From Adlercreutzia hattorii (GTDB lineage: Bacteria; Actinomycetota; Coriobacteriia; Coriobacteriales; Eggerthellaceae): a stretch of 64,000 nt of DNA. The stretch covers positions 1,039,001 through 1,103,000 of the forward strand of contig NZ_AP022829.1 in NCBI RefSeq assembly GCF_011405655.1, written 5' to 3'. Made by a program: the position numbers and the translations under genes. A model generated the notes under the pieces. The model worked only from the letters and a program-made list of their open reading frames with translations. It ran no database searches and was not told where the DNA came from. Positions 1 to 64,000 of the stretch are shown here, piece after piece (the first letter of the stretch is position 1; each line of letters starts with the position of its first letter).

Positions 1-484
1 CAAGGAGTACATCCCGTCCATTGACAAGGGCATCCAGGAGGCGCTGAACTCCGGCGTTCTGGCGGGCTATCCCGTCGAGGACGTGAAGGTCGAGCTCATC
101 GACGGCTCCTACCACGATGTCGACTCCTCTGAGGCTGCCTTCAAGGTGGCCGGTTCCATGGCCATCAAGGACGCCCTGCGCAAGTCCAACCCGGTCATCT
201 TGGAGCCGGTCATGGCCGTCGAGGTGGAGACTCCCGAGGAGTACACGGGCTTCGTCATGGGCGACATCCCGTCCCGCCGCGGCCTCATCCAGGGCCAGGA
301 GCAGCGCGGGAGCGCCGTCGTCATCGAGGCGAAGGTGCCTCTGGGCAACATGTTCGGCTACGCGACCGACCTGCGTTCCGGTACGCAGGGCCGCGCCGTG
401 TACACCATGCAGTTCGACTCCTACGAGCCGGTGCCCAAGTCCGTGCAGGACGAGATTATCAGCAAGGCCGGCGGCAACGCCTAA
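1..484 (+). CDS. fusA: Elongation factor G, C-terminal part
   Basis: Open from base 2 to the TAA at 482-484, giving the last 160 residues of EF-G, the GTPase that drives ribosomal translocation; the 5' part lies outside the window. The domain IV signature is clear ([20 protein letters not shown], then DVDSSEAAF), followed by the domain V segment with [16 protein letters not shown]. It precedes rpsJ by 38 bp, the classical str-to-S10 junction. Nothing is odd apart from the window edge. Confidence 0.97.
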
Positions 485-522
485 GGCGCCCTCAGAGAAA
501 CTTCTATTTGGAGGTAATGTAA

Positions 523-831
523 GTGGCAAGTCAGAAGATTCGCATCCGTCTCAAGGGATACGATCATGAGATCGTGGATCAGTCCACGCGCCTCATCGTC
601 GATACCGCCCAGAAGACGGGTGCCAAGGTTTCCGGTCCTATTCCGCTGCCGACGGAGCGCAACCTGTATTGCGTCATCCGTGGGCCCCATGTGAATAAGG
701 ACTCCCGCGAGCAGTTCGAGATGCGCACCCACAAGCGCCTGATCGACATCTTGGAGCCGACCCCCAACACGGTTGACTCCCTGATGCGTCTCGATCTCCC
801 CGCTGGCGTTGACATCGAGATCAAGCTGTAA
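523..831 (+). CDS. rpsJ: 30S ribosomal protein S10
   Basis: 102 residues, normal for S10, which sits in the 30S head and also acts as NusE in antitermination. The start is GTG at 523, behind GGAGGT at 510-515; the product begins with [20 protein letters not shown] and ends with the family-typical VDIEIKL. It opens the S10 operon and is followed by rplC after a short gap that contains the rplC ribosome binding site AGGAGG (831-836). Confidence 0.98.
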
Positions 832-843
832 GGAGGTTTGGGC

Positions 844-1464
844 ATGATTAACGCTATCTATGGCAAGAAGATCGGCATGACCCAGATCTTCGACGACCAG
901 GACCGCATTGTCCCGGTCACCGTTATCCAGGCCGAGCCGAACACCGTGTGCCAGGTGAAGACTGTGGATACCGACGGCTACGAGGCCGTGCAGATGGGCT
1001 TCGGCTACATCAAGCCCCGCCGCGTGAACAAGCCCATGCAGGGCCACTTCGACAAGCAGGGCGCCGAGCCGAAGCGCTACCTGCGCGAGGTCCGCGTGGA
1101 GAACGCCGGCGAGTACAAGGTGGGCGACGAGCAGACCGTCGCGGCCTTCGCCGACGTGAAGAAGGTCGACGTCACGGGCACGTCCAAGGGCAAGGGCTTC
1201 GCGGGCGTCATGAAGCGCTACGGCTTTGCCGGCGGCCCGGGCGGCCACGGCGCGCACTTCCATCGCGCCCCCGGTTCCGTGGGCCAGTGCGCCACGCCGT
1301 CCCGCGTGTTCAAGGGCCTGCGTCTCCCGGGTCACATGGGCTGCGACACCGTCACTGTGAAGAACCTCGAGGTTGTTCGCATCGACGAGGAGCAGAACCT
1401 CATCCTGGTCAAGGGTGCGGTGCCCGGCGGCAAGAACGGCATCGTCCGCGTCCGCATGGCTTAA
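844..1464 (+). CDS. rplC: 50S ribosomal protein L3
   Basis: 207 residues from ATG 844. An in-frame TTG at 838 is only 1 nt from the AGGAGG at 831-836, so ATG 844 (7 nt spacing) is the better start. The product carries the L3 core: [15 protein letters not shown] at the N-terminus and the [20 protein letters not shown] loop that reaches toward the peptidyl transferase centre. It is the second gene of the S10 operon. Confidence 0.98.
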
Positions 1465-1498
1465 TTGAAACGATCGGTAACAAGGAGTTACAGCAACT

Positions 1499-2125
1499 AT
1501 GGCAACTATTGAGATTAAGGACGTGAAGGGCGCTGCCGCCGGCACGGTCGAGCTTTCCGACGCCGTGTTCGCCATCGAGCCGAACGTGCCTGTGATGCAT
1601 CGCACCGTGAAGGCGCAGCAGGCATCCTGGCGCCAGGGCACCGCCAACACGCGCACCCGCGGCATGGTTCGCGGCGGCGGCAAGAAGCCGTGGCGTCAGA
1701 AGGGCACCGGCCGTGCCCGTCAGGGTACCATCCGCGCTCCCCAGTGGGTCGGCGGCGGTACCGTGTTCGGCCCCCACACCCGCAGCTACGACCAGAAGGT
1801 CAACAAGAAGGAGATCAAGCTGGCCATGCGCTCGGCTCTCTCCGCCAAGCTGGCCGACGGCGAGCTGTTCATTGTGAAGGACATGGACTTCGAGAAGCCC
1901 TGCACCAAGGATGCCGTGGCGCTCATCAAGGCGCTGGGGCTGGAGGGCAAGCGCATCTGCGTGGTCATCGGCAACGAGGACATCGAGGCCTTCCTCTCCT
2001 TCCGCAACATCCCCGAGGTGAACATTCTGCCGGTGGGCGATATCAACACCTACGAGCTGGTCGACAACAAGGCCCTCGTTATCGCCGAGCCGTGCCTGGC
2101 CCGCATTGAGGAGGTGCTTGCATAA
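1499..2125 (+). CDS. rplD: 50S ribosomal protein L4
   Basis: 208 residues, normal length. The extended loop has the L4 signature around WRQKGTGRARQGTIRAPQW. In enterobacteria L4 autoregulates the S10 operon; no matching leader can be examined here because the operon start is close behind fusA. The start ATG 1499 follows AAGGAG at 1482-1487. The stop overlaps the rplW start (TAATG at 2123-2127), implying translational coupling. Confidence 0.98.
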   Translation: MATIEIKDVKGAAAGTVELSDAVFAIEPNVPVMHRTVKAQQASWRQGTANTRTRGMVRGGGKKPWRQKGTGRARQGTIRAPQWVGGGTVFGPHTRSYDQKVNKKEIKLAMRSALSAKLADGELFIVKDMDFEKPCTKDAVALIKALGLEGKRICVVIGNEDIEAFLSFRNIPEVNILPVGDINTYELVDNKALVIAEPCLARIEEVLA

Positions 2126-2412
2126 TGGAGAAGGATCCCCGCGACGTCATCATCCGCCCCGTCATCACGGAGCACAGCTACGACGCTATGGAGAACAACG
2201 TCTACACCTTCGAGGTGGCCAAGGACGCCAACAAGGTTGAGATTCGCCAGGCCATCGAGGCTATCTTCAACGTGAAGGTGGTCAAGGTGAACACCCTGAA
2301 CGTGAAGTCGAAGCCGAAGCGCGTCCGCTACCAGGAGGGTCGCACCCGCACCTGGAAGAAGGCCATGGTCACTCTGGCCGAGGGCGAGACCATCGAGATC
2401 TTCGCTTCCTAG
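2125..2412 (+). CDS. rplW: 50S ribosomal protein L23
   Basis: 95 residues. L23 lines the exit tunnel and is the docking site for trigger factor and SRP. The motif DVIIRPVITEHSYD and the RYQEGRTRTWKKAMV segment are typical. Translation is coupled to rplD by a TAATG overlap. In almost all bacteria rplB follows directly; here an intrinsic terminator follows and rplB lies about 33.9 kb away. Confidence 0.97.
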   Translation: MEKDPRDVIIRPVITEHSYDAMENNVYTFEVAKDANKVEIRQAIEAIFNVKVVKVNTLNVKSKPKRVRYQEGRTRTWKKAMVTLAEGETIEIFAS

Positions 2413-2456
2413 CTTCAAGCGCTCATCGCGCCAAGGGCCGAAAGCCCGAGAAACCC

Positions 2457-2487
2457 AGGCCGGCTCCCGCAAGGGGCCGGCCTTTTT
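2457..2487 (+). terminator. Intrinsic terminator after rplW
   Basis: The arms AGGCCGGC (2457-2464) and GCCGGCCT (2476-2483) are exact complements. An inner CCC-GCAA-GGG cap extends the stem, and a run of T begins at 2483. It closes the first half of the S10 operon, so rplW and rplB are not cotranscribed here. Confidence 0.88.
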
Positions 2488-2630
2488 GCTGCAATTGCAG
2501 CTTGATCTGCTTCAACGGGACTGGCCTGTGAGCTCACTGGAAGCACTTCGACTTCTCGCTAGCTTTGGCATGGCTGCATGCAAGGAGGCTTCTGAAAGCA
2601 GACGAGGCCTTGGATGCAAAAAGCACTAAT

Positions 2631-2834
2631 TTCGGAAATAGATGGAAGTTTCGAGCGCCGAGAGCGCTGGATTCGGAAATAGATGCGAGTTTCGAGCACG
2701 AAAGAGCTGCATTGTGCCTAAAATGACGCTCTAAACTCGTAACTGTTTCCGGGGAGGGTCGCTTCAGCGCTCTAAACTCCCATTTATTTCCGAAAGATGC
2801 TGCTTTGCCGCTCAAAATTCCTGTCTATTTCCGG
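2631..2834. repeat. Five copies of a 28-nt intergenic repeat, two direct and three inverted
   Basis: Copies lie at 2631-2658 and 2672-2699 (forward) and at 2725-2752, 2767-2794 and 2807-2834 (reverse complement). The shared core is CGGAAATAGATG followed by AGTTTCGAGCG, with the reverse copies reading about CGCTCTAAACT...ATTTCCG. Start-to-start distances are 41, 53, 42 and 40 bp. No coding potential is supported in this 2488-2870 stretch; function unknown. Confidence 0.75.
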
Positions 2835-2877
2835 GGGGGGTGTCTCAAGAGTCTGAGAACCAAGGGGATATGAGAAA

Positions 2878-2907
2878 GGCCCCGCAAACACGAGGGCTTG
2901 CGGGGCC
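2878..2907 (-). terminator. Intrinsic terminator for the minus-strand cytochrome module
   Basis: A perfect 10-bp stem, GGCCCCGCAA (2878-2887) with TTGCGGGGCC (2898-2907). Read on the minus strand it is followed by TTTCTC. It lies about 60 bp past the stop of the small cysteine-rich gene that ends the module. Confidence 0.75.
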
Positions 2908-2966
2908 GATGAGGTTTCCGCATCCAGGGTGTCGCGGGCGATGGCCTGGATGCGGGCGATGACGGC

Positions 2967-3461
2967 CTAGGCGCAGGCCATCTGAACGAGGGTTTCCAGA
3001 GAGACGCCCTCGACCTCGGCGTTGGCGATGGCGCCGCCGCCGGCAACGTTGGTAGCGCAGGAGCAGGCCATCACGTAGGAGGTCGCTTCCTCCTCGCCGG
3101 CCAGCTCGTCCACGGTGGTCGTGAACGAGGCGTTGGGGCCCGCCACGGTGACGGCCGCGGCCTTGACGGCCTCGCAGCCGTACGTGGGCAGCGACGCGCA
3201 TAGCGTGGCGGCCGCCTTGCAGAAGACGCCGCTTATCTCGGCGTTGGAGGACACGGCGTCCTGCGTGTAGCTAAAGGTTCCCTCCACGGCGCGCGCCGGG
3301 GCCTCGGTGTCTGCGGCGTCTGCGGCAGCCAGGGTGGTCGCAGCGGCTGGAGCGGCTGCCGCGGGTTCGATGGTAGCGGCCTGGGCCACGCCGGCGCCTC
3401 CGGAGATGAGGGCCACCGCGCTCATCACGCCGCCGATGGTCCTAACAGTTTGAGATTTCAT
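2967..3461 (-). CDS. Secreted cysteine-rich protein resembling the N-terminal half of a SUOX-fold Mo domain (copy 1)
   Basis: 164 residues. A Sec signal peptide (about residues 1-28, cleavage after AQA) is followed by an Ala/Pro-rich linker and a domain with about seven cysteines. The C-terminal segment ACSCATNVAGGGAIANAEVE and then GVSLETLVQ matches, position for position, the Mo-ligand cysteine loop of the neighbouring cytochrome-Mo enzyme (ALACATNGRGG..VSN....GVSVAYLIE). The cysteine near residue 135 is the counterpart of the Mo-binding cysteine. The protein stops where a complete sulfite-oxidase fold would continue, so it looks like a detached half domain. It lies 19 bp downstream of the triheme-Mo gene on the same strand and is probably cotranscribed. 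A close paralogue is at 7855-8352. No function is known; a Mo-cofactor chaperone, subunit or decoy are all possible. Confidence 0.75.
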   Translation of the reverse strand: MKSQTVRTIGGVMSAVALISGGAGVAQAATIEPAAAAPAAATTLAAADAADTEAPARAVEGTFSYTQDAVSSNAEISGVFCKAAATLCASLPTYGCEAVKAAAVTVAGPNASFTTTVDELAGEEEATSYVMACSCATNVAGGGAIANAEVEGVSLETLVQMACA

Positions 3462-3480
3462 GGAATGTCACCGTTCCTTT

Positions 3481-5067
3481 CTATTCCTCGACGTTCACGA
3501 ACAGCGTGACGGGCTTCTTCATCTGGACGCCGTTCACGTCTGTGGCCTGCAGCTTCACCTGGTACTTGCCCGCCTTGCTCGGCGTCCAATCCAGGGAATA
3601 GGTGACCCACTGGAACGGATCGAAGTCGGTGACCTGATCGGCGATCTTCACGTCTTGCCAGGTCTTGCCCATGTCGAAGCTGAAGTTGACGCTGGCCAGG
3701 TCTCCCACGACGCGGTTCCAACTGTACACGGCACCGGTCAGGGTCACCGGCTCGCCCACCTTGGCGGTGACACCGTCTTCCTGGAACCACATGCCGTTGA
3801 TGGGATAGCTTGGGGAGGGCTCGTCGGATTCGGCCATCATCGGGCCCTGGAAGAACGCCTCGTCCTGGGTGAAGTCGATCGACTTGATGTGCTTCACCTG
3901 ACGGGCGCCGGGGTTGCCCAGGGATACGAGGGTCATGGGGGCGCCGTCATCCTGGCTTAAGTCCTCGCCGTAGTACTTCAGGGCGATATAGGCGTTCTCG
4001 GTGTAGGTGCTCGCCTCCAGGTTCATGGGCGGGAAGGCCTGCCAGCCGTCGTAGCCCGTGGCGTTCACGGCGTTCACGCCGTCGGCCAAACCTCCGCACT
4101 GCTCGATGAGGTAGGCCACCGACACACCGGACATGGGGATGTTGGACACGAGCGAGCCGCCGCGGCCGTTGGTGGCGCAGGCGAGCGCCATGGTGAACTC
4201 GGTCTGGGGCATGGCAAGAAGTTCGGCCTTCGTGAACGAGCGGGGGTTCTTCACGCCGGTGAGGCTTACGGTGTTCTCCTCGCTGCACACGGCATCGAAG
4301 CTGAAGGGCTCGCCGTTCTTCTCGGTGACCTCGGGGCCCCAGTTGTTCACGATGAACACGTCGTCGTGATCGGTGACGGCCTGGTCGAGCTTGACATCGA
4401 TGGCGGGCGCCTCGTCCTGGGTCATGCCGTTCACAAATCCGCCGAAGAAGCCGCGGGAGTCGACCCAAGCCTGCTCCATCTCGTTGCCGTCGATGTTCGG
4501 GTAGCCGCCCAGCGCCGGCTCATCGTAGAAGTCGTCCCACAGCACCAGCTGATAGTCGCCCTGGCCGCCGGCGGAGTTCATGGCATGGCAGCTCCAGCAG
4601 TTGCCGTTGGCCTCTTGGAAGACCTTGCTGCCATAGTGGGCCGCATGGATGAGGTCGCCCAGATACGGGCCGGTGAGCGCCGTATGGCCGCGATGGCACG
4701 GCTCGCAGTCCTGGTAGGTGAGGGCCTTGTCGTAGCCCACGTGGGTCAGGATGTGCTTGTAGCCGTCCTTCATGTTCATGACATCCCACAGATCCTCGTG
4801 GCACGCATTGCAGCCGCGGTTGCCCGCGTTCAGCATGTCGGTGGTGCTGAAGGTGTCGTTGAAGTTCCCAGAGGTCCTATCAGTGAAGTCCGGGTACATT
4901 GACGGCGCGGCCTCCTCCGTCGCCTCCGCATCTCCGCCCGTCGCGGCCATGCTCGTGGTGGCTTGGGGCGCGCACCCCCACAGCGCGAGCGCCAGGGCTG
5001 CTACGGCCGCCATCACGGCTACGGCCACGAGCAAGCGGGACGTGCCCTTGCTTTCTTGTGCTTTCAT
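3481..5067 (-). CDS. Triheme cytochrome c fused to SUOX-family molybdopterin domain, lipoprotein (copy 1)
   Basis: 528 residues. A hydrophobic N-terminus ends in the lipobox LWGC (Cys32), predicting a lipoprotein on the outer face of the membrane. Three c-type heme motifs follow: CNACH (86-90), CEPCH (121-125) and CWSCH (157-161). From about residue 230 there is an oxidoreductase molybdopterin-binding domain of the sulfite oxidase/YedY family. Its Mo-ligand cysteine is expected at Cys297 in LACATNGRGG. The C-terminus has an Ig-like dimerisation domain (VNFSFDMGKTWQDV, DWTPSKAGKYQVKLQ). The layout suggests an extracytoplasmic reductase or oxidase that passes electrons through its own hemes; the substrate is unknown. 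ATG 5067 has a strong GGAGAAGAGG leader. The gene is divergent from a LuxR regulator and paralogous to 8372-9967. Confidence 0.88.
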   Translation of the reverse strand: MKAQESKGTSRLLVAVAVMAAVAALALALWGCAPQATTSMAATGGDAEATEEAAPSMYPDFTDRTSGNFNDTFSTTDMLNAGNRGCNACHEDLWDVMNMKDGYKHILTHVGYDKALTYQDCEPCHRGHTALTGPYLGDLIHAAHYGSKVFQEANGNCWSCHAMNSAGGQGDYQLVLWDDFYDEPALGGYPNIDGNEMEQAWVDSRGFFGGFVNGMTQDEAPAIDVKLDQAVTDHDDVFIVNNWGPEVTEKNGEPFSFDAVCSEENTVSLTGVKNPRSFTKAELLAMPQTEFTMALACATNGRGGSLVSNIPMSGVSVAYLIEQCGGLADGVNAVNATGYDGWQAFPPMNLEASTYTENAYIALKYYGEDLSQDDGAPMTLVSLGNPGARQVKHIKSIDFTQDEAFFQGPMMAESDEPSPSYPINGMWFQEDGVTAKVGEPVTLTGAVYSWNRVVGDLASVNFSFDMGKTWQDVKIADQVTDFDPFQWVTYSLDWTPSKAGKYQVKLQATDVNGVQMKKPVTLFVNVEE

Positions 5068-5186
5068 CCTCTTCTCCTTCCTTTCCGTTGAAGATGTTTG
5101 CCTTTCGCCGATCGGGGCGCATCAAGGGAGGCGTGGTGCGCCCCAGCCGGCAAGCGTCACTTTAAATGCGGGCGGCCGATTGAAAA

Positions 5187-5235
5187 TCAGCAACGTTTGT
5201 TGAGGTTGGTCAGCCATCTCAACAACTCTTGTTGA
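5187..5235. promoter_or_regulatory. Paired 7-3-7 palindromes between cytochrome gene and LuxR regulator
   Basis: TCAGCAA-CGT-TTGTTGA (5187-5203) and TCAACAA-CTC-TTGTTGA (5219-5235; exact 7-bp arms). Their centres are 32 bp apart, three helical turns, in the divergent region 5068-5393. They are good candidates for the binding sites of the adjacent LuxR-type regulator. The second module has a palindrome of the same geometry at 10114-10130. The rest of this intergenic region shows no gene. Confidence 0.6.
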
Positions 5236-5393
5236 TTTCAGGGAAATGCCAGATGATATGATTGAGTCGGCTGAATAGCGCTCGGCGAGGCGCCTCGAGG
5301 GTCGCAAGAGGTTGCGTCGGCGATGGCGGCCCGCGGGCGCTTCGTGTTGCGCTGGAAAGAGAGAACCGGTTGCGAGGGGTGGGGTTGAGGAAC

Positions 5394-6989
5394 GTGGATG
5401 AGGCAGGGAAGACGACGGCCCGCGCGCTGAGGACATTCGAGGGGGCGCCGAAGGGCTATTGGTGGATCGTCGGGGCGCTCGTGGCGCTGGCGTCGGCCGC
5501 CATGCTTCTGCACGAATCGGGAAGCTGGATGCTCGATCTCGCGCCGCTGTGGGGCGCGTCGGTCAACATCCGCGCCTTCTCCTGCGACGCCCATTCGCTC
5601 GGACTCGTCTTCGGCTATGCGGTAACGCAGATCAATGGACGGAAGTTCGCCCGCCTGGTCGGCGACGGCCTGTTCTGGCTCATCTTCTTCATCGCGCAAG
5701 TGGGCAACGTCCTTCTGTTCTATGGCTGTCTTACGGTGCTGGACGCGCCCTTCGCCATCGTTGCCGTGCAGTTTGTTGGCGCCGCCTCGGGGGCATGGTT
5801 TTTCGTGGCCGCCAGCCAGGTGGCGTGCATGGTCGGCCCCGCGCTGTTCATGGGCACCATCGTGGCCGTGGTGGCGCTGACCACCCTCATCGTCCAGGGT
5901 CTGTTCAGCATGCTGGAGGCCACCTCGCCTCTGCTGGTCTCAGAGCTTCTGCATCTGGGGCTGGTGGTGGCAGCGGGGCTGTGCCTCGTGAAGGCCATGG
6001 CGCCGGGCTCCTGCTTTCCCGAGAGCTACCGTCGCTCGTTTGCGCCCATTCGCACCCGCGAGGACGGAGGAGGGGAGACGACGGAAGAAAAAAGGGGAAG
6101 TGCTTCCAGCGACCGACGGCCGGATGACCTCGCGCCCTCGCGCCGACGGGCGCCCCTGTGCGTCCGACTCTTCGTCATCGTCGGCTCCTACGGTATAGTG
6201 TTCGGCTTTCTCCACGTCATTCCGCTGGCGCTGCCCTTGGGCGTCGTGGCGCGGGTGGCCTCGTTTCTGGTGGGGGCTGTCGTCGCGCTTGCGCTCTTCA
6301 TCGTTACGCTCCGTCGCGGGCGCCCCGTGGACGTGTCGCTCATTTGGAACCGCTTCTACCGCTTCGTGTTCCCCGTGGTCTGCGTGGCGGCGCTCTTGGG
6401 TCCTCTCACCAACAGCAGCGAGTTTCTGCCGGCTCTTATCATGCAGGCCTGCGCCCTCTACTACTTCGATGCGCTGCTCGCCATGGCCTGCTCGGTCATC
6501 GGCCAGGCCATTAACGCCGCTCCGTCCCAGGTGTTCGGACGGGCCTTCCTCATTCGATCGATCGGCTTTCTGCTCGGCAATCTCGTCGGCAGCACGGTGT
6601 ACGAGCGCGTAGTGCTGGATGCCGCGGCCTTCTCCGTCATCGGCACGGCGGTGTTCGTCCTGCTTGTGCTCGTCACCTTCAACATGAACTCGGAGAAGTA
6701 CGCCAAGACGGTTTGGGGCCTTCTGCCCCACGAGGATCCGCGCGGCCGCTACGAGCGCACCCGCGATGAGCGCTGCGCGGCTCTGGCGGATCAGTTCGGC
6801 CTGACCGAGCGCGAGGCCGAGGTGCTGCGCCTGCTCGCCCGCAACAAGCGTCCCCGCGAGATCAGCGACGTGCTGGTGGTGTCGGTGGCCACGGTGCGCT
6901 CGCACGTTCATGCCATTTACACGAAGACGGGCGTGCACTCGGCCGCCGAGCTGGTGAAGCTTGTAGAATGTCCCCAGGACAAAAACTAG
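5394..6989 (+). CDS. Multi-TM membrane protein with C-terminal LuxR HTH (regulator 1)
   Basis: About 531 residues from GTG 5394. In-frame GTG 5379 and TTG 5385 are alternatives; TTG 5385 has the better spacing to GAGGGG at 5374, while 5394 matches the paralogue's N-terminus. Many hydrophobic segments (roughly ten to twelve) form an MFS-like membrane part split by a charged loop, and the last 65 residues are a LuxR-type HTH (LTEREAEVLRLLARNKRPRE, VATVRSHVHAIYTKTGVHS). Such membrane LuxR proteins are common next to reductase genes in Eggerthellaceae and are thought to sense the reductase substrate. It is divergent from the triheme-Mo gene, its likely target. Confidence 0.85.
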   Translation: MDEAGKTTARALRTFEGAPKGYWWIVGALVALASAAMLLHESGSWMLDLAPLWGASVNIRAFSCDAHSLGLVFGYAVTQINGRKFARLVGDGLFWLIFFIAQVGNVLLFYGCLTVLDAPFAIVAVQFVGAASGAWFFVAASQVACMVGPALFMGTIVAVVALTTLIVQGLFSMLEATSPLLVSELLHLGLVVAAGLCLVKAMAPGSCFPESYRRSFAPIRTREDGGGETTEEKRGSASSDRRPDDLAPSRRRAPLCVRLFVIVGSYGIVFGFLHVIPLALPLGVVARVASFLVGAVVALALFIVTLRRGRPVDVSLIWNRFYRFVFPVVCVAALLGPLTNSSEFLPALIMQACALYYFDALLAMACSVIGQAINAAPSQVFGRAFLIRSIGFLLGNLVGSTVYERVVLDAAAFSVIGTAVFVLLVLVTFNMNSEKYAKTVWGLLPHEDPRGRYERTRDERCAALADQFGLTEREAEVLRLLARNKRPREISDVLVVSVATVRSHVHAIYTKTGVHSAAELVKLVECPQDKN

Positions 6990-7003
6990 AGAAGGGGATT
7001 GCC

Positions 7004-7678
7004 GTGGAAAAGGAGCGTGCGGAAGGCCTGGCGGCTCGTGCGGAGGAGGCCGTGGAAGGCGCGACGGCTCGGGTTGCTGCCGAGGGAGGCGACGGTGCCG
7101 CGGTCGTTAGCGACCCGGAGAAGTGCAACACCGTCACGTTCGTGGGGGCCGACGGGATGGAGCAGAGCTTCCCTCTGGACTTTTTGCTGGAGCGCGGCGC
7201 CATCGTGGCCAACCGCGTGAACGGCGAGGACATCATGAGCGTCATGGGCGCTACCAATCAGCTGTGGGTGCCGGGGCTGCCGGCCAAGTACTTCGTGCGC
7301 GACATCCGCGAGATCCGTTTCACCAATGAGGAGGTGCCCCCGGTCATCGGGCCGTTCGTCGACGACGGCCACGACTACACCAACCGCCCCAACGTGGCGG
7401 CGAAGGCGGAGTACGTGGGGCGCGTTGGCGAACCCATGGAGTTTTCCGGCTGGGCCCACGACTTCGACAAGCGCATCATCGCCGTGGAGTTCTCGCTCGA
7501 TAACGGCGAGCATTGGACGCGCTACGATTTGGGCGACACCACGGCCGACCGCTGGGTGTCCTGGACCTTCGCCTGGACGCCCGAGGCCTCTGGCGCCTAC
7601 CAGATGAAGGTGCGCTCGGTGAACGAGGACGGCGACGCGTCCCCTATCGCCGCCGTGCACACCTTCGAGGTGTTGTAA
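7004..7678 (+). CDS. Stand-alone C-terminal half of a SUOX-type Mo oxidoreductase
   Basis: 224 residues from GTG 7004, behind GAAGGGG at 6991-6997; an upstream ATG at 6968 would overlap the LuxR gene. After a charged, signal-less N-terminus the protein enters the molybdopterin domain only at its second half (VTFVGADGMEQSFPLDFLLE, then VNGEDI and LWVPGLPAKYFVRDI). It finishes with the Ig-like dimerisation domain (VEFSLDNGEHWTRY, FAWTPEASGAYQMKVRS). The half with the Mo-ligand cysteine is absent. It is probably cotranscribed with the LuxR gene and is convergent with the small secreted protein that resembles the missing half. It could be a truncated remnant, but the reading frame is intact and codon use is normal. 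Cytoplasmic location is inferred from the lack of a signal. Confidence 0.7.
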   Translation: MEKERAEGLAARAEEAVEGATARVAAEGGDGAAVVSDPEKCNTVTFVGADGMEQSFPLDFLLERGAIVANRVNGEDIMSVMGATNQLWVPGLPAKYFVRDIREIRFTNEEVPPVIGPFVDDGHDYTNRPNVAAKAEYVGRVGEPMEFSGWAHDFDKRIIAVEFSLDNGEHWTRYDLGDTTADRWVSWTFAWTPEASGAYQMKVRSVNEDGDASPIAAVHTFEVL

Positions 7679-7784
7679 GACGCGAGCTGCGTTGATCTAT
7701 GCTAACGAGGGGTATCTCTCGATGACGCGACTCGATCTTTCTGCAGGGCCGCAATAGGGCCGTAATATCCGCGCAGCGCGCAAA

Positions 7785-7817
7785 CGGGCCCCGGAAGGGG
7801 GAGGCTTCCGGGACCCG
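7785..7817. terminator. Hairpin between convergent genes
   Basis: CGGGCCCCGGAAG (7785-7797) pairs with CTTCCGGGACCCG (7805-7817) with one mismatch. It lies between the convergent half-domain gene (stop 7678) and the small secreted protein gene (stop at 7855). T runs on both sides are weak, so it is a candidate bidirectional terminator only. Confidence 0.5.
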
Positions 7818-7854
7818 TAGGGGAGGGGTAAGGAAAGGTTTGGTGTGAGGCGCT

Positions 7855-8352
7855 CTAGGCGCAGGCCATCTGCACAAGGGTCTCCAGCGAGACGCCCTCG
7901 ACCTCGGCGTTGGCGATGGCGCCGCCGCCGGCGACGTTGGTGGCGCAGGAGCAGGCCATCACGTAGGAGGCCGCCCCCTCCTCGCCGGCCAGCTCGTCCG
8001 CGGTGGCCGTGAACGAGGCGCCGGGGCCCGCCACGGTGATGGCCGCGGCCTTGGCGGTCTCGCAGCCGTAGGTGGGCAGCGACGCGCACAGCGTGGCCGC
8101 CGCCTTGCAGAACACCCCGCTGATCTCGGCGTTGGCGGTCACGGCGTCCTGATCGTAGCTGAAGGAGCCCTCCACGGTGCGTGCGCCGGGGGCCTCGGGG
8201 GCCGCGGAGTCCGAGGCAGCCGTGACGACCGGCATGGCCGGCGCGGGCGCGGCCGAATCTACCGTGGCGGCCTGGGCCACGCCGGCGCCCCCGGAGATGA
8301 GGGCCACGGCGCTCATCACGCCGCCGAGTGTCTTAATCGTTTGGGATTTCAT
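7855..8352 (-). CDS. Secreted cysteine-rich protein resembling the N-terminal half of a SUOX-fold Mo domain (copy 2)
   Basis: 165 residues from ATG 8352 (MKSQTIKTLGGVMSAVALIS). It is closely similar to the protein at 2967-3461. Signal peptide and mature C-terminal domain are nearly identical (ISGVFCKAAATLCASLPTYG and the ACSCATN loop), whereas the Ala/Pro linker after the signal peptide differs. A longer frame extends upstream to 8625 inside the cytochrome gene but has no ribosome binding site; AAAGGGA precedes ATG 8352. It follows the second triheme-Mo gene by 19 bp, repeating the gene order of copy 1. Conservation in two modules argues that it has a function tied to that enzyme. Confidence 0.75.
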   Translation of the reverse strand: MKSQTIKTLGGVMSAVALISGGAGVAQAATVDSAAPAPAMPVVTAASDSAAPEAPGARTVEGSFSYDQDAVTANAEISGVFCKAAATLCASLPTYGCETAKAAAITVAGPGASFTATADELAGEEGAASYVMACSCATNVAGGGAIANAEVEGVSLETLVQMACA

Positions 8353-8371
8353 GAACGTCACCGTCCCTTTC

Positions 8372-9967
8372 TTACTCGGAAACATGGACGAACAGAGGCA
8401 CGGAGAAGGGCATCTCGTTGCCAAGGTCGTCCGTGGCTGCCATCTTGACCAAGTAGGTACCGGCCTTTGCGGGCGTCCAGTCCATGGAGAAGTTGACCCA
8501 TTGGTAGGGATCGAAATCGGGCACTTCCTTGTCCACGTCGTACTCGACCCAGGAGGTTCCCATGTCGAAGCTGAACTTGATCGTATCCAGGTTGCCCCAC
8601 ATGCGGTTCCAGCTGTACATGGCACCCGTGAGATTCACCGGCTCGCCAACTTTGGCCTCGACGCCGTGCTCCTGGAACCACATGCCGTTGATGGCGTAGT
8701 TGGGGGTGGGCTCGTCCGATGCGCCCATGAGTGCGGCCGTGAACGGCTCGTCATCGTGCATGAAGTCGATTTGCTCGACGTGCTTGACCTGCCATGCGCC
8801 GATATTGCCAAGGGAGATGAGTACCATGGGGGCGCCGTCGTCTTTGGAGAGCTCCTCGCCGTAGTACTTGAGGGCGATGTAAGCATCTTTGGAATAGGTG
8901 CTGGCCTCTACGGGCATTGCGAAGGACTTCCAGCCGTCGGAGGCGGTGGCCACAACGGCGTTGCTGTCGTCGAGAAGGCCGCCGCACTGTTCGATGAGGT
9001 ATTCCATGGAAACACCCGACATGGGGATGTTCGACACGAGCGAGCCGCCGCGTCCGTTGGTGCCGCAGGCCAAGGCCATGGAGAACTCGGTCTGGGGCAT
9101 GGCGAGCAGCTCTTCTTTCGTCCACGTCTTCGGATTCTTCACGCCGGTGATCGTCAAGGTATTGTCCTCGCTGCACACTTCGTTGAAGTCGAAGGGCTCG
9201 CCGTTCTTCTCGGTCACTTCCTCGCCCCAGTTGTTCACGATGAAGACATCCTCATGATCGGTGACGTCTTGGGCGAAGCTGACGGATATGGTGGGGTTCT
9301 GCTCGGTGTCCATGCGATTGTTGAATCCTATGGCATCGCTGGAATCCTTGCCACGAACGCTCAGCCAGTAGCGGGTGGTCTCGTCGTTGGCGATGTTGGG
9401 GTAGCCGCCCAGCGCCGGGCTGTCGTAGAAGTCGTCCCAGAGCATGAACTGGTAGTCGCCTTGGGAGCCGGCGGAATCCATGGCGTGGCAGCTCCAGCAG
9501 TTGCCGTTGGCCTCGACAAACTGCTCGCTGCCGTAATGGGCGGCATGCAGCAAGTCGCCGAGGTAGGGCCCGGTGAGCGTCGTGTGACCGCGATGGCATG
9601 GCTCGCAGTCCTGGTAGGTGAGCGCCTTGTCGTAGCCCACGTGGGTCAGGATGTGGTTGTAGCCCTCCTTCGTGTTCATGATGTCCCGCAGATCCTCGTG
9701 GCACGAGTTGCATCCGCGGTTGCCGGCGTTCAGAAGCTCGGTAGTCTGATAGGTGTCGTTGAAGAGCCCCGAGCTCTTCTCGGTAAAGTCGGGGTACAAT
9801 CCGACTACTGCCTCCTCGCTCGCCGCTGCTTCTTCGGCGCCTCCTGTGCTGCTGAGCTCGGCATGGGGCGCGCAGCCCCAAAGGGCCAGGGCGAGGCCGA
9901 TGACGGCCGCCATGACGCCGAGGGCTGCGAGCAGGTGCCTGCGTCGCTGGTTTGCTGTCGTGTCCAT
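8372..9967 (-). CDS. Triheme cytochrome c fused to SUOX-family molybdopterin domain, lipoprotein (copy 2)
   Basis: 531 residues from ATG 9967 (MDTTANQRRRHLLAALGVMA) behind AAGGAGAAGAGG; the frame is open further upstream, without support. A twin-arginine-like RRR stretch and lipobox LWGC are followed by heme motifs CNSCH, CEPCH and CWSCH, then the molybdopterin domain with LACGTNGRGG and the Ig-like dimerisation domain. Compared with copy 1 the Mo-cysteine loop reads CGTN instead of CATN, and the segment between hemes and Mo domain is the most divergent, which would fit different substrates. It is divergent from LuxR regulator 2. Role as in copy 1: a surface electron-transfer enzyme of unknown substrate. 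Confidence 0.88.
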   Translation of the reverse strand: MDTTANQRRRHLLAALGVMAAVIGLALALWGCAPHAELSSTGGAEEAAASEEAVVGLYPDFTEKSSGLFNDTYQTTELLNAGNRGCNSCHEDLRDIMNTKEGYNHILTHVGYDKALTYQDCEPCHRGHTTLTGPYLGDLLHAAHYGSEQFVEANGNCWSCHAMDSAGSQGDYQFMLWDDFYDSPALGGYPNIANDETTRYWLSVRGKDSSDAIGFNNRMDTEQNPTISVSFAQDVTDHEDVFIVNNWGEEVTEKNGEPFDFNEVCSEDNTLTITGVKNPKTWTKEELLAMPQTEFSMALACGTNGRGGSLVSNIPMSGVSMEYLIEQCGGLLDDSNAVVATASDGWKSFAMPVEASTYSKDAYIALKYYGEELSKDDGAPMVLISLGNIGAWQVKHVEQIDFMHDDEPFTAALMGASDEPTPNYAINGMWFQEHGVEAKVGEPVNLTGAMYSWNRMWGNLDTIKFSFDMGTSWVEYDVDKEVPDFDPYQWVNFSMDWTPAKAGTYLVKMAATDDLGNEMPFSVPLFVHVSE

Positions 9968-10095
9968 CCTCTTCTCCTTCCTTGTTAGGAACCAACTCTG
10001 TCCGCCTTCGCCTGGCTGCTTGGTGGCGCAGCTGCGGGAGGCGGTGCTTAAAAGTCTAGGGAGAGGGCGCCCTCGCCGTGATCGCCAAAGAATGC

Positions 10096-10130
10096 GGAGA
10101 TGGCAAAATCTCCTCCTCAATTTTTGAGGA
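10096..10130. promoter_or_regulatory. Palindromes upstream of LuxR regulator 2
   Basis: TCCTCAA-TTT-TTGAGGA (10114-10130) is an exact 7-3-7 palindrome, the same geometry as the pair at 5187-5235 but with a different sequence. A second dyad, GGAGAT (10096-10101) with ATCTCC (10108-10113), lies next to it. It sits in the 280-bp divergent region between the second triheme-Mo gene and its LuxR regulator, so a regulator-specific operator is the simplest reading. Confidence 0.55.
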
Positions 10131-10247
10131 TATCGAGAAAAGCCTGATGAGAGCCTATGCCTGAGCCGTATTTTCGCTGGGGTTGTGTGGTAGTCTCCTC
10201 TTGTGCGATAGGGCTCGAATGCGCTGGTGACGAGGAGGGCGAGGGTT

Positions 10248-11780
10248 GTGGAAGCTTTGTTGGGAAAGGCGGAAGAGCGCAAGAGCGGGAAATCGTCAGC
10301 GTCGCGCCCCAAGGGCTATTGGGCCGCCTTCGGCGCTTGTGTCCTGCTCGTCTCGTCGGCCCAGCTGCTGCACGAGTCGGCGAGCTGGTCTCTGGACTAC
10401 GGCACGGTGCTCGGGACGTTCATCAATCTGCGCGCCCAGTCATGCAACGCCCACGCCGTCGGACTCATCTTGGGCTACGCTTTGGCTCAGATGCGCCCCG
10501 ACCGACTGAGGGCTATCGCTCTGAACGACCGCTTCTGGGTGTTTTTCTTCGCGCTGCAGACGGCCAATGTCATGGCGTTCTATTGGTCGGTGGGGACCTC
10601 CAATGTGATGACTATGATAATTGTGCAGGTGGCGGGGGCTGCTTCGGGTGCCTTCTTCTTCGCGCTGAGCTGTCAGGCGACTGCCGGAGTGGGCGCGCGA
10701 GTGTTCCTCGCGACCGTCGTAGCGCTTGTGGCTCTTACTACGCTCACGGTCCAAGGACTGTTCAGCATCTTGGAGGCCGGTGCCCCGGCTTTGGTTTCCG
10801 AAATACTCCATATGGCGCTTGTTGCCGGATCTGCCGCCTGTTTTGTTCGGGCTATGGGGGCGGGTGCCTGCTTGCGAGTGCAATTCGAACGCGAGCCCTA
10901 TGCTCCGATGGGAGCGCCGCGACGCAGGGGGGAATCGCAGGGTCGTCATCGTGGAGCGCCCTCTTTCGCCCTGTTCCTCATCATAGGCGCCTACGGGGCA
11001 GTGTTCGGATTCCTCCACGTGGTACCTCTAGCTCTGTCCCTAGATGTCTCGAGCCGTGTCACGGCGTTCCTCTTCGGTGCGGTAGCGGCCCTCGGGCTGT
11101 TCTCGGCGACGCTTCGGCAAAGTGACGGCACTGATGTGGTGCGTCTCTGGAACCGTTTCTATCAATACGTTTTCCCCATCGTCACGGTGGCGGCTCTCCT
11201 CGGTCCTCTTACCATGGACACGGAGTTTCTTCCGCTTCTCATTTTGCAGGCGTGCGCCCTGTACTATTTCGATGTTCTGCTCGCCGTTGCGAGCTATACC
11301 ATTGCTCGTGTCATCAAAGCCTCTCCGACGCAAGTGTTCGCCCGCGCGTTTCTCGTCAAGTCAGCGGGATTCTTTCTGGGGTGCTTAGTGGGATTCGGTG
11401 TGCATGAGAGCGTCGTTCTCGACGAGACCGCTTTCAGCGTCATCGGTGCTGCCATCTTCGTGATACTGTCCCTGGTCACTTTCCACACCAATTCGGAGAA
11501 GTTTGCCAAAACGGTTTGGGGCCTTCTTCCTCACGAGGACGCCCATGGAAAGTTGGCGAGCCGGCGGGCGGAGTGCTGCCGCCGTCTGGCCCGATCTTCT
11601 GGCTTGACCGACCGTGAGGCGGAGATACTCGAGTACCTAGTCGCAGGAAAGAGGCCGAAGGAAATCAGTGAAATGTTGGTGGTGTCCATCACCACGGTGC
11701 GGTCTCATGTGCGAGCTATTTACGCGAAGACCGGGGTTCACTCCCATGGCGAGTTGATGCACCTTCTGGACGAAAAGTAG
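10248..11780 (+). CDS. Multi-TM membrane protein with C-terminal LuxR HTH (regulator 2)
   Basis: 510 residues from GTG 10248, nine bases after AGGAGG at 10233-10238; the in-frame GTG 10227 lies before that site. It is paralogous to the protein at 5394-6989 along its whole length, sharing KGYW near the start, WNRFY.Y.FP in the middle and AKTVWGLLPHED before the HTH. The HTH reads LTDREAEILEYLVAGKRPKE, then TTVRSHVRAIYAKTGVHS. It is divergent from the second triheme-Mo gene. Likely a membrane sensor-regulator for that module. Confidence 0.85.
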   Translation: MEALLGKAEERKSGKSSASRPKGYWAAFGACVLLVSSAQLLHESASWSLDYGTVLGTFINLRAQSCNAHAVGLILGYALAQMRPDRLRAIALNDRFWVFFFALQTANVMAFYWSVGTSNVMTMIIVQVAGAASGAFFFALSCQATAGVGARVFLATVVALVALTTLTVQGLFSILEAGAPALVSEILHMALVAGSAACFVRAMGAGACLRVQFEREPYAPMGAPRRRGESQGRHRGAPSFALFLIIGAYGAVFGFLHVVPLALSLDVSSRVTAFLFGAVAALGLFSATLRQSDGTDVVRLWNRFYQYVFPIVTVAALLGPLTMDTEFLPLLILQACALYYFDVLLAVASYTIARVIKASPTQVFARAFLVKSAGFFLGCLVGFGVHESVVLDETAFSVIGAAIFVILSLVTFHTNSEKFAKTVWGLLPHEDAHGKLASRRAECCRRLARSSGLTDREAEILEYLVAGKRPKEISEMLVVSITTVRSHVRAIYAKTGVHSHGELMHLLDEK

Positions 11781-11882
11781 GTGTGGAGGGTATTTGCGGG
11801 GGTGCCCTCTTGGTTCCTTATCGTGTATCTTAAGGATCGAGAGAAAAGCGCCCGGGCGGGGCGCCGGGTGTTGGGAGGAACC

Positions 11883-12584
11883 ATGGCCTTCGTGGAATTC
11901 GCCGACGTGAGCAAGATCTACCAGATGGGCGAGGTGGAAGTGGCCGCCGTGCGCGACATGAGCTTCACTATCGAGCGGGGCGAGTTCGTGGTCATCGTGG
12001 GGCCCTCCGGCGCCGGCAAGACGACGCTTTTGAACATGCTCGGCGGCATGGACTCGGCCACCTCCGGCACCATCACGCTGGACGGCGCGCGCGTCAGCTC
12101 CTTCAACCGCAAGCAGCTCACCCAGTACCGCCGCCACGATATCGGCTTCGTCTTCCAGTTCTACAACTTGGTGCAGAATCTGACGGCCCGCGAGAACGTG
12201 GAGCTGGCAAGCCAGATCTGCCGCGACCCCCTTGATGCCGACGAGGTGCTGGCAGCGGTGGGCCTGGCCGACCGGGTGCGCAACTTCCCCGGGCAGCTGT
12301 CCGGCGGCGAGCAGCAGCGCGTCGCCATCGCCCGCGCCTTGGCGAAGAACCCCAAGCTCCTTTTGTGCGACGAGCCCACCGGTGCTCTGGACTACGAGAC
12401 GGGCAAGGCCATCCTGAAGCTTCTGCAGGACACCTGCCGCGACACGGGGCGCACGGTCGTGGTCGTCACCCACAACAGCGCGTTCACCGCCATCGCCGAC
12501 CGTGTCATCCACGTGCGCGAGGGCTCCGTGGCCGCCGTGGAGCTGAACGAGGCGCCCCTTTCCGCTGACGTGCTGGAGTGGTAG
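11883..12584 (+). CDS. ABC transporter ATP-binding protein, MacB/LolD type
   Basis: 233 residues from ATG 11883, behind GGGAGGAA; the frame extends upstream to 11781 without support. Walker [13 protein letters not shown], signature [15 protein letters not shown], Walker [13 protein letters not shown] and the H-loop VVVTHN are all intact. Subfamily features ([14 protein letters not shown]) match ATPases that pair with FtsX-type permeases in lipoprotein release, peptide or antimicrobial export. The permease follows after one base, so the two are a single operon. No link to the preceding LuxR gene other than proximity. Confidence 0.95.
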
Positions 12585-12585
12585 C

Positions 12586-15500
12586 GTGAAGGCGTTCAAC
12601 AAAGATATTGTCCGCTCCATCCGCCACTCGCTCGGGCGCTTTGTCGCCATTGCCGCCATCGTGGCGCTGGGCTGCGGCTTCTACGCCGGGCTGCGCATGA
12701 CGGCGCCGGATATGAAGCTGGCGGCCGACGCCTACTACGACAGCACCGATCTCATGGACATCCGCGTCGTCTCTACCTTGGGTCTCACGGATGAGGACAT
12801 CGAGGCCCTGCGCGATGTGCCTGGCGTCTCGGGCGTGGAGGCGGCCTATTCCGCCGATGTGCTGGCCACCCTGAACGACGAGCAGTACGTGATGCGCGTG
12901 CACTCGCTGTCGCCTTCGGCGGCGACGGCGGTGAAGACGGACGCGGGCGCCATCTCCTCCGATGACGCGAATTATCTCAACCGGCTCGATCTGGTGGAAG
13001 GCCGTTGGCCCACCTCGGCCAACGAGTGCGTCATCTTCAACGACCGCGTTATGAGCGGCCCCTCCTCGTTGGGGGACACGGTGACGGTTGATCCGTCGGT
13101 GGGCAACGTGCAGGACACGCTGGCGGAAACCGAGTTCACCGTGGTGGGACGCGTGCACTCGCCGCTCTACGTCAGCTCGACGTCCATGGGCACCTCCACC
13201 ATCGGCTCGGGCACCATCGAGCAGTTCATGTACGTGCTGCCGGAGGCCTTCGATGCGGACATGCCCTACGTGGAGGCCTACGTCTCCGTGGAAGGGGCGG
13301 CAGAGCTTCCCGCCGACAGCGATGCCTACGACGATCGCGTGGCCGGCGTTGTGGCCGCCATCGAGGGCATCGCGCCGGCTCGGGAGCAGGCCCGGGTGGA
13401 TGACCTGAAGGCCGAGGCCCAGGCCGATTTGGATGAGGCGCGAGCGGAATACGAAAAAGAGGAGGCCCGCGCGAAGACCGAGCTCGCCGATGCCCGCGCC
13501 GAGTTGGATGCGGCCAAGGAGGAGCTGGACGAGGGCCAGCGCAAGCTGGATGCAGCCGCTTCCACGCTTTCTGCGAGCGAGAAGAAGATCAAGGACGGCG
13601 AGAAGGAGTACGCCCAGGGCACGGCATCGCTTTCCAAGCGCAAGGCCGACGCCGAGGCGCAGTTCGCCGAGGCCGAGCAGCAGATCGCCGCCAATGAGGC
13701 GAACCTCGCCGAGGCCAATGCGGCATTGCCGACGCTGCAGGACGCCCTGGCCCAGGCCGAGGCCGCCTTGCAGGTGCCGAACCTTCCCGCCGAGCAGCGC
13801 GCGGAGCTTGAGGCGACCCGCGCCGACCTGGAGCAGAAGATCGCCGACATTGCGGCTGCGGCGACGGCCTTGGAGGAGGCGAAGACGCAGCTGGCGCAAG
13901 AGCGCGCCTCCGCCGACGCGCAGATCGCCGCGGCTCAGGCTCAGCTCGATCAGGCCAAGACGAGCGTCGAGGAGGGCAAAAAGCAGCTGGAGGAGGGCAA
14001 GGCGGAATACGAACAGGCCAAAGCCGACTTGGAGGCGGGTCGGGCCGAGTACGAGCAGGGCGTGGCCGACTACGACGCCGCTGCGGCCGAGGCTAACGAG
14101 GAGCTGGACAAAGCGGAGCAGGAACTCGCCGACGCCCAGAAGGAGATCGACGACATCGAGCCGCCGGATTGGCTCGTCATGGACCGCACGAAGAACTTCG
14201 GCGTGGTGAGCTTCGCCTCCGACGCCGACCGCATCGACGCCATCGCGTCGTTCTTCCCCTTCATCTTCTTCCTTGTGGCGGCGCTCGTGGCTCTTACCAC
14301 CATGACCCGCATGGTGGAGGAGGAGCGCATGCTCATCGGTACCTTCAAAGCGCTCGGCTACTCGCGGGCGCGCATCACGTCGAAGTACCTCATCTACGCC
14401 GCCTTGGCCGCAGGGCTCGGCAGCGTCATCGGCATCGCGGTGCTCTCCCAGGTGCTGCCCTGGGTCATCATGGAGGCCTACTCCATCGTCTACTACGTGC
14501 CCCGCGCCGCCATGCCCATCGACTGGCCCATCGCGCTCGCCGCGGCCGGACTCGGCATCGGCATAACGCTATTGGCCACTTGGGCTGCCGCCGCGGCCAC
14601 CCTGCGCGAGACCCCGGCCGCCCTCATGCAGCCGCCGGCGCCCAAGGCCGGCAAGCGCATTCTGCTGGAGCGCGTCGGGCCCCTGTGGCGCCGTCTCTCG
14701 TTCTCGTGGAAGGTGACGTTCCGCAACATCTTCCGCTACAAGCGCCGTCTCGTCATGACGTGCGTGGGCATTGCCGGCTGCACAGCGCTTCTGCTGACGG
14801 GCCTGGGGCTGCAGAATTCCATCAACGACATCATCGACGTGCAGTACGGCGAGCTGGTGGACTACAACGTCGTCATCTCCGAGAAGGACGATGCTGCAGA
14901 TGACGAGCGCGAGGCTGCCGCCGCCCTTCTGGGCGACGCCGAGAAGCTGCCCGTGGCCGTCCGCGCCACCGAGACCTCCATGATCGCCCAGGGCGCCGAC
15001 GGCACCGAGGCCATGACCACCATCGTGGCGCCGTCCGACCCCGAGGCGTTCAAGGAGCTGTGGCACTTCCGCACCCGCGAGGGCCACGATGAGGTGGGGC
15101 TGACCGATGCCGGCGCCATCGTCACCGAGAAGCTGGCGACCAAGCTGGGACTTTCGGTGGGCGACGCCATCGTGTTCGCCGAGCAGGACGATTTGGGCAA
15201 CGCCACGGCGACGACCTATTCCGTGCCCGTGATGGGCATCATCGAGAACTATATCGGTGATTATGCCTTCATGACGCCGGAGACCTACGCGCGCACCTTC
15301 GGGGAAGAGCCGGACAACCTCACGGTGTACGCCCGGGCCACCACCGACGAGGGGGAGCGCTCTGCGCTCTCCGAGGCCCTGCGCGCTACGAGGGCGGTGG
15401 ACACCGTGGCCTTCAACGACGAGGTCATCGACTCTTACAAGCAGATGCTGCGCTCGGTGAACATGGTCGTGGTGGTGCTTGTGGTGGCGGCGGCCGCGCT

Positions 15501-15858
15501 CGCGTTCATCGTGCTGTACAACCTGACGAACATCAACATCACCGAGCGGGCCCGGGAAATCGCCACGTTGAAGGTACTCGGCTTCACGCCCCGCGAGGTG
15601 AACGCCTACATCTTCCGCGAGATCGTGCTTCTGGCTATGCTGGGCGCGCTTGTGGGCCTGGGCCTCGGCGTGGTGCTGGAGGGCTTCGTCGTGGTGACGG
15701 CGGAGGTGGATCAGGTCATGTTCGGGCGCACCATTCACTGGGATAGCTTCGTCATCGCCTTCGTTCTCACCATGGTGTTCACCGCCGTCGTCATGCTCGT
15801 CATGCGCCCCAAGCTCGCCCATATCGACATGGTGGAGAGTCTGAAGTCCAACGAGTAG
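12586..15858 (+). CDS. FtsX-type ABC transporter permease with long periplasmic coiled coil
   Basis: 1090 residues from GTG 12586, one base after the ATPase stop. An N-terminal membrane segment (RFVAIAAIVALGCGFYAGL) is followed by an extracytoplasmic region with a very Ala/Glu-rich coiled coil (about residues 270-525, repeated EA, EE and QL heptads). Two FtsX cores follow, each with membrane helices (FFPFIFFLVAALVALTTMTR; MVVVVLVVAAAALAFIVLYN). This is the duplicated-FtsX layout of large single-chain permeases, so one polypeptide may serve as the whole permease dimer. The coiled coil would project from the membrane and could bridge to the cell wall. The substrate is unknown. Confidence 0.92.
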   Translation: MKAFNKDIVRSIRHSLGRFVAIAAIVALGCGFYAGLRMTAPDMKLAADAYYDSTDLMDIRVVSTLGLTDEDIEALRDVPGVSGVEAAYSADVLATLNDEQYVMRVHSLSPSAATAVKTDAGAISSDDANYLNRLDLVEGRWPTSANECVIFNDRVMSGPSSLGDTVTVDPSVGNVQDTLAETEFTVVGRVHSPLYVSSTSMGTSTIGSGTIEQFMYVLPEAFDADMPYVEAYVSVEGAAELPADSDAYDDRVAGVVAAIEGIAPAREQARVDDLKAEAQADLDEARAEYEKEEARAKTELADARAELDAAKEELDEGQRKLDAAASTLSASEKKIKDGEKEYAQGTASLSKRKADAEAQFAEAEQQIAANEANLAEANAALPTLQDALAQAEAALQVPNLPAEQRAELEATRADLEQKIADIAAAATALEEAKTQLAQERASADAQIAAAQAQLDQAKTSVEEGKKQLEEGKAEYEQAKADLEAGRAEYEQGVADYDAAAAEANEELDKAEQELADAQKEIDDIEPPDWLVMDRTKNFGVVSFASDADRIDAIASFFPFIFFLVAALVALTTMTRMVEEERMLIGTFKALGYSRARITSKYLIYAALAAGLGSVIGIAVLSQVLPWVIMEAYSIVYYVPRAAMPIDWPIALAAAGLGIGITLLATWAAAAATLRETPAALMQPPAPKAGKRILLERVGPLWRRLSFSWKVTFRNIFRYKRRLVMTCVGIAGCTALLLTGLGLQNSINDIIDVQYGELVDYNVVISEKDDAADDEREAAAALLGDAEKLPVAVRATETSMIAQGADGTEAMTTIVAPSDPEAFKELWHFRTREGHDEVGLTDAGAIVTEKLATKLGLSVGDAIVFAEQDDLGNATATTYSVPVMGIIENYIGDYAFMTPETYARTFGEEPDNLTVYARATTDEGERSALSEALRATRAVDTVAFNDEVIDSYKQMLRSVNMVVVVLVVAAAALAFIVLYNLTNINITERAREIATLKVLGFTPREVNAYIFREIVLLAMLGALVGLGLGVVLEGFVVVTAEVDQVMFGRTIHWDSFVIAFVLTMVFTAVVMLVMRPKLAHIDMVESLKSNE

Positions 15859-15867
15859 CTCTTTTGC

Positions 15868-15903
15868 CGCAAAAACCATGCATTTGTACGGTTTTTGTGC
15901 GTG
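15868..15903. repeat. Hairpin-forming sequence downstream of the permease
   Basis: CAAAAACC (15870-15877) is the complement of GGTTTTTG (15890-15897), followed on the plus strand by T-poor DNA. A related sequence in the same orientation (CCATGCA...GTACGGTTTTTGTGGC) lies at 17223-17250, on the other side of the IS3-like element. The near copy may act as terminator of the ABC operon; the pair may be a local repeat that predates the insertion. Confidence 0.45.
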
Positions 15904-15907
15904 AAAC

Positions 15908-17181
15908 GGGGGTGCGGACGTTTTTTCGTACCTCCTAGACGGCGTAGCCGAGCGACGCGCGGTACTCGTCGGGGCTCAGCCACCCCAGGGACCTCTTGAT
16001 CCTGCCCGAGCAATAGTAGCGCAGGTAGGCGTCGAGCCGGCGGCCGAACTCGGCCACGGGCACGCCCTCCCAGTCCCTGCAGTGGAAGAACTCGTTCTTC
16101 AGGCGCCCGAAGAACCCCTCGCAGGCGGCGTTGTCGGGGCTGCAGCCCTTGGCGGACATGGAGCGGACCAGGCCGGCCCCCTCGCACAGCGCGACCCAGC
16201 CGGGCCAGCGGTAGTGGCCGCCCCGGTCGCTGTGCACCACGGTGCGGGCGCCCGCGCGCCTGGCGGCGACCGCGTCCGCGAGCGAGCCGTTGGCCAGGGC
16301 CGCCGTGGGCGACGGCCCGATCCTCCACCCGGCCGGCCTGCCGTCGAAGCAGTCCACGACGGCGCTCAGGTACGCCTTGCCGGCCGGGATGCGGAACTCG
16401 GTGATGTCGGTGACCCACAGCTCGTCGGGGGCCGGCGCCGAGAAGTCGCGGGCCACGAGGTTGGGAGGGGCGGCCGACACCTCGCCGGCGTAGGAGCTCC
16501 AGCGCCTGCGGCGGCGGTTGTAGACGACCTCGAGGCCCTCCTCCCGCATCAGGCGGCGCACCACCTTCTCCGAGACCCGCTAACACCCTCGCGGCGCAGG
16601 CGCGCCCACACGGTGCGGTAGCCCCAGTTGCGCGAGCCCTCCTCGAACAGCTCCCGCACCCGCGCCCTGAGCGCGGCGTACTTGTCGGGGCGGCCCAGCC
16701 GCGCCCGCCGGTACTCATAGGAGCTCGAGATCCTCAAGAAAGCGGTGATCTCGCGGAGGGGCAGGCCTGTCGCCGCGCGCAATCTCTCGCCCAGCTCGCA
16801 CTTTCTCCTGTTCGACATCGAACCCGGGTGCGAGCCTGCCCCTTTTAGGTCGTCCAACACCGCCCTGAGCAGCTGGTTCTCGGTCATGGCGGCCTCGTAG
16901 GCCGCCCTCTCCGCCTCGTTCAACGGCTCCTCCTTCGCGTCCGGAGGGGCCATCCTAGCACGCCGGCGTGGAGGCCGGGCGGAGGGGGCGCGCCTCCCGT
17001 GCGGGAGCCGCCCCCGGGCCCAGTACCCCACCGTGCCGCGGCTGGCCCCGCAGAGCTCGGCGGCCTCCTGCTGCGACATGCCCTCCTCCAGGGCGAGGAG
17101 GGCGAGCTCGACCACATCCCTGTCGTACATGCGGACTCCTTCCCGGACCATTCCTCGGTCCAAGTTTTTGTCCGCACCCCC
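15908..17181 (-). mobile_element. IS3-family-like insertion sequence with 3-bp target duplication
   Basis: The ends GGGGGTGCGGAC (15908-15919) and GTCCGCACCCCC (17170-17181) are perfect 12-bp inverted repeats. They are flanked by AAC on both sides (15905-15907 and 17182-17184), consistent with a 3-bp target duplication. The 1274-bp length and the DDE integrase-type transposase fit the IS3 family. Its transposase carries a frameshift. Confidence 0.85.
15935..17130 (-). pseudogene. IS3-like transposase, frameshifted
   Basis: The frame starts at ATG 17130 (MYDRDVVELALLALEEGMSQ) with an HTH for end binding. It runs in one frame into the OrfB-like N-terminus (SYEYRRARLGRPDKYAALRA) and ends prematurely at 16549. 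The catalytic part continues in another frame from about 16580 to the stop at 15935, with DDE residues in WVTDITEF, VVHSDRGGHY and ACEGFFGRLKNE. A 2-nt excess (TA at 16581-16582) restores GVRVSEKVV if removed. The shift is not at the usual OrfA/OrfB slippery boundary, so a real mutation is more likely than programmed frameshifting. The element is probably not autonomous. Confidence 0.8.
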
Positions 17182-17294
17182 AACCGTACACGAACCCATA
17201 AAACGTGGCGTTTGCGCCAAGAAAGCCATGCAAAAGTACGGTTTTTGTGGCGGCGGGATAAGACTTGCAGAAAAGGTGTCATCCCGGAGTTGCC

Positions 17295-17324
17295 CCGTAG
17301 GGAAAGGGCCATGCCCTTTCCGCC
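17295..17324. repeat. Short palindromic repeat, CCGTAGGG family
   Basis: CCGTAGGG followed by AAAGGGC-CAT-GCCCTTT, a perfect stem. Relatives occur at 17544-17573, 19264-19338, 45971-45996 and 46029-46054. They share the CCGTAGGG edge while the palindromic core varies. Confidence 0.7.
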
Positions 17325-17341
17325 TTTTGTCGTGGAGTGAA

Positions 17342-17437
17342 ACAGTGCCCCGGAGGGGTGTCTCATCTTCGGGGGCCGTCCCTGCGCGAATGCGCCTAAT
17401 GGCTATCGGAAGATGAGACACCCCTCCGGGGCACTGT
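17342..17437. repeat. 29-bp perfect inverted repeat with 38-nt loop
   Basis: The left arm 17342-17370 (beginning ACAGTGCCCCGGAGGGG) is the exact reverse complement of 17409-17437. The arms contain GGGGTGTCTCA, which also occurs alone near 2837-2847. There is no T run, so it is not an ordinary terminator. It lies in the 17182-17915 intergenic stretch and may be a non-autonomous mobile repeat or a recombination relic. Confidence 0.8.
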
Positions 17438-17543
17438 CTCATGCGGGCAGAGCCTTTGCCCACGGGCCCCTGAGACTCCAAGCTCCCGTAGGGAGGGGGC
17501 TCTGTTCCTTCCGCTCAACCAGGAACGCCTCTCTTCCTCGGTC

Positions 17544-17573
17544 GGGCGGCAAGGGCATGGCCCTTGCCCTACG
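17544..17573. repeat. Short palindromic repeat, CCGTAGGG family (reverse orientation)
   Basis: GGCAAGGGC-AT-GGCCCTTGCC with the edge CCTACG, the reverse of the copy at 17295. It directly precedes the 39-bp repeats. Confidence 0.65.
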
Positions 17574-17579
17574 AGAGGG

Positions 17580-17770
17580 ATGCCGCACCGATGCACATTT
17601 GGGCACCCTCGCGTCCGCGATGCCGTGACGATGCACAAATGCGCATTCTCGCGTTCCGAATCCGCCCTTTGGAGGCTTCTCGCGTCCGTTCGATGCCGCA
17701 CCGATGCACATTTGGGCATTCCCGCGTCCGCGATGCCGCGACGATGCACATTTGGGCACCCTCGCGTCCG
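17580..17770. repeat. Four copies of a ~39-bp repeat
   Basis: Copies at about 17580-17618, 17619-17658, 17692-17731 and 17732-17770 share GATGCCG, then CGATGCACATTTGGGCA and CTCGCGTCCG. They are arranged as two adjacent pairs with a 33-bp interruption. Both strands stay open across them, but the encoded peptides are Arg/Cys-rich and look like artefacts. No cas genes are present and the spacers are not unique, so this is not a CRISPR array. Confidence 0.75.
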
Positions 17771-17915
17771 TGGCTCGGAGCGTTCCTGTCGGAAGGGCGG
17801 GAATTATGGGCTTCGGAACGCGTGGCGGGGGTGGGGGCGGTGCTGTGCTACCATTACGGCCGAGAAAAGGGCGGCCCGGGGCCGTCAAGACCATCCGATA
17901 GGAGAAAACCGAACC

Positions 17916-19262
17916 ATGCATGTTGTCGAAAGCAAGCCGGTCAACGGCGTCATCAAGCTGGACTGCGAGGCCACGGCCATCGAGGTGAACAACGCCCTGC
18001 GCGAGGCCGGCGAGGCCTTCGCCGCTTCCATGGGCGTGCGCCCGCTGCCGGGCAAGTCGCTCGAGGACTCCGTGAAGGAGACCCTCGGCATCGCCGATCT
18101 GGACAAGATCATCGAGGCTCAGGCCATCGAGGTGCTCGTGCCCCGCGCCCTCGACCGCCGCAACCTCGTGCCGGCCTTCCCGCCGAAGGCCACGCCCACC
18201 ACGAAGTTCGAGCGCGGCAAGAAGTTCTCGTTCTCGCTGAACGTCACCGTGAAGCCCACCTACGAGCTTTCCAGCTACGAGCCGGTGGAGATCACTGTGG
18301 ATCCCTTCTTCTTCGACGAGACGCCCGTCAAGCAGCAGCTGGACGAGCTGGCGAAGAACTCGGTCATCTACGAGGCCACCGACGCCAAGCCGCTCACGGC
18401 GGGAGACGCCTGCTCCATCGCCATGAAGTGCTACGACGACGGTGAGGAGATCAAGGCGCTCACCTGCGAGGATCGCACCTACATCATGGGCCGCGGCTAC
18501 ATGCCCGAAGGCTTCGACGAGAACCTGCTCGGCATGGAGCCGGGCCAGACCAAGGAGTTCACCTTCGAGGCGCCGCTCGGCATGGAAAACGGCGAGGTGG
18601 TGAACAAGCCCATCAACTGCACTGTCACCGTGAAGGAAGTGCAGAAGGAGGTCGTGCCGATCATCGACGACGCCTGGGTGAAGGCGAACATGCCCATGTT
18701 CGCGAGCCTGGAGGCCCTGAAGGCTGACATGCGCCGCGTCTTCGAGGCCCAGCAGCGCGAGAACTACGAGGGCTACGTGCAGCAGATGGCCGTGGGCGCG
18801 CTCACCCGCCGTTTCGAGGGCCGCATCGCCGACGAGATCTACGAGGCCACGCGCGATCAGCTGATGAACAACCTGCGCATGGAGTTGCAGCAGGCCGGCA
18901 TGACCTGGGAGCAGTTCGTTGAGGCCAACGGCGGCGAGCAGCAGTTCGGCATGATGCTCATGATGCAGACCCGCGAGGTGCTCGTGCAGGGCTTCTGCCT
19001 CGATGCGGTGTTCCGTCACGAGAAGATGACGCTCACGGACAAGGACCTGGAAGACGCCTGCCTGGGCATGAACCCCCAGGGCAACGCGGCCATGATGCTC
19101 AAGCAGCTTGAGGACTCGGGCCGCGGCTTCGCCCTGCGCGAGACCGCCGAGCGCCTGAAGGCCGCCCGCTTCGTGCAGAAGAACGCGAAGATCACCGTCC
19201 GCGAGGCCGCTCCGGCCCCGGCTGCCGAGCCCGCCGCCGACTCCGACACCTCGGCCGAATAA
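17916..19262 (+). CDS. tig: Trigger factor-like peptidyl-prolyl isomerase/chaperone
   Basis: 448 residues from ATG 17916, behind ATAGGAGAA. The order of domains fits trigger factor: an N-terminal ribosome-binding-like domain, a central FKBP-type domain (SIAMKCYDDGEEI, then GMEPGQTKEFTFEAPLGMEN) and a helical C-terminal chaperone domain, ending in an Ala/Pro/Glu-rich tail. The hallmark GFRxGKxP loop that docks on L23 is replaced by MGVRPLPGKSLEDSVKE. The protein may therefore bind ribosomes differently or act away from them. A signal-less N-terminus argues for the cytoplasm. The frame is open upstream to 17580 only because of the repeats. Confidence 0.75.
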   Translation: MHVVESKPVNGVIKLDCEATAIEVNNALREAGEAFAASMGVRPLPGKSLEDSVKETLGIADLDKIIEAQAIEVLVPRALDRRNLVPAFPPKATPTTKFERGKKFSFSLNVTVKPTYELSSYEPVEITVDPFFFDETPVKQQLDELAKNSVIYEATDAKPLTAGDACSIAMKCYDDGEEIKALTCEDRTYIMGRGYMPEGFDENLLGMEPGQTKEFTFEAPLGMENGEVVNKPINCTVTVKEVQKEVVPIIDDAWVKANMPMFASLEALKADMRRVFEAQQRENYEGYVQQMAVGALTRRFEGRIADEIYEATRDQLMNNLRMELQQAGMTWEQFVEANGGEQQFGMMLMMQTREVLVQGFCLDAVFRHEKMTLTDKDLEDACLGMNPQGNAAMMLKQLEDSGRGFALRETAERLKAARFVQKNAKITVREAAPAPAAEPAADSDTSAE

Positions 19263-19263
19263 C

Positions 19264-19338
19264 CCGTAGGGCAAGGGCCATGCCCTTGCCGCACGGGCGG
19301 AGCGGAGAACGGAAAGGGCATGGCCCTTTCCCTACGGG
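19264..19338. repeat. Pair of inverted CCGTAGGG palindromes (BIME-like)
   Basis: CCGTAGGGCAAGGGC-CAT-GCCCTTGCC begins at 19264, and the reverse element GGAAAGGGCATGGCCCTTTC with CCTACGGG ends at 19338. The pair sits in the tig-ygiQ gap, starts two bases after the tig stop, and could form one large stem that stabilises or terminates the tig mRNA. Confidence 0.7.
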
Positions 19339-19361
19339 CGGCACCCGAAGAGAAAGCTTCT

Positions 19362-21392
19362 ATGGCGAAAAAGAACACACGCAATAACTCGAAAGCGGCC
19401 GGCGAGACTGCCGTGCCGCTTTCGGCGTTTCTGCCCACGACGCGGGCCGAGGCCGACGCCCGGGGCTGGGGCCAGCTCGACTTCGTCTACGTGTCCGGCG
19501 ACGCTTACGTGGACCACTCCTCCTTCGGGCCGGCCATCATCACCCGGGTGCTGGAATCCCACGGCTACAAGGTGGGCATCATCGCCCAGCCCGATTGGAA
19601 CGACCCGGAAAGCGTGGCCGTCTTCGGCGAGCCGCGCCTGGGCTTCCTCGTGTCCGCCGGCAACATGGATTCCATGGTGAACCACTACACGGTGAACAAG
19701 AAGCACCGCCACGAAGACGCCTACAGCCCGGGCGGCGAAGCGGGCCGGCGCCCGAACCACGCGGCCGTGGTCTATTCCAACCTCATCCGCCGCACCTTCA
19801 AGAAGACGCCCATCATCCTGGGGGGCATCGAGGCCAGCCTGCGGCGCCTGGCCCACTACGACTACTGGTCGGACACGCTGAAGCGATCCATCCTCATGGA
19901 TTCCGGGGCCGACCTTGTGTCCTACGGCATGGGGGAGCGCTCCATCGTGGAGATCGCCGATGCCCTGGCCTCGGGTCTTTCCGTCGCCGACCTCACCTTC
20001 ATCGACGGCACGGTGTACCGCACGCGCTCGCTGGACCATGTGGTCGACTACGTCATGCTGCCCAGTTGGGAGGAGGTGTCGGCCAGCAAGCGCGCCTTCG
20101 CGGAAAGCTTCGCCGAGCAGTACCGGGCGAGCGACCCCATCACGGGAAAGCGGCTGGTGGAGGCCTACCCCCATGGCGTCTATGTGGTGCAGAATCCCCC
20201 AGCGCTGCCTCTTTCCACCGCCGAGCTGGACGCGGTCTACCGGCTGCCCTTCACGGGCCGGTGGCATCCCTCCTACGACGCATCCGGCGGCGTGCCGGCG
20301 CTTTCCGAGATGCGCTTCTCGCTCACCAGCTGCCGGGGCTGCTTCGGCGAGTGCTCGTTCTGCGCGCTCACGTTCCACCAGGGCCGCATCGTGACGGCCC
20401 GGTCCCAGGAGTCCATCGTCGAAGAGGCGGAAAGGATGACGGCCGAGCCCGACTTCAAGGGCTACATCAACGACGTCGGCGGCCCCACGGCGAACTTCCG
20501 CGCCCCGGCCTGCGCCAAGCAGCTGAAGGCCGGCGCCTGCACCGACAAGCGCTGCCTGGGCAGCGAGCCCTGCCGTGCCCTGCGCGCCGACCACCGCGAC
20601 TACGTGGGGCTTCTGCGCCGCTTGCGGAAACTGCCCGGTGTGAAGAAGGTGTTCGTACGGTCCGGCATCCGCTTCGACTACGTGCTGGCCGACCGCGAAG
20701 GTGGCGAGACGTTTTTGCGCGAGCTGGTGGATCACCACGTCTCCGGCCAGCTGCGCGTGGCTCCCGAGCACGTGTCCGACACGGTGCTCGCCGCCATGGG
20801 CAAGCCGCCGCGGGCCGTCTACGACCGCTTCTGCGAGGCCTTCGACGACCTCAACCGCGAGGCGGGCAAGAAACAGTACATCGTGCCCTACCTCATGTCC
20901 TCGCACCCCGGATCCACCCTGAAGGAGGCAGTGGAGCTGGCCGAGTACGTGCGCGACATGGGCTTCAACCCCGAGCAGGTGCAGGACTTCTACCCCACGC
21001 CGTCCACCATTTCCACCTGCATGTACTACACGGGCCTCGACCCGCTGACCATGGAGGAAGCCTACGTCCCGCGCACGCCTCACGAGAAGGCCCTGCAGCG
21101 CGCCCTCATCCAGTACCGCAACCCCGCCAACTACGATCTGGTGCGCGAGGCCCTGGTGAAGGCCGGCCGCAGCGACCTCATCGGCTGGGACGAGAAGGCC
21201 CTCATCCGCCCCAAGCGACCCAAGGCAACGGGGGAGGGCGGCAATGGAAAGCGTGCTGGCAAGGGCCCGAAGCGCGATCAGCGCGGCGGCGCCTCCGCCG
21301 CCAAGGGCGCCCCGCGCCCGGCCCAATCCCAGCGTCCCGGCAAGCCCCCGAAGGCCAACGGCCGCAAGGGCGGTATCCGCAAGGGTCGGTGA
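19362..21392 (+). CDS. ygiQ: YgiQ family radical SAM protein
   Basis: 676 residues from ATG 19362 (MAKKNTRNNSKAAGETAVPL); an in-frame ATG at 19320 lies in the palindromic repeat. The N-terminal YgiQ domain has VYVSGDAYVDHSSFGPAIIT and ILGGIEASLRRLAHYDYWSD. The radical SAM cluster motif CFGECSFC lies near residues 325-333, and the YgiQ C-terminal region contains GFNPEQVQDFYPTPSTISTC. The basic tail (from about residue 610) is low complexity. The family's substrate is not established. A 75-bp piece of this gene recurs at 30632-30706. Confidence 0.93.
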   Translation: MAKKNTRNNSKAAGETAVPLSAFLPTTRAEADARGWGQLDFVYVSGDAYVDHSSFGPAIITRVLESHGYKVGIIAQPDWNDPESVAVFGEPRLGFLVSAGNMDSMVNHYTVNKKHRHEDAYSPGGEAGRRPNHAAVVYSNLIRRTFKKTPIILGGIEASLRRLAHYDYWSDTLKRSILMDSGADLVSYGMGERSIVEIADALASGLSVADLTFIDGTVYRTRSLDHVVDYVMLPSWEEVSASKRAFAESFAEQYRASDPITGKRLVEAYPHGVYVVQNPPALPLSTAELDAVYRLPFTGRWHPSYDASGGVPALSEMRFSLTSCRGCFGECSFCALTFHQGRIVTARSQESIVEEAERMTAEPDFKGYINDVGGPTANFRAPACAKQLKAGACTDKRCLGSEPCRALRADHRDYVGLLRRLRKLPGVKKVFVRSGIRFDYVLADREGGETFLRELVDHHVSGQLRVAPEHVSDTVLAAMGKPPRAVYDRFCEAFDDLNREAGKKQYIVPYLMSSHPGSTLKEAVELAEYVRDMGFNPEQVQDFYPTPSTISTCMYYTGLDPLTMEEAYVPRTPHEKALQRALIQYRNPANYDLVREALVKAGRSDLIGWDEKALIRPKRPKATGEGGNGKRAGKGPKRDQRGGASAAKGAPRPAQSQRPGKPPKANGRKGGIRKGR

Positions 21393-21422
21393 GGTGGGCC
21401 GCACTCGTTTGCCGCTATGAGC

Positions 21423-21475
21423 GTTAGCAAAGTTAGCATTTGTTAGCATAGTTAGCTTTTGTTAGCAAAGTTAGC
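21423..21475. repeat. Phased array of six GTTAGC hexamers (copy 1)
   Basis: GTTAGC begins at 21423, 21432, 21442, 21451, 21461 and 21470, a strict 9/10/9/10/9 spacing with AT-rich spacers. It lies 31 bp after the ygiQ stop. The same array with the same phasing lies upstream of the ATPase gene at 30477-30529. Confidence 0.8.
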
Positions 21476-21513
21476 AAGTGCGATCCCCTAAGGGTCGGAG
21501 ACCGGTCGGTGCT

Positions 21514-22386
21514 TTACCGCTGGCGCGCGGCAAGGTCGTCGTGAAGGCTGCGGCGCAGGGCGGCGATGGTCTGGCGGTAGGTCTCGGTGCCGTAGTCGTC
21601 GCCGAACAGCTGCCGCAGCATCTCCTCGGTGCCCTCGGCGATGAGCGAGGCGCACTGCAGGCCGAGGGACGTCACCGTGATCTGCCTCTCGCGCTTCGTC
21701 GCGCCGGTCGCGCGGGTGACGAGGCCGGCGGACTCCGAACGGGCCAGGGTGCGCGAGAGGGTGGGGGCGTCGAAGGCGAGAAGGCGGCGGGCCTCCTTGG
21801 CCGAAATCGGCTCGTCGCTGCTGGCCGCCGCCAGCAGCAGGTGGCCCTGCTGGGCGGTGACGAGGTTCTGCTTGCAGATGGTGGCGAAGTTCGAGGCCAC
21901 TTGCTGGCAGATGATGAGGAAGGCGCTGTCGCCGCGGGCGAGGTGGCCCACGGTGCGGTTCTTGTTCAATCGTACGCAAGCGCTGTAGAGCAGCGCCATG
22001 GCCTGGATGCGCAGCTGTCCTGAAAGAGGGGCGAGGGCCCGCTTCGCCACTTGGACGAGCGCGTGGTCGAGCCGCCCGAGCAGCGCGCGCCCCTCGGGGG
22101 TGAGGGCGACCATGGTGGCGCGCCGATCGTCCTCCGACTCGGCCTTCGCCACGGTGCCGTCGGCCGCCATGCGTGCCACGCCCTCGGCCACGGTCGTGTA
22201 GTTGAGCTCAAGCGTCTCAACGACGGCGGAGAGCGGGACGGGATCGGGCCGGTCGAGCATGAGGAGAATCCAGTACTGGTTGATCGTCGTGCTGCCCTCG
22301 CGGCGCAGCGCGCCGATGGCAGTGCTCCGCCACCGATCGAGCACCATTTCCGCTTCGATGGCGCCCCCTCGTTCCGTTGATGACAT
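21514..22386 (-). CDS. MarR-family regulator with two wHTH domains (module A)
   Basis: 290 residues from ATG 22386 (MSSTERGGAIEAEMVLDRWR) behind AGGAGGGGCC; upstream frame extension is not supported. There are two successive winged-helix regions, about residues 20-115 (INQYWILLMLDRPDPVPLSA, ESEDDRRATMVALTPEGRAL) and about 160-260 (VTAQQGHLLLAAASSDEPIS, SESAGLVTR). The tandem arrangement gives a pseudo-dimer within one chain. It is divergent from the flavoprotein operon and likely binds in the shared 313-bp region. The C-terminal 119 bp are identical to the module B regulator. Confidence 0.82.
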   Translation of the reverse strand: MSSTERGGAIEAEMVLDRWRSTAIGALRREGSTTINQYWILLMLDRPDPVPLSAVVETLELNYTTVAEGVARMAADGTVAKAESEDDRRATMVALTPEGRALLGRLDHALVQVAKRALAPLSGQLRIQAMALLYSACVRLNKNRTVGHLARGDSAFLIICQQVASNFATICKQNLVTAQQGHLLLAAASSDEPISAKEARRLLAFDAPTLSRTLARSESAGLVTRATGATKRERQITVTSLGLQCASLIAEGTEEMLRQLFGDDYGTETYRQTIAALRRSLHDDLAARQR

Positions 22387-22606
22387 GGCCCCTCCTTGCC
22401 TTGCATGCGTACCCATAATAAAACTTTCCTGGCAAAGCGGCGGATTAGTCCAATTGCGCAAGCTTTTGCCCTGAATCGAAAATCGCTGAGGAAAAAACGC
22501 GGAATTTCGCCGCATGACGGCGAATGCGCGGCCCTGATCAGGTGAAAGAGCGCGACCAATCTCCCGTCGCCTTCGCCGGCGTCCCCGCTCTGCACCCAGG
22601 TGCCGT

Positions 22607-22663
22607 GTCAACAATTGCTCCAATGACGCAAGTTTTGTTTCCCGTGGCCGCCGATTCTATGAT
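22607..22663 (+). promoter_or_regulatory. Promoter and conserved upstream element of flavoprotein module A
   Basis: TTGTTT (22635-22640), 17 bp spacer, TATGAT (22658-22663). The 15-mer GTCAACAATTGCTCC at 22607-22621 is shared with module B at exactly the same distance to the -35 box. This makes it a candidate operator for the MarR-type regulators. No other feature is seen in 22387-22699. Confidence 0.65.
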
Positions 22664-22699
22664 TTTCGCCGTTGTAACCCCACACGAAAGGAGAGAGGG

Positions 22700-24532
22700 A
22701 TGGGGAACTACGAAGAGGAGAAGGTGCGGGGCGGCATGGACCGTCGCTCGTTCTTCAAGCTCGGCGGGCTGACCGCCGGCATGGCCGCGTTCGCCGGCAT
22801 GGCCGGCTGCGCGCCCCAGCAGGAGATGGCCGACACCGGTGGCGACAACGAGACGGTCGCGGCCCGGGTGCCGTACTCCGTGTTCGAGACCGACATCCTG
22901 ATCATCGGCGCCGGCTTCGGTGCGAGCTACGCGGTGGATGCGGCGCGCAAGGCCGGCAAGAACGTGATCATGGTTGACAAGGGCCCCTACGGCTACAGCG
23001 GAGCCTTCGGCATGAGCTTCGACATCATGCACACCTGGGATCCGAACTCGCCGACCTATAAGAGCGAGGACGACATCCCGAACAGCGGCTTCTTGCGCGA
23101 TGAATCCCTGTACCGCGCCGCCTTCATGGAAAGCGAGCTGGGGGACACCCCCGATGTCTGCATCGCCAATTTCGGCGAGGTCTGGTCGGCCCGCAACGAG
23201 GACGGGACGCCGTTCTACCTGTACGACTTTCCGAACATCCGCGGCATCGAGCACTCCATGGCGCGCCAGTGGTCGGATCACTTCCGCGCCCTTGACTACG
23301 TGATGATTCATGACCGCACTATCATCACCGACCTCATCATCGAGGACGGCCGCTGCCTGGGCGCCATGGGCGTGCATGTTCCCACCGGCGAGTACCGCGT
23401 GTTCCGCGCCAAGGCCACGCTGGCGGCCACGGGCGGCTCCACCCAGTTCTATGGCTGGAACTCCACGTCCTGCACGTCGAACAACGTGTGCGACAACACC
23501 GGCGACGTGGAGATGTCGCTTCTGCGCCACGGCGGCAAGGTGGCCAACGCCGAGTTCTGCACCTACGACATGATGGGCGCCTTCCCCCGCAGCTTCGTTG
23601 CCTCCGAGGGCTCCATGGTGGGCGCCGACAGCGTGCATTCTGGCGACCTCATGGACAAGGACGGCAACTACCTGAAGGACGACCCGGAGCTGGCCGAGCT
23701 GCTCGGTTCCCAGGAGGGCGTTATCCAGGCGGCCTGCATTGTCGTCGATCGCGGTCAGGGTTCCGAGAACGGCGGCATCTACCTCGATTGCAAGCCCGAG
23801 TCCCTGTCCACCATGCGCTGGATGTACCAGCGCAACGCGGCGCTGCTGAAGGAGAAGTTCGGCTTCGACTTCACCGAGCAGCCCGTGGAGGTCGTGCCCG
23901 AGATGTACGAGCACAGCGGCGAGATGCTGGTCGACGAGAACGCCATGTGCATCGATGTCGAAGGCCTGTTCGGCGTCCGTTCCAACACCGGCGCCGAGGG
24001 CGGCAACAACAACACCGCCAACCGCCGTATGGGCCGCTACGCCATGAAGAAGGCGCTGGAGTACATCGACTCCTACGAGGAGCCCGCGGCCGTGACCTAT
24101 GAGTCCGTGGCCGCCGAGATCGAGCGTTTGGAGGATCTGCGCACCCGTCAGACCGACGACCCCATCCGCCCCATCACCGTGCGCCGCAGCATCCAGTACG
24201 CCTGCGCCCAGGCCGCTCGCCCCTCCCGTCCCACGGAGGTGCTCGAGGAGGCCAAGGCCGAGCTCGATCGCATCATGACCGAGGACGTGCCCCGCATGGC
24301 CTGCGCCGACGACAGCCTGGTGTACAACGCCGACTGGAAGGACGCCATCGAGACCCTCAACTTGCTCGATCTGGCCCGCCTGTTCGTGTACGCCTCCCTG
24401 GAGCGCCAGGAGAGCCGTGCCTCCCTCATCCGCCCGGAGTACCCGGAGACCGACGATGAGAACTGGGCGTGCGCTCTGGCCTACACCCGCGCCGAGGACG
24501 GCACCCTGTCCTACGAGAAGATCGCCTACTAG
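22700..24532 (+). CDS. Tat-exported FAD-binding reductase subunit, FrdA/SdhA-like (module A)
   Basis: 610 residues from ATG 22700, behind AAAGGAGAGAGGG; ATG 22736 is an alternative that would start at the signal itself. Twin-arginine signal MDRRSFFKLGGLTAGMAAF with a following AGC lipobox-like site; FAD site TDILIIGAGFGASYAVDAAR; substrate region GDVEMSLLRHGG and NAEFCTYDMMG. The fumarate reductase HPT signature is absent, so the substrate is unlikely to be fumarate. The C-terminal helical domain of SdhA/FrdA-type subunits is present, and no FMN or heme domain is fused. It is cotranscribed with the Fe-S subunit 22 bp downstream. Confidence 0.85.
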   Translation: MGNYEEEKVRGGMDRRSFFKLGGLTAGMAAFAGMAGCAPQQEMADTGGDNETVAARVPYSVFETDILIIGAGFGASYAVDAARKAGKNVIMVDKGPYGYSGAFGMSFDIMHTWDPNSPTYKSEDDIPNSGFLRDESLYRAAFMESELGDTPDVCIANFGEVWSARNEDGTPFYLYDFPNIRGIEHSMARQWSDHFRALDYVMIHDRTIITDLIIEDGRCLGAMGVHVPTGEYRVFRAKATLAATGGSTQFYGWNSTSCTSNNVCDNTGDVEMSLLRHGGKVANAEFCTYDMMGAFPRSFVASEGSMVGADSVHSGDLMDKDGNYLKDDPELAELLGSQEGVIQAACIVVDRGQGSENGGIYLDCKPESLSTMRWMYQRNAALLKEKFGFDFTEQPVEVVPEMYEHSGEMLVDENAMCIDVEGLFGVRSNTGAEGGNNNTANRRMGRYAMKKALEYIDSYEEPAAVTYESVAAEIERLEDLRTRQTDDPIRPITVRRSIQYACAQAARPSRPTEVLEEAKAELDRIMTEDVPRMACADDSLVYNADWKDAIETLNLLDLARLFVYASLERQESRASLIRPEYPETDDENWACALAYTRAEDGTLSYEKIAY

Positions 24533-24554
24533 TTCATAAGAAGGAGCCTACGCT

Positions 24555-25250
24555 ATGAAGATCACTGTCAAGCGCTACGATCCCTCGAAGGACAACGCGC
24601 CCTACGAGACCACCTACGAGGTGCCCCACGACGACGAGTACATGACCCTGCTGCAGGCCCTCGTGTACATCCACGAGAACGAGGAGCCGCTGGCCTTCGA
24701 CTTCTCCTGCCGCGGACGCATGTGCGGCCGCTGCGCCATGATGCTCGACGGCAAGCCGGTGCTGGCCTGCGTCGAGCCCCTCTCCGACGGCTCCCACACC
24801 GTCGAGCCTCTGGAGGGCGTGCCGGTGGTGAAGGACCTCATCGTGGACAAGAGCCAGGTGCAGGCCCGCATCGCCGAGACCTACAAGCGCGTGCGTGTCG
24901 CCCCGCTTAAGGCCGAGGACCTCAACGAGTACAACATGGAGCACGAGGCGGAGCTGTTCGGCATCAACTACTGCGCCCGCTGCCAGGTGTGCACGGCCGG
25001 CTGCCCGGCCCGCGCCATGGACCCCGAGTACATCGGCCCCTCCCACATGCTAGCCGTGGCCTTCCGCCACTTCGACGCCTACGACCAGGCCGACCGCATC
25101 GTCGAGGCCGTCCAGGGCGGCCTGTGGGACTGCACCATGTGCGGCACCTGCACCTCGCTGTGCAACCAGCTGGAGATCGACCACCTGACCATCTGGCAGA
25201 AGCTGCGCGACGCCGCCACCGAGCGCGGCCTCATCAAGCAGGAAGCCTAA
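24555..25250 (+). CDS. Iron-sulfur subunit, FrdB/SdhB-like (module A)
   Basis: 231 residues. The N-terminal [2Fe-2S] ferredoxin domain has CRGRMCGRCAMMLDGKPVLA plus the fourth Cys. The C-terminal part carries CARCQVCTAGCP and CTMCGTCTSLCN, the usual cysteines for [4Fe-4S] and [3Fe-4S] clusters. It would pass electrons to the flavoprotein. There is no signal peptide, so if the enzyme is exported it must be carried by the flavoprotein's Tat signal. No membrane anchor subunit follows; a terminator does. Confidence 0.9.
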   Translation: MKITVKRYDPSKDNAPYETTYEVPHDDEYMTLLQALVYIHENEEPLAFDFSCRGRMCGRCAMMLDGKPVLACVEPLSDGSHTVEPLEGVPVVKDLIVDKSQVQARIAETYKRVRVAPLKAEDLNEYNMEHEAELFGINYCARCQVCTAGCPARAMDPEYIGPSHMLAVAFRHFDAYDQADRIVEAVQGGLWDCTMCGTCTSLCNQLEIDHLTIWQKLRDAATERGLIKQEA

Positions 25251-25261
25251 GCCATCCCTCC

Positions 25262-25303
25262 GGGGCCTTCCGACCCTCCCTCCCACCGGAAGGCCCCCTC
25301 TTG
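25262..25303 (+). terminator. Terminator of module A
   Basis: GGGGCCTTCC (25262-25271) and GGAAGGCCCC (25288-25297) are exact complements, followed by a short pyrimidine tract. The same hairpin ends module B. Confidence 0.7.
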
Positions 25304-25459
25304 CCTGCAACGGCGGCCGCGACCACCCAGTCGTGCCCGCCGTTTTTTTGCGTTGGGGGACAATGGCGAGTTCTTGATCCAGGATGTTTGAGGGAGTGCG
25401 TTCGGATTCGTCTTGCGCGGCGACCCGTCGTCTGCGGAGGGCTTACCGTGCCTGGACGC

Positions 25460-26335
25460 CTACTGCTGGCGCGCGGGAAGGTCGTCGCGGAGGCTGCGGC
25501 CCAGGGCGGCGATGGTCTGGCGGTAGGTCTCGGTGCCGTAGTCGTCGCCGAACAGCTGCCGCAGCATCTCCTCGGTGCCCTCGGCGATGAGCGAGGCGCA
25601 CTGCAGGCCGAGGGACGTCAAGGCGTAGAGCCTTTCTCGCCTGTTGTTGCCGATCTCTTTCGTGATAAGCCCGGCGTCGGACAGCTTCGCCGCGATTTTC
25701 GATAGCATCGGCGCGTCGTAGTCGAGGGCGTCGCGAATCTCCCTTCCCGTCATCGGGCCCGTGCGGCCAAGGGCTAGAAGGAGATGCCCCTGCTGGGGCG
25801 TTACGAGACTCTGCCTGCAGATGCGGGAGAATTCCAGTGAGACCTGCTGGCACACGATGAAGAAGGCGCTGTCGCCCCGCACGAGGTTGCCCGCCAGCCG
25901 CTTTTTGTTGAGGCGGAGGCAGGCGTCATAGAGGAGGTGCATGGCCTGCGTCCTTGAGGTGCCGGAAAGAAGGGAAAGGGCCTGTTTGGCCACGGCGATC
26001 AGCTCCCGATCAATGCTCTCTGTGAGCCGCCGGCCTTGGGGGGTGACGGAAAGCCTCGTGGCGCGCCGGTCGTCCTCGTCGGTTGTCTTGCTCAAGGCTC
26101 CGGCTCGGCACAGCTCGTCGATGCATTCGGCGAGGGTGGTGTAGCTGATCTCCAGCCGGTCTGCCACCGAACGAATGGATACATCGTGATGAATGTCGAC
26201 GAGCAGCAAGACCCAAAATTGGTTGAGCGTGGCGACGCGGCTCGCGCGAAGGCGGTGCACAACGCGTCCTAGCCATCGGTCGAAGACAACCTCCGCGGCG
26301 AAGGCGTCCGCCATGGCCGTGCCCCCATGTTCCAT
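25460..26335 (-). CDS. MarR-family regulator with two wHTH domains (module B)
   Basis: 291 residues from ATG 26335 (MEHGGTAMADAFAAEVVFDR), five bases after AGGAGGGG. Same tandem winged-helix layout as the module A regulator (TLNQFWVLLLVDIHHDVSIR; VTPQQGHLLLALGRTGPMTG). Most of the protein has diverged, yet the end from TSLGLQCASLIAEGTEEMLR onward is almost identical. Divergent from the module B flavoprotein. The conserved C-terminus may be a shared dimerisation or effector surface. Confidence 0.82.
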   Translation of the reverse strand: MEHGGTAMADAFAAEVVFDRWLGRVVHRLRASRVATLNQFWVLLLVDIHHDVSIRSVADRLEISYTTLAECIDELCRAGALSKTTDEDDRRATRLSVTPQGRRLTESIDRELIAVAKQALSLLSGTSRTQAMHLLYDACLRLNKKRLAGNLVRGDSAFFIVCQQVSLEFSRICRQSLVTPQQGHLLLALGRTGPMTGREIRDALDYDAPMLSKIAAKLSDAGLITKEIGNNRRERLYALTSLGLQCASLIAEGTEEMLRQLFGDDYGTETYRQTIAALGRSLRDDLPARQQ

Positions 26336-26535
26336 TGCCCCTCCTTGTTCTTGGACGGGATCATGGTATCGCGGATGGGACGGACGTGTCGAGTTGTTCC
26401 GAAATTGCAACTGTTGTGGGAAGCCACAAGTTGCTGGGGTTGCCCCGAGCTCTTTCGTCCACTTCCAATGTCGCGGTGCTCTTAAGGGCGCCGCGACAAG
26501 GGGGAGGGAGTCCCCGCAAGGTGCCTCTTCGCCTT

Positions 26536-26592
26536 GTCAACAATTACTCCGGCAAACCAACTTTTGCTGCCGCCGGTCGCAGCCCCTAATCT
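26536..26592 (+). promoter_or_regulatory. Promoter and conserved upstream element of flavoprotein module B
   Basis: TTGCTG (26564-26569), 17 bp spacer, TAATCT (26587-26592). The upstream element GTCAACAATTACTCC (26536-26550) differs from that of module A by one base and has the same 13-bp gap to the -35 box, although the sequences between and after have diverged. The rest of 26336-26628 shows no gene. Confidence 0.65.
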
Positions 26593-26628
26593 TTTCCCCG
26601 TTAAGACCCCACACGAAAGGAGAGAGGG

Positions 26629-28464
26629 ATGGGGAACTACGAAGAGGAGAAGGTGAGCGGCGGCATGGATCGTCGCTCGTTCTTCAAGCTCGGCGGGCTC
26701 ACCGCCGGCGTGGTCGCGTTCGCCGGCATGGCCGGCTGCGCGCCCCAGCAGGAGATGGCCAACACCGGCGGCGACAATGAGACGGTCGCGGCCCGGGTGC
26801 CCTACGCGGTCTACGACACCGACATCCTTATGATCGGCGGTGGCTACGGAGCCAGCTTCGCCATGAACGAGGCGTGCAAGGTGGGTCAGAACGTGCTCGT
26901 GGTCGACAAAGCTCCCTACGGCTTCGGCGGTGCCTTCGGCATGAATTTCGACATCATGAACACTTGGGTGCCCGGTGCGTACTACGAGACGGAGGAGGAG
27001 GTGCCTGGCACAAAGAAGATCCGCAACGAGGCCCTCTACGCGAAGACCGGCGTCCAGAACGAGGTTGAGGTGAATCCCGATGTGGTGTGCGCTAACTGGG
27101 GTGAGATCCTCTCGGACCGCAAGGAAGACGGCACGCCGAACTACATCTACGACTTCCCGACGACTCGCGGTTTCGAGCACTCCATGACGCGTCACTGGTC
27201 CGACCACTTCCGCGCCAAGGACTACGTGACCGTGCACGATCGCACGATGATCACCGACCTCATCATCGAGGACGGCCGCTGCCTGGGCGCCGTGGGCCTG
27301 CATCTTCCCACGGGCGAGTACCGCGTCTACCGCGCCAAGGTAACGCTGACTGCCGCGGGCGGCTGCACCCAGTTCTACGGTTGGAACTCCACCTCGCCCA
27401 CGACGAACAACGTGTGCGACAACACGGCTGACGTTGAGATGGCACTCCTGCGCCACGGCGGCAAGATCGCCAACGCCGAGTTCGGCAGCTACGACATGAT
27501 GGGCGTCTTCCCCCGCAGCTTCACCGCCTCCGAGGGCTCCATGGTGGGTGCCGACAGCGTGCACTCCGGCGACCTCATGGATGTGGACGGCACCTATCTG
27601 AAGGACTACCCGGAGATCGCCGAAAAGGAGCTTTTGGGTACCCAGGCCGGTGTTATCCAGGCTGTGAGCATCGTCGTGGACGCCGGCAAAGGCACGGAAA
27701 ACGGCGGAGTGTACCTGGACTGCAAGCCCGAGTCGCTTTCCACCATGCGCTGGATGTACCAGCGCAACGCGGCCCTGCTGAAGGAGAAGTTCGGCTTCGA
27801 CTTCACCGAGCAGCCCGTGGAGGTCGTGCCCGAGATGTACGAGCATGGCGGAGAGCCCATCACCGACGAGAACGCCATGTGCGTCGATGCCGAGGGCCTG
27901 TTCTGCGTGCGTGCCAACGCCGGCAGCGAGGGCGGCATGATGAACATCACCAACCGCCGTATGGGCCGCTACGCCATGAAGAAGGCGCTCGAGTACCTGG
28001 CGACCTACGAGGAGTCCGAGGCCGTAACCTACGAGGGCGTTGCCGCTGAGATCGAGCGCTTGGAGGATCTGCGCACCCGCCAGATCGAGGGTTCGCTGCG
28101 TCCCATCACGGTGCGCCGCAACATCCAGCACGCCTGCGCCGAGTCGGGGCGTCCGAGCCGATCTGTCGAGGTGCTTGAGACGGCCAAGGCCGAGCTCGAC
28201 CGCATCATGAACGAGGACATTCCCAAGATGGCCTGCGCCGATGACAGCCTCGTCAGCAATGCCGACTGGAAGGACGCCATCGAGGTTGTCAACCTGCTCG
28301 ACATCGCGCGCCTTTCCGTGGAGGCTTCCCTTGCCCGCGAGGAAAGCCGCGACGCGCTGATTCGCCCCGAATACCCCGAGACCGACGATGCGAACTGGAA
28401 GTGCGCGCTGGCCTACACTCGCGCCGAGGACGGCACCCTGTCCTACGAGAAGATTCCCTACTAG
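26629..28464 (+). CDS. Tat-exported FAD-binding reductase subunit, FrdA/SdhA-like (module B)
   Basis: 611 residues, paralogue of the module A flavoprotein. The leader peptide and Tat signal are nearly identical (MGNYEEEKVSGGMDRRSFFK). The FAD site reads TDILMIGGGYGASFAMNEAC. The region after the FAD site (NTWVPGAYYETEEEVPG) and the active-site-side motif NAEFGSYDMMG differ from module A (NAEFCTYDMMG), pointing to a changed substrate. The downstream Fe-S gene starts 23 bp later. Confidence 0.85.
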   Translation: MGNYEEEKVSGGMDRRSFFKLGGLTAGVVAFAGMAGCAPQQEMANTGGDNETVAARVPYAVYDTDILMIGGGYGASFAMNEACKVGQNVLVVDKAPYGFGGAFGMNFDIMNTWVPGAYYETEEEVPGTKKIRNEALYAKTGVQNEVEVNPDVVCANWGEILSDRKEDGTPNYIYDFPTTRGFEHSMTRHWSDHFRAKDYVTVHDRTMITDLIIEDGRCLGAVGLHLPTGEYRVYRAKVTLTAAGGCTQFYGWNSTSPTTNNVCDNTADVEMALLRHGGKIANAEFGSYDMMGVFPRSFTASEGSMVGADSVHSGDLMDVDGTYLKDYPEIAEKELLGTQAGVIQAVSIVVDAGKGTENGGVYLDCKPESLSTMRWMYQRNAALLKEKFGFDFTEQPVEVVPEMYEHGGEPITDENAMCVDAEGLFCVRANAGSEGGMMNITNRRMGRYAMKKALEYLATYEESEAVTYEGVAAEIERLEDLRTRQIEGSLRPITVRRNIQHACAESGRPSRSVEVLETAKAELDRIMNEDIPKMACADDSLVSNADWKDAIEVVNLLDIARLSVEASLAREESRDALIRPEYPETDDANWKCALAYTRAEDGTLSYEKIPY

Positions 28465-28487
28465 TTAAGTAAGAAGGAGAATACGCT

Positions 28488-29183
28488 ATGAAGCTCACTA
28501 TCAAGCGCTACGATCCCTCGAAGGACAACGCGCCCTACGACGTGACCTACGAGGTGCCCCACGACGACGAGTACATGACTCTTCTGCAGGCGTTGGTGTA
28601 CGTGCACGAGAACGAAGAACCGCTGGCCTTCGACTTCTCCTGCCGCGGGCGCATGTGCGGCCGCTGTGCCATGATGATGGACGGCAAGCCGGTGCTGGCC
28701 TGCGTCGAGCCCATCGATGACGGCAACCACACCGTCGAGCCCTTGGAGGGTGTGCCGGTTATCAAGGACCTCATCGTGGACAAGAGCCAGGTGCAGGCCC
28801 GCATCGCCGAGACCTACAAGCGTGTGCGCGTCGCCCCGCTGACCGAGGCCGACCTCCAGGAGTACAACATGGAGCACGAGGCGGAGCTGTTCGGCATCAA
28901 CTACTGCGCCCGCTGCCAGGTGTGCACCGCCGGCTGCCCGGCCCGCGCCACCAACCCCGAGTACATCGGCCCCTCGCACATGCTGGCCGTGGCCTTCCGC
29001 CACTTCGACGCCTACGACCAGGCCGACCGCGTCGTCGAGGCCGTCCAGGGCGGCCTGTGGGACTGCACCATGTGCGGCACCTGCACGACGCTGTGCAACC
29101 AGCTGGAGATCGACCACCTGACCATCTGGCAGAAGCTGCGCGACGCCGCCACCGAGCGCGGCCTCATCGTCGAGGAAGCCTAA
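28488..29183 (+). CDS. Iron-sulfur subunit, FrdB/SdhB-like (module B)
   Basis: 231 residues, almost identical to the module A subunit, with the same cysteine motifs (CRGRMCGRC; CARCQVCTAGCP; CTMCGTCTTLCN). Because the Fe-S subunits are far more alike than the flavoproteins, they may be interchangeable or kept similar by gene conversion. No signal peptide and no anchor subunit. A terminator follows. Confidence 0.9.
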   Translation: MKLTIKRYDPSKDNAPYDVTYEVPHDDEYMTLLQALVYVHENEEPLAFDFSCRGRMCGRCAMMMDGKPVLACVEPIDDGNHTVEPLEGVPVIKDLIVDKSQVQARIAETYKRVRVAPLTEADLQEYNMEHEAELFGINYCARCQVCTAGCPARATNPEYIGPSHMLAVAFRHFDAYDQADRVVEAVQGGLWDCTMCGTCTTLCNQLEIDHLTIWQKLRDAATERGLIVEEA

Positions 29184-29195
29184 GCCATCCCCTCC

Positions 29196-29236
29196 GGGGC
29201 CTTCCGACCCTCCCTCCCACCGGAAGGCCCCCTCTT
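29196..29236 (+). terminator. Terminator of module B
   Basis: GGGGCCTTCC (29196-29205) with GGAAGGCCCC (29222-29231), followed by a pyrimidine tract. Same stem sequence as at 25262-25303. Confidence 0.7.
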
Positions 29237-29344
29237 GCTTGCAGCGGCGGGCGCGACCACACGGCCGCGCCCGCCGCTTTTCGATTGGCGTATCGAAAAG
29301 CTCTGTGCCAGCGGTTCTTAAGCGAGCGCTCTCCGCACGCTCTG

Positions 29345-30457
29345 TTAATCTACCTCGGCTTCGCGAGCGGCGAAGAACTCTCGGAAGCCTGGCAGACAGA
29401 ATTCGAGCTGCCCTTTGGCCCTCTCGCTAATAATGCCCTGCTTCAATAGGCGCTTCTTGTACCGGGACACGTGGCCAGACTGCTTACCGAGCCTCTTGGC
29501 GAGGGCGGCTTGCTTCGTCGTCCGAGAGTCTTCCAGCATGGCCGTTAGGAATGCTCGGTCGGCCTCGGTTAGCTCGTAATAAGTCGCCTCGTAAACGCGC
29601 TCTTCCAGTTCCCGCTGGGCGATGGCCGCAGCGCTGCGAATATCGGCTGCCGTGACCTGGGTCCGATCCGAGGCGAGATTCCAGGCTCGATAGCCGAGGA
29701 GCTGGAACATGTAGGGAAAGCCACCGATGGCCTCAACAGCAACAGTCAAGGCCTCGTCGTCAAGAGCTTTCCCTCCCTTCTCCATGGTAATGCGGAAAGC
29801 CTCTGCCACTTCGTAGTCGCTGATCGAAGCGAGATCGTGCCGGGTCGCGCGACGTAAAAACGATGTGGTCTTCCCAGCCAAGAGTGCGGTGAGGCCATAG
29901 GGGAGGCCAGCCATCAGAAGGGCGACTTTGCGGTTTTCATCGAGAAAATGCTGGAAGGCCGTTACGAGGGTGGTCATTTCGTCAAGATCGGGATCGACCT
30001 CATCGATAGTCACAACGAGTCCGACTCCAGCTTCCTCAAGCTGGTCGAGTACATCGTCCATCCTTGTGCGCCAACTGGTTTTGGCATCTTCTCGGTTATC
30101 CCAAGATAGAGATCCGATAGGAGCAATGCTCACCGAGGCAAGTTTGCGCTTGGGGGTGCCATCGATAAGGTGAGAAGCGCCCCGGTTGATACGTAAGAGG
30201 ATTTCCTCAAGCATATCAGGAGAGGATGTTACCCTGGCGGACACCCAGCCGTTCTCTTCGGCCATATTTGCGAAGAGCGAGAGAAGCGCTGTCTTGCCGG
30301 CGCCTCGAGCACCCACGAAAACAGAGACAAGAGCTGGATCGTTGCCGCTGCCCTTGAGGGCGAAATCCATCTCGTCCACCAAGTCGGTGCGGCCGGCCAT
30401 ATAGGCGGGAATCTTGCCGAAGATGGGCGTGAAGGGGTTTTCAGCTGGTTCATCCAT
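29345..30457 (-). CDS. AAA+ ATPase with C-terminal winged helix
   Basis: 370 residues from ATG 30457 (MDEPAENPFTPIFGKIPAYM), behind AAGGAG; an ATG at 30493 lies within the repeat array and is less likely. Walker A GARGAGKTALL (residues 49-59), Walker B LVVTIDEVD, a sensor region LLMAGLP, and a C-terminal helix-turn-helix (AALAKRLGKQSGHVSRYKKR). Resembles Orc/Cdc6-like or MoxR-distant ATPases often found beside mobile DNA, but no partner gene is adjacent. The promoter region contains the GTTAGC array, which the winged helix might bind. Function unknown. Confidence 0.8.
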   Translation of the reverse strand: MDEPAENPFTPIFGKIPAYMAGRTDLVDEMDFALKGSGNDPALVSVFVGARGAGKTALLSLFANMAEENGWVSARVTSSPDMLEEILLRINRGASHLIDGTPKRKLASVSIAPIGSLSWDNREDAKTSWRTRMDDVLDQLEEAGVGLVVTIDEVDPDLDEMTTLVTAFQHFLDENRKVALLMAGLPYGLTALLAGKTTSFLRRATRHDLASISDYEVAEAFRITMEKGGKALDDEALTVAVEAIGGFPYMFQLLGYRAWNLASDRTQVTAADIRSAAAIAQRELEERVYEATYYELTEADRAFLTAMLEDSRTTKQAALAKRLGKQSGHVSRYKKRLLKQGIISERAKGQLEFCLPGFREFFAAREAEVD

Positions 30458-30476
30458 GGGTATCTCCTTGCGCTGT

Positions 30477-30529
30477 GTTAGCAAAGTTAGCAATTTTTAG
30501 TAAAGTTAGCATTTGTTAGGAAAGTTAGC
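30477..30529. repeat. Phased array of GTTAGC hexamers (copy 2)
   Basis: Hexamers start at 30477, 30486, 30496 (degenerate TTTAGT), 30505, 30515 (GTTAGG) and 30524. This is the same 9/10/9/10/9 spacing as the array at 21423-21475. It lies 20-72 bp upstream of the ATPase start codon, so it covers the probable promoter. Confidence 0.8.
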
Positions 30530-30631
30530 AAGTAGAAGTCCGAACGAGGACGGCAGGGGCGACGGCGTTTCGGTTCAGCGAACGCAAGGCGGCCGAGCCC
30601 TGGGCCGTCACGTTTCTGGCCGGCTTCGCAT

Positions 30632-30706
30632 GGCCCCCGAGCAGGTGCAGGACTTTCACCCCACGCCGCCCGCCATTTCCACCTGCATGTACTACACGGG
30701 CCTCGA
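30632..30706 (+). pseudogene. Fragment of ygiQ
   Basis: About 75 bp match the ygiQ interior near 20969-21043: CCCGAGCAGGTGCAGGACTT, then CCCCACGCCG and CCATTTCCACCTGCATGTAC. A few substitutions are present and the matching stops abruptly at both ends. It encodes only PEQVQDFHPTPPAISTCMYY out of context. It is a relic of duplication or recombination, close to the second GTTAGC array, whose first copy lies just after intact ygiQ. Confidence 0.8.
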
Positions 30707-30893
30707 AAGAGCAGCCTGTTGTCGAGATAGTCGGAGTGAAGAACGCGAGAATCGCAAGCCGCCCCTGTTCGTATTCGTCCGTGTCAACGGTAAAATAGGT
30801 TCGGCTTTCACCGAGGATCTCGTTGTCGATAGCGTAGTTCTTGGGGAAGAAGGCGACGTCGTTGTCGCGCAAGCAATAGTGTCGGCCATTTTG
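30707..30893 (-). pseudogene. Decayed ORF, possibly acetyltransferase-like
   Basis: Minus-strand peptide YCLRDNDVAFFPKNYAIDNE followed by ESRTYFTVDTDEYEQGRLAI and LAFFTP. The pattern (SRTYF.VD....ILAFFT) resembles the N-terminal part of GNAT-type acetyltransferases of mobile regions. No start codon, a stop just upstream, and a run-out into the ygiQ fragment indicate decay. The upstream sequence continues the similarity poorly in another frame. Family assignment is tentative. The rest of 30530-31120 holds no supported gene. Confidence 0.25.
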
Positions 30894-31122
30894 TCATCCA
30901 GCTTTACGACTTGGCCAATGCCCAACGTAGCTATGGCGAACCTCCCTTCATGCTCTCTCGCGTTATTGTCGGTACATCATAGCCGCTGCTCTGCATTGCA
31001 GCGAGAAAATGTGGTAGCAGTTGGGGTAGCGTTGTGGGCGCGCGCGGGAGTTGCTGCGTAGGCTTATCGAAAAGTGCCGCCTACGCCCGAGCACGTCTTT
31101 TCTTTCGAGAACGCGTCAGCTC

Positions 31123-31191
31123 TTGACGTGAGCGCTATACTGAGAATACTTAATCAAGGGAGGTGCTGACGGATGGGCTCAAATTTGCGCA
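31123..31191 (+). promoter_or_regulatory. Original promoter, RBS and start codon of LuxR regulator 3, cut off by the IS
   Basis: TTGACG (31123-31128) lies 17-18 bp before a weak -10 (around 31146-31152). AAGGGAGG precedes ATG 31173, which opens MGSNLR. The reading ends at the 8-bp target duplication TTTGCGCA (31184-31191), where the IS begins. Joining this to the sequence after the second duplication gives MGSNLRKWQLPALIS in frame with the LuxR gene at 32444. Confidence 0.75.
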
Positions 31192-32442
31192 TAATCCTCC
31201 TTTGCAGATTGTGGGCTAGGAGGAGGACTCCTCATCGTCTGAACTGGGCGACCTCGCGTAGAAGTCCCTGTATCGGAGCGTTTTCGGGTTGCGCATTGCC
31301 CGATCCAACACGAACGCCGCCTTTTCCATCTTGTCGCGGGGAGGGTTCATCATCACCCAGAAGAGGTCGAGGTAGCCGCCGAGCCTGGTGCGGTCGAACC
31401 CCGTGTGGGAGTCGAGGAACAGGCGCAGCAGATAGCAGAGCCGGTTGACCGCGGCGAGCGGGTTCTCCGGGTCGGGCAGGCGCTTGATGAGCTTGGAGTT
31501 GTGCCGCTCGCTGCGCAGGCCCAGCTCGCGGACCAGGCGGTTGTGGCCGTTCTCCATGTCGTGGACCAGCGTCGAGCCGCGCGCCACATGGCCCCCGAAG
31601 GCGGCGAGGGTGCGCGCGCCGCTGGTCTTGCCGAGCCCCTCGTCGGCGAACACCGACGCCCCGCTCCCGTCGCAGCCGATGCCGATGCAGTGCTTCCCCT
31701 TGGAGAAGCCGCCCGGGACCTTGGAGCCGTCGGGCATCCTCGGCTGGTCCGCCAGCGGCAGCGGGTACATCATCTCGTCGATCTCCACCCGGCCGGCCAG
31801 GGCGGCGCCCTCCTGCACCCCCTCCAGCACCGCGAGCAGCTTGGCGAGCCAGTACGGCGGCGTGGTGGCCGACCTGCGGCCCGACCGGGCCGCGCCCGCC
31901 AGGCTGCCGTAGGAGAAGACCTCGAGGAGGAACTCCGTCCAGTCGGCGACGGGCAGCTTGCGGCCGTCGAAGACGGTGCCGGTGGCCGGGTTGAACGCGC
32001 GGCCGCAGGACAGGCAGCGCCACCGGCGCACGCCGTTGGCGTCGCGCCCGTTGCCCTCGATCGCCGGCGAGCCGCAGCGCGGGCACGCGTCGCGGTCGTA
32101 GCCGTTGAAGAAATCGGCCTCGCCGACCAGGCCGGCGCCCGCGTGGCGGTAGCGGTACATGTCGCGGTGGCAGTCCCTGACGATCCTCTCGGCCGGGGAC
32201 AGCTCGCCGTCGCCGGCGCCGTCCCACGGCGTGGCCGACGGCGCCGGGCGCCGCCGCTTCTCTTCTCCGCTCATGGTGGAAGTCCTCGCTGCCCGGAGGG
32301 ACGGCGACGCCGAGGACTTCCACATCGCAAGAGCATCGCCGTCCATCCGGGCGGTCTCGCGGATGGATGTTCTGTTGCCTGCGATTATAGGGCAACGCGC
32401 GCGGCGGCGGATGCGCTACCCACATTCTGCAAAGGAGGATTT
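31192..32442 (-). mobile_element. IS1595-family-like (ISXO2-type) insertion sequence
   Basis: 1251 bp. Terminal inverted repeats of 24 bp (31192-31215 and 32419-32442) share AATCCTCCTTTGCAGA and TGTGGG, with two mismatches. Exact 8-bp direct repeats TTTGCGCA flank it (31184-31191 and 32443-32450), the duplication length expected for IS1595 relatives. The single transposase gene fills the interior on the minus strand. Confidence 0.9.
31216..32274 (-). CDS. ISXO2-like transposase
   Basis: 352 residues from ATG 32274 (MSGEEKRRRPAPSATPWDGA); ATG 32346 is an in-frame alternative. A zinc ribbon (CPRCGSPAIEGNGRDANGVR, then CLSCGRAF) precedes the ISXO2-type catalytic domain with VEIDEMMYP and LVHDMENGHNRLVRELG as probable DDE residues. 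The stop codon abuts the left terminal repeat. The frame is intact, so the element may be active. Confidence 0.9.
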   Translation of the reverse strand: MSGEEKRRRPAPSATPWDGAGDGELSPAERIVRDCHRDMYRYRHAGAGLVGEADFFNGYDRDACPRCGSPAIEGNGRDANGVRRWRCLSCGRAFNPATGTVFDGRKLPVADWTEFLLEVFSYGSLAGAARSGRRSATTPPYWLAKLLAVLEGVQEGAALAGRVEIDEMMYPLPLADQPRMPDGSKVPGGFSKGKHCIGIGCDGSGASVFADEGLGKTSGARTLAAFGGHVARGSTLVHDMENGHNRLVRELGLRSERHNSKLIKRLPDPENPLAAVNRLCYLLRLFLDSHTGFDRTRLGGYLDLFWVMMNPPRDKMEKAAFVLDRAMRNPKTLRYRDFYARSPSSDDEESSS

Positions 32443-32443
32443 T

Positions 32444-33841
32444 TTGCGCAAATGGCAGCTGCCCGCCTTGATATCATTGGGAATGAGCTTCTTTTGGCTG
32501 TTGCTCAGGCGTGGTCACATTGCTCTTTTTTTCGCTCCTGTGGAAACTGGAGCTGGGCTGCCTGGCCCCTATCTTGCGGCCGTGGTGCTAGCGCTCGCCG
32601 TTGCGCTTGCTGATGCTCTTGCGCAAGGCTTTTTTTCCAGAATCGTGGTTAGGCATGCCTGGATACTCGTTTTTGTAGGCGGCATCTCCGCGGTACTGGG
32701 GCTGGTCGCTGGCATCTTGGGTTCTGAGAGTCCTCCTGCCGTCGCTCTCGGAAAGGCGGTTTGCTATGCCGCTCTGCTTTGTGGGCTTGCGTGGGGATGG
32801 GGGACGCTCGTTTCCGAGAGGTTGTCTCGGCGCGTCATTGTCAGCGTGGCGATTTCTTTTGCCCTCGCAACCTTGGTTTCTCTGGTCGATCTATCTCCCG
32901 AGCCGTTTTGCTTTGTGCTGCCTTTTGCGGGGCCGCTCGTATCCTCTTTGGCACTATGGAAGGCGGCTGATATGCTTTCCGCCTCCGACAAACCGTCGGC
33001 TGACGAAGCTGTCTTGCATGAAAAAGGTCGCTTTATGGCTCTCGTGATTGCCTACTTGCTTGTTGGCGGTCTCGTTCGGGGCATGAGTTATGCGGAAGGT
33101 GCGAGTTCGACTCCATCCGTGGGCGGCTCGCTATCCGTTACCCTTGCATCCTTTGGGTGCGCGGCCGTTGTGGTGGCGATCTTCATCGCCATAAGAAACG
33201 ATGAATTGGCGCTTAATCTTCTCTGGGCTGTCGTATCGCTTTTATATTTCATGGGATTGTTCGGGATGGTGTCTGCTTCTGGTTTTCTTGGATCGGGCCT
33301 GTTCGTTGCAGCGAGGACTTGTTTCACCTTGCTGCTTTTCCTATCCTTGGCGGATTTAGCCGCCTCTAAAGGGCAACCAAGTCGCTACATGCTGCTCTTC
33401 ATTGCTACTGAAACGCTTTCGTCGGCCGTTACTTACGTATTTGTCCCTTGGGTGGCTGCTGTTTTTCCATCCCTGTTTCAAGTTGCACGCGAGTCGATGC
33501 TACTCATGGCTGCGCTTGCTCTTATCGGTCTGACGTTAATTGTTCTTACCTATGAAAAGTACTATTCTCAATTAAAGAAGCAGGGCAAAGGAGGACAACA
33601 GTCGCTTTTGCTCGATCCGCAAGCTGCGTTAGACGAACTGTCCTGTACCTACCTCCTCACGCAGCGCGAGCGAGAGGTATGCGCGTTGCTGTATAAGGGA
33701 AACAACTATAAAAAGATTGCCGAGGTCTTGGTCATCTCTCCGCAAACCGTGCTCTCACACACGCGCAATATTTACGCGAAGCTGAACGTGCATTCAAAGC
33801 AGGAGCTTATTGACCTCGTGAACTGTCGTATTGGCGAATAA
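32444..33841 (+). CDS. Multi-TM membrane protein with C-terminal LuxR HTH (regulator 3), 5' end displaced by IS
   Basis: 465 residues if read from TTG 32444, which lies in the target duplication, five bases after AAAGGAGG (32431-32438) supplied by the IS terminal repeat. Without the IS the gene would begin at ATG 31173 and be 471 residues long. Numerous membrane helices, then HTH LTQREREVCALLYKGNNYKK and PQTVLSHTRNIYAKLNVHS. Base composition is clearly lower in GC than the first two LuxR genes. It is convergent with the flavoprotein gene 34013-35701, its likely partner. Expression now depends on a promoter inside or beyond the IS. Confidence 0.8.
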   Translation: MRKWQLPALISLGMSFFWLLLRRGHIALFFAPVETGAGLPGPYLAAVVLALAVALADALAQGFFSRIVVRHAWILVFVGGISAVLGLVAGILGSESPPAVALGKAVCYAALLCGLAWGWGTLVSERLSRRVIVSVAISFALATLVSLVDLSPEPFCFVLPFAGPLVSSLALWKAADMLSASDKPSADEAVLHEKGRFMALVIAYLLVGGLVRGMSYAEGASSTPSVGGSLSVTLASFGCAAVVVAIFIAIRNDELALNLLWAVVSLLYFMGLFGMVSASGFLGSGLFVAARTCFTLLLFLSLADLAASKGQPSRYMLLFIATETLSSAVTYVFVPWVAAVFPSLFQVARESMLLMAALALIGLTLIVLTYEKYYSQLKKQGKGGQQSLLLDPQAALDELSCTYLLTQREREVCALLYKGNNYKKIAEVLVISPQTVLSHTRNIYAKLNVHSKQELIDLVNCRIGE

Positions 33842-33967
33842 GCTCGCAATATCACGAGACGAGACGTTCGATCGCTGAGCGCGGGGGATCGTAAGTGGTT
33901 AACTGCGAGCGCGGAAATGCTCAATGTGCTCTATAGGCTCTATCCTGCGTTGTGCCTCGAGACAGAA

Positions 33968-33996
33968 CAGAGGGAGCCTCTGAGAGGCTCCCTCTG
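33968..33996 (-). terminator. Hairpin between convergent genes
   Basis: CAGAGGGAGCCTC (33968-33980) and GAGGCTCCCTCTG (33984-33996) form a perfect 13-bp stem with a 3-nt loop. It lies just beyond the stop of the minus-strand flavoprotein and probably terminates it; the following minus-strand sequence is TTCTGTCTC. Confidence 0.65.
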
Positions 33997-34012
33997 CAAA
34001 GGGGAGGGTATT

Positions 34013-35701
34013 CTACTTGGACGCCGTGTATGTTTCTTTAAACTCGTCCCACTCTGCTGGGTGGGAAGGTTCAAGGGCGCCCGTAATGGCATGCAGCGCC
34101 GCAACGCGTCCTGAGTTCATGCATGAGCCGACCGACATGCCCGCCCAATAAATGCTCCAGTCGGCGGCTCCGCAGAGATCTCCTGCGCCGAAGCCCGTGG
34201 CGTACAATCCAGGGATGGGCTCGTTCTGGCTGTCGATGACTTGGTAGTTTCCATTTACGGCAATGCCACCACAGGTGGCAGTAATGCGAATCCAGCGATG
34301 ACGGCCCCAGAACGGAGGGGTATCGATGGGCTTCAAATAGGCCTGATCTTTGCCGAAGTCGACATCAACGCCGGATTTTGCCAGCTCGTTGTATCGCTCG
34401 ACAGATGCTATGAGGTTGGCAGCTGGAATCCCTAATTTATCTGCTAGTTCATCAAGGGTATCGGCGTAGTGAGTATCAATGAGGCTCTCCACTACCCCTT
34501 CACCGCCGCCTTCGCCTGGAACATATTGACGCAATTTGGCTTCGTCGGCTGGACGGCCGCCCCAGTCAGTCACCTGGGTTTGATAGTTGCTGTCGAAGAT
34601 CATGGAATACTTTCCTGGATCTGCAGCGTCTTGGAAGCGCAGGATATTGACGGCGCTCGTTGATGGCATTGATTCATCCATAAAGCGGTCGCCGTTTTCG
34701 TTGACGCACAGGAAGGGCTCATCGGGCATAGGGCCCGAATCGAAATCATGCATCTGGCGGCTGTGATGCACGGGAGTAATGTGTCCGCCTGCCATTGCTG
34801 ACATCAAAATGCCGTCGCCCGTTTTGTTGACTTGCTTTCGCGCGAAGCGGGAAAGGTCAGGCGAGAACCGATCGACCATGCTCGAGTTGTTCTGATAATC
34901 GCCTGTGGCCAAGATGACTGCTTTAGTGGCGTTAAAAAGTTCGAACCCGTCAGACGTTTGACCGACTACGCCGGTCACGGAGCCTTCACTGTCTTTTATG
35001 AGCTGTACGCCGGGGGTTGAATAATAGAAGTCGGCTCCTCTGTCTTCAGCCATGGCTGCAAGCGCCTGAATTAACTGCAGGTTGCTTTCGGGTTTTACGG
35101 CCGAGTCGTTCTTAATATAGAGAACCTGTGCGCCCTCGCCATATTCGAACACCTCTGAGGAGTTTTTGGCATTAGGGTAACCCGCCTCTTGCGCCTGCCT
35201 GCTGATCCACATAATCGTCTCGCCGGAATGCTCGACATAGGTCTTCAAGAGCTCGTAGTTGACGCGATACTCGCATAGCTCGGCATAGGTTGACATGAAT
35301 CGCTTGATGCCCAGTTCGGTACTTTCCTGCAGGCAGGCTCCCGCTCCAGCGCAGCCTTGCGAGATGGCGGTAGACTCCTTCTGGAGACAGGCAACAGTGG
35401 CGCCCTCCTCCAAAGCGGTCAGCACGGCAGGTAGGCCTGCGGTACCGGCTCCTACGACCACGATATCGTAAGTGTGCTCTTTGACGAAATCGGTGATAGG
35501 CTCGAGGATAACGGCAGATTCCTCGAAGTCTTCGGCAGCAAAGCCTTGAGGAATTTCCGCGCCCCCGCTGGTCGCGGTATCCGTGCCCGTGTCGGACATG
35601 CTAGTAGATGGCCCCGTAGCGCAACCAGTAAGGCTTGCCACAAGCGCGCCAGCCCCCAATGCTGCCGCTCCTTGGATGAATTGTCGACGCTGCATTTCCA
35701 T
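34013..35701 (-). CDS. Tat-exported FAD-dependent reductase, single-domain UrdA/FrdA-like
   Basis: 562 residues from ATG 35701 (MEMQRRQFIQGAAALGAGAL), behind AAGGAGG; ATG 35695 is a close alternative with better spacing. RRQFIQG Tat signal with lipobox-like TGC; FAD site YDIVVVGAGTAGLPAVLTAL; C-terminal FAD contact GGIAVNGNYQVIDSQNEPIP then GLYATGFGAGDLCG. It belongs to the fumarate reductase/urocanate reductase-like flavoproteins (FAD_binding_2) but has no fused FMN or heme domain, so its electron donor must be a separate protein. Lower GC than the flanks suggests transfer. Substrate unknown. Confidence 0.85.
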   Translation of the reverse strand: MEMQRRQFIQGAAALGAGALVASLTGCATGPSTSMSDTGTDTATSGGAEIPQGFAAEDFEESAVILEPITDFVKEHTYDIVVVGAGTAGLPAVLTALEEGATVACLQKESTAISQGCAGAGACLQESTELGIKRFMSTYAELCEYRVNYELLKTYVEHSGETIMWISRQAQEAGYPNAKNSSEVFEYGEGAQVLYIKNDSAVKPESNLQLIQALAAMAEDRGADFYYSTPGVQLIKDSEGSVTGVVGQTSDGFELFNATKAVILATGDYQNNSSMVDRFSPDLSRFARKQVNKTGDGILMSAMAGGHITPVHHSRQMHDFDSGPMPDEPFLCVNENGDRFMDESMPSTSAVNILRFQDAADPGKYSMIFDSNYQTQVTDWGGRPADEAKLRQYVPGEGGGEGVVESLIDTHYADTLDELADKLGIPAANLIASVERYNELAKSGVDVDFGKDQAYLKPIDTPPFWGRHRWIRITATCGGIAVNGNYQVIDSQNEPIPGLYATGFGAGDLCGAADWSIYWAGMSVGSCMNSGRVAALHAITGALEPSHPAEWDEFKETYTASK

Positions 35702-36054
35702 AGTTCCTCCTTCAGGTGGGATATTGAGCAGGTCTTCGAACGACCTTTGATAAGACTGCTGCATCGATTAATGAGAGAACACCCCAAAAATTAGGTATCA
35801 TTGAGGAAGTTTTTGCTAGGCAATTATTGGGTAGATCTCAGTAAGCCCAGGTAAAGAGTCGTGGCACGCTGCTCGAAGGTTGTCTGCGTTCTACCGTGCC
35901 CCCATGCAGCAGCACCGATAAGAGAGGCTGGGGCGTGAGTCGTGTGGTGTGCATTGCTGCGCGTGGATTAGGCGCTTGCGGTTGATGCGAGCAGCAATCT
36001 CTTCTCCCCGTATGTGCGGGAAATGTGGCGTTTGCCGACTTCGAAAAAAACTTC

Positions 36055-36083
36055 TTGAGGCGCCCTTCTTCCAAACCTATAAT
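36055..36083 (+). promoter_or_regulatory. rplB: Promoter of the rplB half of the ribosomal operon
   Basis: TTGAGG (36055-36060), 17 bp spacer, TATAAT (36078-36083, perfect). Transcription would start near 36090, leaving a leader of about 220 nt before rplB at 36312. It replaces read-through from rplW, which is ended by the terminator at 2457. The rest of 35702-36311 has no supported gene. Confidence 0.8.
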
Positions 36084-36242
36084 GCTTCTTTGCGTCTGTG
36101 TGCCTATGGATACACCCGGGCGCGTGGCAAGACGGCGTCGCAGCGTAGAGCCTCCATCTGCGCCGATACGGCAATCGTCCATGCCACTTTCGTAGGGGAT
36201 ACCCGGTGTGCGGAGAGGCGCGCGAGCGGGCATCCGAAGTAA

Positions 36243-36278
36243 GGGGCGATTCGCCCCGGGCTGCCGTTACCAGCCCGG
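36243..36278 (+). promoter_or_regulatory. Overlapping leader hairpins upstream of rplB
   Basis: Hairpin 1 is GGGGCG (36243-36248) with CGCCCC (36252-36257); hairpin 2 is CCGGGCTG (36256-36263) with CAGCCCGG (36271-36278). They share two bases, so the complete stems are partly exclusive. Located 34 nt before the rplB start, they are candidates for autogenous control by a ribosomal protein. Confidence 0.45.
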
Positions 36279-36311
36279 CCGCGGAGAGTCCGAAGAAGAA
36301 AGGTTGTTACT

Positions 36312-37142
36312 GTGGGAATCAAACAGTACAAGCCGACGAGCCCCGGCCGACGTTTCCAGACGGTCTCCGATTTCTCGGAGATCACCACGTCCAAGCCGGA
36401 GAAGTCTCTTCTGGCCCCGAAGCCGAAGAAGGCCGGTCGCAACTGCTATGGCCGCATCACCACCCGTCACCAGGGCGGCGGCAACAAGCAGCGCTACCGC
36501 ATCATCGACTTCAAGCGCAACAAGGACGGCGTGCCCGCCAAGGTTGCCACCATCGAGTACGATCCCAACCGCTCGGCCCGTATCGCTCTGCTGCACTACG
36601 TTGATGGCGAGAAGCGCTACATCATTCACCCGAAGGGCCTGAAGGTGGGCGACATCGTGGTCTCCGGTCCGGAAGCCGACATCAAGCCGGGCAATGCTCT
36701 GCCTTTGGCGAACATCCCCGTCGGTACGCTGATCCACAACGTGGAGCTGCAGCCGGGCAAGGGCGCCGCTATCGCCCGTTCCGCCGGTACCTCCATTCAG
36801 CTCATGGGCAAGGAGGGCAACTACGCCATCCTGCGCATGCCCTCTTCCGAGATGCGCCGCGTGCTCATCACCTGCCGCGCCACCATCGGCGAGGTGGGCA
36901 ACGCCGAGCACTCCAACATCAAGATCGGCAAGGCCGGCCGCAAGCGCTGGATGGGCGTTCGCCCCTCTGTCCGCGGTACGGTTATGAACCCGGTCGACCA
37001 TCCGCACGGCGGCGGCGAGGGCAAGAACAAGTCCGCTGGTCGTCACCCGGTCACCCCCTGGGGCGTGCCGACCAAGGGCCATCGCACCCGCAACAAGAAG
37101 AAGGCCTCGAGCCGTCTCATCATCCGTCGTCGCAAGAAGTAG
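36312..37142 (+). CDS. rplB: 50S ribosomal protein L2
   Basis: 276 residues from GTG 36312, behind GAAAGG. L2 is needed for subunit association and peptidyl transfer; the conserved [20 protein letters not shown] segment is present. It is the first gene of the separated second half of the S10 operon, with its own promoter. Confidence 0.98.
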
Positions 37143-37162
37143 CGGAATCGTAAGGAGTCATA

Positions 37163-37435
37163 GTGAGCAGAAGTTTGAAAAAGGGTCCTTTCGTAGAACC
37201 GCGCCTTCTTGCCCGCATCGAGGCAATGAACGCGGCCGGCGAAAAGGAAGTCATCAAGACGTGGTCCCGCGCGAGCACCATCTTCCCGGAAATGGTGGGT
37301 CACACCATCGCCGTGTACGATGGCCGCAAGCACGTGCCGGTCTACGTTACCGAGTCCATGGTTGGTCACAAGCTGGGCGAGTTCTCGCCGACCCGTACCT
37401 TCAAGGGTCATGCGGCCGACAAGAAGAAGCGATAG
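37163..37435 (+). CDS. rpsS: 30S ribosomal protein S19
   Basis: 90 residues from GTG 37163, behind [21 protein letters not shown] and [19 protein letters not shown] are typical of this 30S head protein. Follows rplB by 20 bp. Confidence 0.98.
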
Positions 37436-37454
37436 GGCATAGGTGAGAAGTTAC

Positions 37455-37796
37455 ATGGAAACTAAAGCAGTATCGCGTTACGTCCGCATCGCTCCCCGCA
37501 AGGCCCGCATCGTGGTCGACCTGGTTCGCGGCAAGTCCGTGCCCCAGGCCCGCGAGATCCTGGCTTTCTGCGAGCGCGCCGCCGCTGAGACCGTCGCAAA
37601 GACGCTGAACTCCGCCGTGGCCAACGCCGAGCACAACAATCACCTTCGCGGCGACAACCTGGTGGTCAAGGCCGCCTACGTCGACGAAGGCCCGACCCTG
37701 AAGCGCATTCGTCCCCGCGCCAAGGGCTCCGCGTCGCGCATCAACAAGCGCACGTGCCACATCACCATTGTCGTCGCACCCCGAGAGGAGGCATAA
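37455..37796 (+). CDS. rplV: 50S ribosomal protein L22
   Basis: 113 residues from ATG 37455 ([20 protein letters not shown]). GTG 37443 is in frame, but the AGGTGAG at 37442-37448 is spaced for the ATG. The hairpin that lines the exit tunnel ([20 protein letters not shown]) is intact. Confidence 0.97.
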
Positions 37797-37801
37797 GGTC
37801 C

Positions 37802-38515
37802 ATGGGTCAGAAAGTCAGCCCTACCGGATTCCGCCTCGGTATCACCGAGGATTGGCGCAGCCGCTGGTACGCCGGTAAGGATTACGCCAAGACGCTCGAG
37901 AACGATATCGCCATCCGCAAGTTTCTCGACAAGCAGCTCGCCCGTGCCTCCGTGTCTCGCGTGGACATCGAGCGCGCCGGCGACAAGATCAAGGTGACCA
38001 TCACCACGGCCCGCCCCGGCGTGGTCATCGGCAAGAAGGGCGCCGAGATCGACGCTCTGCGCAAGAAGCTCGAGAAGGTCGCCGACGGCCCGGTCTCCAT
38101 CGACGTGGTCGAGGTGAAGCGTCCCGAGCTGGACGCCGAGCTCATCGCCCAGTCCGTGGCCGAGCAGCTCGAGGGCCGCGTGGCCTTCCGCCGTGCCATG
38201 CGCAAGGCCGTGCAGTCCGCCATGAAGTCCGGTGCCAAGGGTATCCGCATCCAGTGCTCCGGTCGTCTGGGCGGCGCCGAGATGAGCCGCCGCGAGTGGT
38301 ACCGCGAGGGTCGCGTGCCGCTGCACACCCTCCGCGCGAAGATCGACTACGGCTTCGCCACCGCCGCCACCACCATGGGCTCCATCGGCGTACAGGTGTG
38401 GGTGTACCACGGCGAGGTGCTGCCGGGCCAGAAGGCTCCCCAGCCCGCGCTCGAGGGTTCGTCCCGCCCGAACCGTTCCCGTCGTAATGATCGCCGCGAG
38501 AGGGGTGACAAGTAA
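37802..38515 (+). CDS. rpsC: 30S ribosomal protein S3
   Basis: 237 residues from ATG 37802 ([20 protein letters not shown]). KH domain [20 protein letters not shown] and the C-terminal domain with [20 protein letters not shown] are present. Ends directly against rplP. Confidence 0.98.
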
Positions 38516-38938
38516 ATGCTCGTACCTAAGCGCGTAAAGCACCGCAAGGTGCAGCGTGGTTCCATGAAGGGCAAGGCCAAAGGTGGCACCCGTCTGAACC
38601 ACGGCGAGTATGGCATCCAGGCCCTCGAGGCCCACTGGATCACCAACCGTCAGATCGAGGCAGCTCGTATTGCCATGACCCGTCACATGAAGCGTGGCGG
38701 CAAGGTCTGGATCACGATCTTCCCCGACAAGCCCATCACCTCCAAGCCCGCCGAGACCCGCATGGGTTCCGGTAAGGGCAACCCCGAGGGCTGGGTCGCT
38801 GTCGTGAAGCCCGGCCGCATCATGTTCGAGATCGCCGGCGTCGATGACGAGACCGCCCGCGAGGCTCTGCGTCTGGCCATCAACAAGCTGCCCATCAAGT
38901 GCAAGATCGTCACTCGTGAAACGGAGGGGCAGCAATAA
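38516..38938 (+). CDS. rplP: 50S ribosomal protein L16
   Basis: 140 residues, starting on the base after the rpsC stop. [20 protein letters not shown] and [20 protein letters not shown] are L16 signatures. Its stop overlaps the rpmC start (TAATG). Confidence 0.98.
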
Positions 38939-39132
38939 TGAAAGCAGCAGAGATTCGTGAACTTTCTGCCGAAGACCTGCAGGTGAAGCTGAAGGAGGCC
39001 AAGGCGGAGCTGTTCAACCTTCGCTTCCAGATGGCCACCAGCCAGCTGGACAACACTGCCCGCGTCAAGCAGGTTAAGAAGGACATCGCGCGCATCATGA
39101 CTGAGATGCGGGCTCGCGAGCTGAGCGCGTAG
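38938..39132 (+). CDS. rpmC: 50S ribosomal protein L29
   Basis: 64 residues, coupled to rplP by a TAATG overlap. [20 protein letters not shown] is the L29 helix pair that lies near the tunnel exit. Confidence 0.97.
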
Positions 39133-39151
39133 CTTAAGGAAGGTGCAAGAA

Positions 39152-39412
39152 ATGACTGAAGAGCGCAATCTGCGTAAAGTACGTCAGGGCGTCGTCGTCA
39201 GCGATGCCAACGACAAGACCATCGTGGTGGCCGTCGAGGAGCGCAAGCCCCATCCCATCTACAAGAAGATGATCACCTCCACCAAGAAGTTCCATGCCCA
39301 TGACGAGAACAACGAGGCCGGCGTCGGCGACACCGTTCAGATCATGGAGACGCGCCCGCTGTCCAAGATGAAGCGCTGGCGTTTGCTGAAGATCGTCGAG
39401 AAGGCCAAATAG
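39152..39412 (+). CDS. rpsQ: 30S ribosomal protein S17
   Basis: 86 residues from ATG 39152, behind AAGGAAGG; an in-frame GTG at 39143 is too close to that site. [19 protein letters not shown] and the C-terminal [20 protein letters not shown] are typical. Confidence 0.97.
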
Positions 39413-39462
39413 TTTGAGTGCTCCGGCACGAGGACTATTGATAAGGAAAGTAGGAACATCAC

Positions 39463-39831
39463 ATGATTCAGATGCAATCCATGCTCGCCGTGGCCGACAA
39501 CTCCGGCGCTCGCAAGGTGCAGTGCATCAAGGTCCTGGGCGGCTCGAAGCGCCGCTATGCGGGCCTCGGTGACGTGATCATCTGCAGCGTCAAGGAAGCG
39601 ATGCCCAACGGCAACGTCAAGAAGGGCGAGGTCGTGCGTTGCGTGATCGTGCGCGTGAAGAAGGAAGTCCGTCGCGCCGACGGCTCCTACATCCGCTTCG
39701 ATCAGAACGCCGCCGTGCTCATCAACAACGACGGCTCTCCGCGCGGCACCCGTATCTTCGGGCCCGTCGCCCGCGAGCTGCGCGACAAGAAGTACATGAA
39801 GATCGTGTCTCTGGCACCGGAAACGCTGTAG
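39463..39831 (+). CDS. rplN: 50S ribosomal protein L14
   Basis: 122 residues. [20 protein letters not shown] and [20 protein letters not shown] are diagnostic. First gene of the classical spc segment, here transcribed on from rpsQ. Confidence 0.98.
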
Positions 39832-39844
39832 GGGAGGTGTCAGA

Positions 39845-40180
39845 ATGGCTCAGAACAAGATGACGATCCGCAAGGGCGACACCGTCAAGGTCATCGCCGG
39901 CAAGGACCGCGGCAAGACCGGCAAGGTGCTGCGCTCGGTGCCCGAGAAGTCCCGCGTTGTCGTGGAGAAGGTGAACATGGTCAAGAAGGCCATGCGCCCG
40001 ACCCAGGCCAACCCCCAGGGCGGCATTTCTACCGTCGAGGCGCCCATCCACGTGTCCAACGTGATGCTCGTGTGCCCCAGCTGCGGCGAGGCCACCCGCG
40101 TGGCCCGTCGCCGCGAGGACGGCAAGCTCGTCCGCGTCTGCAAGAAGTGCGGCAAGGACATCCCCGCCGTCGAGGCCTAA
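39845..40180 (+). CDS. rplX: 50S ribosomal protein L24
   Basis: 111 residues behind GGGGAGGTG. KOW motif [20 protein letters not shown] at the N-terminus. The C-terminal part carries two CxxC pairs ([16 protein letters not shown]), suggesting a zinc-binding form. It is followed by an intrinsic terminator, unusual inside an spc operon. Confidence 0.97.
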
Positions 40181-40206
40181 GATAAGGCACTCAAGGCTCT
40201 GAACAG

Positions 40207-40243
40207 ACCGCCTGCTACCGAATTTGTGTAGCGGGCGGTTTTT
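40207..40243 (+). terminator. Intrinsic terminator between rplX and rplE
   Basis: ACCGCCTGCTAC (40207-40218) pairs with GTAGCGGGCGGT (40228-40239) through 12 bp including one G-U, followed by TTTT (40240-40243). It is a textbook terminator in the middle of the ribosomal protein cluster. Confidence 0.85.
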
Positions 40244-40245
40244 AC

Positions 40246-40274
40246 TTGGAAAGTATCTCGTTTTGTGGGACAAT
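40246..40274 (+). promoter_or_regulatory. Putative extended -10 promoter upstream of rplE
   Basis: TTGGAA (40246-40251), 17 bp spacer, GACAAT (40269-40274), with TG one base before the -10. It starts directly after the terminator T run and would restart transcription for rplE onward. Confidence 0.55.
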
Positions 40275-40299
40275 TTCCAATCGCGCGCAAGCGCCATGG

Positions 40300-40340
40300 C
40301 CCTGGGAAGGTCCCAGGGACGCCGGGTCGGAAATCCGGCG
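40300..40340 (+). promoter_or_regulatory. Two leader hairpins upstream of rplE
   Basis: CCCTGGGA (40300-40307) with TCCCAGGG (40311-40318), and CGCCGG (40320-40325) with CCGGCG (40335-40340). They lie within the 5' leader predicted from the promoter at 40246 and end 32 nt before the rplE start. A role in feedback control of the rplE half is possible but unproven. Confidence 0.45.
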
Positions 40341-40371
40341 TTTAATCCATCGGAGAAAGGTTTGAAGAAAG

Positions 40372-40923
40372 ATGGCTGATACCCCCCGCCTCAAGGTGAA
40401 GTACCAGACCGAGATCGTCCCCGCGCTCGTCGAGCAGCTCGGCATCAAGAACATCAACTGCGTGCCGAAGCTGGAGAAGATCGTCGTGAACATGGGCGTC
40501 GGCGCTGCCGCCGGCGATTCCAAGCTGCTTGATGCCGCCATGAACGACATGCGCATCATCACCGGCCAGCAGCCCTGCGTGACCCGCGCCAAGAAGTCCA
40601 TCGCCGGCTTCCATGTGCGCGAGGGCCAGGCCATCGGCTGCAAGGTGACCCTGCGCGGCGACCGCATGTGGGAGTTCCTCGATCGCCTGCTGGCTACCGC
40701 CCTTCCGCGCGTCCGCGACTTCCGCGGCATCTCGCCGAAGAGCTTCGACGGCCGCGGCAACTACACCCTGGGCATCACCGAGCAGCTCATCTTCCCGGAG
40801 ATCGAGTACGACAAGATCGATCGCACCCGCGGCATGGACATCACCTTCGTGACCAATGCCGGCGACAACGATTCCGCGTTCGCTCTTCTGTCCGCCCTCG
40901 GGTTCCCGTTCAAGAGCAAGTAA
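40372..40923 (+). CDS. rplE: 50S ribosomal protein L5
   Basis: 183 residues, the usual bacterial length. [20 protein letters not shown] and [20 protein letters not shown] are L5 signatures (5S rRNA binding). Begins a new transcription unit. Confidence 0.98.
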
Positions 40924-41020
40924 ACCGACCGGGGCCCACTTATGCCCCGCGTCGCGCAACCTCGGTCACAAGTCCGCGATAAGGCTGCGGGCTTAAGGAC
41001 ATAAAGAAAGAAGGACATGC

Positions 41021-41206
41021 ATGGCTAAGAAATCGATGATCGCCAAAGCCAAGCGCGAGCCGAAGTTCTCTACGCGTCAGCACAACCGCTGCACCCGTTG
41101 CGGACGTCCCCGCGCCTACTATCGCAAGTTCGGCCTGTGCCGTATTTGCGTGCGTGAGTTGGCTAACAAAGGCGAGCTGCCCGGCGTGACCAAGGCTTCC
41201 TGGTAG
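41021..41206 (+). CDS. rpsN: 30S ribosomal protein S14, zinc-binding type Z
   Basis: 61 residues with [20 protein letters not shown], the zinc-ribbon form typical of Actinobacteria and Firmicutes. Preceded by AAAGAAAGAAGG. About 100 bp separate it from rplE. Confidence 0.97.
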
Positions 41207-41307
41207 AAGACGCGGACGCTAAGGGTGTGCCGACGTTAAAGGCGGAGGCGCTATGGGCGCCGACGAACCGAACGCCGGTTCATCACGGATCAAAGGAGAA
41301 AACAAAC

Positions 41308-41706
41308 ATGACAATGACCGACCCCATCGCAGACATGCTTACGCGTGTGCGTAACGCCCAGTCTGCCGGCAAGGACACCGTGTCCATGCCGACGAGCAAG
41401 AAGCTCGTCGAGATCGTGCGCATTATGGAGCAGGAAGGCTACATCCAGCGCTTCGATGTCATCGACGGCGAGCCCCGCGGCACCCTTGAGATCACCCTCA
41501 AGTACGGCCCGAAGAAGGCCAAGACCATCCGCGGCATCAAGCGCATCTCCAAGCCGGGTCTGCGCATCTATGCCGGCAAGGACGATCTGCCCCGCGTGCT
41601 CGGCGGCCTCGGCACGGCAATTATCTCGACCAGTCGCGGCGTCATGACCGACCGCGATGCCCGCAAGCAGGGCATCGGCGGCGAGGTCATCGCCTATCTG
41701 TGGTAG
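41308..41706 (+). CDS. rpsH: 30S ribosomal protein S8
   Basis: 132 residues from ATG 41308 ([20 protein letters not shown]), nine bases after AAAGGAG; the frame is open upstream without support. The C-terminal [20 protein letters not shown] is typical. S8 is the translational repressor of spc operons in enterobacteria. Confidence 0.97.
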
Positions 41707-41724
41707 GAAAGGAAGGTATCTAGT

Positions 41725-42264
41725 ATGTCTCGTATCGGCAAGATGCCCATCCCCGTTCCTGCCGGCGTCGATGTGACCATCGACGGCCAGACGGTGACGG
41801 TGAAGGGCCCCAAGGGGGAGCTTACCCGCACGTTCCTGCCGTCCATGACCATCACCCGCGACGGCGATGAGCTTATCGTCACCCGTCCCGACGACACCCG
41901 TGAGTCCAAGAGCGCCCACGGCCTGACCCGCACCCTTCTCGCCAACATGGTGGAGGGCGTGTCGAACGGCTTCTCCAAGAAGCTGCAGCTCGTCGGCGTT
42001 GGCTATCGTGCCGCACTCAAGGGCAAGGATCTCGAGATGCAGCTCGGCTACTCCCATCCCGTGCTGGTGGAGGCTCCCGAGAACATCACCTTCGAGGTGC
42101 CCTCTCAGACCGAGATCGTCGTGTCCGGTCCGAGCAAGGAGCAGGTCGGCCAGGTTGCCGCGAACATCCGCAAGTGGCGCAAGCCGGAGCCCTACAAGGG
42201 CAAGGGCATTCGCTACGAGGGCGAGCATGTCCGCCGCAAGGCTGGCAAGGCCGGCAAAGACTAA
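41725..42264 (+). CDS. rplF: 50S ribosomal protein L6
   Basis: 179 residues; [20 protein letters not shown] at the start and [20 protein letters not shown] near the end. Follows rpsH by 18 bp. Confidence 0.98.
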
Positions 42265-42300
42265 GTGCCTATTCGGTAGCTGATTGAAGGGATTAAACCT

Positions 42301-42669
42301 ATGAATAAGCAACAGGAGAAGCAGGCCCGTCTTGCCCGTCGCCATCGTCGCGTGCGCGGCAAGATCTCCGGCACTGCAGCTCGCCCGCGTCTGTGCGTGA
42401 CGCGGAGCAACAGCAACATGTACGTGCAGGTCATCGATGACGTGGCCCACACCACCATCTGCGGCGTCTCTACCCTCGGGGAGGCCTTCAAGGCCACCGG
42501 CAAGAGCGGCGCGACCGTCGAGGGCGCAGCCGAGCTCGGCACCATCGTTGGCAAGTTGGCTCAGGAAAACGGCGTGACGGAAGTTGTGTTCGACCGTGGC
42601 GGCCACCTGTATCATGGGCGCGTGAAGGCTCTGGCCGAAGCTGCCCGTGAAGCAGGATTGAAATTCTAG
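42301..42669 (+). CDS. rplR: 50S ribosomal protein L18
   Basis: 122 residues; [20 protein letters not shown] and the C-terminal [20 protein letters not shown]. Binds 5S rRNA together with L5. Confidence 0.97.
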
Positions 42670-42684
42670 AAGGGGTTTTAGCTT

Positions 42685-43215
42685 ATGGCTCGTAACAACA
42701 ACCGTCAGCAGGAGAGCACGACTCCTGAGCTTCAGGAGCGCGTGGTCTTCATCAATCGCGTCGCGAAGACCGTCAAGGGCGGCCGTCGCATGCAGCTCTC
42801 GGCCCTGGTCGTCGTCGGCGACGGCAACGGCCGCGTGGGCGTGGGCATGGGCAAGTCCGCCGAGGTGCCCACCGCCATCAAGAAGGGCGTCGAGGACGCG
42901 AAGAAGAACATGTTCACCGTCCCTGTGACCGCCGAGGGCTCGGTGCCCCACGAGATCATGGGCGAGTACGGTGCCGGCCGCGTGCTGATCAAGCCCGCTG
43001 TTCCCGGTACCGGTGTGCTCGCCGGTGGCCCGGTTCGCGCCATCATGGAGCTGGCCGGCGTTCAGAACGTGATCACCAAGTCGCTGGGCACGGACAACGC
43101 CATGAACATCGTGAAGGCTGCCGCCGAGGGTCTCAAGAACATGGAGAGCCCCGTCCAGGTCGCCGAGCGCCGCGGCATCTCCGTGGCCGAGATGTTCGGC
43201 GGGAAGGAGAACTAA
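42685..43215 (+). CDS. rpsE: 30S ribosomal protein S5
   Basis: 176 residues; double-stranded-RNA-binding domain [20 protein letters not shown] and the loop [20 protein letters not shown]. The stop overlaps the rpmD start. Confidence 0.98.
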
Positions 43216-43406
43216 TGGCTGAGACGAACAAGACGCTGCGCCTCACCCAGGTGAAGAGCGCCATCGGCCGCAAGCCGAACCAGGGTCGCACCCTGCGCGC
43301 GCTGGGCCTGCACGGCATCGGCAGCACCACCGAGCAGGTGGACAACGAGAGCGTCCGTGGCATGATTTTCACGGTTAAGCATCTCATCACCGTCGAGGAA
43401 ATTTAA
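43215..43406 (+). CDS. rpmD: 50S ribosomal protein L30
   Basis: 63 residues; [20 protein letters not shown] then [20 protein letters not shown]. Start codon shared with the rpsE stop (TAATG). Confidence 0.97.
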
Positions 43407-43431
43407 GCCTCGTCACACTTTTGATGGACTC

Positions 43432-43502
43432 CGGCGTGTTCCCAGAGGGGAGCACGCCGTTGCCATGATAGATGGAAGTTTGCTAGCGGCGAGCTGCTAG
43501 CA
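43432..43502 (+). promoter_or_regulatory. Two hairpins in the rpmD-rplO gap
   Basis: CGGCGTGTTCCC (43432-43443) with GGGAGCACGCCG (43448-43459), and TGCTAGC (43481-43487) with GCTAGCA (43496-43502). No T run follows the first, so attenuation or RNA processing is more likely than simple termination. The gap (151 bp) holds no other feature. Confidence 0.45.
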
Positions 43503-43557
43503 CTGACTGAGGGAAGAGGAATTCCCCGTTCAGAGAGCGAAAAGGAGATTTACTTAC

Positions 43558-44007
43558 ATGGAACTCAAGGATCTGCGCCCGGCCGAGGGCTCGACGAAGA
43601 ACCGCAAGCGCGTGGGCCGCGGCCCCGCTTCCGGCACCGGTAAGACCGCCGGTCGCGGCATGAACGGCCAGAAGTCCCGTGCCGGTGGCGGCAAGGGTGC
43701 CGGCTTCGAGGGCGGCCAGACGCCGCTCGCCCGTCGTCTGCCGAAGCTGCCCGGCTTCCGCAACTTCAACCGTGTGGAGTACCTGCCCGTGAACGTCAGC
43801 CGTCTCGATGCCAAGTTCGAGGCCGGCGACGTGGTGGATGGCGAGTCCCTGAAGGCCAAGGGCATCATCAAGCATGCCGACGCGCTGGTGAAGGTGCTCG
43901 GCGACGGCGAGATCACCAAGGCTCTCACTGTCCGCGTCGATAAGGTGTCCGCTTCCGCCAAGGCGAAGATCGAGGCGGCCGGAGGAAAGGTCGAAGAGCC
44001 TTGCTAA
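43558..44007 (+). CDS. rplO: 50S ribosomal protein L15
   Basis: 149 residues; [20 protein letters not shown] and [20 protein letters not shown]. The end overlaps the secY start by 7 bp. Confidence 0.98.
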
Positions 44008-45281
44008 GCTCAATCATTGACGCATTCAAGGTTCCGGAGCTGCGCAAGAAGATCCTCTTCACCTTGGCTATTCTTGCGCTGTACCGCTTCGGTGCCTACG
44101 TGCCGGTGCCGGGCATTCCCTTCCATGAGTTTGCCACGGCCTTCCAGGACACGGGCGTGGCTATGACCATGCTCGACCTGTTCACCGGTGGCGCGCTGTC
44201 GAACTTCTCGGTGTTCTCGCTCGGCATCATGCCCTACATCACCGCATCCATCATCATGCAGCTGATGCAGGGCGTCATCCCCGCCGTGGGCCGCTGGGCT
44301 CGCGAGGGGGACACGGGCCGTCGCAAGATCACCCAGGTGACCCGCTACCTGACGCTGGGTCTCGGCCTCATCAACGCGGTGGGCTACCTGCTGCTGTTCA
44401 AGTCGCCGGCCTACGGTGTGCAGTTCTCCACGGAGGTGCCCGAGGCGCTCACGAACATCATCATCGTGTTCACCTTGGTCGCCGGTACCGCCTTCATCAT
44501 GTGGATGGGCGAGCTTATCACCCAGCGCGGCATCGGCAACGGCATGTCGCTCATCATCTTCGTGAGCATCGTGTCCCGCGTGCCGTCGGCCATCTTCTCG
44601 TCGGCTACCCTGACGAGCGATCTGGGCACGGGCATCGCGCTCACCATCGTGATTTTGGCCGTGGTGCTCGTCTGCATCCCGCTGATCATTTTCGTGGAGC
44701 GCGCCCAGCGCCGCATTCCGGTCAACTACGCCAAGCGCGTCCAGGGCCGCAAGATGATGGGTGGCCAGTCCACCTACATTCCGCTGAAGGTGAACGCGGC
44801 CGGCGTTATCCCGATCATCTTCGCGAGCTGCATCATCTACTTCCCGGCGCAGCTGGCGGCGATCTTCAACGTCGATTGGTTGACCACCTTCGCGAACTGG
44901 TGCTCCACCGGCTGGCTGAACTGGCTGCTCACCGTTGCACTCATCGTGTTCTTCGCGTACTTCTACACCTCCATGGTGTTCAATCCGGAGGAGACGGCGG
45001 ACAACATCCGCAAGCAGGGCGGCTTCATCCCCGGCGTGCGTCCGGGCACGGCCACGGTGCAGTACATCAAGAACGTGATCAACCGCGTGACGCTGCCCGG
45101 CGGCATCTTCATCGCGCTGATCGCGGTTGTGCCCACCATCATCTTCTACTTCACCAACAACCAGCTCATCCAGGCCTTCGGCGGTACGTCCATCCTCATT
45201 ATGATCGGCGTGGCGCTTGACACCATGAGCAAGGTGGAGAGCCAGTTGAAGATGTACAACTACGAAGGCTTCTTTAAGTAA
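44001..45281 (+). CDS. secY: Preprotein translocase subunit SecY
   Basis: 426 residues from TTG 44001, inside the end of rplO. Ten membrane helices are expected; the plug-region sequence [20 protein letters not shown] and the cytoplasmic loop [20 protein letters not shown] are diagnostic. It forms the Sec channel used by the signal-peptide proteins of this window. Confidence 0.98.
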
Positions 45282-45318
45282 GGCGGACGCGCAGTCCGAA
45301 TAGGAAAGGATGTTTGCT

Positions 45319-45948
45319 ATGAACATCGTGCTTTTGGGGGCGCCGGGTGCCGGCAAGGGTACTCAGGCCGCCAAGCTGGTGGAGGAGTTCTCCACGCCCC
45401 ATATCTCCACGGGCGACATGCTGCGCGCCGCCGTGGCCGCCGGCACCGAGCTGGGCCAGAAGGCCAAGTCCTACATGGACGCCGGCGACTTGGTGCCCGA
45501 CGACGTCATCATCGGCCTGGTGACCGAGCGCCTGCAGGACGACGACACGGCCGCTGGCTTCATCCTGGACGGCTTCCCGCGCACCTCGGCTCAGGCTGTG
45601 GCGCTGGACGCGGAGCTCTCCAAGTTGGGCCGTCCGCTGGACGCCGCCCTGCTCATCGATGTGGATCCCGAGGTCATTGTGGCCCGTCTCACCTCTCGTC
45701 GCATGTGCCGCGACTGCGGCTACATCGGCAGCGCCGCCGACGGCGACGCCTGCCCCAAGTGCGGCGGCGAGATGTACCAGCGCGACGACGACAACGAGGC
45801 CACGGTGCGCAACCGTCTCGACGTGTACGAGACGTCCACGAGCCCGCTGATCGACTACTACCGCGGCTGCGAGCTGCTCGTCACCATCGACGGCGACCGC
45901 GACCCGAACGTGGTGTACGCCGACGTCAAGGAGGCCCTCGACCTGTAG
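45319..45948 (+). CDS. adk: Adenylate kinase, zinc-lid type
   Basis: 209 residues from ATG 45319, eight bases after AAAGGA; ATG 45310 overlaps that site. P-loop GAPGAGKGTQ, NMP site LDGFPRT, and a lid with CRDCGY and CPKCGG cysteines that would bind zinc. The end of the secY-adk segment; infA or map are not next. Confidence 0.97.
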   Translation: MNIVLLGAPGAGKGTQAAKLVEEFSTPHISTGDMLRAAVAAGTELGQKAKSYMDAGDLVPDDVIIGLVTERLQDDDTAAGFILDGFPRTSAQAVALDAELSKLGRPLDAALLIDVDPEVIVARLTSRRMCRDCGYIGSAADGDACPKCGGEMYQRDDDNEATVRNRLDVYETSTSPLIDYYRGCELLVTIDGDRDPNVVYADVKEALDL

Positions 45949-45970
45949 GCCGGAGAACGCGCAGCCAAAC

Positions 45971-46002
45971 CCGTAGGGGGCGACCTTGGTCGCCCCTTTT
46001 TT
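45971..46002 (+). terminator. Terminator of adk built from a CCGTAGGG palindrome
   Basis: GGGGCGACC (45977-45985) and GGTCGCCCC (45988-45996) form a perfect stem, followed by TTTTTT. The CCGTAGGG edge identifies it as a member of the palindrome family seen at 17295 and 19264. Confidence 0.85.
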
Positions 46003-46028
46003 GTCGTGCGCTGTCGTTCTGCTTGCGA

Positions 46029-46070
46029 GGGCTGACCAAGGTCAGCCCCTACGGTATAATCTCCCTCATG
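46029..46070 (+). promoter_or_regulatory. Promoter inside a palindromic repeat, predicted leaderless start
   Basis: The inverted family member GGGCTGACC-AA-GGTCAGCCC (46029-46048) with CCTACGG contains CTGACC (46032-46037). After 17 bp comes a perfect TATAAT (46055-46060). The ATG at 46068 is only 7 bp beyond the -10 box and has no ribosome binding site. Confidence 0.6.
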
Positions 46071-48245
46071 CCCACTGTGCGCGAGAACATAGCCTACACC
46101 TTCGAGCATTTCATGCTCGTCTACCGCGGTACCTTGTTGAAGGTGGCCCGGGCGGTGGCGATCATTGCTCTTATCGCCCTGGCGTTGGAGGTCTTCGTCT
46201 TCAATATCAACTTCTTCACTTCGTCGGGCTATCGAACCATCAACTTGGACGACCGTATTCAGCTCCAGCGCAACGACGAGGGTGCCTTTCTGCTCACTGA
46301 TGTGGATCACACGCTCGAGTTCTCCAGCCTGAACACCGAGGTGCGCAACATCCGCATCGATTTCAACGCCGATCAGCCGGCCCAGAACATCGCCGTGAAG
46401 ATCCAGTTCACCGACTCGGCCCACCAGACCTATTTCGACACCACGGAGTACACCGTCGGCATCCCCGATGCGAGCGTGTCCACGGTGGTGGATCCGAGCA
46501 AGTTCATCAACCTGCAGACCGCCGGGTATGTGGAGAACTTGCGCATCGAGGTAGTGGGGGAGGACGTCTCCTACCCCATCCTCTTGAACGGCGTTTCCCT
46601 GAATGCCCACCGCCCCTTCGCCTTCAACCCGTTGCGCTTTGTGGCCGTTTTCGGGCTGCTGCTTTTGGGCTACGCGTTCCGTCCCAAGTCGGCCATCTAC
46701 CGCATTCGCATTGTCGAGAACCCGCGCAAGTCGAAGGCGGGCATCATCTTCGCCGTGGCCATCGAGCTGGCGCTTACGACGACGTTCCTCTTCTACGGCT
46801 CGAACCTCGTGGGCGTGGCCACCTCTTCCTACAACTACGGCGCTTGGAACGGCACGTCGCTCGTGAACACCTTCGAGGTGGGCGGCGACAACGCCCAGCA
46901 GTACGCCATGCTGGCCCAGGCCATGGCCAAAGGCCAGCTGTATCTGGAGGAGGAGCCGCCCCAGTGGCTCAAGGACATGGAGGATCCCTACGACAAGGGC
47001 GCCCGCGACGAGGCCCAGAAGGAGACCGGCGAGCCCTACCTGTTCGATGTGGCCTACCACGACGGGCACTACTACGTCTACTTCGGCGTGGTGCCGGTGC
47101 TGCTGTTCTACCTGCCCTTCTATCTGCTCACCGGGGCCAATTTCCCCACGGCCATCGGCGTGCTCGTCATGGCGCTGCTGTTCATCTTGGGGGCCACGGC
47201 CCTTCTCGACCGATTCGCCCGCTACCATTTCCGCTCGGTGAGCCTCGGCGTGTACCTGCTGCTTCAGATACCGCTCGTGTTCTGTTGCGGCATCATGTAC
47301 CTCGTGAAGTTCCCGACCTTCTACTCCCTGCCCATCATGTGCGGCCTGGCGTTCTCGGTGTGGGGCCTGTATTGCTGGATGCGCTCGCGGCTCGCCGCGC
47401 ACAAGTGCGGCTGGCTGTTCGCCGGGTCGCTGTGCATGGCGCTCGTGGCTGGCTGCCGTCCCCAGCTGCTCGTGCTGTCACTTCTGGCCTTCCCGCTGTT
47501 CTGGCGCACCTACATCACCGAGCGCCGGCTGGCCACCCGCCGGGGTATCGTGGAGTTCGCCTGCCTGGCGGCCCCCTACGTTTTGGTGGCCGCGGGCATC
47601 ATGGCCTACAACTACGCGCGCTTCGGCTCGCTGACCGATTTCGGCGCGAACTACAACCTGACGGTGAACGACATGACCAAGCGCGGCATGAACGTCGGTC
47701 GCCTGGCCCCGGCGTTCTTCACCTACTTCCTACAGCCGCCCTGCATGACCGGCGTCTTCCCGTTTTTGCAGCCGGCGCTCTTCGAGACCACCTACATGGG
47801 ACAGACCATCAAGGAAGTGACCTTCGGCGGCATTCTCGCCTGCCTGCCCATTTTGTGGGTGCTCGCCTTCACGCGGCGCATTCTGGGGATGCGGGCGCGT
47901 CAGGCCGAGACGCGTACCATCTTCGGCATCATCGTGGTGCTGGTGGCCTCCGGCGTGCTCGTGGCGCTGCTCGATGCGGAGCTAGCGGGCATCCTGCAGC
48001 GGTACTATGCCGATTTCAGCTTCATGTTCCTGGCCGCCGCCGTGCTTCTGTGCTTCGTGGTGAACGAGTCGCTGGCCGACCGGGCGGCCCTTCACGATCT
48101 CATGCTGAAGCTTCTGCTCGTGCTCGTCGGCGTATCGGTGGCCTACAGCGCCCTGCTCTGCCTTGCCCCGGAAACCGGCTGGTACTCGGATGTGTACCCG
48201 TGGGCCTACCAGGGGCTGCTCGACGCGGTGGTCTTCTGGCGCTAA
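46068..48245 (+). CDS. Large multi-TM membrane protein, glycosyltransferase-like
   Basis: 725 residues from ATG 46068. One N-terminal membrane segment (KVARAVAIIALIALALEVFV) leads into an extracytoplasmic beta-rich domain (about residues 60-175). About a dozen membrane helices follow (for example VVPVLLFYLPFYLLTGANFP, LYLVKFPTFY region, FIPLL-like runs). The loop after the second membrane segment has NTFEVGGDNAQQYAMLAQAM, where acidic residues could be catalytic as in lipid-linked (GT-C) glycosyltransferases. That family assignment is a guess from topology. Convergent with and overlapping by 4 bp the next gene's stop. Confidence 0.75.
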   Translation: MPTVRENIAYTFEHFMLVYRGTLLKVARAVAIIALIALALEVFVFNINFFTSSGYRTINLDDRIQLQRNDEGAFLLTDVDHTLEFSSLNTEVRNIRIDFNADQPAQNIAVKIQFTDSAHQTYFDTTEYTVGIPDASVSTVVDPSKFINLQTAGYVENLRIEVVGEDVSYPILLNGVSLNAHRPFAFNPLRFVAVFGLLLLGYAFRPKSAIYRIRIVENPRKSKAGIIFAVAIELALTTTFLFYGSNLVGVATSSYNYGAWNGTSLVNTFEVGGDNAQQYAMLAQAMAKGQLYLEEEPPQWLKDMEDPYDKGARDEAQKETGEPYLFDVAYHDGHYYVYFGVVPVLLFYLPFYLLTGANFPTAIGVLVMALLFILGATALLDRFARYHFRSVSLGVYLLLQIPLVFCCGIMYLVKFPTFYSLPIMCGLAFSVWGLYCWMRSRLAAHKCGWLFAGSLCMALVAGCRPQLLVLSLLAFPLFWRTYITERRLATRRGIVEFACLAAPYVLVAAGIMAYNYARFGSLTDFGANYNLTVNDMTKRGMNVGRLAPAFFTYFLQPPCMTGVFPFLQPALFETTYMGQTIKEVTFGGILACLPILWVLAFTRRILGMRARQAETRTIFGIIVVLVASGVLVALLDAELAGILQRYYADFSFMFLAAAVLLCFVVNESLADRAALHDLMLKLLLVLVGVSVAYSALLCLAPETGWYSDVYPWAYQGLLDAVVFWR

Positions 48246-49897
48246 ATGGGATCGGCGTCGCGCATGGGCGTCGTGCCGAGGAAGTTGAGTCCCGTGGCCG
48301 AGATGGGGTCGTAGTCGTCCAGCTGGGCCGTCCACCAGGCCGTGGCCGTCTCGCGATGAAACAGCGGATAGAGGGGCACCTCGGCGGCGATGATGTCGAA
48401 GCATTGGTTCCACAGGGGCTGCTGCTCGTCCTCGGAGGTCTTCGACCGCGCCTCGGCCAGAAGTTCTGCCATCTCCGCGAAGGCCGGGGTGGTGGCCCAG
48501 CGGCTGCGGGCGCGCGTCCACACGTTGTCGCCGTACCACCAGCTGATGATGAGGTCGGCGTCGTTTCCGAAGCACGACGGGTCGCCGGGGGAGAGCACGA
48601 CGTCGAAGGGCAGAAGCGTGCCCGGCTCCGGTTCCGTGGATAGGTCCGCAAACAGGGCCGTCGTGTCCAGGAGCACCACCTCGGCGGTGACGCCCACGGC
48701 CTTCCAGTCCTCTGCGATGGCGGGGGCGAGCGTGCTCACCCAGTTGTCGTTCGCACGCAGGGTCAGGGCCAGCTCATCGACGCCGGCCTCGGCCAGAAGT
48801 TTGCGCGCTTTCTCCGGGTCGTAGCTGTAGACCGTGGCCGCGCGGTGGTAATGCCGGAAGTAATCGGGCAGAAGGGACGTGGCCGCCCGCGCGTGGCCCG
48901 CCATGTACGTGCCGATGAGCGAGTCGACGTCGATGGCGTACAGCAGCGCCTGGCGCACGCGCACGTCGTCGAAGGGCGGCTTCTCGCAGTTGAACATGAG
49001 GAAGGGGAGGTTGAACCCGGGCACCCATTCCACCGTGGCCCCCGCATCGGCCAGCTCCTCGGCGCGCACGACCGGGGCGGCCTCCATGACCATGACGTCT
49101 TTGTCGATAAGCTCGTCAGTGCGGCGCGTATCGTCCAGCAGCACCGACCATTCCATGCGCTCGCAGGTGGCTGGCCAAGGGCCGGTGTAGCGGTGGTTCG
49201 CCGTGAAGGAGATGCGGCCCCCGTCGGCGGCGTTGATGGTCTCGTAGCACCACGGACCCGAGCCGACGGGTTTGCTTGCCAGCTCCTCGTCGGTGATCGT
49301 CGCCGGGAACACGCGAACGAGGGCCAGGCGCTCCTGCAGCACCGAGCCCATGGGGGCGTTCAGTTTGAAGTGCACCGTGCGCTCGTCGGGGGCCGACACT
49401 GCCGTGATGAACGAGAGGAACGCGCCGTACAGGTCGCTTTCGCCGTTGCGCTCGAAGGCGTTCACGACATCGGCGGAGGTGAGCGGCGAGCCGTCGGAGA
49501 AGACGGTGTCCTCGCGCAGGGTCACCTCGTATTCCAAGTCGTCTATCTGAACGGGCGCGTCGGCTGCCAGGCCGCACTCGGCCCGATAGGTATGCATGTT
49601 CAGCTCGTAGAGCCCCTCGAAGACGTGCCAGCCGGCCGCGAGAAAGACGCCGGAGCTCGTGCCGATGGGGTTCGGATCGCTCCCCTCGTAGGCCATGGCG
49701 GCCGTGAGCGTTCGGGCCACGCCGCTCTGCGCGGCCACGGGCTCGGTGGGCGCGTTGTCGTCGGCCGGATCTGCCGGTGCGGGCCCGGGCTCGATGGGCT
49801 GCTCCACCGAGCAGCCGGCCAGCGTCAACGCGCCTCCGGCCGCCAGCGCCGCCGTCCCGGCCACAAAGGCCCGCCGCGTGAGGGGGAAGTTCAGCAT
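48242..49897 (-). CDS. Family 5 extracellular solute-binding lipoprotein (peptide ABC type)
   Basis: 551 residues. Tat-like signal TRRAFVAGTAALAAGGALTL with lipobox AGC, then an SBP_bac_5 domain (YEVTLREDTVFSDGSPLTSA; FDDVRVRQALLYAIDVDSLI). Typical of oligopeptide, dipeptide or nickel binding proteins. No permease or ATPase gene is adjacent, so it either serves a transporter elsewhere or has another role. Divergent from pyruvate:ferredoxin oxidoreductase. Confidence 0.9.
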   Translation of the reverse strand: MLNFPLTRRAFVAGTAALAAGGALTLAGCSVEQPIEPGPAPADPADDNAPTEPVAAQSGVARTLTAAMAYEGSDPNPIGTSSGVFLAAGWHVFEGLYELNMHTYRAECGLAADAPVQIDDLEYEVTLREDTVFSDGSPLTSADVVNAFERNGESDLYGAFLSFITAVSAPDERTVHFKLNAPMGSVLQERLALVRVFPATITDEELASKPVGSGPWCYETINAADGGRISFTANHRYTGPWPATCERMEWSVLLDDTRRTDELIDKDVMVMEAAPVVRAEELADAGATVEWVPGFNLPFLMFNCEKPPFDDVRVRQALLYAIDVDSLIGTYMAGHARAATSLLPDYFRHYHRAATVYSYDPEKARKLLAEAGVDELALTLRANDNWVSTLAPAIAEDWKAVGVTAEVVLLDTTALFADLSTEPEPGTLLPFDVVLSPGDPSCFGNDADLIISWWYGDNVWTRARSRWATTPAFAEMAELLAEARSKTSEDEQQPLWNQCFDIIAAEVPLYPLFHRETATAWWTAQLDDYDPISATGLNFLGTTPMRDADPI

Positions 49898-50054
49898 CGT
49901 AAAGGCTCCTTCTTTGTTTTCCGCAGCCTATTATATAGAAAGTTGGAGCAGCTCGAAGAAAGCCCATGACAAAGATGCAGGTGCCCCGCCGACCGACGGG
50001 GATAAGCCTAGCGCGGCCCGCCCGTGCGTTGACGGCGCGTTGGCGCGCGCGGGC

Positions 50055-50063
50055 TGCTAATAT
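50055..50063 (+). promoter_or_regulatory. Putative extended -10 promoter of nifJ
   Basis: TG-C-TAATAT at 50055-50063, about 150 bp before the gene. A TTGACG at 50029 is too far (23 bp) to be a standard -35. The divergent region 49898-50213 shows no other clear feature. Confidence 0.4.
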
Positions 50064-50213
50064 CGGACAGGTATTTCTGTTCGCAGAGCAAATCCGACCC
50101 GCATCGTCGGACGCGCTTCGTCCCTCCGACCTCTCCGCGACAGTACCACCCGCGCGTTGAGCGACGAGGCCGCAAGCCGGCCGATGCCGTGCGGGCCAGA
50201 TAAGGAGAGGAAC

Positions 50214-53200
50214 ATGACGAGAGAACTCAAGTCGATGGACGGCAACAACGCCGCAGCGCATGTCTCGTATGCGTTCACGGAGGTTGCCGGCATCTACCCG
50301 ATCACGCCTTCCAGCCCCATGGCCGACTTCGTCGACATCTGGGCCGCCCAGGGCCGCAAGAACATCTTCGGCACCACGGTGAAGGTGTGCGAGATGCAGT
50401 CCGAGGGCGGTGCGGCCGGCGCGGTTCACGGCTCTCTGGCCACCGGCGCGCTGACCACCACCTACACGGCCAGTCAGGGCCTGCTCCTCATGATCCCCAA
50501 CATGTACAAGATCGCCGCCGAGCAGTTGCCGACCGTCTTCCACGTGTCGGCCCGCACCGTCTCCACCCAGGCGCTCAACATCTTCGGCGACCACTCCGAC
50601 GTCATGGCCTGCCGCCAGACCGGTTTCGCGATGCTGGCCGAGGGCAACGTGCAGGAGGTCATGGACCTGTCCGCCGTGGCCCACTTGGCTGCCATCAAGG
50701 GCCGCGTTCCCTTCCTGAACTTCTTCGACGGCTTCCGCACCTCCCATGAGATCCAGAAGATCCAGGTGTGGGACTACGAGGATCTGGCCGAGATGTGCGA
50801 CATGGATGCCGTGCGCGCCTTCCGCGAGCACTCCCTGAACCCGGAGCGCCCGGCCATGCGCGGTTCCCACGAGAACGGCGACATCTTCTTCCAGCACCGC
50901 GAGTCCTGCAACCCCATCTACAACGACCTGCCGGCCGTGGTGGAGGAGTACATGGAGAAGGTGAACGCGAAGCTGGGCACCAACTACCAGCTGTTCAACT
51001 ACTACGGTGCCCCGGATGCCGAGCGCGTCATCGTGGCCATGGGCTCCATCTGCGACGTGGCCGAGGAGGTCATCGACTACCTCACCGCCCAGGGCGAGAA
51101 GGTGGGCCTCGTGAAGGTGCGCTTGTACCGCCCCTTCGTCACCGAGAAGTTCGTGGCCGCCCTGCCCGAGACGGTGAAGAAGATCGCCGTGCTCGACCGC
51201 ACCAAGGAGCCCGGCTCCATTGGAGAGCCCCTGTACATGGACGTCGTGAACGCGCTGTCCGTGGAAGGCCGCGAGGGCATCACCGTCATCGGCGGCCGCT
51301 ACGGCCTCGGTTCCAAGGACACTCCGCCGTCCTCCGTGTTCGCCGTGTACACCGAGCTTGAGAAGGACGCGCCGCGCCGCCAGTTCACCATCGGCATCGT
51401 CGACGACGTGACGAACTTGTCGCTGCCGGAGGTTCCCGCCCCCAACACCGCCGCCCCCGGCACCATCGAGTGCAAGTTCTGGGGCCTCGGCGGCGACGGC
51501 ACCGTGGGCGCGAACAAGAACTCCATCAAGATCATCGGCGACCACACCGACAAGTACGTTCAGGCCTACTTCCAGTACGACTCGAAGAAGACCGGCGGCG
51601 TGACCATCTCGCACCTGCGCTTCGGCGACAGCCCCATCCGCAGCCCCTACTACGTGAACAAGGCCGACTTCGTGGCCTGCCACAACCCCTCCTACATCAC
51701 CAAGGACTTCCCCATCGTGCGCGATGTGAAGCCCGGCGGCGCCCTGCTCATCAACTGCCAGTGGACGCCCGAGGAGTTGGAGGAGCACCTGTCGGCCGCC
51801 GCTAAGCGCTACATCGCCGAGAACGACATCAAGCTCTACCTCATCAACGCCATCGATTTGGCCATCGAGATCGGCATGGGCAAGCGCACCAACACCATCC
51901 TGCAGTCCGCCTTCTTCACTCTGGCGAAGGTCATGCCGCAGGAGGAGGCCATCCAGTACATGAAGGATGCCGCCACGAAGTCCTACGCCAAGAAGGGCGC
52001 CGACATCGTGGACATGAACCACAAGGCCATTGACGCCGGCGCCACTGCCTTCGTGCAGGTGGACGTGCCCGAGGCGTGGAAGACGGCCGAAGCGGCGCCA
52101 AAGACCTCCGACATCGATGGCCGTCCCGAGACGGTGGCGCTCGTCACCAACGTCATGGAGCCCGTGGCCCGCATGGACGGCGACTCGCTGCCCGTGTCCG
52201 CCTTCGTCGGCTACGAGGACGGCCAGTTCCCGCTGGGTGCTTCGGCCTATGAGAAGCGCGGCGTGGCCGTGTCGGTGCCTGAGTGGAACCCCGATACCTG
52301 CATCCAGTGCAACCAGTGCTCCTTCGTCTGCCCCCACGCCACCATCCGTCCCTTCGCGCTGACCGACGCCGAGATGGCGCAGGCTCCGGCCCAGACCAAG
52401 CACGTGCCGGTGAAGGGCAAGGTGGGCGCTGACATGCAGTACGTGCTGGCCGTGTCGCCGCTGGATTGCATGGGCTGCGGCCTGTGCGTCATCCAGTGCC
52501 CGACCGACTCGCTCACCATGATGCCCATCGCCGATGAGCTGGACGAGCAGCCGGTGTTCGACTACTGCGTGAACAAGGTGGCGGCCAAGCCTGAGCTCGA
52601 GGGCACGTCGGTGAAGGCGAGCCAGTTTAAGAAGCCGCTGCTTGAGTTCTCCGGCTCCTGTGCCGGTTGCGCCCAGACCTCCTATGCGCGCCTGGTCACC
52701 CAGCTGTTCGGCGACCGCATGTACATTGCCAACGCCACGGGATGCTCCTCCATTTGGGGCGGTCCGGCGGCCACCTCTCCTTACACGGTGAACGCCGACG
52801 GCCACGGCCCGGCCTGGTCCAACTCGCTGTTCGAGGACAACGCGGAGCACGGCATGGGCATGCTTCTGGGTTATGAGGCTGTGCAGGACAAGGTCGTGGT
52901 CGATTCCGAGGCGCTCATCGAGTGCGCCGGAGCGGCCGGTGAGCTGGCCGACGCGGCCCGCGCGTGGCTTGAGGCCCGCACGGATGCCGAGGCCTCCAAG
53001 ACGACGGCTGCGGCTTATGTGGCGGCCTTGACGACGGCGGCCGAGGGCACCGGCGAGGTGGCCGAGCTGGCGGCAGGCATCCTGGCCAACAAGGAGTACC
53101 TGACCAAGAAGTCCGTGTGGATCTTCGGCGGCGACGGCTGGGCCTACGACATCGGCTACGGCGGACTCGACCACGTGCTCGCCTCCGGCAAGGACGTGAA

Positions 53201-53765
53201 CGTGTTCGTGTTCGACACCGAGGTGTACTCCAACACCGGCGGCCAGGCCTCCAAGGCCTCCAATCTCGGCCAGGTGGCGCAGTTCGCCGCCGCTGGCAAG
53301 GACGTGAAGAAGAAGTCGCTGGCCGAGATCGCCATGACCTACGGCTATGTGTACGTGGCCCAGGTGGCCATGGGCGCGAACCTCAACCAGACCATCAAGG
53401 CTATCACCGAGGCCGAAGCCTACCCGGGCCCCTCTCTCATCATCGGCTACAGCCCGTGCGAGATGCACTCCATCAAGGGCGGCATGACCAACTGCCAGAC
53501 CGAGATGAAGAAGGCCGTCGATTGCGGCTATTGGAACCTGCTGCGCTTCAACCCCGAGGGCGCTCCGGGCAAGAAGCTCGTCATCGACTCGAAGGACCCG
53601 GCCGAGGGCGAGTACCAGAACTTCCTCATGAACGAGGCCCGCTACAGCCGCCTGACCCGCGAGTTCCCCGAGCGCGCCGAGGAGCTGTTCGCCGAGAACG
53701 AGCAGGCCGCCATGGCCCGCTGGTCGCACCTGCAGAAGCTTAAGGACCTCTACGCCGCCGAGTAG
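50214..53765 (+). CDS. nifJ: Pyruvate:ferredoxin (flavodoxin) oxidoreductase
   Basis: 1183 residues from ATG 50214, behind AAGGAGAGG. All domains of the single-chain enzyme are present: N-terminal pyruvate domain (SYAFTEVAGIYPITPSSPMA), domain III, a two-cluster ferredoxin insert (CIQCNQCSFVCPH; CMGCGLCVIQCP), the proximal cluster cysteines in SGSCAGCAQT, and the thiamine diphosphate domain (IFGGDGWAYDIGYGGLDHVL). It oxidises pyruvate to acetyl-CoA, CO2 and reduced ferredoxin in the cytoplasm, and is the likely source of electrons for the anaerobic reductases here. Monocistronic, ended by a terminator. Confidence 0.97.
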   Translation: MTRELKSMDGNNAAAHVSYAFTEVAGIYPITPSSPMADFVDIWAAQGRKNIFGTTVKVCEMQSEGGAAGAVHGSLATGALTTTYTASQGLLLMIPNMYKIAAEQLPTVFHVSARTVSTQALNIFGDHSDVMACRQTGFAMLAEGNVQEVMDLSAVAHLAAIKGRVPFLNFFDGFRTSHEIQKIQVWDYEDLAEMCDMDAVRAFREHSLNPERPAMRGSHENGDIFFQHRESCNPIYNDLPAVVEEYMEKVNAKLGTNYQLFNYYGAPDAERVIVAMGSICDVAEEVIDYLTAQGEKVGLVKVRLYRPFVTEKFVAALPETVKKIAVLDRTKEPGSIGEPLYMDVVNALSVEGREGITVIGGRYGLGSKDTPPSSVFAVYTELEKDAPRRQFTIGIVDDVTNLSLPEVPAPNTAAPGTIECKFWGLGGDGTVGANKNSIKIIGDHTDKYVQAYFQYDSKKTGGVTISHLRFGDSPIRSPYYVNKADFVACHNPSYITKDFPIVRDVKPGGALLINCQWTPEELEEHLSAAAKRYIAENDIKLYLINAIDLAIEIGMGKRTNTILQSAFFTLAKVMPQEEAIQYMKDAATKSYAKKGADIVDMNHKAIDAGATAFVQVDVPEAWKTAEAAPKTSDIDGRPETVALVTNVMEPVARMDGDSLPVSAFVGYEDGQFPLGASAYEKRGVAVSVPEWNPDTCIQCNQCSFVCPHATIRPFALTDAEMAQAPAQTKHVPVKGKVGADMQYVLAVSPLDCMGCGLCVIQCPTDSLTMMPIADELDEQPVFDYCVNKVAAKPELEGTSVKASQFKKPLLEFSGSCAGCAQTSYARLVTQLFGDRMYIANATGCSSIWGGPAATSPYTVNADGHGPAWSNSLFEDNAEHGMGMLLGYEAVQDKVVVDSEALIECAGAAGELADAARAWLEARTDAEASKTTAAAYVAALTTAAEGTGEVAELAAGILANKEYLTKKSVWIFGGDGWAYDIGYGGLDHVLASGKDVNVFVFDTEVYSNTGGQASKASNLGQVAQFAAAGKDVKKKSLAEIAMTYGYVYVAQVAMGANLNQTIKAITEAEAYPGPSLIIGYSPCEMHSIKGGMTNCQTEMKKAVDCGYWNLLRFNPEGAPGKKLVIDSKDPAEGEYQNFLMNEARYSRLTREFPERAEELFAENEQAAMARWSHLQKLKDLYAAE

Positions 53766-53794
53766 GTGCTCGCGGACAGATCGCCTCACCCGAA

Positions 53795-53825
53795 GGGAGT
53801 CGGCCTTTGCGCCGGCTCCCTTTTT
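53795..53825 (+). terminator. Terminator of nifJ
   Basis: GGGAGTCGGC (53795-53804) with GCCGGCTCCC (53811-53820), one G-U pair, followed by TTTTT. Confidence 0.85.
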
Positions 53826-53831
53826 CTACCC

Positions 53832-53876
53832 TTACCAGCTGGTAATCTTCCTTACTGAATTACCAGGGCGGTTACC
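53832..53876 (+). promoter_or_regulatory. TTACCAG operator candidates upstream of the Mo reductase operon
   Basis: TTACCAGCTGGTAA (53832-53845) is a perfect 14-bp palindrome. The half-site TTACCAG recurs at 53860, and a third variant GGTTACC lies at 53870-53876. Sited about 100-145 bp before the reductase start, they are possible targets of the OmpR-type regulator encoded downstream. Confidence 0.5.
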
Positions 53877-53978
53877 TTCATGGTATCTTGTTGACCGCAG
53901 AACCGCTCCGTATATTTGTCCTTGCAAGAGCCAGGGCGCGGCCTTGGCTGAGTCGAGCAAGGAAAGTAGGGGGACGCA

Positions 53979-56609
53979 ATGGACGATTCTCAGAACGTGT
54001 TCGAGCCGGGCGCTCTTTCGCGTCGCGGGTTTTTGAAGGGCAGTGCCGTCGCCGCTGTTTCGGCGGGGGCCCTGTCGTCTCTGGTCGCTTGCGCGCCGAG
54101 CTCTCCGGCCCCGAAGGAAGGCCTGGCCGGTACCGCCGGCGCCACATCGGTGGACGAGGGTACCTGGATTGCTGCAGCATGCTGGGACAACTGCGGCGGC
54201 CGCTGCGTGAACCGCGTGCTCGTGCGCGACGGCGAAGTGGTGCGCCAGGGCAGCGAGACTTCCCATGAGGACAGCTTCGAGTGGCTGCAGCAGCGCGGAT
54301 GCCCGCGCGGGCGGGCACGGGCCCAGCAGGTCTTCGGCGAAGATCGGGTGAAGTTCCCCATGAAGCGCAAGAGCTGGCAGCCCGGCGGCGGTGCCAATGC
54401 CCACGGTGAGCTGCGCGGGCGCGACCAATGGGAGCAGATCAGCTGGGAAGAGGCCATCGACTACATTGCCCAAGAGGCCGAGCGCATCTACGGCGAGTTC
54501 GGCCCTGCGGCCGTCATCGGCACCAAGGCCTTGGCCGTGGGCAAGATTCTCCACCAGCTCGGCGGCCACATCTCCCTTTCCGATACGAGCTCCATCGGAA
54601 CCTACGCCTTCAACATCGTAGCGCTCGGGCTTCCCTCCCAGGATCTGGGCGAGCTGAACGACCGCTTCGACAACAAGAACGCCGACACCATCGTGATCAT
54701 GGGCGGCAACCCCGCCTGGTCCTCGGGCGGCTCCACCATGAACAACTTCAACGAGGCCCGCGATGCCGGCGTGCAGTTCGTCTACGTCGGGCCCTCTTAC
54801 AACGCCACGGCAGCGTACTTCGAGGCCCGCTGGGTGCCGGTGCTGCCCGGCACCGATACGGCCTTCATGCTGGGCGTGTGCTACGAGATGATCGAGCAGG
54901 ACGTGGTGGACTACGACTTCCTGAACACCTACTGCGTCGGCTTCGACGGCGATCACATGCCCGCCGACGCCACCCTGCAGGAGAACTTCCGCGGCTACCT
55001 GGTGGGCGACTACGACGGCACCCCGAAGACGGCCGAATGGGCCAGCGCCATTTGCGGAACTCCCGTAGAGGACATCCGCTGGTTCGCCGAGACCGTCGGT
55101 AAGGATCACAAGGTCATGCTCATGCACAACTACGCCTTGGCCCGCTGCGCCTCGGCCGACAACATCCCCCAGCTCTTCATGACCATGGGGGCCATGGGCG
55201 GGCACATGGGCAAGTCGGGCCATGCCTGCGGCGGTGCCTACAAGACCTACGCCGGCGCCGGCGGCCCCGCGCTGGTGAAGTTCGGCGAGACGGGCCTGCC
55301 GGCCACGAAGAACGCGCTGGCGGACACCATGCCCGAGCCGCTCATGTGGCAGTGCATCCGGGAGGGGCGCTACAACTCCACCGGTGCCGCCTACGGCGTG
55401 AACTTCAACGCCGAGGACATCAAGGAAACTGAGTTCAAGTGGCTCAACATCGAGGGGCGCAACACGTTGCAGACGGCGGTGGGCCTAAGCGATGCGCGGG
55501 AGGCCATCCAGAAACTCGATTTCGTCACCGACCTCGCCTACACCTTCGACACGTCCGCGGCCTATGCCGACATCGTGCTGCCCTGCGCCACGGAATGGGA
55601 GCGCGTGGGCGGCTTTGCGGGACACCAGCGCTCGCGCGAGACGGTGGTCGTCTACAGCCGCGTCACCGAGCCTCTGTGGGAGGCCAAGACCGAGTTCGAG
55701 ATCGGGCGCATGCTCGCCGCGCGTTTGGGCATGGACCCCGACGAGCTGTGGCCCATCACCGAGGAGCAGGCGTTCTTCAACCAGATCGTCGGGTGCACCT
55801 ATGTGGATGCCGCCGGCGAGGAGAAGCCCCTGGTGACGATCACCGCCGACGATATCGCGAAGTGGGGCGTGGACGCTGAGCCCCAGGAGGGCGACATCGC
55901 CCTGGACGACTTCCTCTCAGCGGGCTGCTACACGGTCAAGCGCGCCGAGGGCGACGGCTATTCCTACATCGGCTACAAGGACTTCGTGGACGACCCGGAA
56001 GCCAATCCCCGCGAGAGCGCCTCGGGCAAGCTGGAGATCTACTGCCAGTACAAGGGCGACATGCTGAACTCCATGGGCTACAGCCCCGCCGGTACCTTCA
56101 AGCCCTATCCCACCTATGTTGCCTCCCCCGAGGGCCGCGAGGGCATGTTCGCTGACCGCCAGATCGGCGGGGCGGCCAGCGAGTACCCGCTCATCGTGTA
56201 CAACCCCCATTACCTGCGTCGTGCCCATGGCGTCATGGACAACGTGCCGTGGCTGCGCGAGGCATGGTCGGCGCCGGTGTTCGTGAGCGCCGCCGATGCG
56301 GCCGCGCGCGGCGTGGCCGACGGCGATACCGTGCGGGTGTACAGCGCCCACGGCTCGGTGCTGCGCACGGCCTCGGTGGTGGAGATGCTCATGCCCGGCT
56401 GCGTCGGCCTTCCCCATGGGGCCTGGGCCGATTTCAGCAAGGACGACGGCATCGACGTCGCCGGTATGGACAACGTGCTGTGCGGCTCGGTGACCAGCGG
56501 CATGGGCACCTCGGGCTACAACAATTACAACTGCAACTTCGAGAAGTACGAGGGCGAGGCGCTCGTGGCCGACTGCGAGCTGCCCTGCCGCACCGTCGCC
56601 ATGGCGTAG
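53979..56609 (+). CDS. DMSO reductase-family molybdopterin oxidoreductase, catalytic subunit
   Basis: 876 residues. Tat signal SRRGFLKGSAVAAVSAGALS with VAC; Fe-S motif CWDNCGGRC with a distal RGCPRGRA; the molybdopterin core (TIVIMGGNPAWSSGG, WVPVLPGTDTAFMLG) and the C-terminal MGD-binding domain (NPHYLRRAHGVMDNVPWL; ADGDTVRVYSAHGSVLRTAS). It reduces an unidentified acceptor outside the cell, receiving electrons from the ferredoxin-type subunit 12 bp downstream. The Mo-ligand residue could not be assigned with confidence. Confidence 0.92.
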   Translation: MDDSQNVFEPGALSRRGFLKGSAVAAVSAGALSSLVACAPSSPAPKEGLAGTAGATSVDEGTWIAAACWDNCGGRCVNRVLVRDGEVVRQGSETSHEDSFEWLQQRGCPRGRARAQQVFGEDRVKFPMKRKSWQPGGGANAHGELRGRDQWEQISWEEAIDYIAQEAERIYGEFGPAAVIGTKALAVGKILHQLGGHISLSDTSSIGTYAFNIVALGLPSQDLGELNDRFDNKNADTIVIMGGNPAWSSGGSTMNNFNEARDAGVQFVYVGPSYNATAAYFEARWVPVLPGTDTAFMLGVCYEMIEQDVVDYDFLNTYCVGFDGDHMPADATLQENFRGYLVGDYDGTPKTAEWASAICGTPVEDIRWFAETVGKDHKVMLMHNYALARCASADNIPQLFMTMGAMGGHMGKSGHACGGAYKTYAGAGGPALVKFGETGLPATKNALADTMPEPLMWQCIREGRYNSTGAAYGVNFNAEDIKETEFKWLNIEGRNTLQTAVGLSDAREAIQKLDFVTDLAYTFDTSAAYADIVLPCATEWERVGGFAGHQRSRETVVVYSRVTEPLWEAKTEFEIGRMLAARLGMDPDELWPITEEQAFFNQIVGCTYVDAAGEEKPLVTITADDIAKWGVDAEPQEGDIALDDFLSAGCYTVKRAEGDGYSYIGYKDFVDDPEANPRESASGKLEIYCQYKGDMLNSMGYSPAGTFKPYPTYVASPEGREGMFADRQIGGAASEYPLIVYNPHYLRRAHGVMDNVPWLREAWSAPVFVSAADAAARGVADGDTVRVYSAHGSVLRTASVVEMLMPGCVGLPHGAWADFSKDDGIDVAGMDNVLCGSVTSGMGTSGYNNYNCNFEKYEGEALVADCELPCRTVAMA

Positions 56610-56621
56610 GAGGGGACACTC

Positions 56622-57197
56622 ATGACTCAGATAGGTTTTTACTACGATCAGACCCGTTGCGCCGGCTGCAAGACCTGCCAGGTGGCCTGCAAGGACAAGA
56701 ACCGCCTGGGCGTGGGCCCGGTGCTGCGCAAGGTGGCGAGCCGCCAGGTGGGAACCTACCCGGCCGTGAAGCTGTACCATCTTTCCGCCTCCTGCAATCA
56801 TTGCGAGAGCCCGGCCTGCATGGCGAAGTGCCCTACCGGGGCGCTCTCCAAGACCGACGAGGGAGCGGTAGTGCGCGACGCCGAGGCCTGCATCGGCTGC
56901 TCCAGCTGCGTGAACGCCTGCCCCTACGGGCACCCGCAGATCGATGAGACCACGGGGCTGTCGGTCAAGTGCGACGCCTGCTCCGAGTGGCGCGCCGCCG
57001 GCTACCTTCCCGCCTGCGTGGAGGCGTGCCCCTACCGGGCGCTCGATTTCGGCGACGTGGAGGAGCTGCGCGCCAAGTACGGCGCGGAGGCAGTGAGCTC
57101 CATTCCCGCCCTGGGCGAGGACACCACCGGCTCGCACACGCTCATCAAGGCGCGTGCCGCGGCCTTGGAAGACGAGGGCACGCCCGTGACCCTGTAG
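56622..57197 (+). CDS. DmsB-type 4Fe-4S ferredoxin subunit
   Basis: 191 residues with four cysteine clusters: CAGCKTCQVAC, CNHCESPACMAKCP, CIGCSSCVNACPYG, and CDAC plus CVEACP. This is the electron-transfer subunit of DMSO reductase-type enzymes. No DmsC or NrfD membrane subunit follows. Either the anchor is encoded elsewhere or electrons come from another carrier. The sensor kinase gene starts 119 bp later. Confidence 0.93.
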   Translation: MTQIGFYYDQTRCAGCKTCQVACKDKNRLGVGPVLRKVASRQVGTYPAVKLYHLSASCNHCESPACMAKCPTGALSKTDEGAVVRDAEACIGCSSCVNACPYGHPQIDETTGLSVKCDACSEWRAAGYLPACVEACPYRALDFGDVEELRAKYGAEAVSSIPALGEDTTGSHTLIKARAAALEDEGTPVTL

Positions 57198-57316
57198 CCT
57201 TTCCCGTTCCCGAGCGATGCCGCAAGTCCGAGGTGGGCTTGCGGCTCGCCGGGGTTTCGGGATAAGCTGGCACGGGGCGCGGGAAGCGTGGGAAGAAGAA
57301 AGTTCGGAGGCATCTT

Positions 57317-59047
57317 ATGGGGGATGGGGCAAAGCCGCGCCGCAGCCGGCCTTTGGTGGTGCGCTATATCGCTCTCATGACCGCGGTGGCGGTGGTGCTC
57401 GTAGCGCTGTTCGGCTGGATGTCCTATCAGGAGCAGTCGCGCCATATGGAGGAGCAGATGCTCGCCGAGGCCCGGATTCTGGAGAAATCGGTGCGGGCGA
57501 CGTGGGATTTCATCGACTACGAACAGCCCAATATCAACTATGACCGCGACGGGACCTACAACTTCAAGGGGCTCTACTGCTCGCTGGTGGGAAAATCGGT
57601 GGGCAAGCTGTTCACCTTGAGCACCGACGGCCGCTACACGCTCCGCTATACGCGGCTCGATCCCCGCAACGCCCTCGATGCCCCCGACGAGTTCGAGCAG
57701 CGGGCCCTCGACGCGTTCTACCACGAGGGCGCCTCCGAGTACACGGGCTTTGTCAATGCCGCGGACGGTTCCCGGGAGTACCGCTATGTGGGGGCCATCT
57801 ACCTCACGGACAGCTGCCTTGAGTGCCACGGTGCCCCGGCCGGCGAGCTGGATGTGACGGGCTTTCCGAAAGAGGGGCTTTCCGCCGGCGATATCGGCGG
57901 TGCGGTGAGCATTAGCATGCCGACGGATCTGTACCAGGCGGGCATCAACCGGAACACGGTGCTCATCATCGGCTTTTTCGTGCTCTTCCTCACGATCACA
58001 TTTTTGGCGAGCCTGCTGTTCTTCCGCCGCCGCGTGACCGAGCCGCTCACGTCTCTGGAGGCCGCCGTGGAGCAGATGGGTCAGGGGAATTTCAGCACGC
58101 CTGTGCCGGAGGGCGGTTATTCCCGCGAAGTCGACGAGCTCGTGCAGGGTGTGAAGGCCATGGCCGGCGAGCTCGATTCGCTGTACACCACCCTTGAGGA
58201 GAAGGTGGGCTCGCGCACGCGGCTCTATCGCGAGGCCAACGAGATGCTGGAAGAACAGCGGGCCGCCCTGGCGCGCACCAACGAGCTTCTGGAGCAGACC
58301 AACGGCAAGCTCGCCCAGGAAAACGAGTACCGCACCAACATCGTGGCCATCTTGAGCCACGAGCTGCGGACGCCTTTGACCTCCATCCTCGCCTTCGTTG
58401 ATCTGTGGGAGGCGTCGGGGGAGGAGCACAGCCCGGAGAGCCGCGAGTGCCTCGAGAAGATCAAGACCCAAAGCCAGGTGCTCCTCGAGATGGTGAACAA
58501 CGCCCTCGATATGGTGCGGGTGGAATCCGGTGCGCTTGAGTTCGCCCGGGACCCCGTCGACGTGACCGACCTGGCGGCCGTGACCGTCGGCGCGGTCGGG
58601 CCCATTGCCGAGCAGAAGGGCGTGGGGGTCGACTTCGCCATCGCGCGCGAGGTCCCCCTCATCCGCGGCGACTGGGCGCAGCTGGAGAAAATCCTCACCA
58701 ACCTGCTGAGCAACGCCGTGAAGTTCACCGGCGCCGGGGGCATGGTGTGGTTGAAGGCAAGTTATGACGGGCGGAGGCGGGAACTCACGCTTGCCGTCGA
58801 GGATGAGGGCATCGGCATCGCGAAGGAGCGGCAGGAGGGCATATTCGACCGCTTCGTGCAGGCCGACGCCTCCATTTCCCGGAAATACCGGGGCAGCGGC
58901 CTGGGGCTTTCCCTTGTGAAGAAGACGGCGGAGGCCCTGGGCGGGTCGGTATCGGTGGAAAGCGAGCCGGGGCGGGGGAGCACCTTCACCGTCACGCTGC
59001 CCGTCACCCCCATCGAGGAGGATGAAGATGAAGATTCTCATTGCTGA
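57317..59047 (+). CDS. Sensor histidine kinase with periplasmic c-heme (Tll0287-like) domain
   Basis: 576 residues. Membrane segment about 17-38, an extracytoplasmic domain of Tll0287-like/DUF3365 type with a c-type heme motif CLECH near residue 168, a second membrane segment (IGFFVLFLTITFLASLLFF), HAMP, a coiled coil, HisKA (IVAILSHELRTPLTSILAFV) and HATPase (NLLSNAVKFTGAG; VEDEGIGIAKERQEG). The heme lets it sense redox state or a small ligand outside the cell. Start ATG 57317 follows CGGAGG. Its gene position after the reductase subunits suggests control of that operon. Confidence 0.93.
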   Translation: MGDGAKPRRSRPLVVRYIALMTAVAVVLVALFGWMSYQEQSRHMEEQMLAEARILEKSVRATWDFIDYEQPNINYDRDGTYNFKGLYCSLVGKSVGKLFTLSTDGRYTLRYTRLDPRNALDAPDEFEQRALDAFYHEGASEYTGFVNAADGSREYRYVGAIYLTDSCLECHGAPAGELDVTGFPKEGLSAGDIGGAVSISMPTDLYQAGINRNTVLIIGFFVLFLTITFLASLLFFRRRVTEPLTSLEAAVEQMGQGNFSTPVPEGGYSREVDELVQGVKAMAGELDSLYTTLEEKVGSRTRLYREANEMLEEQRAALARTNELLEQTNGKLAQENEYRTNIVAILSHELRTPLTSILAFVDLWEASGEEHSPESRECLEKIKTQSQVLLEMVNNALDMVRVESGALEFARDPVDVTDLAAVTVGAVGPIAEQKGVGVDFAIAREVPLIRGDWAQLEKILTNLLSNAVKFTGAGGMVWLKASYDGRRRELTLAVEDEGIGIAKERQEGIFDRFVQADASISRKYRGSGLGLSLVKKTAEALGGSVSVESEPGRGSTFTVTLPVTPIEEDEDEDSHC

Positions 59048-59744
59048 CGACGAGCGGGACATCTGCGAGGCGGTGTGCAAAATCGTCGAGCGCGCGGGGC
59101 ACACCTGCCTGTGCGTCTACGACGGCGCCCTGGCCCTCGCGGCCTTCGAGCGCGAGCAGCCCGATGTGGTCATCCTCGATGTGATGATGCCTGAGGTGAA
59201 CGGGTTCGATTTGTGCCGCGATCTGCGCGCCCGCGACCCGCATGTGCCCATCATGATGCTCTCGGCGAAAAGCGACATCGTCGACAAGGGCGTCGGGTTC
59301 GCCGCCGGCTGCGACGATTACGTGGCAAAGCCCTTCAACAGCCAGGAGCTGGCCATGCGCATCGAGGCTTTGCTGCGCCGCGCCCGGCTGGCCGACGAGG
59401 GGCGCGAGCCGCGCCGGAGCCGTGCGGTGGTGCGCCTGGGCGACATGGAGATTCGCCTCAAGCGCAACGAGGTGCTCGTCCACGGCCGCTACGTCAACCT
59501 CACACCGAAGGAGTTCCAGATCATCGCGTTTCTCGCCAATCATGTGGGGGAGGTGTTCTCGGCCCAGGACATCATGGCCAACGTGTGGGGCGAGGCCTAT
59601 CGGCCCGAGTCGGCGAGCATCGCCGTGTTCGTGCGCAAGATTCGCAACAAGATAGAGGACGACCCCAGCAAGCCCCGCTACCTGCAAACCATCTGGCGCG
59701 AGGGCTACCGCCTCGGCGACGCCTCGATGATCGAGGGAGACTGA
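59028..59744 (+). CDS. OmpR-family response regulator
   Basis: 238 residues from ATG 59028, seven bases after GAGGAG; ATG 59022 is too close to it. Overlaps the kinase end. Receiver with acidic DDE, phospho-acceptor in VVILDVMMPEVNG, conserved K in YVAKPFN; C-terminal winged helix (YVNLTPKEFQIIAFLANHVG; SIAVFVRKIRNKI). Cognate partner of the heme kinase; likely binds repeats such as those at 53832-53876. Confidence 0.95.
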   Translation: MKILIADDERDICEAVCKIVERAGHTCLCVYDGALALAAFEREQPDVVILDVMMPEVNGFDLCRDLRARDPHVPIMMLSAKSDIVDKGVGFAAGCDDYVAKPFNSQELAMRIEALLRRARLADEGREPRRSRAVVRLGDMEIRLKRNEVLVHGRYVNLTPKEFQIIAFLANHVGEVFSAQDIMANVWGEAYRPESASIAVFVRKIRNKIEDDPSKPRYLQTIWREGYRLGDASMIEGD

Positions 59745-60041
59745 CGAAGGAATCGCCGCGGCGCACGGCTTCGAAGCGCGGCGTGTCTGCGTTAGCATCT
59801 CGGGGCGCCTCAGCTCGAGAATGGGGTGCACCCACATTTCTACTCTCCTCGACAGCACTACAAAAATTTCCTGGGAGGTTTTCGGCAACGTTTGTTTGGC
59901 GCACGGGGCACGGCAGCGCTATAGGAGTCATGAGAAAAACCGTCAAATAGGGGACTGTTGCGCCGCGACCGGCTCTGGCTCGGGCTTGGCGGCAGGGAGG
60001 GGTCGTCTCGGCAGCGTGGTTGCGCAGAAATGCCGCACCAG

Positions 60042-60116
60042 AGACACAGTTTCTCTGCGCTAGACACAATTTCGGCTGAAATCCTTCCGTATTAGCTACA
60101 TAGAACGTGGTATTCT
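60042..60116 (+). promoter_or_regulatory. Direct repeat and weak promoter upstream of the ATPase gene
   Basis: AGACACAGTTTC (60042-60053) and AGACACAATTTC (60062-60073) are 20 bp apart, two helical turns. A TATTCT at 60111-60116 could be a -10 box; no good -35 is seen. The remaining part of 59745-60140 shows no supported gene. Confidence 0.4.
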
Positions 60117-60140
60117 TTCTGTGTTGGAAACAGTTACCTG

Positions 60141-61535
60141 ATGAAAGCGGTGTTTTCCATGGCTGCAATTCGACGTAAAATGCTTCAGGTACTTGAACGC
60201 TGGAACGAAAGCAAGGCAAAGAAGGCCTTTCTGCTCGTGGGAGCGCGACAGACGGGAAAAACTTATATCGTGAGAGAATTTGCTCGCGAACACTTCGCTC
60301 ATCTTGCCGAAGTGAACTTTCTGGAGGACGAGAAGGCCATTCGGGTTCTTTCGGAAGCACAGGATGCGGAAGACTTCGTCTCGCGTCTCTCTCTGATTTG
60401 CGGCATGCCTGTAATTCCTGGAGAGACGCTTGTCTTTCTCGATGAGATACAGGAGGCACCCGATCTTATTACCGCTGTGAAGTTCCTCGTCGAGGATGGC
60501 CGTCATCGGGTGGTGATCTCCGGATCGATGCTGGGTACCGAAATGAAGGGCTTTCGCTCTTTCCCGGTAGGCTATGTGCAGATCGAGCGCATGTTCCCTC
60601 TCGATTTCGAGGAGTTCTGCTGGTCGCAAAACGTGCCACAGGCGATCATCGACGACATCAGAGAGGCGTTTGATGCTCGAAAGGGGCTGGATGCAGGACT
60701 TCACGAGAGGCTTTCCGGCTTGTTCAGGTACTTTGTAGCTATTGGTGGAATGCCTGAGGCGGTGAGTGCGTATCTCGACTCCTCCTACGACATGATGGCG
60801 GTGCGCGCTGTTGCTTCGCAGATCGTGGAGCAGTATCGGTTCGATATCGCGAAATATGCCCAAGGTCGCGCACCGCAGATTCGGCGGGTATTCGATGCCG
60901 TCCCCTCGCAACTCGATAAGGTGAACAAGCGCTTTCGCATGGACGCTTTGAAAAGCGGGGCCGTGTACGATCGCTACGCCAACGATTTCGCGTGGCTCAT
61001 CGATGCGGCGGTTGTGCTGCCGACTTATCAAGTGAGCGAACCGAAACGCCCGCTTAGGCGAACGGCCCAAGAGAACAAGTTCAAGCTTTACGAGGCCGAC
61101 ACGGGGCTCTTGCTATCGCAGTACGCGCCCCAGACAATGCTGGATGTCATCGCCGACGCACCCTCGGTGAACTTCGGCTCGGTCTACGAAAATGCCGTCG
61201 CCCAGGCGCTCAGTAACGAGAACCCCGATCTGTTCTATTTCTGCAGCAGCCGAAAGGGCGAGGTGGATTTCATCGCGCAGCGCAACGACGGCGCTCTTGT
61301 GCCCATTGAGGTCAAGTCGGGGAAGGACTACAAGCTGCATACGGCTCTCAACAATTTGTTGGGCACGCACGACTTCGAGATAGGGGAGGCCTGCGTGCTC
61401 TCCTCGGCGAATGTGGAGCGGCGTGAGCGCGAGGGTAAGCCCATATGGTATCTGCCTCTTTACATGGCGTTCTGCATTGCCGAGCAAACAAGTGGCACCT
61501 TCGGCTCCATGCATCTGGCTCCTCCGACGTTTTAG
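60141..61535 (+). CDS. ATPase of the AAA / DUF4143 family
   Basis: 464 residues from ATG 60141; ATG 60159 is an alternative and neither has a strong ribosome binding site. N-terminal AAA_14 domain with Walker A VGARQTGKTYIV and Walker B LVFLDEIQEAP; arginine-like motif GSMLGTE; C-terminal DUF4143 domain ending in a nuclease-like fold (FYFCSSRKGEVDFIAQRNDG, then VPIEVKSG). Such proteins are widespread and often horizontally acquired; their role is unsettled. Monocistronic and with lower GC than neighbours. Confidence 0.9.
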   Translation: MKAVFSMAAIRRKMLQVLERWNESKAKKAFLLVGARQTGKTYIVREFAREHFAHLAEVNFLEDEKAIRVLSEAQDAEDFVSRLSLICGMPVIPGETLVFLDEIQEAPDLITAVKFLVEDGRHRVVISGSMLGTEMKGFRSFPVGYVQIERMFPLDFEEFCWSQNVPQAIIDDIREAFDARKGLDAGLHERLSGLFRYFVAIGGMPEAVSAYLDSSYDMMAVRAVASQIVEQYRFDIAKYAQGRAPQIRRVFDAVPSQLDKVNKRFRMDALKSGAVYDRYANDFAWLIDAAVVLPTYQVSEPKRPLRRTAQENKFKLYEADTGLLLSQYAPQTMLDVIADAPSVNFGSVYENAVAQALSNENPDLFYFCSSRKGEVDFIAQRNDGALVPIEVKSGKDYKLHTALNNLLGTHDFEIGEACVLSSANVERREREGKPIWYLPLYMAFCIAEQTSGTFGSMHLAPPTF

Positions 61536-61559
61536 AAGGCCCACGACGTTCTGAAGCGT

Positions 61560-62273
61560 TTACGCCGGGGCGGCTTCCAGGTCGAGGTCGGAGGCTGCGG
61601 CGGCTGGTTCGGCCAGACGGTCGGCAGCGGCCTTGCGCAGGCGCAGGACCACATAGGCGCCCATGACAACCGAGTACACGGCGATGGAAAGCACGGCCAC
61701 CTCGTTGCCGGCCACAGCACTGGGCATGAGCAGCAGCGCCAGATGCACGTAGGTGAGCACGTAGAAGGGATAGGCGAGCCGCTGCACGCGCTTCCAGCTG
61801 GCCGCCTTCATGGCGTGCTTCACGCGCTGGGCCGAGGTGACCCACAGCACCACCATGAGCGCGGTGATGAGCGCCGCGAGCCCCAGGGAGAAGGCCAAGT
61901 TGCCGGAGAAGGCGCTCGCCAGGCGCGGCAGGTAGGAGGCGCCGTAGAAGGCGATGTGCCCGCAGGCGAAGATGCAGGCGAGGATGGACAGCTGCCGGCG
62001 GATGGGCATGAGGTGGGTGCGCAGCGGGTTCCCCTCGCCGAGCACGCCCACGAACATGACCACGGTGAACAACAGGAAGGCCAAAGCGCAGCGCTGCATG
62101 AGCGGCTGGAAGTAGGACCAGGCCTCGCCGCGCACGCCGGCGGACACGCCCCAGAAGTACAGGGCCACGAGCGCCACAGCGCAGACATAGAACGGGACGG
62201 GGTGCTTCTTCAAGGGTTTCGCACAGGCCCAGACAAGGGCAAAGGACACAACGAGGGCTACGATAAATCGCAT
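61560..62273 (-). CDS. Ferric reductase-like membrane protein, MsrQ/YedZ-like
   Basis: 237 residues with six predicted membrane helices (for example FIVALVVSFALVWAC; LLFTVVMFVGVLG; ILACIFACGHIAFYGASYLP; FYVLTYVHLALLLM). Histidines in CGHIAF and YVHLAL are placed like the heme b ligands of the ferric reductase-like/MsrQ family, which supplies electrons to SUOX-fold enzymes such as MsrP. ATG 62273 follows AAGGAG. Not next to a SUOX gene here, but two such enzymes exist in the window. Divergent from the last reductase. Confidence 0.8.
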   Translation of the reverse strand: MRFIVALVVSFALVWACAKPLKKHPVPFYVCAVALVALYFWGVSAGVRGEAWSYFQPLMQRCALAFLLFTVVMFVGVLGEGNPLRTHLMPIRRQLSILACIFACGHIAFYGASYLPRLASAFSGNLAFSLGLAALITALMVVLWVTSAQRVKHAMKAASWKRVQRLAYPFYVLTYVHLALLLMPSAVAGNEVAVLSIAVYSVVMGAYVVLRLRKAAADRLAEPAAAASDLDLEAAPA

Positions 62274-62492
62274 GATGACTCCTTCAATTCAGATAGACCG
62301 ATTGCAACGACTATCTCCCTCTGCTCGATAAGGTACCACAGGAGGAATTATCCGGCAACGAGAATTGTTTGAGCGGTCTTAGTCTTGAGAAATACGCTTG
62401 GAAATCTAGAATACACCAATAGGACACTATTACAGCAGAGAGAAGATGCGAAAGAGAGAGTAATTACTTGCAATATTGGGCATCAATAGTAG

Positions 62493-62556
62493 TTGACTGT
62501 CCTAGATTTGCATGATAGTATGGGCGCTGTAACCGTCATACAAGTTTAGGACGGTT
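62493..62556 (+). promoter_or_regulatory. Promoter and inverted repeat of the terminal Mo reductase gene
   Basis: TTGACT (62493-62498), 17 bp spacer, TAGTAT (62516-62521). Immediately downstream AACCGTC (62531-62537) and GACGGTT (62550-62556) form a 7-bp dyad over the likely transcription start, a typical operator position. The remaining AT-rich part of 62274-62644 has no gene. Confidence 0.6.
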
Positions 62557-62644
62557 GCACCTATGCATGGGTCGTACTGGAGAAAAGAGGGGAAACGACC
62601 TTGCCGAGGGAGCTTTCCCTGCGATCGGAAGAGGAGGGTCATGT

Positions 62645-64000
62645 ATGAGTAATGAACTGACTCGACGCAGCTTCGTCAAGTGGGGCACTGCCACTGCGGG
62701 CGCCACGGCGCTGGCAGGGCTTACCTCCTGCGCTCCCGCAAAGGAAGAGGAGCTTTCGGAGACGGGCGGCACAACCCAGGATTTCGGTTATCCCGGCGAG
62801 AAGGGCAACGGGCAGTGGCTCACGGGGGCCTGCATGAACAACTGCAGCTGCGAGCACTCGCGCTGCCTTCTGCGGGTGTACGTGGAGGACGGCGTTCCAC
62901 TGCGTATCCGTACCGACGAGGAGGAAGACTCCATTGAGGTTCCCCAGCGCCGAGCCTGCCCGCGCGGCCGCGCCCAGATCAGCAACATGACCTCCCCGGC
63001 GCGCATCAAGTATCCCATGAAGCGCAAGGGTTGGAGCCCCGACGCCCCCAATGGCGAGATGCGCGGTCGTGATGAGTGGGAGCGCATCAGTTGGGACGAA
63101 GCGCTCGACTATATTGCCGCGGAGATGCAGAAGGCCTACGATAATTGGGGCCCGAAATCGATCCTCGCTGCCGCCTATAGTGATATCGGCGAGGAATACT
63201 TCGATCCCATTGTGTGCCTGCTGAACGCCAAGGGTGGCGCGGTACATCATGACTTGGGCACGGTGTCGCTGGGCTCGTGGCCCTGTGTGGAGCTGTTCAT
63301 GACTGGCAGCATCTTCGAGGCTCCTGATGCCTTGAGCCTCGCCGAAAGCCAGCTGCACTTCCATTTCGGCAACAACTGGGCGGCGAACAAGGCCGGCAAC
63401 ACATCGCTTCAACTGAATTACGCCAAGGAACAGGGCGGCAGGCTTGTCATCATCGACCCGTGGCTCAACCAGACGGCTGCCGCCATCGCCGATGAGTGGG
63501 TGCCCATTCTGCCCGGTACCGATACGGCGTTCTGCCTCGGTATGATGTACCACCAGGTGGAGAACAACCTGCAAAACCAGGAGTTTCTGGACACCTACTG
63601 CGTGGGGTTCGATGCCGAGCATATGCCCGAGGGGGCGGACCCCAAGGAGAACTTCAAGGACTACCTGCTGGGCACCTACGACGGTGAGCCGAAGACGCCG
63701 GAATGGGCCGAGGCTATCTGCGGTGTACCTGCGGCCACTACGCGCCGTCTCGCCGAGGAGATCGCTAAAACCGAGAAGGTCGATTTCTTCGCTGGTCAGT
63801 CCACCACCAAGATTCCCGCTGGCGAGATGTTCGGTCAGGCTTTCTACACCTTGGCCTTCATGCACGGCGTGGGAACCCCGGGCAACTATGTGGGATGGCT
63901 CGGTATGCACGAGCACGGCTATTCCACTACACCCTACTGCTTCGCGGGGGATGCCTCCAACGGTGCCGGCAAGAACCCTGTCAACCCGCTGGCTCCCCCG
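62645..64000 (+). CDS. DMSO reductase-family molybdopterin oxidoreductase, N-terminal part
   Basis: 452 codons, open to the window end. ATG 62645 follows GAGGAGGG at 62631-62638. Tat signal MSNELTRRSFVKWGTATAGA with TSC; Fe-S motif with an atypical spacing (CMNNCSCEHSRC, then RRACPRGRA); molybdopterin core (FHFGNNWAANKAGN, WVPILPGTDTAFCLGMMYHQ). Clearly related to the enzyme at 53979-56609, sharing KYPMKRKGW-type and TYCVGFDAEHMP motifs, but with its own promoter. The substrate is unknown. Confidence 0.92.
   Translation, partial: MSNELTRRSFVKWGTATAGATALAGLTSCAPAKEEELSETGGTTQDFGYPGEKGNGQWLTGACMNNCSCEHSRCLLRVYVEDGVPLRIRTDEEEDSIEVPQRRACPRGRAQISNMTSPARIKYPMKRKGWSPDAPNGEMRGRDEWERISWDEALDYIAAEMQKAYDNWGPKSILAAAYSDIGEEYFDPIVCLLNAKGGAVHHDLGTVSLGSWPCVELFMTGSIFEAPDALSLAESQLHFHFGNNWAANKAGNTSLQLNYAKEQGGRLVIIDPWLNQTAAAIADEWVPILPGTDTAFCLGMMYHQVENNLQNQEFLDTYCVGFDAEHMPEGADPKENFKDYLLGTYDGEPKTPEWAEAICGVPAATTRRLAEEIAKTEKVDFFAGQSTTKIPAGEMFGQAFYTLAFMHGVGTPGNYVGWLGMHEHGYSTTPYCFAGDASNGAGKNPVNPLAPP

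Follow-up and report, generated by a model that had tools for sequence, protein, structure and literature searches.

A sulfite-oxidase-type fold encoded as two separate halves beside triheme enzymes of the Eggerthellaceae

Introduction

The window analysed here, a stretch of 64,000 nucleotides from Adlercreutzia hattorii, raises the question of whether the sulfite oxidase (SUOX)-type molybdenum domain, thought to be an indivisible cofactor-binding unit, exists there as two chains and, if so, what work the two chains do. Such a split makes the maturation of multihaem SUOX-type proteins with lipoprotein-type signals testable. Periplasmic molybdoenzymes receive their cofactor ahead of Tat export and, as far as the accessible parts of one review go, the sulfite oxidase family is not known to have an enzyme-specific chaperone (PMC10609526). 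A literature search, which left most subscription journals outside its reach, listed a single paper, on mitochondrial evolution, for sulfite oxidase genes that are split or for triheme SUOX proteins of Eggerthella or Adlercreutzia.

Results and discussion

One fold, two genes

The genes concerned are given below by their positions in the window.

2967-3461, minus strand: N-half 1, an ORF of 164 aa with a Sec-type signal peptide (by eye) followed by the first half of a SUOX-type fold
3057-3065, minus strand: codons for the CxC motif (C133-S-C135) in N-half 1, of which C135 occupies the Mo-ligand position
3481-5067, minus strand: enzyme 1, with a lipoprotein-type signal (by eye), three CXXCH motifs, a SUOX-type domain and a dimerisation domain
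5262-6989, plus strand: LuxR-type regulator 1 (GerE E=2.5e-11), a membrane protein by eye
6968-7678, plus strand: C-half, the second half of a SUOX-type fold plus the dimerisation domain, with no signal peptide seen
7855-8352, minus strand: N-half 2, an ORF of 165 aa, paralogue of N-half 1
7945-7953, minus strand: CxC codons of N-half 2, from sequence comparison with N-half 1 and the companions described below
8372-9967, minus strand: enzyme 2, of the same architecture as enzyme 1 (searches used 8375-9958, with the N-terminus three residues short)
10227-11780, plus strand: LuxR-type regulator 2 (GerE E=1.7e-13), a membrane protein by eye

The initial annotation had aligned the ends of the two small N-half proteins by eye with the Mo-ligand loop of the enzymes next door, and had read a third gene as the second half of the fold plus the dimerisation domain. 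Profile comparison bears out both: a profile of 35 N-halves matches the enzyme profile over positions 220-322 (hhalign E=1.2e-8), and a profile built from 14 C-halves, all of an early set of 15 except L122, matches it over positions 325-527 (hhalign E=1.6e-32), whereas the N-half and C-half profiles set against each other as a contrast give only hhalign E=0.29. The halves thus tile the SUOX-type and dimerisation domains of the enzyme, and the Mo fold is not carried in one polypeptide but in separate genes with a boundary at 322/325 on the enzyme profile. Single sequences carried the proposed link to the molybdopterin-binding family PF00174 only part of the way, since the C-half matches it (E=3.1e-6) but N-half 1 stays below the cut-off at E=0.022 and N-half 2 has no match; Pfam and NCBIfam scans of single N-halves were weak or empty, with PF00174 matched at E<=1 in 16 of 35.

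The two N-halves, 82% identical to each other, occupy the open reading frames first assigned to them, but the C-half frame opens at an ATG at 6968 that overlaps the stop of LuxR regulator 1 (6989), and the start originally given, 7004, is an in-frame GTG alternative. N-half 1 ends 29 residues past its CxC. The initial annotation had spoken of many extra cysteines; N-half 1 has six in all, of which C88 and the two of the CxC recur throughout the family. The genome of A. hattorii holds five N-halves and one C-half, and no C-half remnant was seen downstream of the five N-halves in the three frames checked.

An unrelated fold, which had been raised as a possible outcome for the small proteins, is not what modelling of the pair returned: joined by a read-through linker, N-half and C-half give one SUOX fold (pTM 0.75), although the N-half alone is poorly modelled (mean pLDDT 58.7) and its model found no match in the PDB at E<=0.001. 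Seven of 12 ten-residue blocks in the N region (51-170) of the pair model reach at least 87 and 16 of 19 blocks in the C region (191-375) at least 90, while blocks around the CxC loop, at 69-71, are of moderate confidence. Both halves are covered in comparisons with sulfite oxidases, with Z 21.2 to the chicken enzyme. As the input contained the linker, and 13 of the 43 sequences in the alignment were fused homologues, the model speaks for a shared fold and not for binding of two chains.

A companion family beside the triheme enzymes

The initial annotation had spoken of a SUOX-type domain in two halves; the split of the fold stands, but the halves of the window are pieces of a separate 'companion' family and not of the triheme enzyme itself. 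A companion gene lies directly behind the enzyme at 52 of the 53 enzymes mapped and directly in front of the remaining one; this set of 53 companions excludes L138, which is decayed, and L139 and L140, which are cut by contig ends; L140, one companion of genome G105, is left unclassed for that reason. For N-half and C-half together, profile comparison matches SorA entries (best E=6.8e-17), and a profile of the eight A. hattorii enzymes matches SoxC 2xts (E=2.4e-30).

Companions come in three forms: fused in one chain of 359-360 aa, cut ahead of the dimerisation domain, or cut in mid-fold. At 11 loci of 8 genomes the N-half and C-half stand side by side behind the enzyme as separate genes in the same orientation, 2-261 nt apart (828 nt at one locus) with gaps that fall in all three frames, and ribosome-binding-like sites precede the C-half ATG in most of these pairs. 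Recoding by frameshift or stop read-through that would join the halves was rejected because the gaps occupy all frames and because 7 of the 18 C-halves do not lie directly behind an N-half.

Where companions lack the dimerisation domain, a separate dimerisation-domain ORF was present in the fetched locus in all 14 mapped cases, nine of them picked without knowledge of that ORF, a pattern that fits a second, separate split event. In A. hattorii itself, a TAG ends the companion L032 ahead of its dimerisation domain. Two similar dimerisation domains occur in fusion with a phosphatase-like protein that has no visible signal.

The regular pairing of one companion with each enzyme, their close neighbourhood and the dimerisation domain retained by the C-half would suit a heterodimer in which the companion is a structural or redox subunit of the triheme enzyme, the split altering only how the dimer is built. 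Against this, the 'half' label changes 8 times on the enzyme tree and 2 times on the companion tree (quick trees, with long-branch warnings), so the two are not strictly matched partners, and in one genome 11 enzymes would all depend on a single, unlinked C-half; we regard a subunit role as very unlikely.

Conservation and co-occurrence of the halves

The C-halves form one clade (SH-aLRT 99); for the N-halves, the AU test does not reject monophyly (p-AU 0.776). The C-half of the window is 51-65% identical to 13 others, mean column identity over the 14 aligned C-halves is 54%, and rough dN/dS values are 0.05-0.37 in 13 half-protein pairs (0.35 for N-half 2 against N-half 1). Truncated, decaying paralogues without function might be read from the one decayed N-half met (L138), from the TAG in L032 and from three genomes with N-halves only, but 35 intact N-halves share a common end region and an invariant CxC, and this, together with the C-half identity, the dN/dS values and the co-occurrence of the halves described next, makes decay extremely unlikely. 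The earlier argument that the genes are not debris is upheld: that both halves stay intact across species points to a functional protein in two pieces, and the sequence comparisons support a SUOX-type fold that selection maintains as two separately encoded halves.

The survey of 138 Eggerthellaceae genomes mapped at least 35 N-halves, spread over 18 genomes, 15 of which also hold the 18 C-halves. Among the matches listed, both halves occur in 15 genomes, N-halves only in 3, C-halves in no genome without N-halves, and neither in 120, where G004, with a decayed N-half only, is counted (Fisher p 1.9e-17, kinship ignored); the split form is kept in seven genera, again among the matches listed. The three genomes with N-halves only are 79, 93 and 99% complete, so that an N-half may manage alone. 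The two halves are equal in number in 13 of the 15 genomes, including cases of 2:2 and 3:3, which favours a joint function, and unequal in two, at 5:1 in A. hattorii and 11:1 in another. The enzyme clusters can be numerous, with 8 triheme enzymes in A. hattorii and 11 in one relative, and a shared C-half could therefore tie many enzymes to one gene, but the rarity of sharing (2 of 15 genomes) weakens the idea of such a hub.

With confidence little better than even, we take the halves to reflect a conserved gene fission of an exported SUOX-fold companion, in which two chains do the work of the fused one. The cut falls at a single point, midway through the Mo fold: the N-half has retained the signal peptide, the three invariant cysteines and the position behind the enzyme, and the C-half the remainder of the fold together with the dimerisation domain, but no visible signal peptide. 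The two chains would assemble into one composite SUOX-type domain and, where N-halves have multiplied, one C-half would be common to several. With less assurance, the companion may be an accessory rather than a second enzyme, and its CxC might bind a pterin, a metal or a thiol ligand in maturation or protection of the triheme enzyme.

Export signals and the site of assembly

As the initial annotation had said, the N-halves carry Sec-type signal peptides and the C-halves none (0 of 18), both judged by eye, and assembly outside the cell would consequently need an unexplained route. The enzymes have a lipobox in 50 of 53 cases and a Tat-like pattern in 4 of 53 (regular expressions), on which count their export by Tat was rejected; RR occurs somewhere in the scanned stretch in 29 of 53, a stretch that can extend upstream of the start.

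It is tempting to ask whether the halves act apart, the C-half as a cytoplasmic maturation or export chaperone that binds the SUOX-type domain of enzymes or companions ahead of their export, and the exported N-half separately outside. The leaderless C-halves would agree with this, as would the leaderless dimerisation-domain pieces that the second split also gave, the signal-less phosphatase-like fusion noted above and the single C-half facing 5 and 11 N-halves in two genomes. What such a division leaves unexplained is the lack of C-half matches in genomes without N-halves, although many of them carry enzymes with other companion forms, as well as the match in numbers in 13 of 15 genomes and a fused form that exports both halves; moreover, the N-half alone has no confident fold. 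We consider separate action fairly doubtful. A compartment-split protein, in which enzyme-specific N-halves are exported and a leaderless cytoplasmic C-half is the missing dedicated maturation factor for exported proteins of the sulfite oxidase fold, working by fold complementation and in some genomes on up to 11 clients, we judge unlikely. Maturation proteins of the NarJ/DmsD type, leaderless helpers of one exported molybdoenzyme, offer a possible analogy for the C-half, but no relation to them was found, and the C-half itself derives from the fold family to which the enzyme belongs. The pair was modelled as a SUOX fold rich in beta structure, and the 50 matches listed for it include no NarJ-type entry.

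The Mo-ligand site and the neighbouring regulators

Like SorA, SorT and SoxC, which combine PF00174 with a Mo-co dimerisation domain, the N-half and C-half pair has the SUOX fold (Z about 20), a Cys at the Mo-ligand position and the dimerisation domain, but companions differ from these proteins in several features. The first is the cutting of the fold into two genes. The second is an additional Cys that creates the CxC, found in 53 of 53 complete companions with its second Cys at the Mo-ligand position; its first Cys occurs in 0 of 53 enzymes. The third lies at the positions of human R309 and K322, which we take to be the pterin-phosphate Arg and Lys of SUOX: all 36 companion C-regions examined have Gln and Arg there, respectively, whereas among the 53 enzymes 2 carry the Arg and 49 the Lys. 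Finally, the C part is leaderless, and no twin-arginine motif was noticed by eye in companion signals.

The mapped neighbours of the companions are triheme enzymes and LuxR-type regulators. Of 49 mapped loci with an enzyme, 43 include a LuxR-type gene, and one such gene in the window has its end overlapped by the C-half. This brings to mind the proteobacterial PruR, described in the accessible part of its report as an exported, non-catalytic pterin sensor with the SUOX fold, weak molybdoenzyme similarity and a place beside a membrane regulator; it is a single chain of about 170 aa whose Mo-ligand Cys is replaced by Trp (PMC13259868). Structural comparison aligns 125 residues of the pair model, in its Mo-fold part, with PruR (Z 14.5). 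By analogy with PruR-DcpA, the companion could sense a ligand outside the cytoplasm and act together with the membrane LuxR regulator next to it, the C-half taking part in signalling. Companions, in contrast to PruR, retain the Mo-ligand Cys in 53 of 53, add another and adjoin triheme enzymes, and in the locus maps they sit with the enzyme and are mostly divergent from the LuxR gene, all of which makes a sensor quite improbable. The LuxR genes of these clusters appear similar to the 12-TM regulators DadR, HcdR and CadR of Eggerthella (TM segments by eye), and those studied, in the part of the source available, act in E. lenta on catechol dehydroxylases (PMC9734109), so that regulators of this type also serve other enzymes.

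Two halves of one fold

The genes of the window at issue are these.

2967-3461 (-), N-half 1
7855-8352 (-), N-half 2
6968-7678 (+), C-half
3481-5067, enzyme 1, a triheme sulfite-oxidase-type (SUOX-type) protein
8372-9967, enzyme 2, of the same type

That a SUOX-type fold exists here as two separately encoded halves, as the initial annotation claimed, is borne out by profile comparison: a profile of 35 N-halves matches positions 220-322 of the enzyme profile (E=1.2e-8) and one of 14 C-halves positions 325-527 (E=1.6e-32), the two matches lying adjacent without overlap. Both halves belong to a set of SUOX-fold companions encoded with the enzymes, either fused, cut in the middle of the Mo fold (split 1) or cut where the dimerisation domain starts (split 2). 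Judged by sequence, the companions are a family distinct from the enzymes, because CxC, with its second Cys at the Mo-ligand position, occurs in every complete companion of the mapped loci (53/53, three incomplete ones being left out), the enzymes (n=53) having only that second Cys.

The predicted likeness of structure was seen in the model of the pair; the N-half by itself gave no confident model. N-half 1 modelled alone reached a mean pLDDT of 58.7 and a pTM of 0.32, and a PDB search with this model gave no match at E<=0.001. The pair from locus L116, read through as N-half, linker and C-half, reached 80.8 and 0.75; values are low at the signal (residues 1-45) and linker, mostly >90 in the C region, and 59-96 by ten-residue block in the N region, with 69-71 around CxC. 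This model matches sulfite oxidases (SorA in Foldseek, E=6.2e-17; the chicken enzyme in VIA-align, Z 21.2, rmsd 3.5 over 268 residues). Since its alignment included 13 fused relatives, the model is predictive evidence of fold, not of binding.

Distribution and history

A pattern scan of named genomes gave 17 related loci, mostly titled Adlercreutzia, Eggerthella or Eggerthellaceae, with one from a MAG labelled Bacilli. By N-half profile search the family is present in at least 38 of 138 Eggerthellaceae genomes and at least 37 of 396 sampled from the class, three of the latter positives representing two other families of the same order. At least 35 half-length companions were mapped, in 18 genomes; in one further genome the sole N-half is decayed (L138), and the remaining 19 have no half among the companions listed, all of which reach at least position 250 of the 263-position profile (one companion, in G105, runs off the end of its contig). 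Separate C-halves, the top 18 matches by a wide margin, number 18 in 15 genomes, all within the 18 with N-halves; renewed search at E<=1e-8 found none in the three N-only genomes, two of which belong to genus g1. Seven genera, by genus handle, have both halves, and presence varies within g1, g21, g36 and g41.

All trees were quick (about 94-458 columns). The C-halves form one clade (SH-aLRT 99); on the N-half tree the label 'half' changes twice, a single clade not being rejected (p-AU 0.776), and on the enzyme tree, which drew long-branch warnings, eight times. Values of dN/dS from our own Nei-Gojobori script are 0.17-0.35 for seven N-half pairs and 0.05-0.37 for six C-half pairs. Split 2 is seen in 14 companions, and in every case the locus also has the dimerisation domain as an ORF of its own; five of these loci had been chosen for that domain, the other nine independently of it.

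Probable joint function and gene arrangement

For shortened companions, the portion that the chain lacks is retained as a separate gene (split 2, 14/14 mapped loci; split 1, 15/18 genomes), and this retention points to pieces that function jointly. The main difficulty, and also the most interesting feature, is that the C parts have no signal peptide (seen by eye in 0 of 18 C-halves): they would either exit the cell by an unexplained route or act inside it.

Of the 15 genomes with both halves, 13 encode as many N-halves as C-halves: eleven have one of each, one has two and one has three. The ratio is 5:1 in the genome of the window and 11:1 in G133, which has 11 enzymes and an unlinked C-half. 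Eleven of the 18 C-halves are the next gene found 3' of an N-half and start M-x-[CAYK]-N, exactly at the fold boundary; compared with these, Adlercreutzia C-halves have additional N-terminal residues. Three adjoin the LuxR gene of an N-half-bearing cluster (window, L123, L126), and four lie apart from any cluster within the fetched stretch (L149, L154-L156).

Each of the two window modules comprises an enzyme, then a same-strand N-half, with a LuxR-type gene adjoining; the C-half lies between them, and its ORF overlaps the first LuxR gene at the latter's end. The surrounding 2.9 Mb genome, a single contig, encodes eight triheme enzymes and eight companions: five N-halves (160-165 aa each), two with the whole Mo fold and no dimerisation domain, and one of 359 aa with both. 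At L032:5191-6294, a companion from this genome, a TAG cuts the frame just 5' of the dimerisation domain, whose own frame stays open; translation might resume at an ATG two codons further. The two window enzymes and 51 relatives carry lipoprotein-type signals, with a Tat-like pattern in only 4/53; at what we take to be the pterin-phosphate Arg position, Arg is found in 2/53.

Other observations

The S10 ribosomal operon of the window is interrupted: rplW ends at 2412, rplB follows only at 36312-37142, and the roughly 34 kb between them include genes for respiration, transport and regulation. rplW and rplB are also apart in relatives with both on one contig, by about 21 kb (G001), 14 kb (G008), 10 kb (G007) and 203 kb (G002); an N-half lies directly 3' of rplW in G008 and about 2 kb from it in G001. 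The window's rplW-rplB island also holds near-duplicate exported proteins of 610-611 aa (22700-24532 and 26629-28464), which start MGNYEEEKV and have, by eye, a twin-arginine-like signal. At L145:334-1395 and L160:5847-6902, dimerisation-like domains are fused to what looks, by eye, like a tyrosine-phosphatase-type protein, with no signal peptide visible in either fusion.
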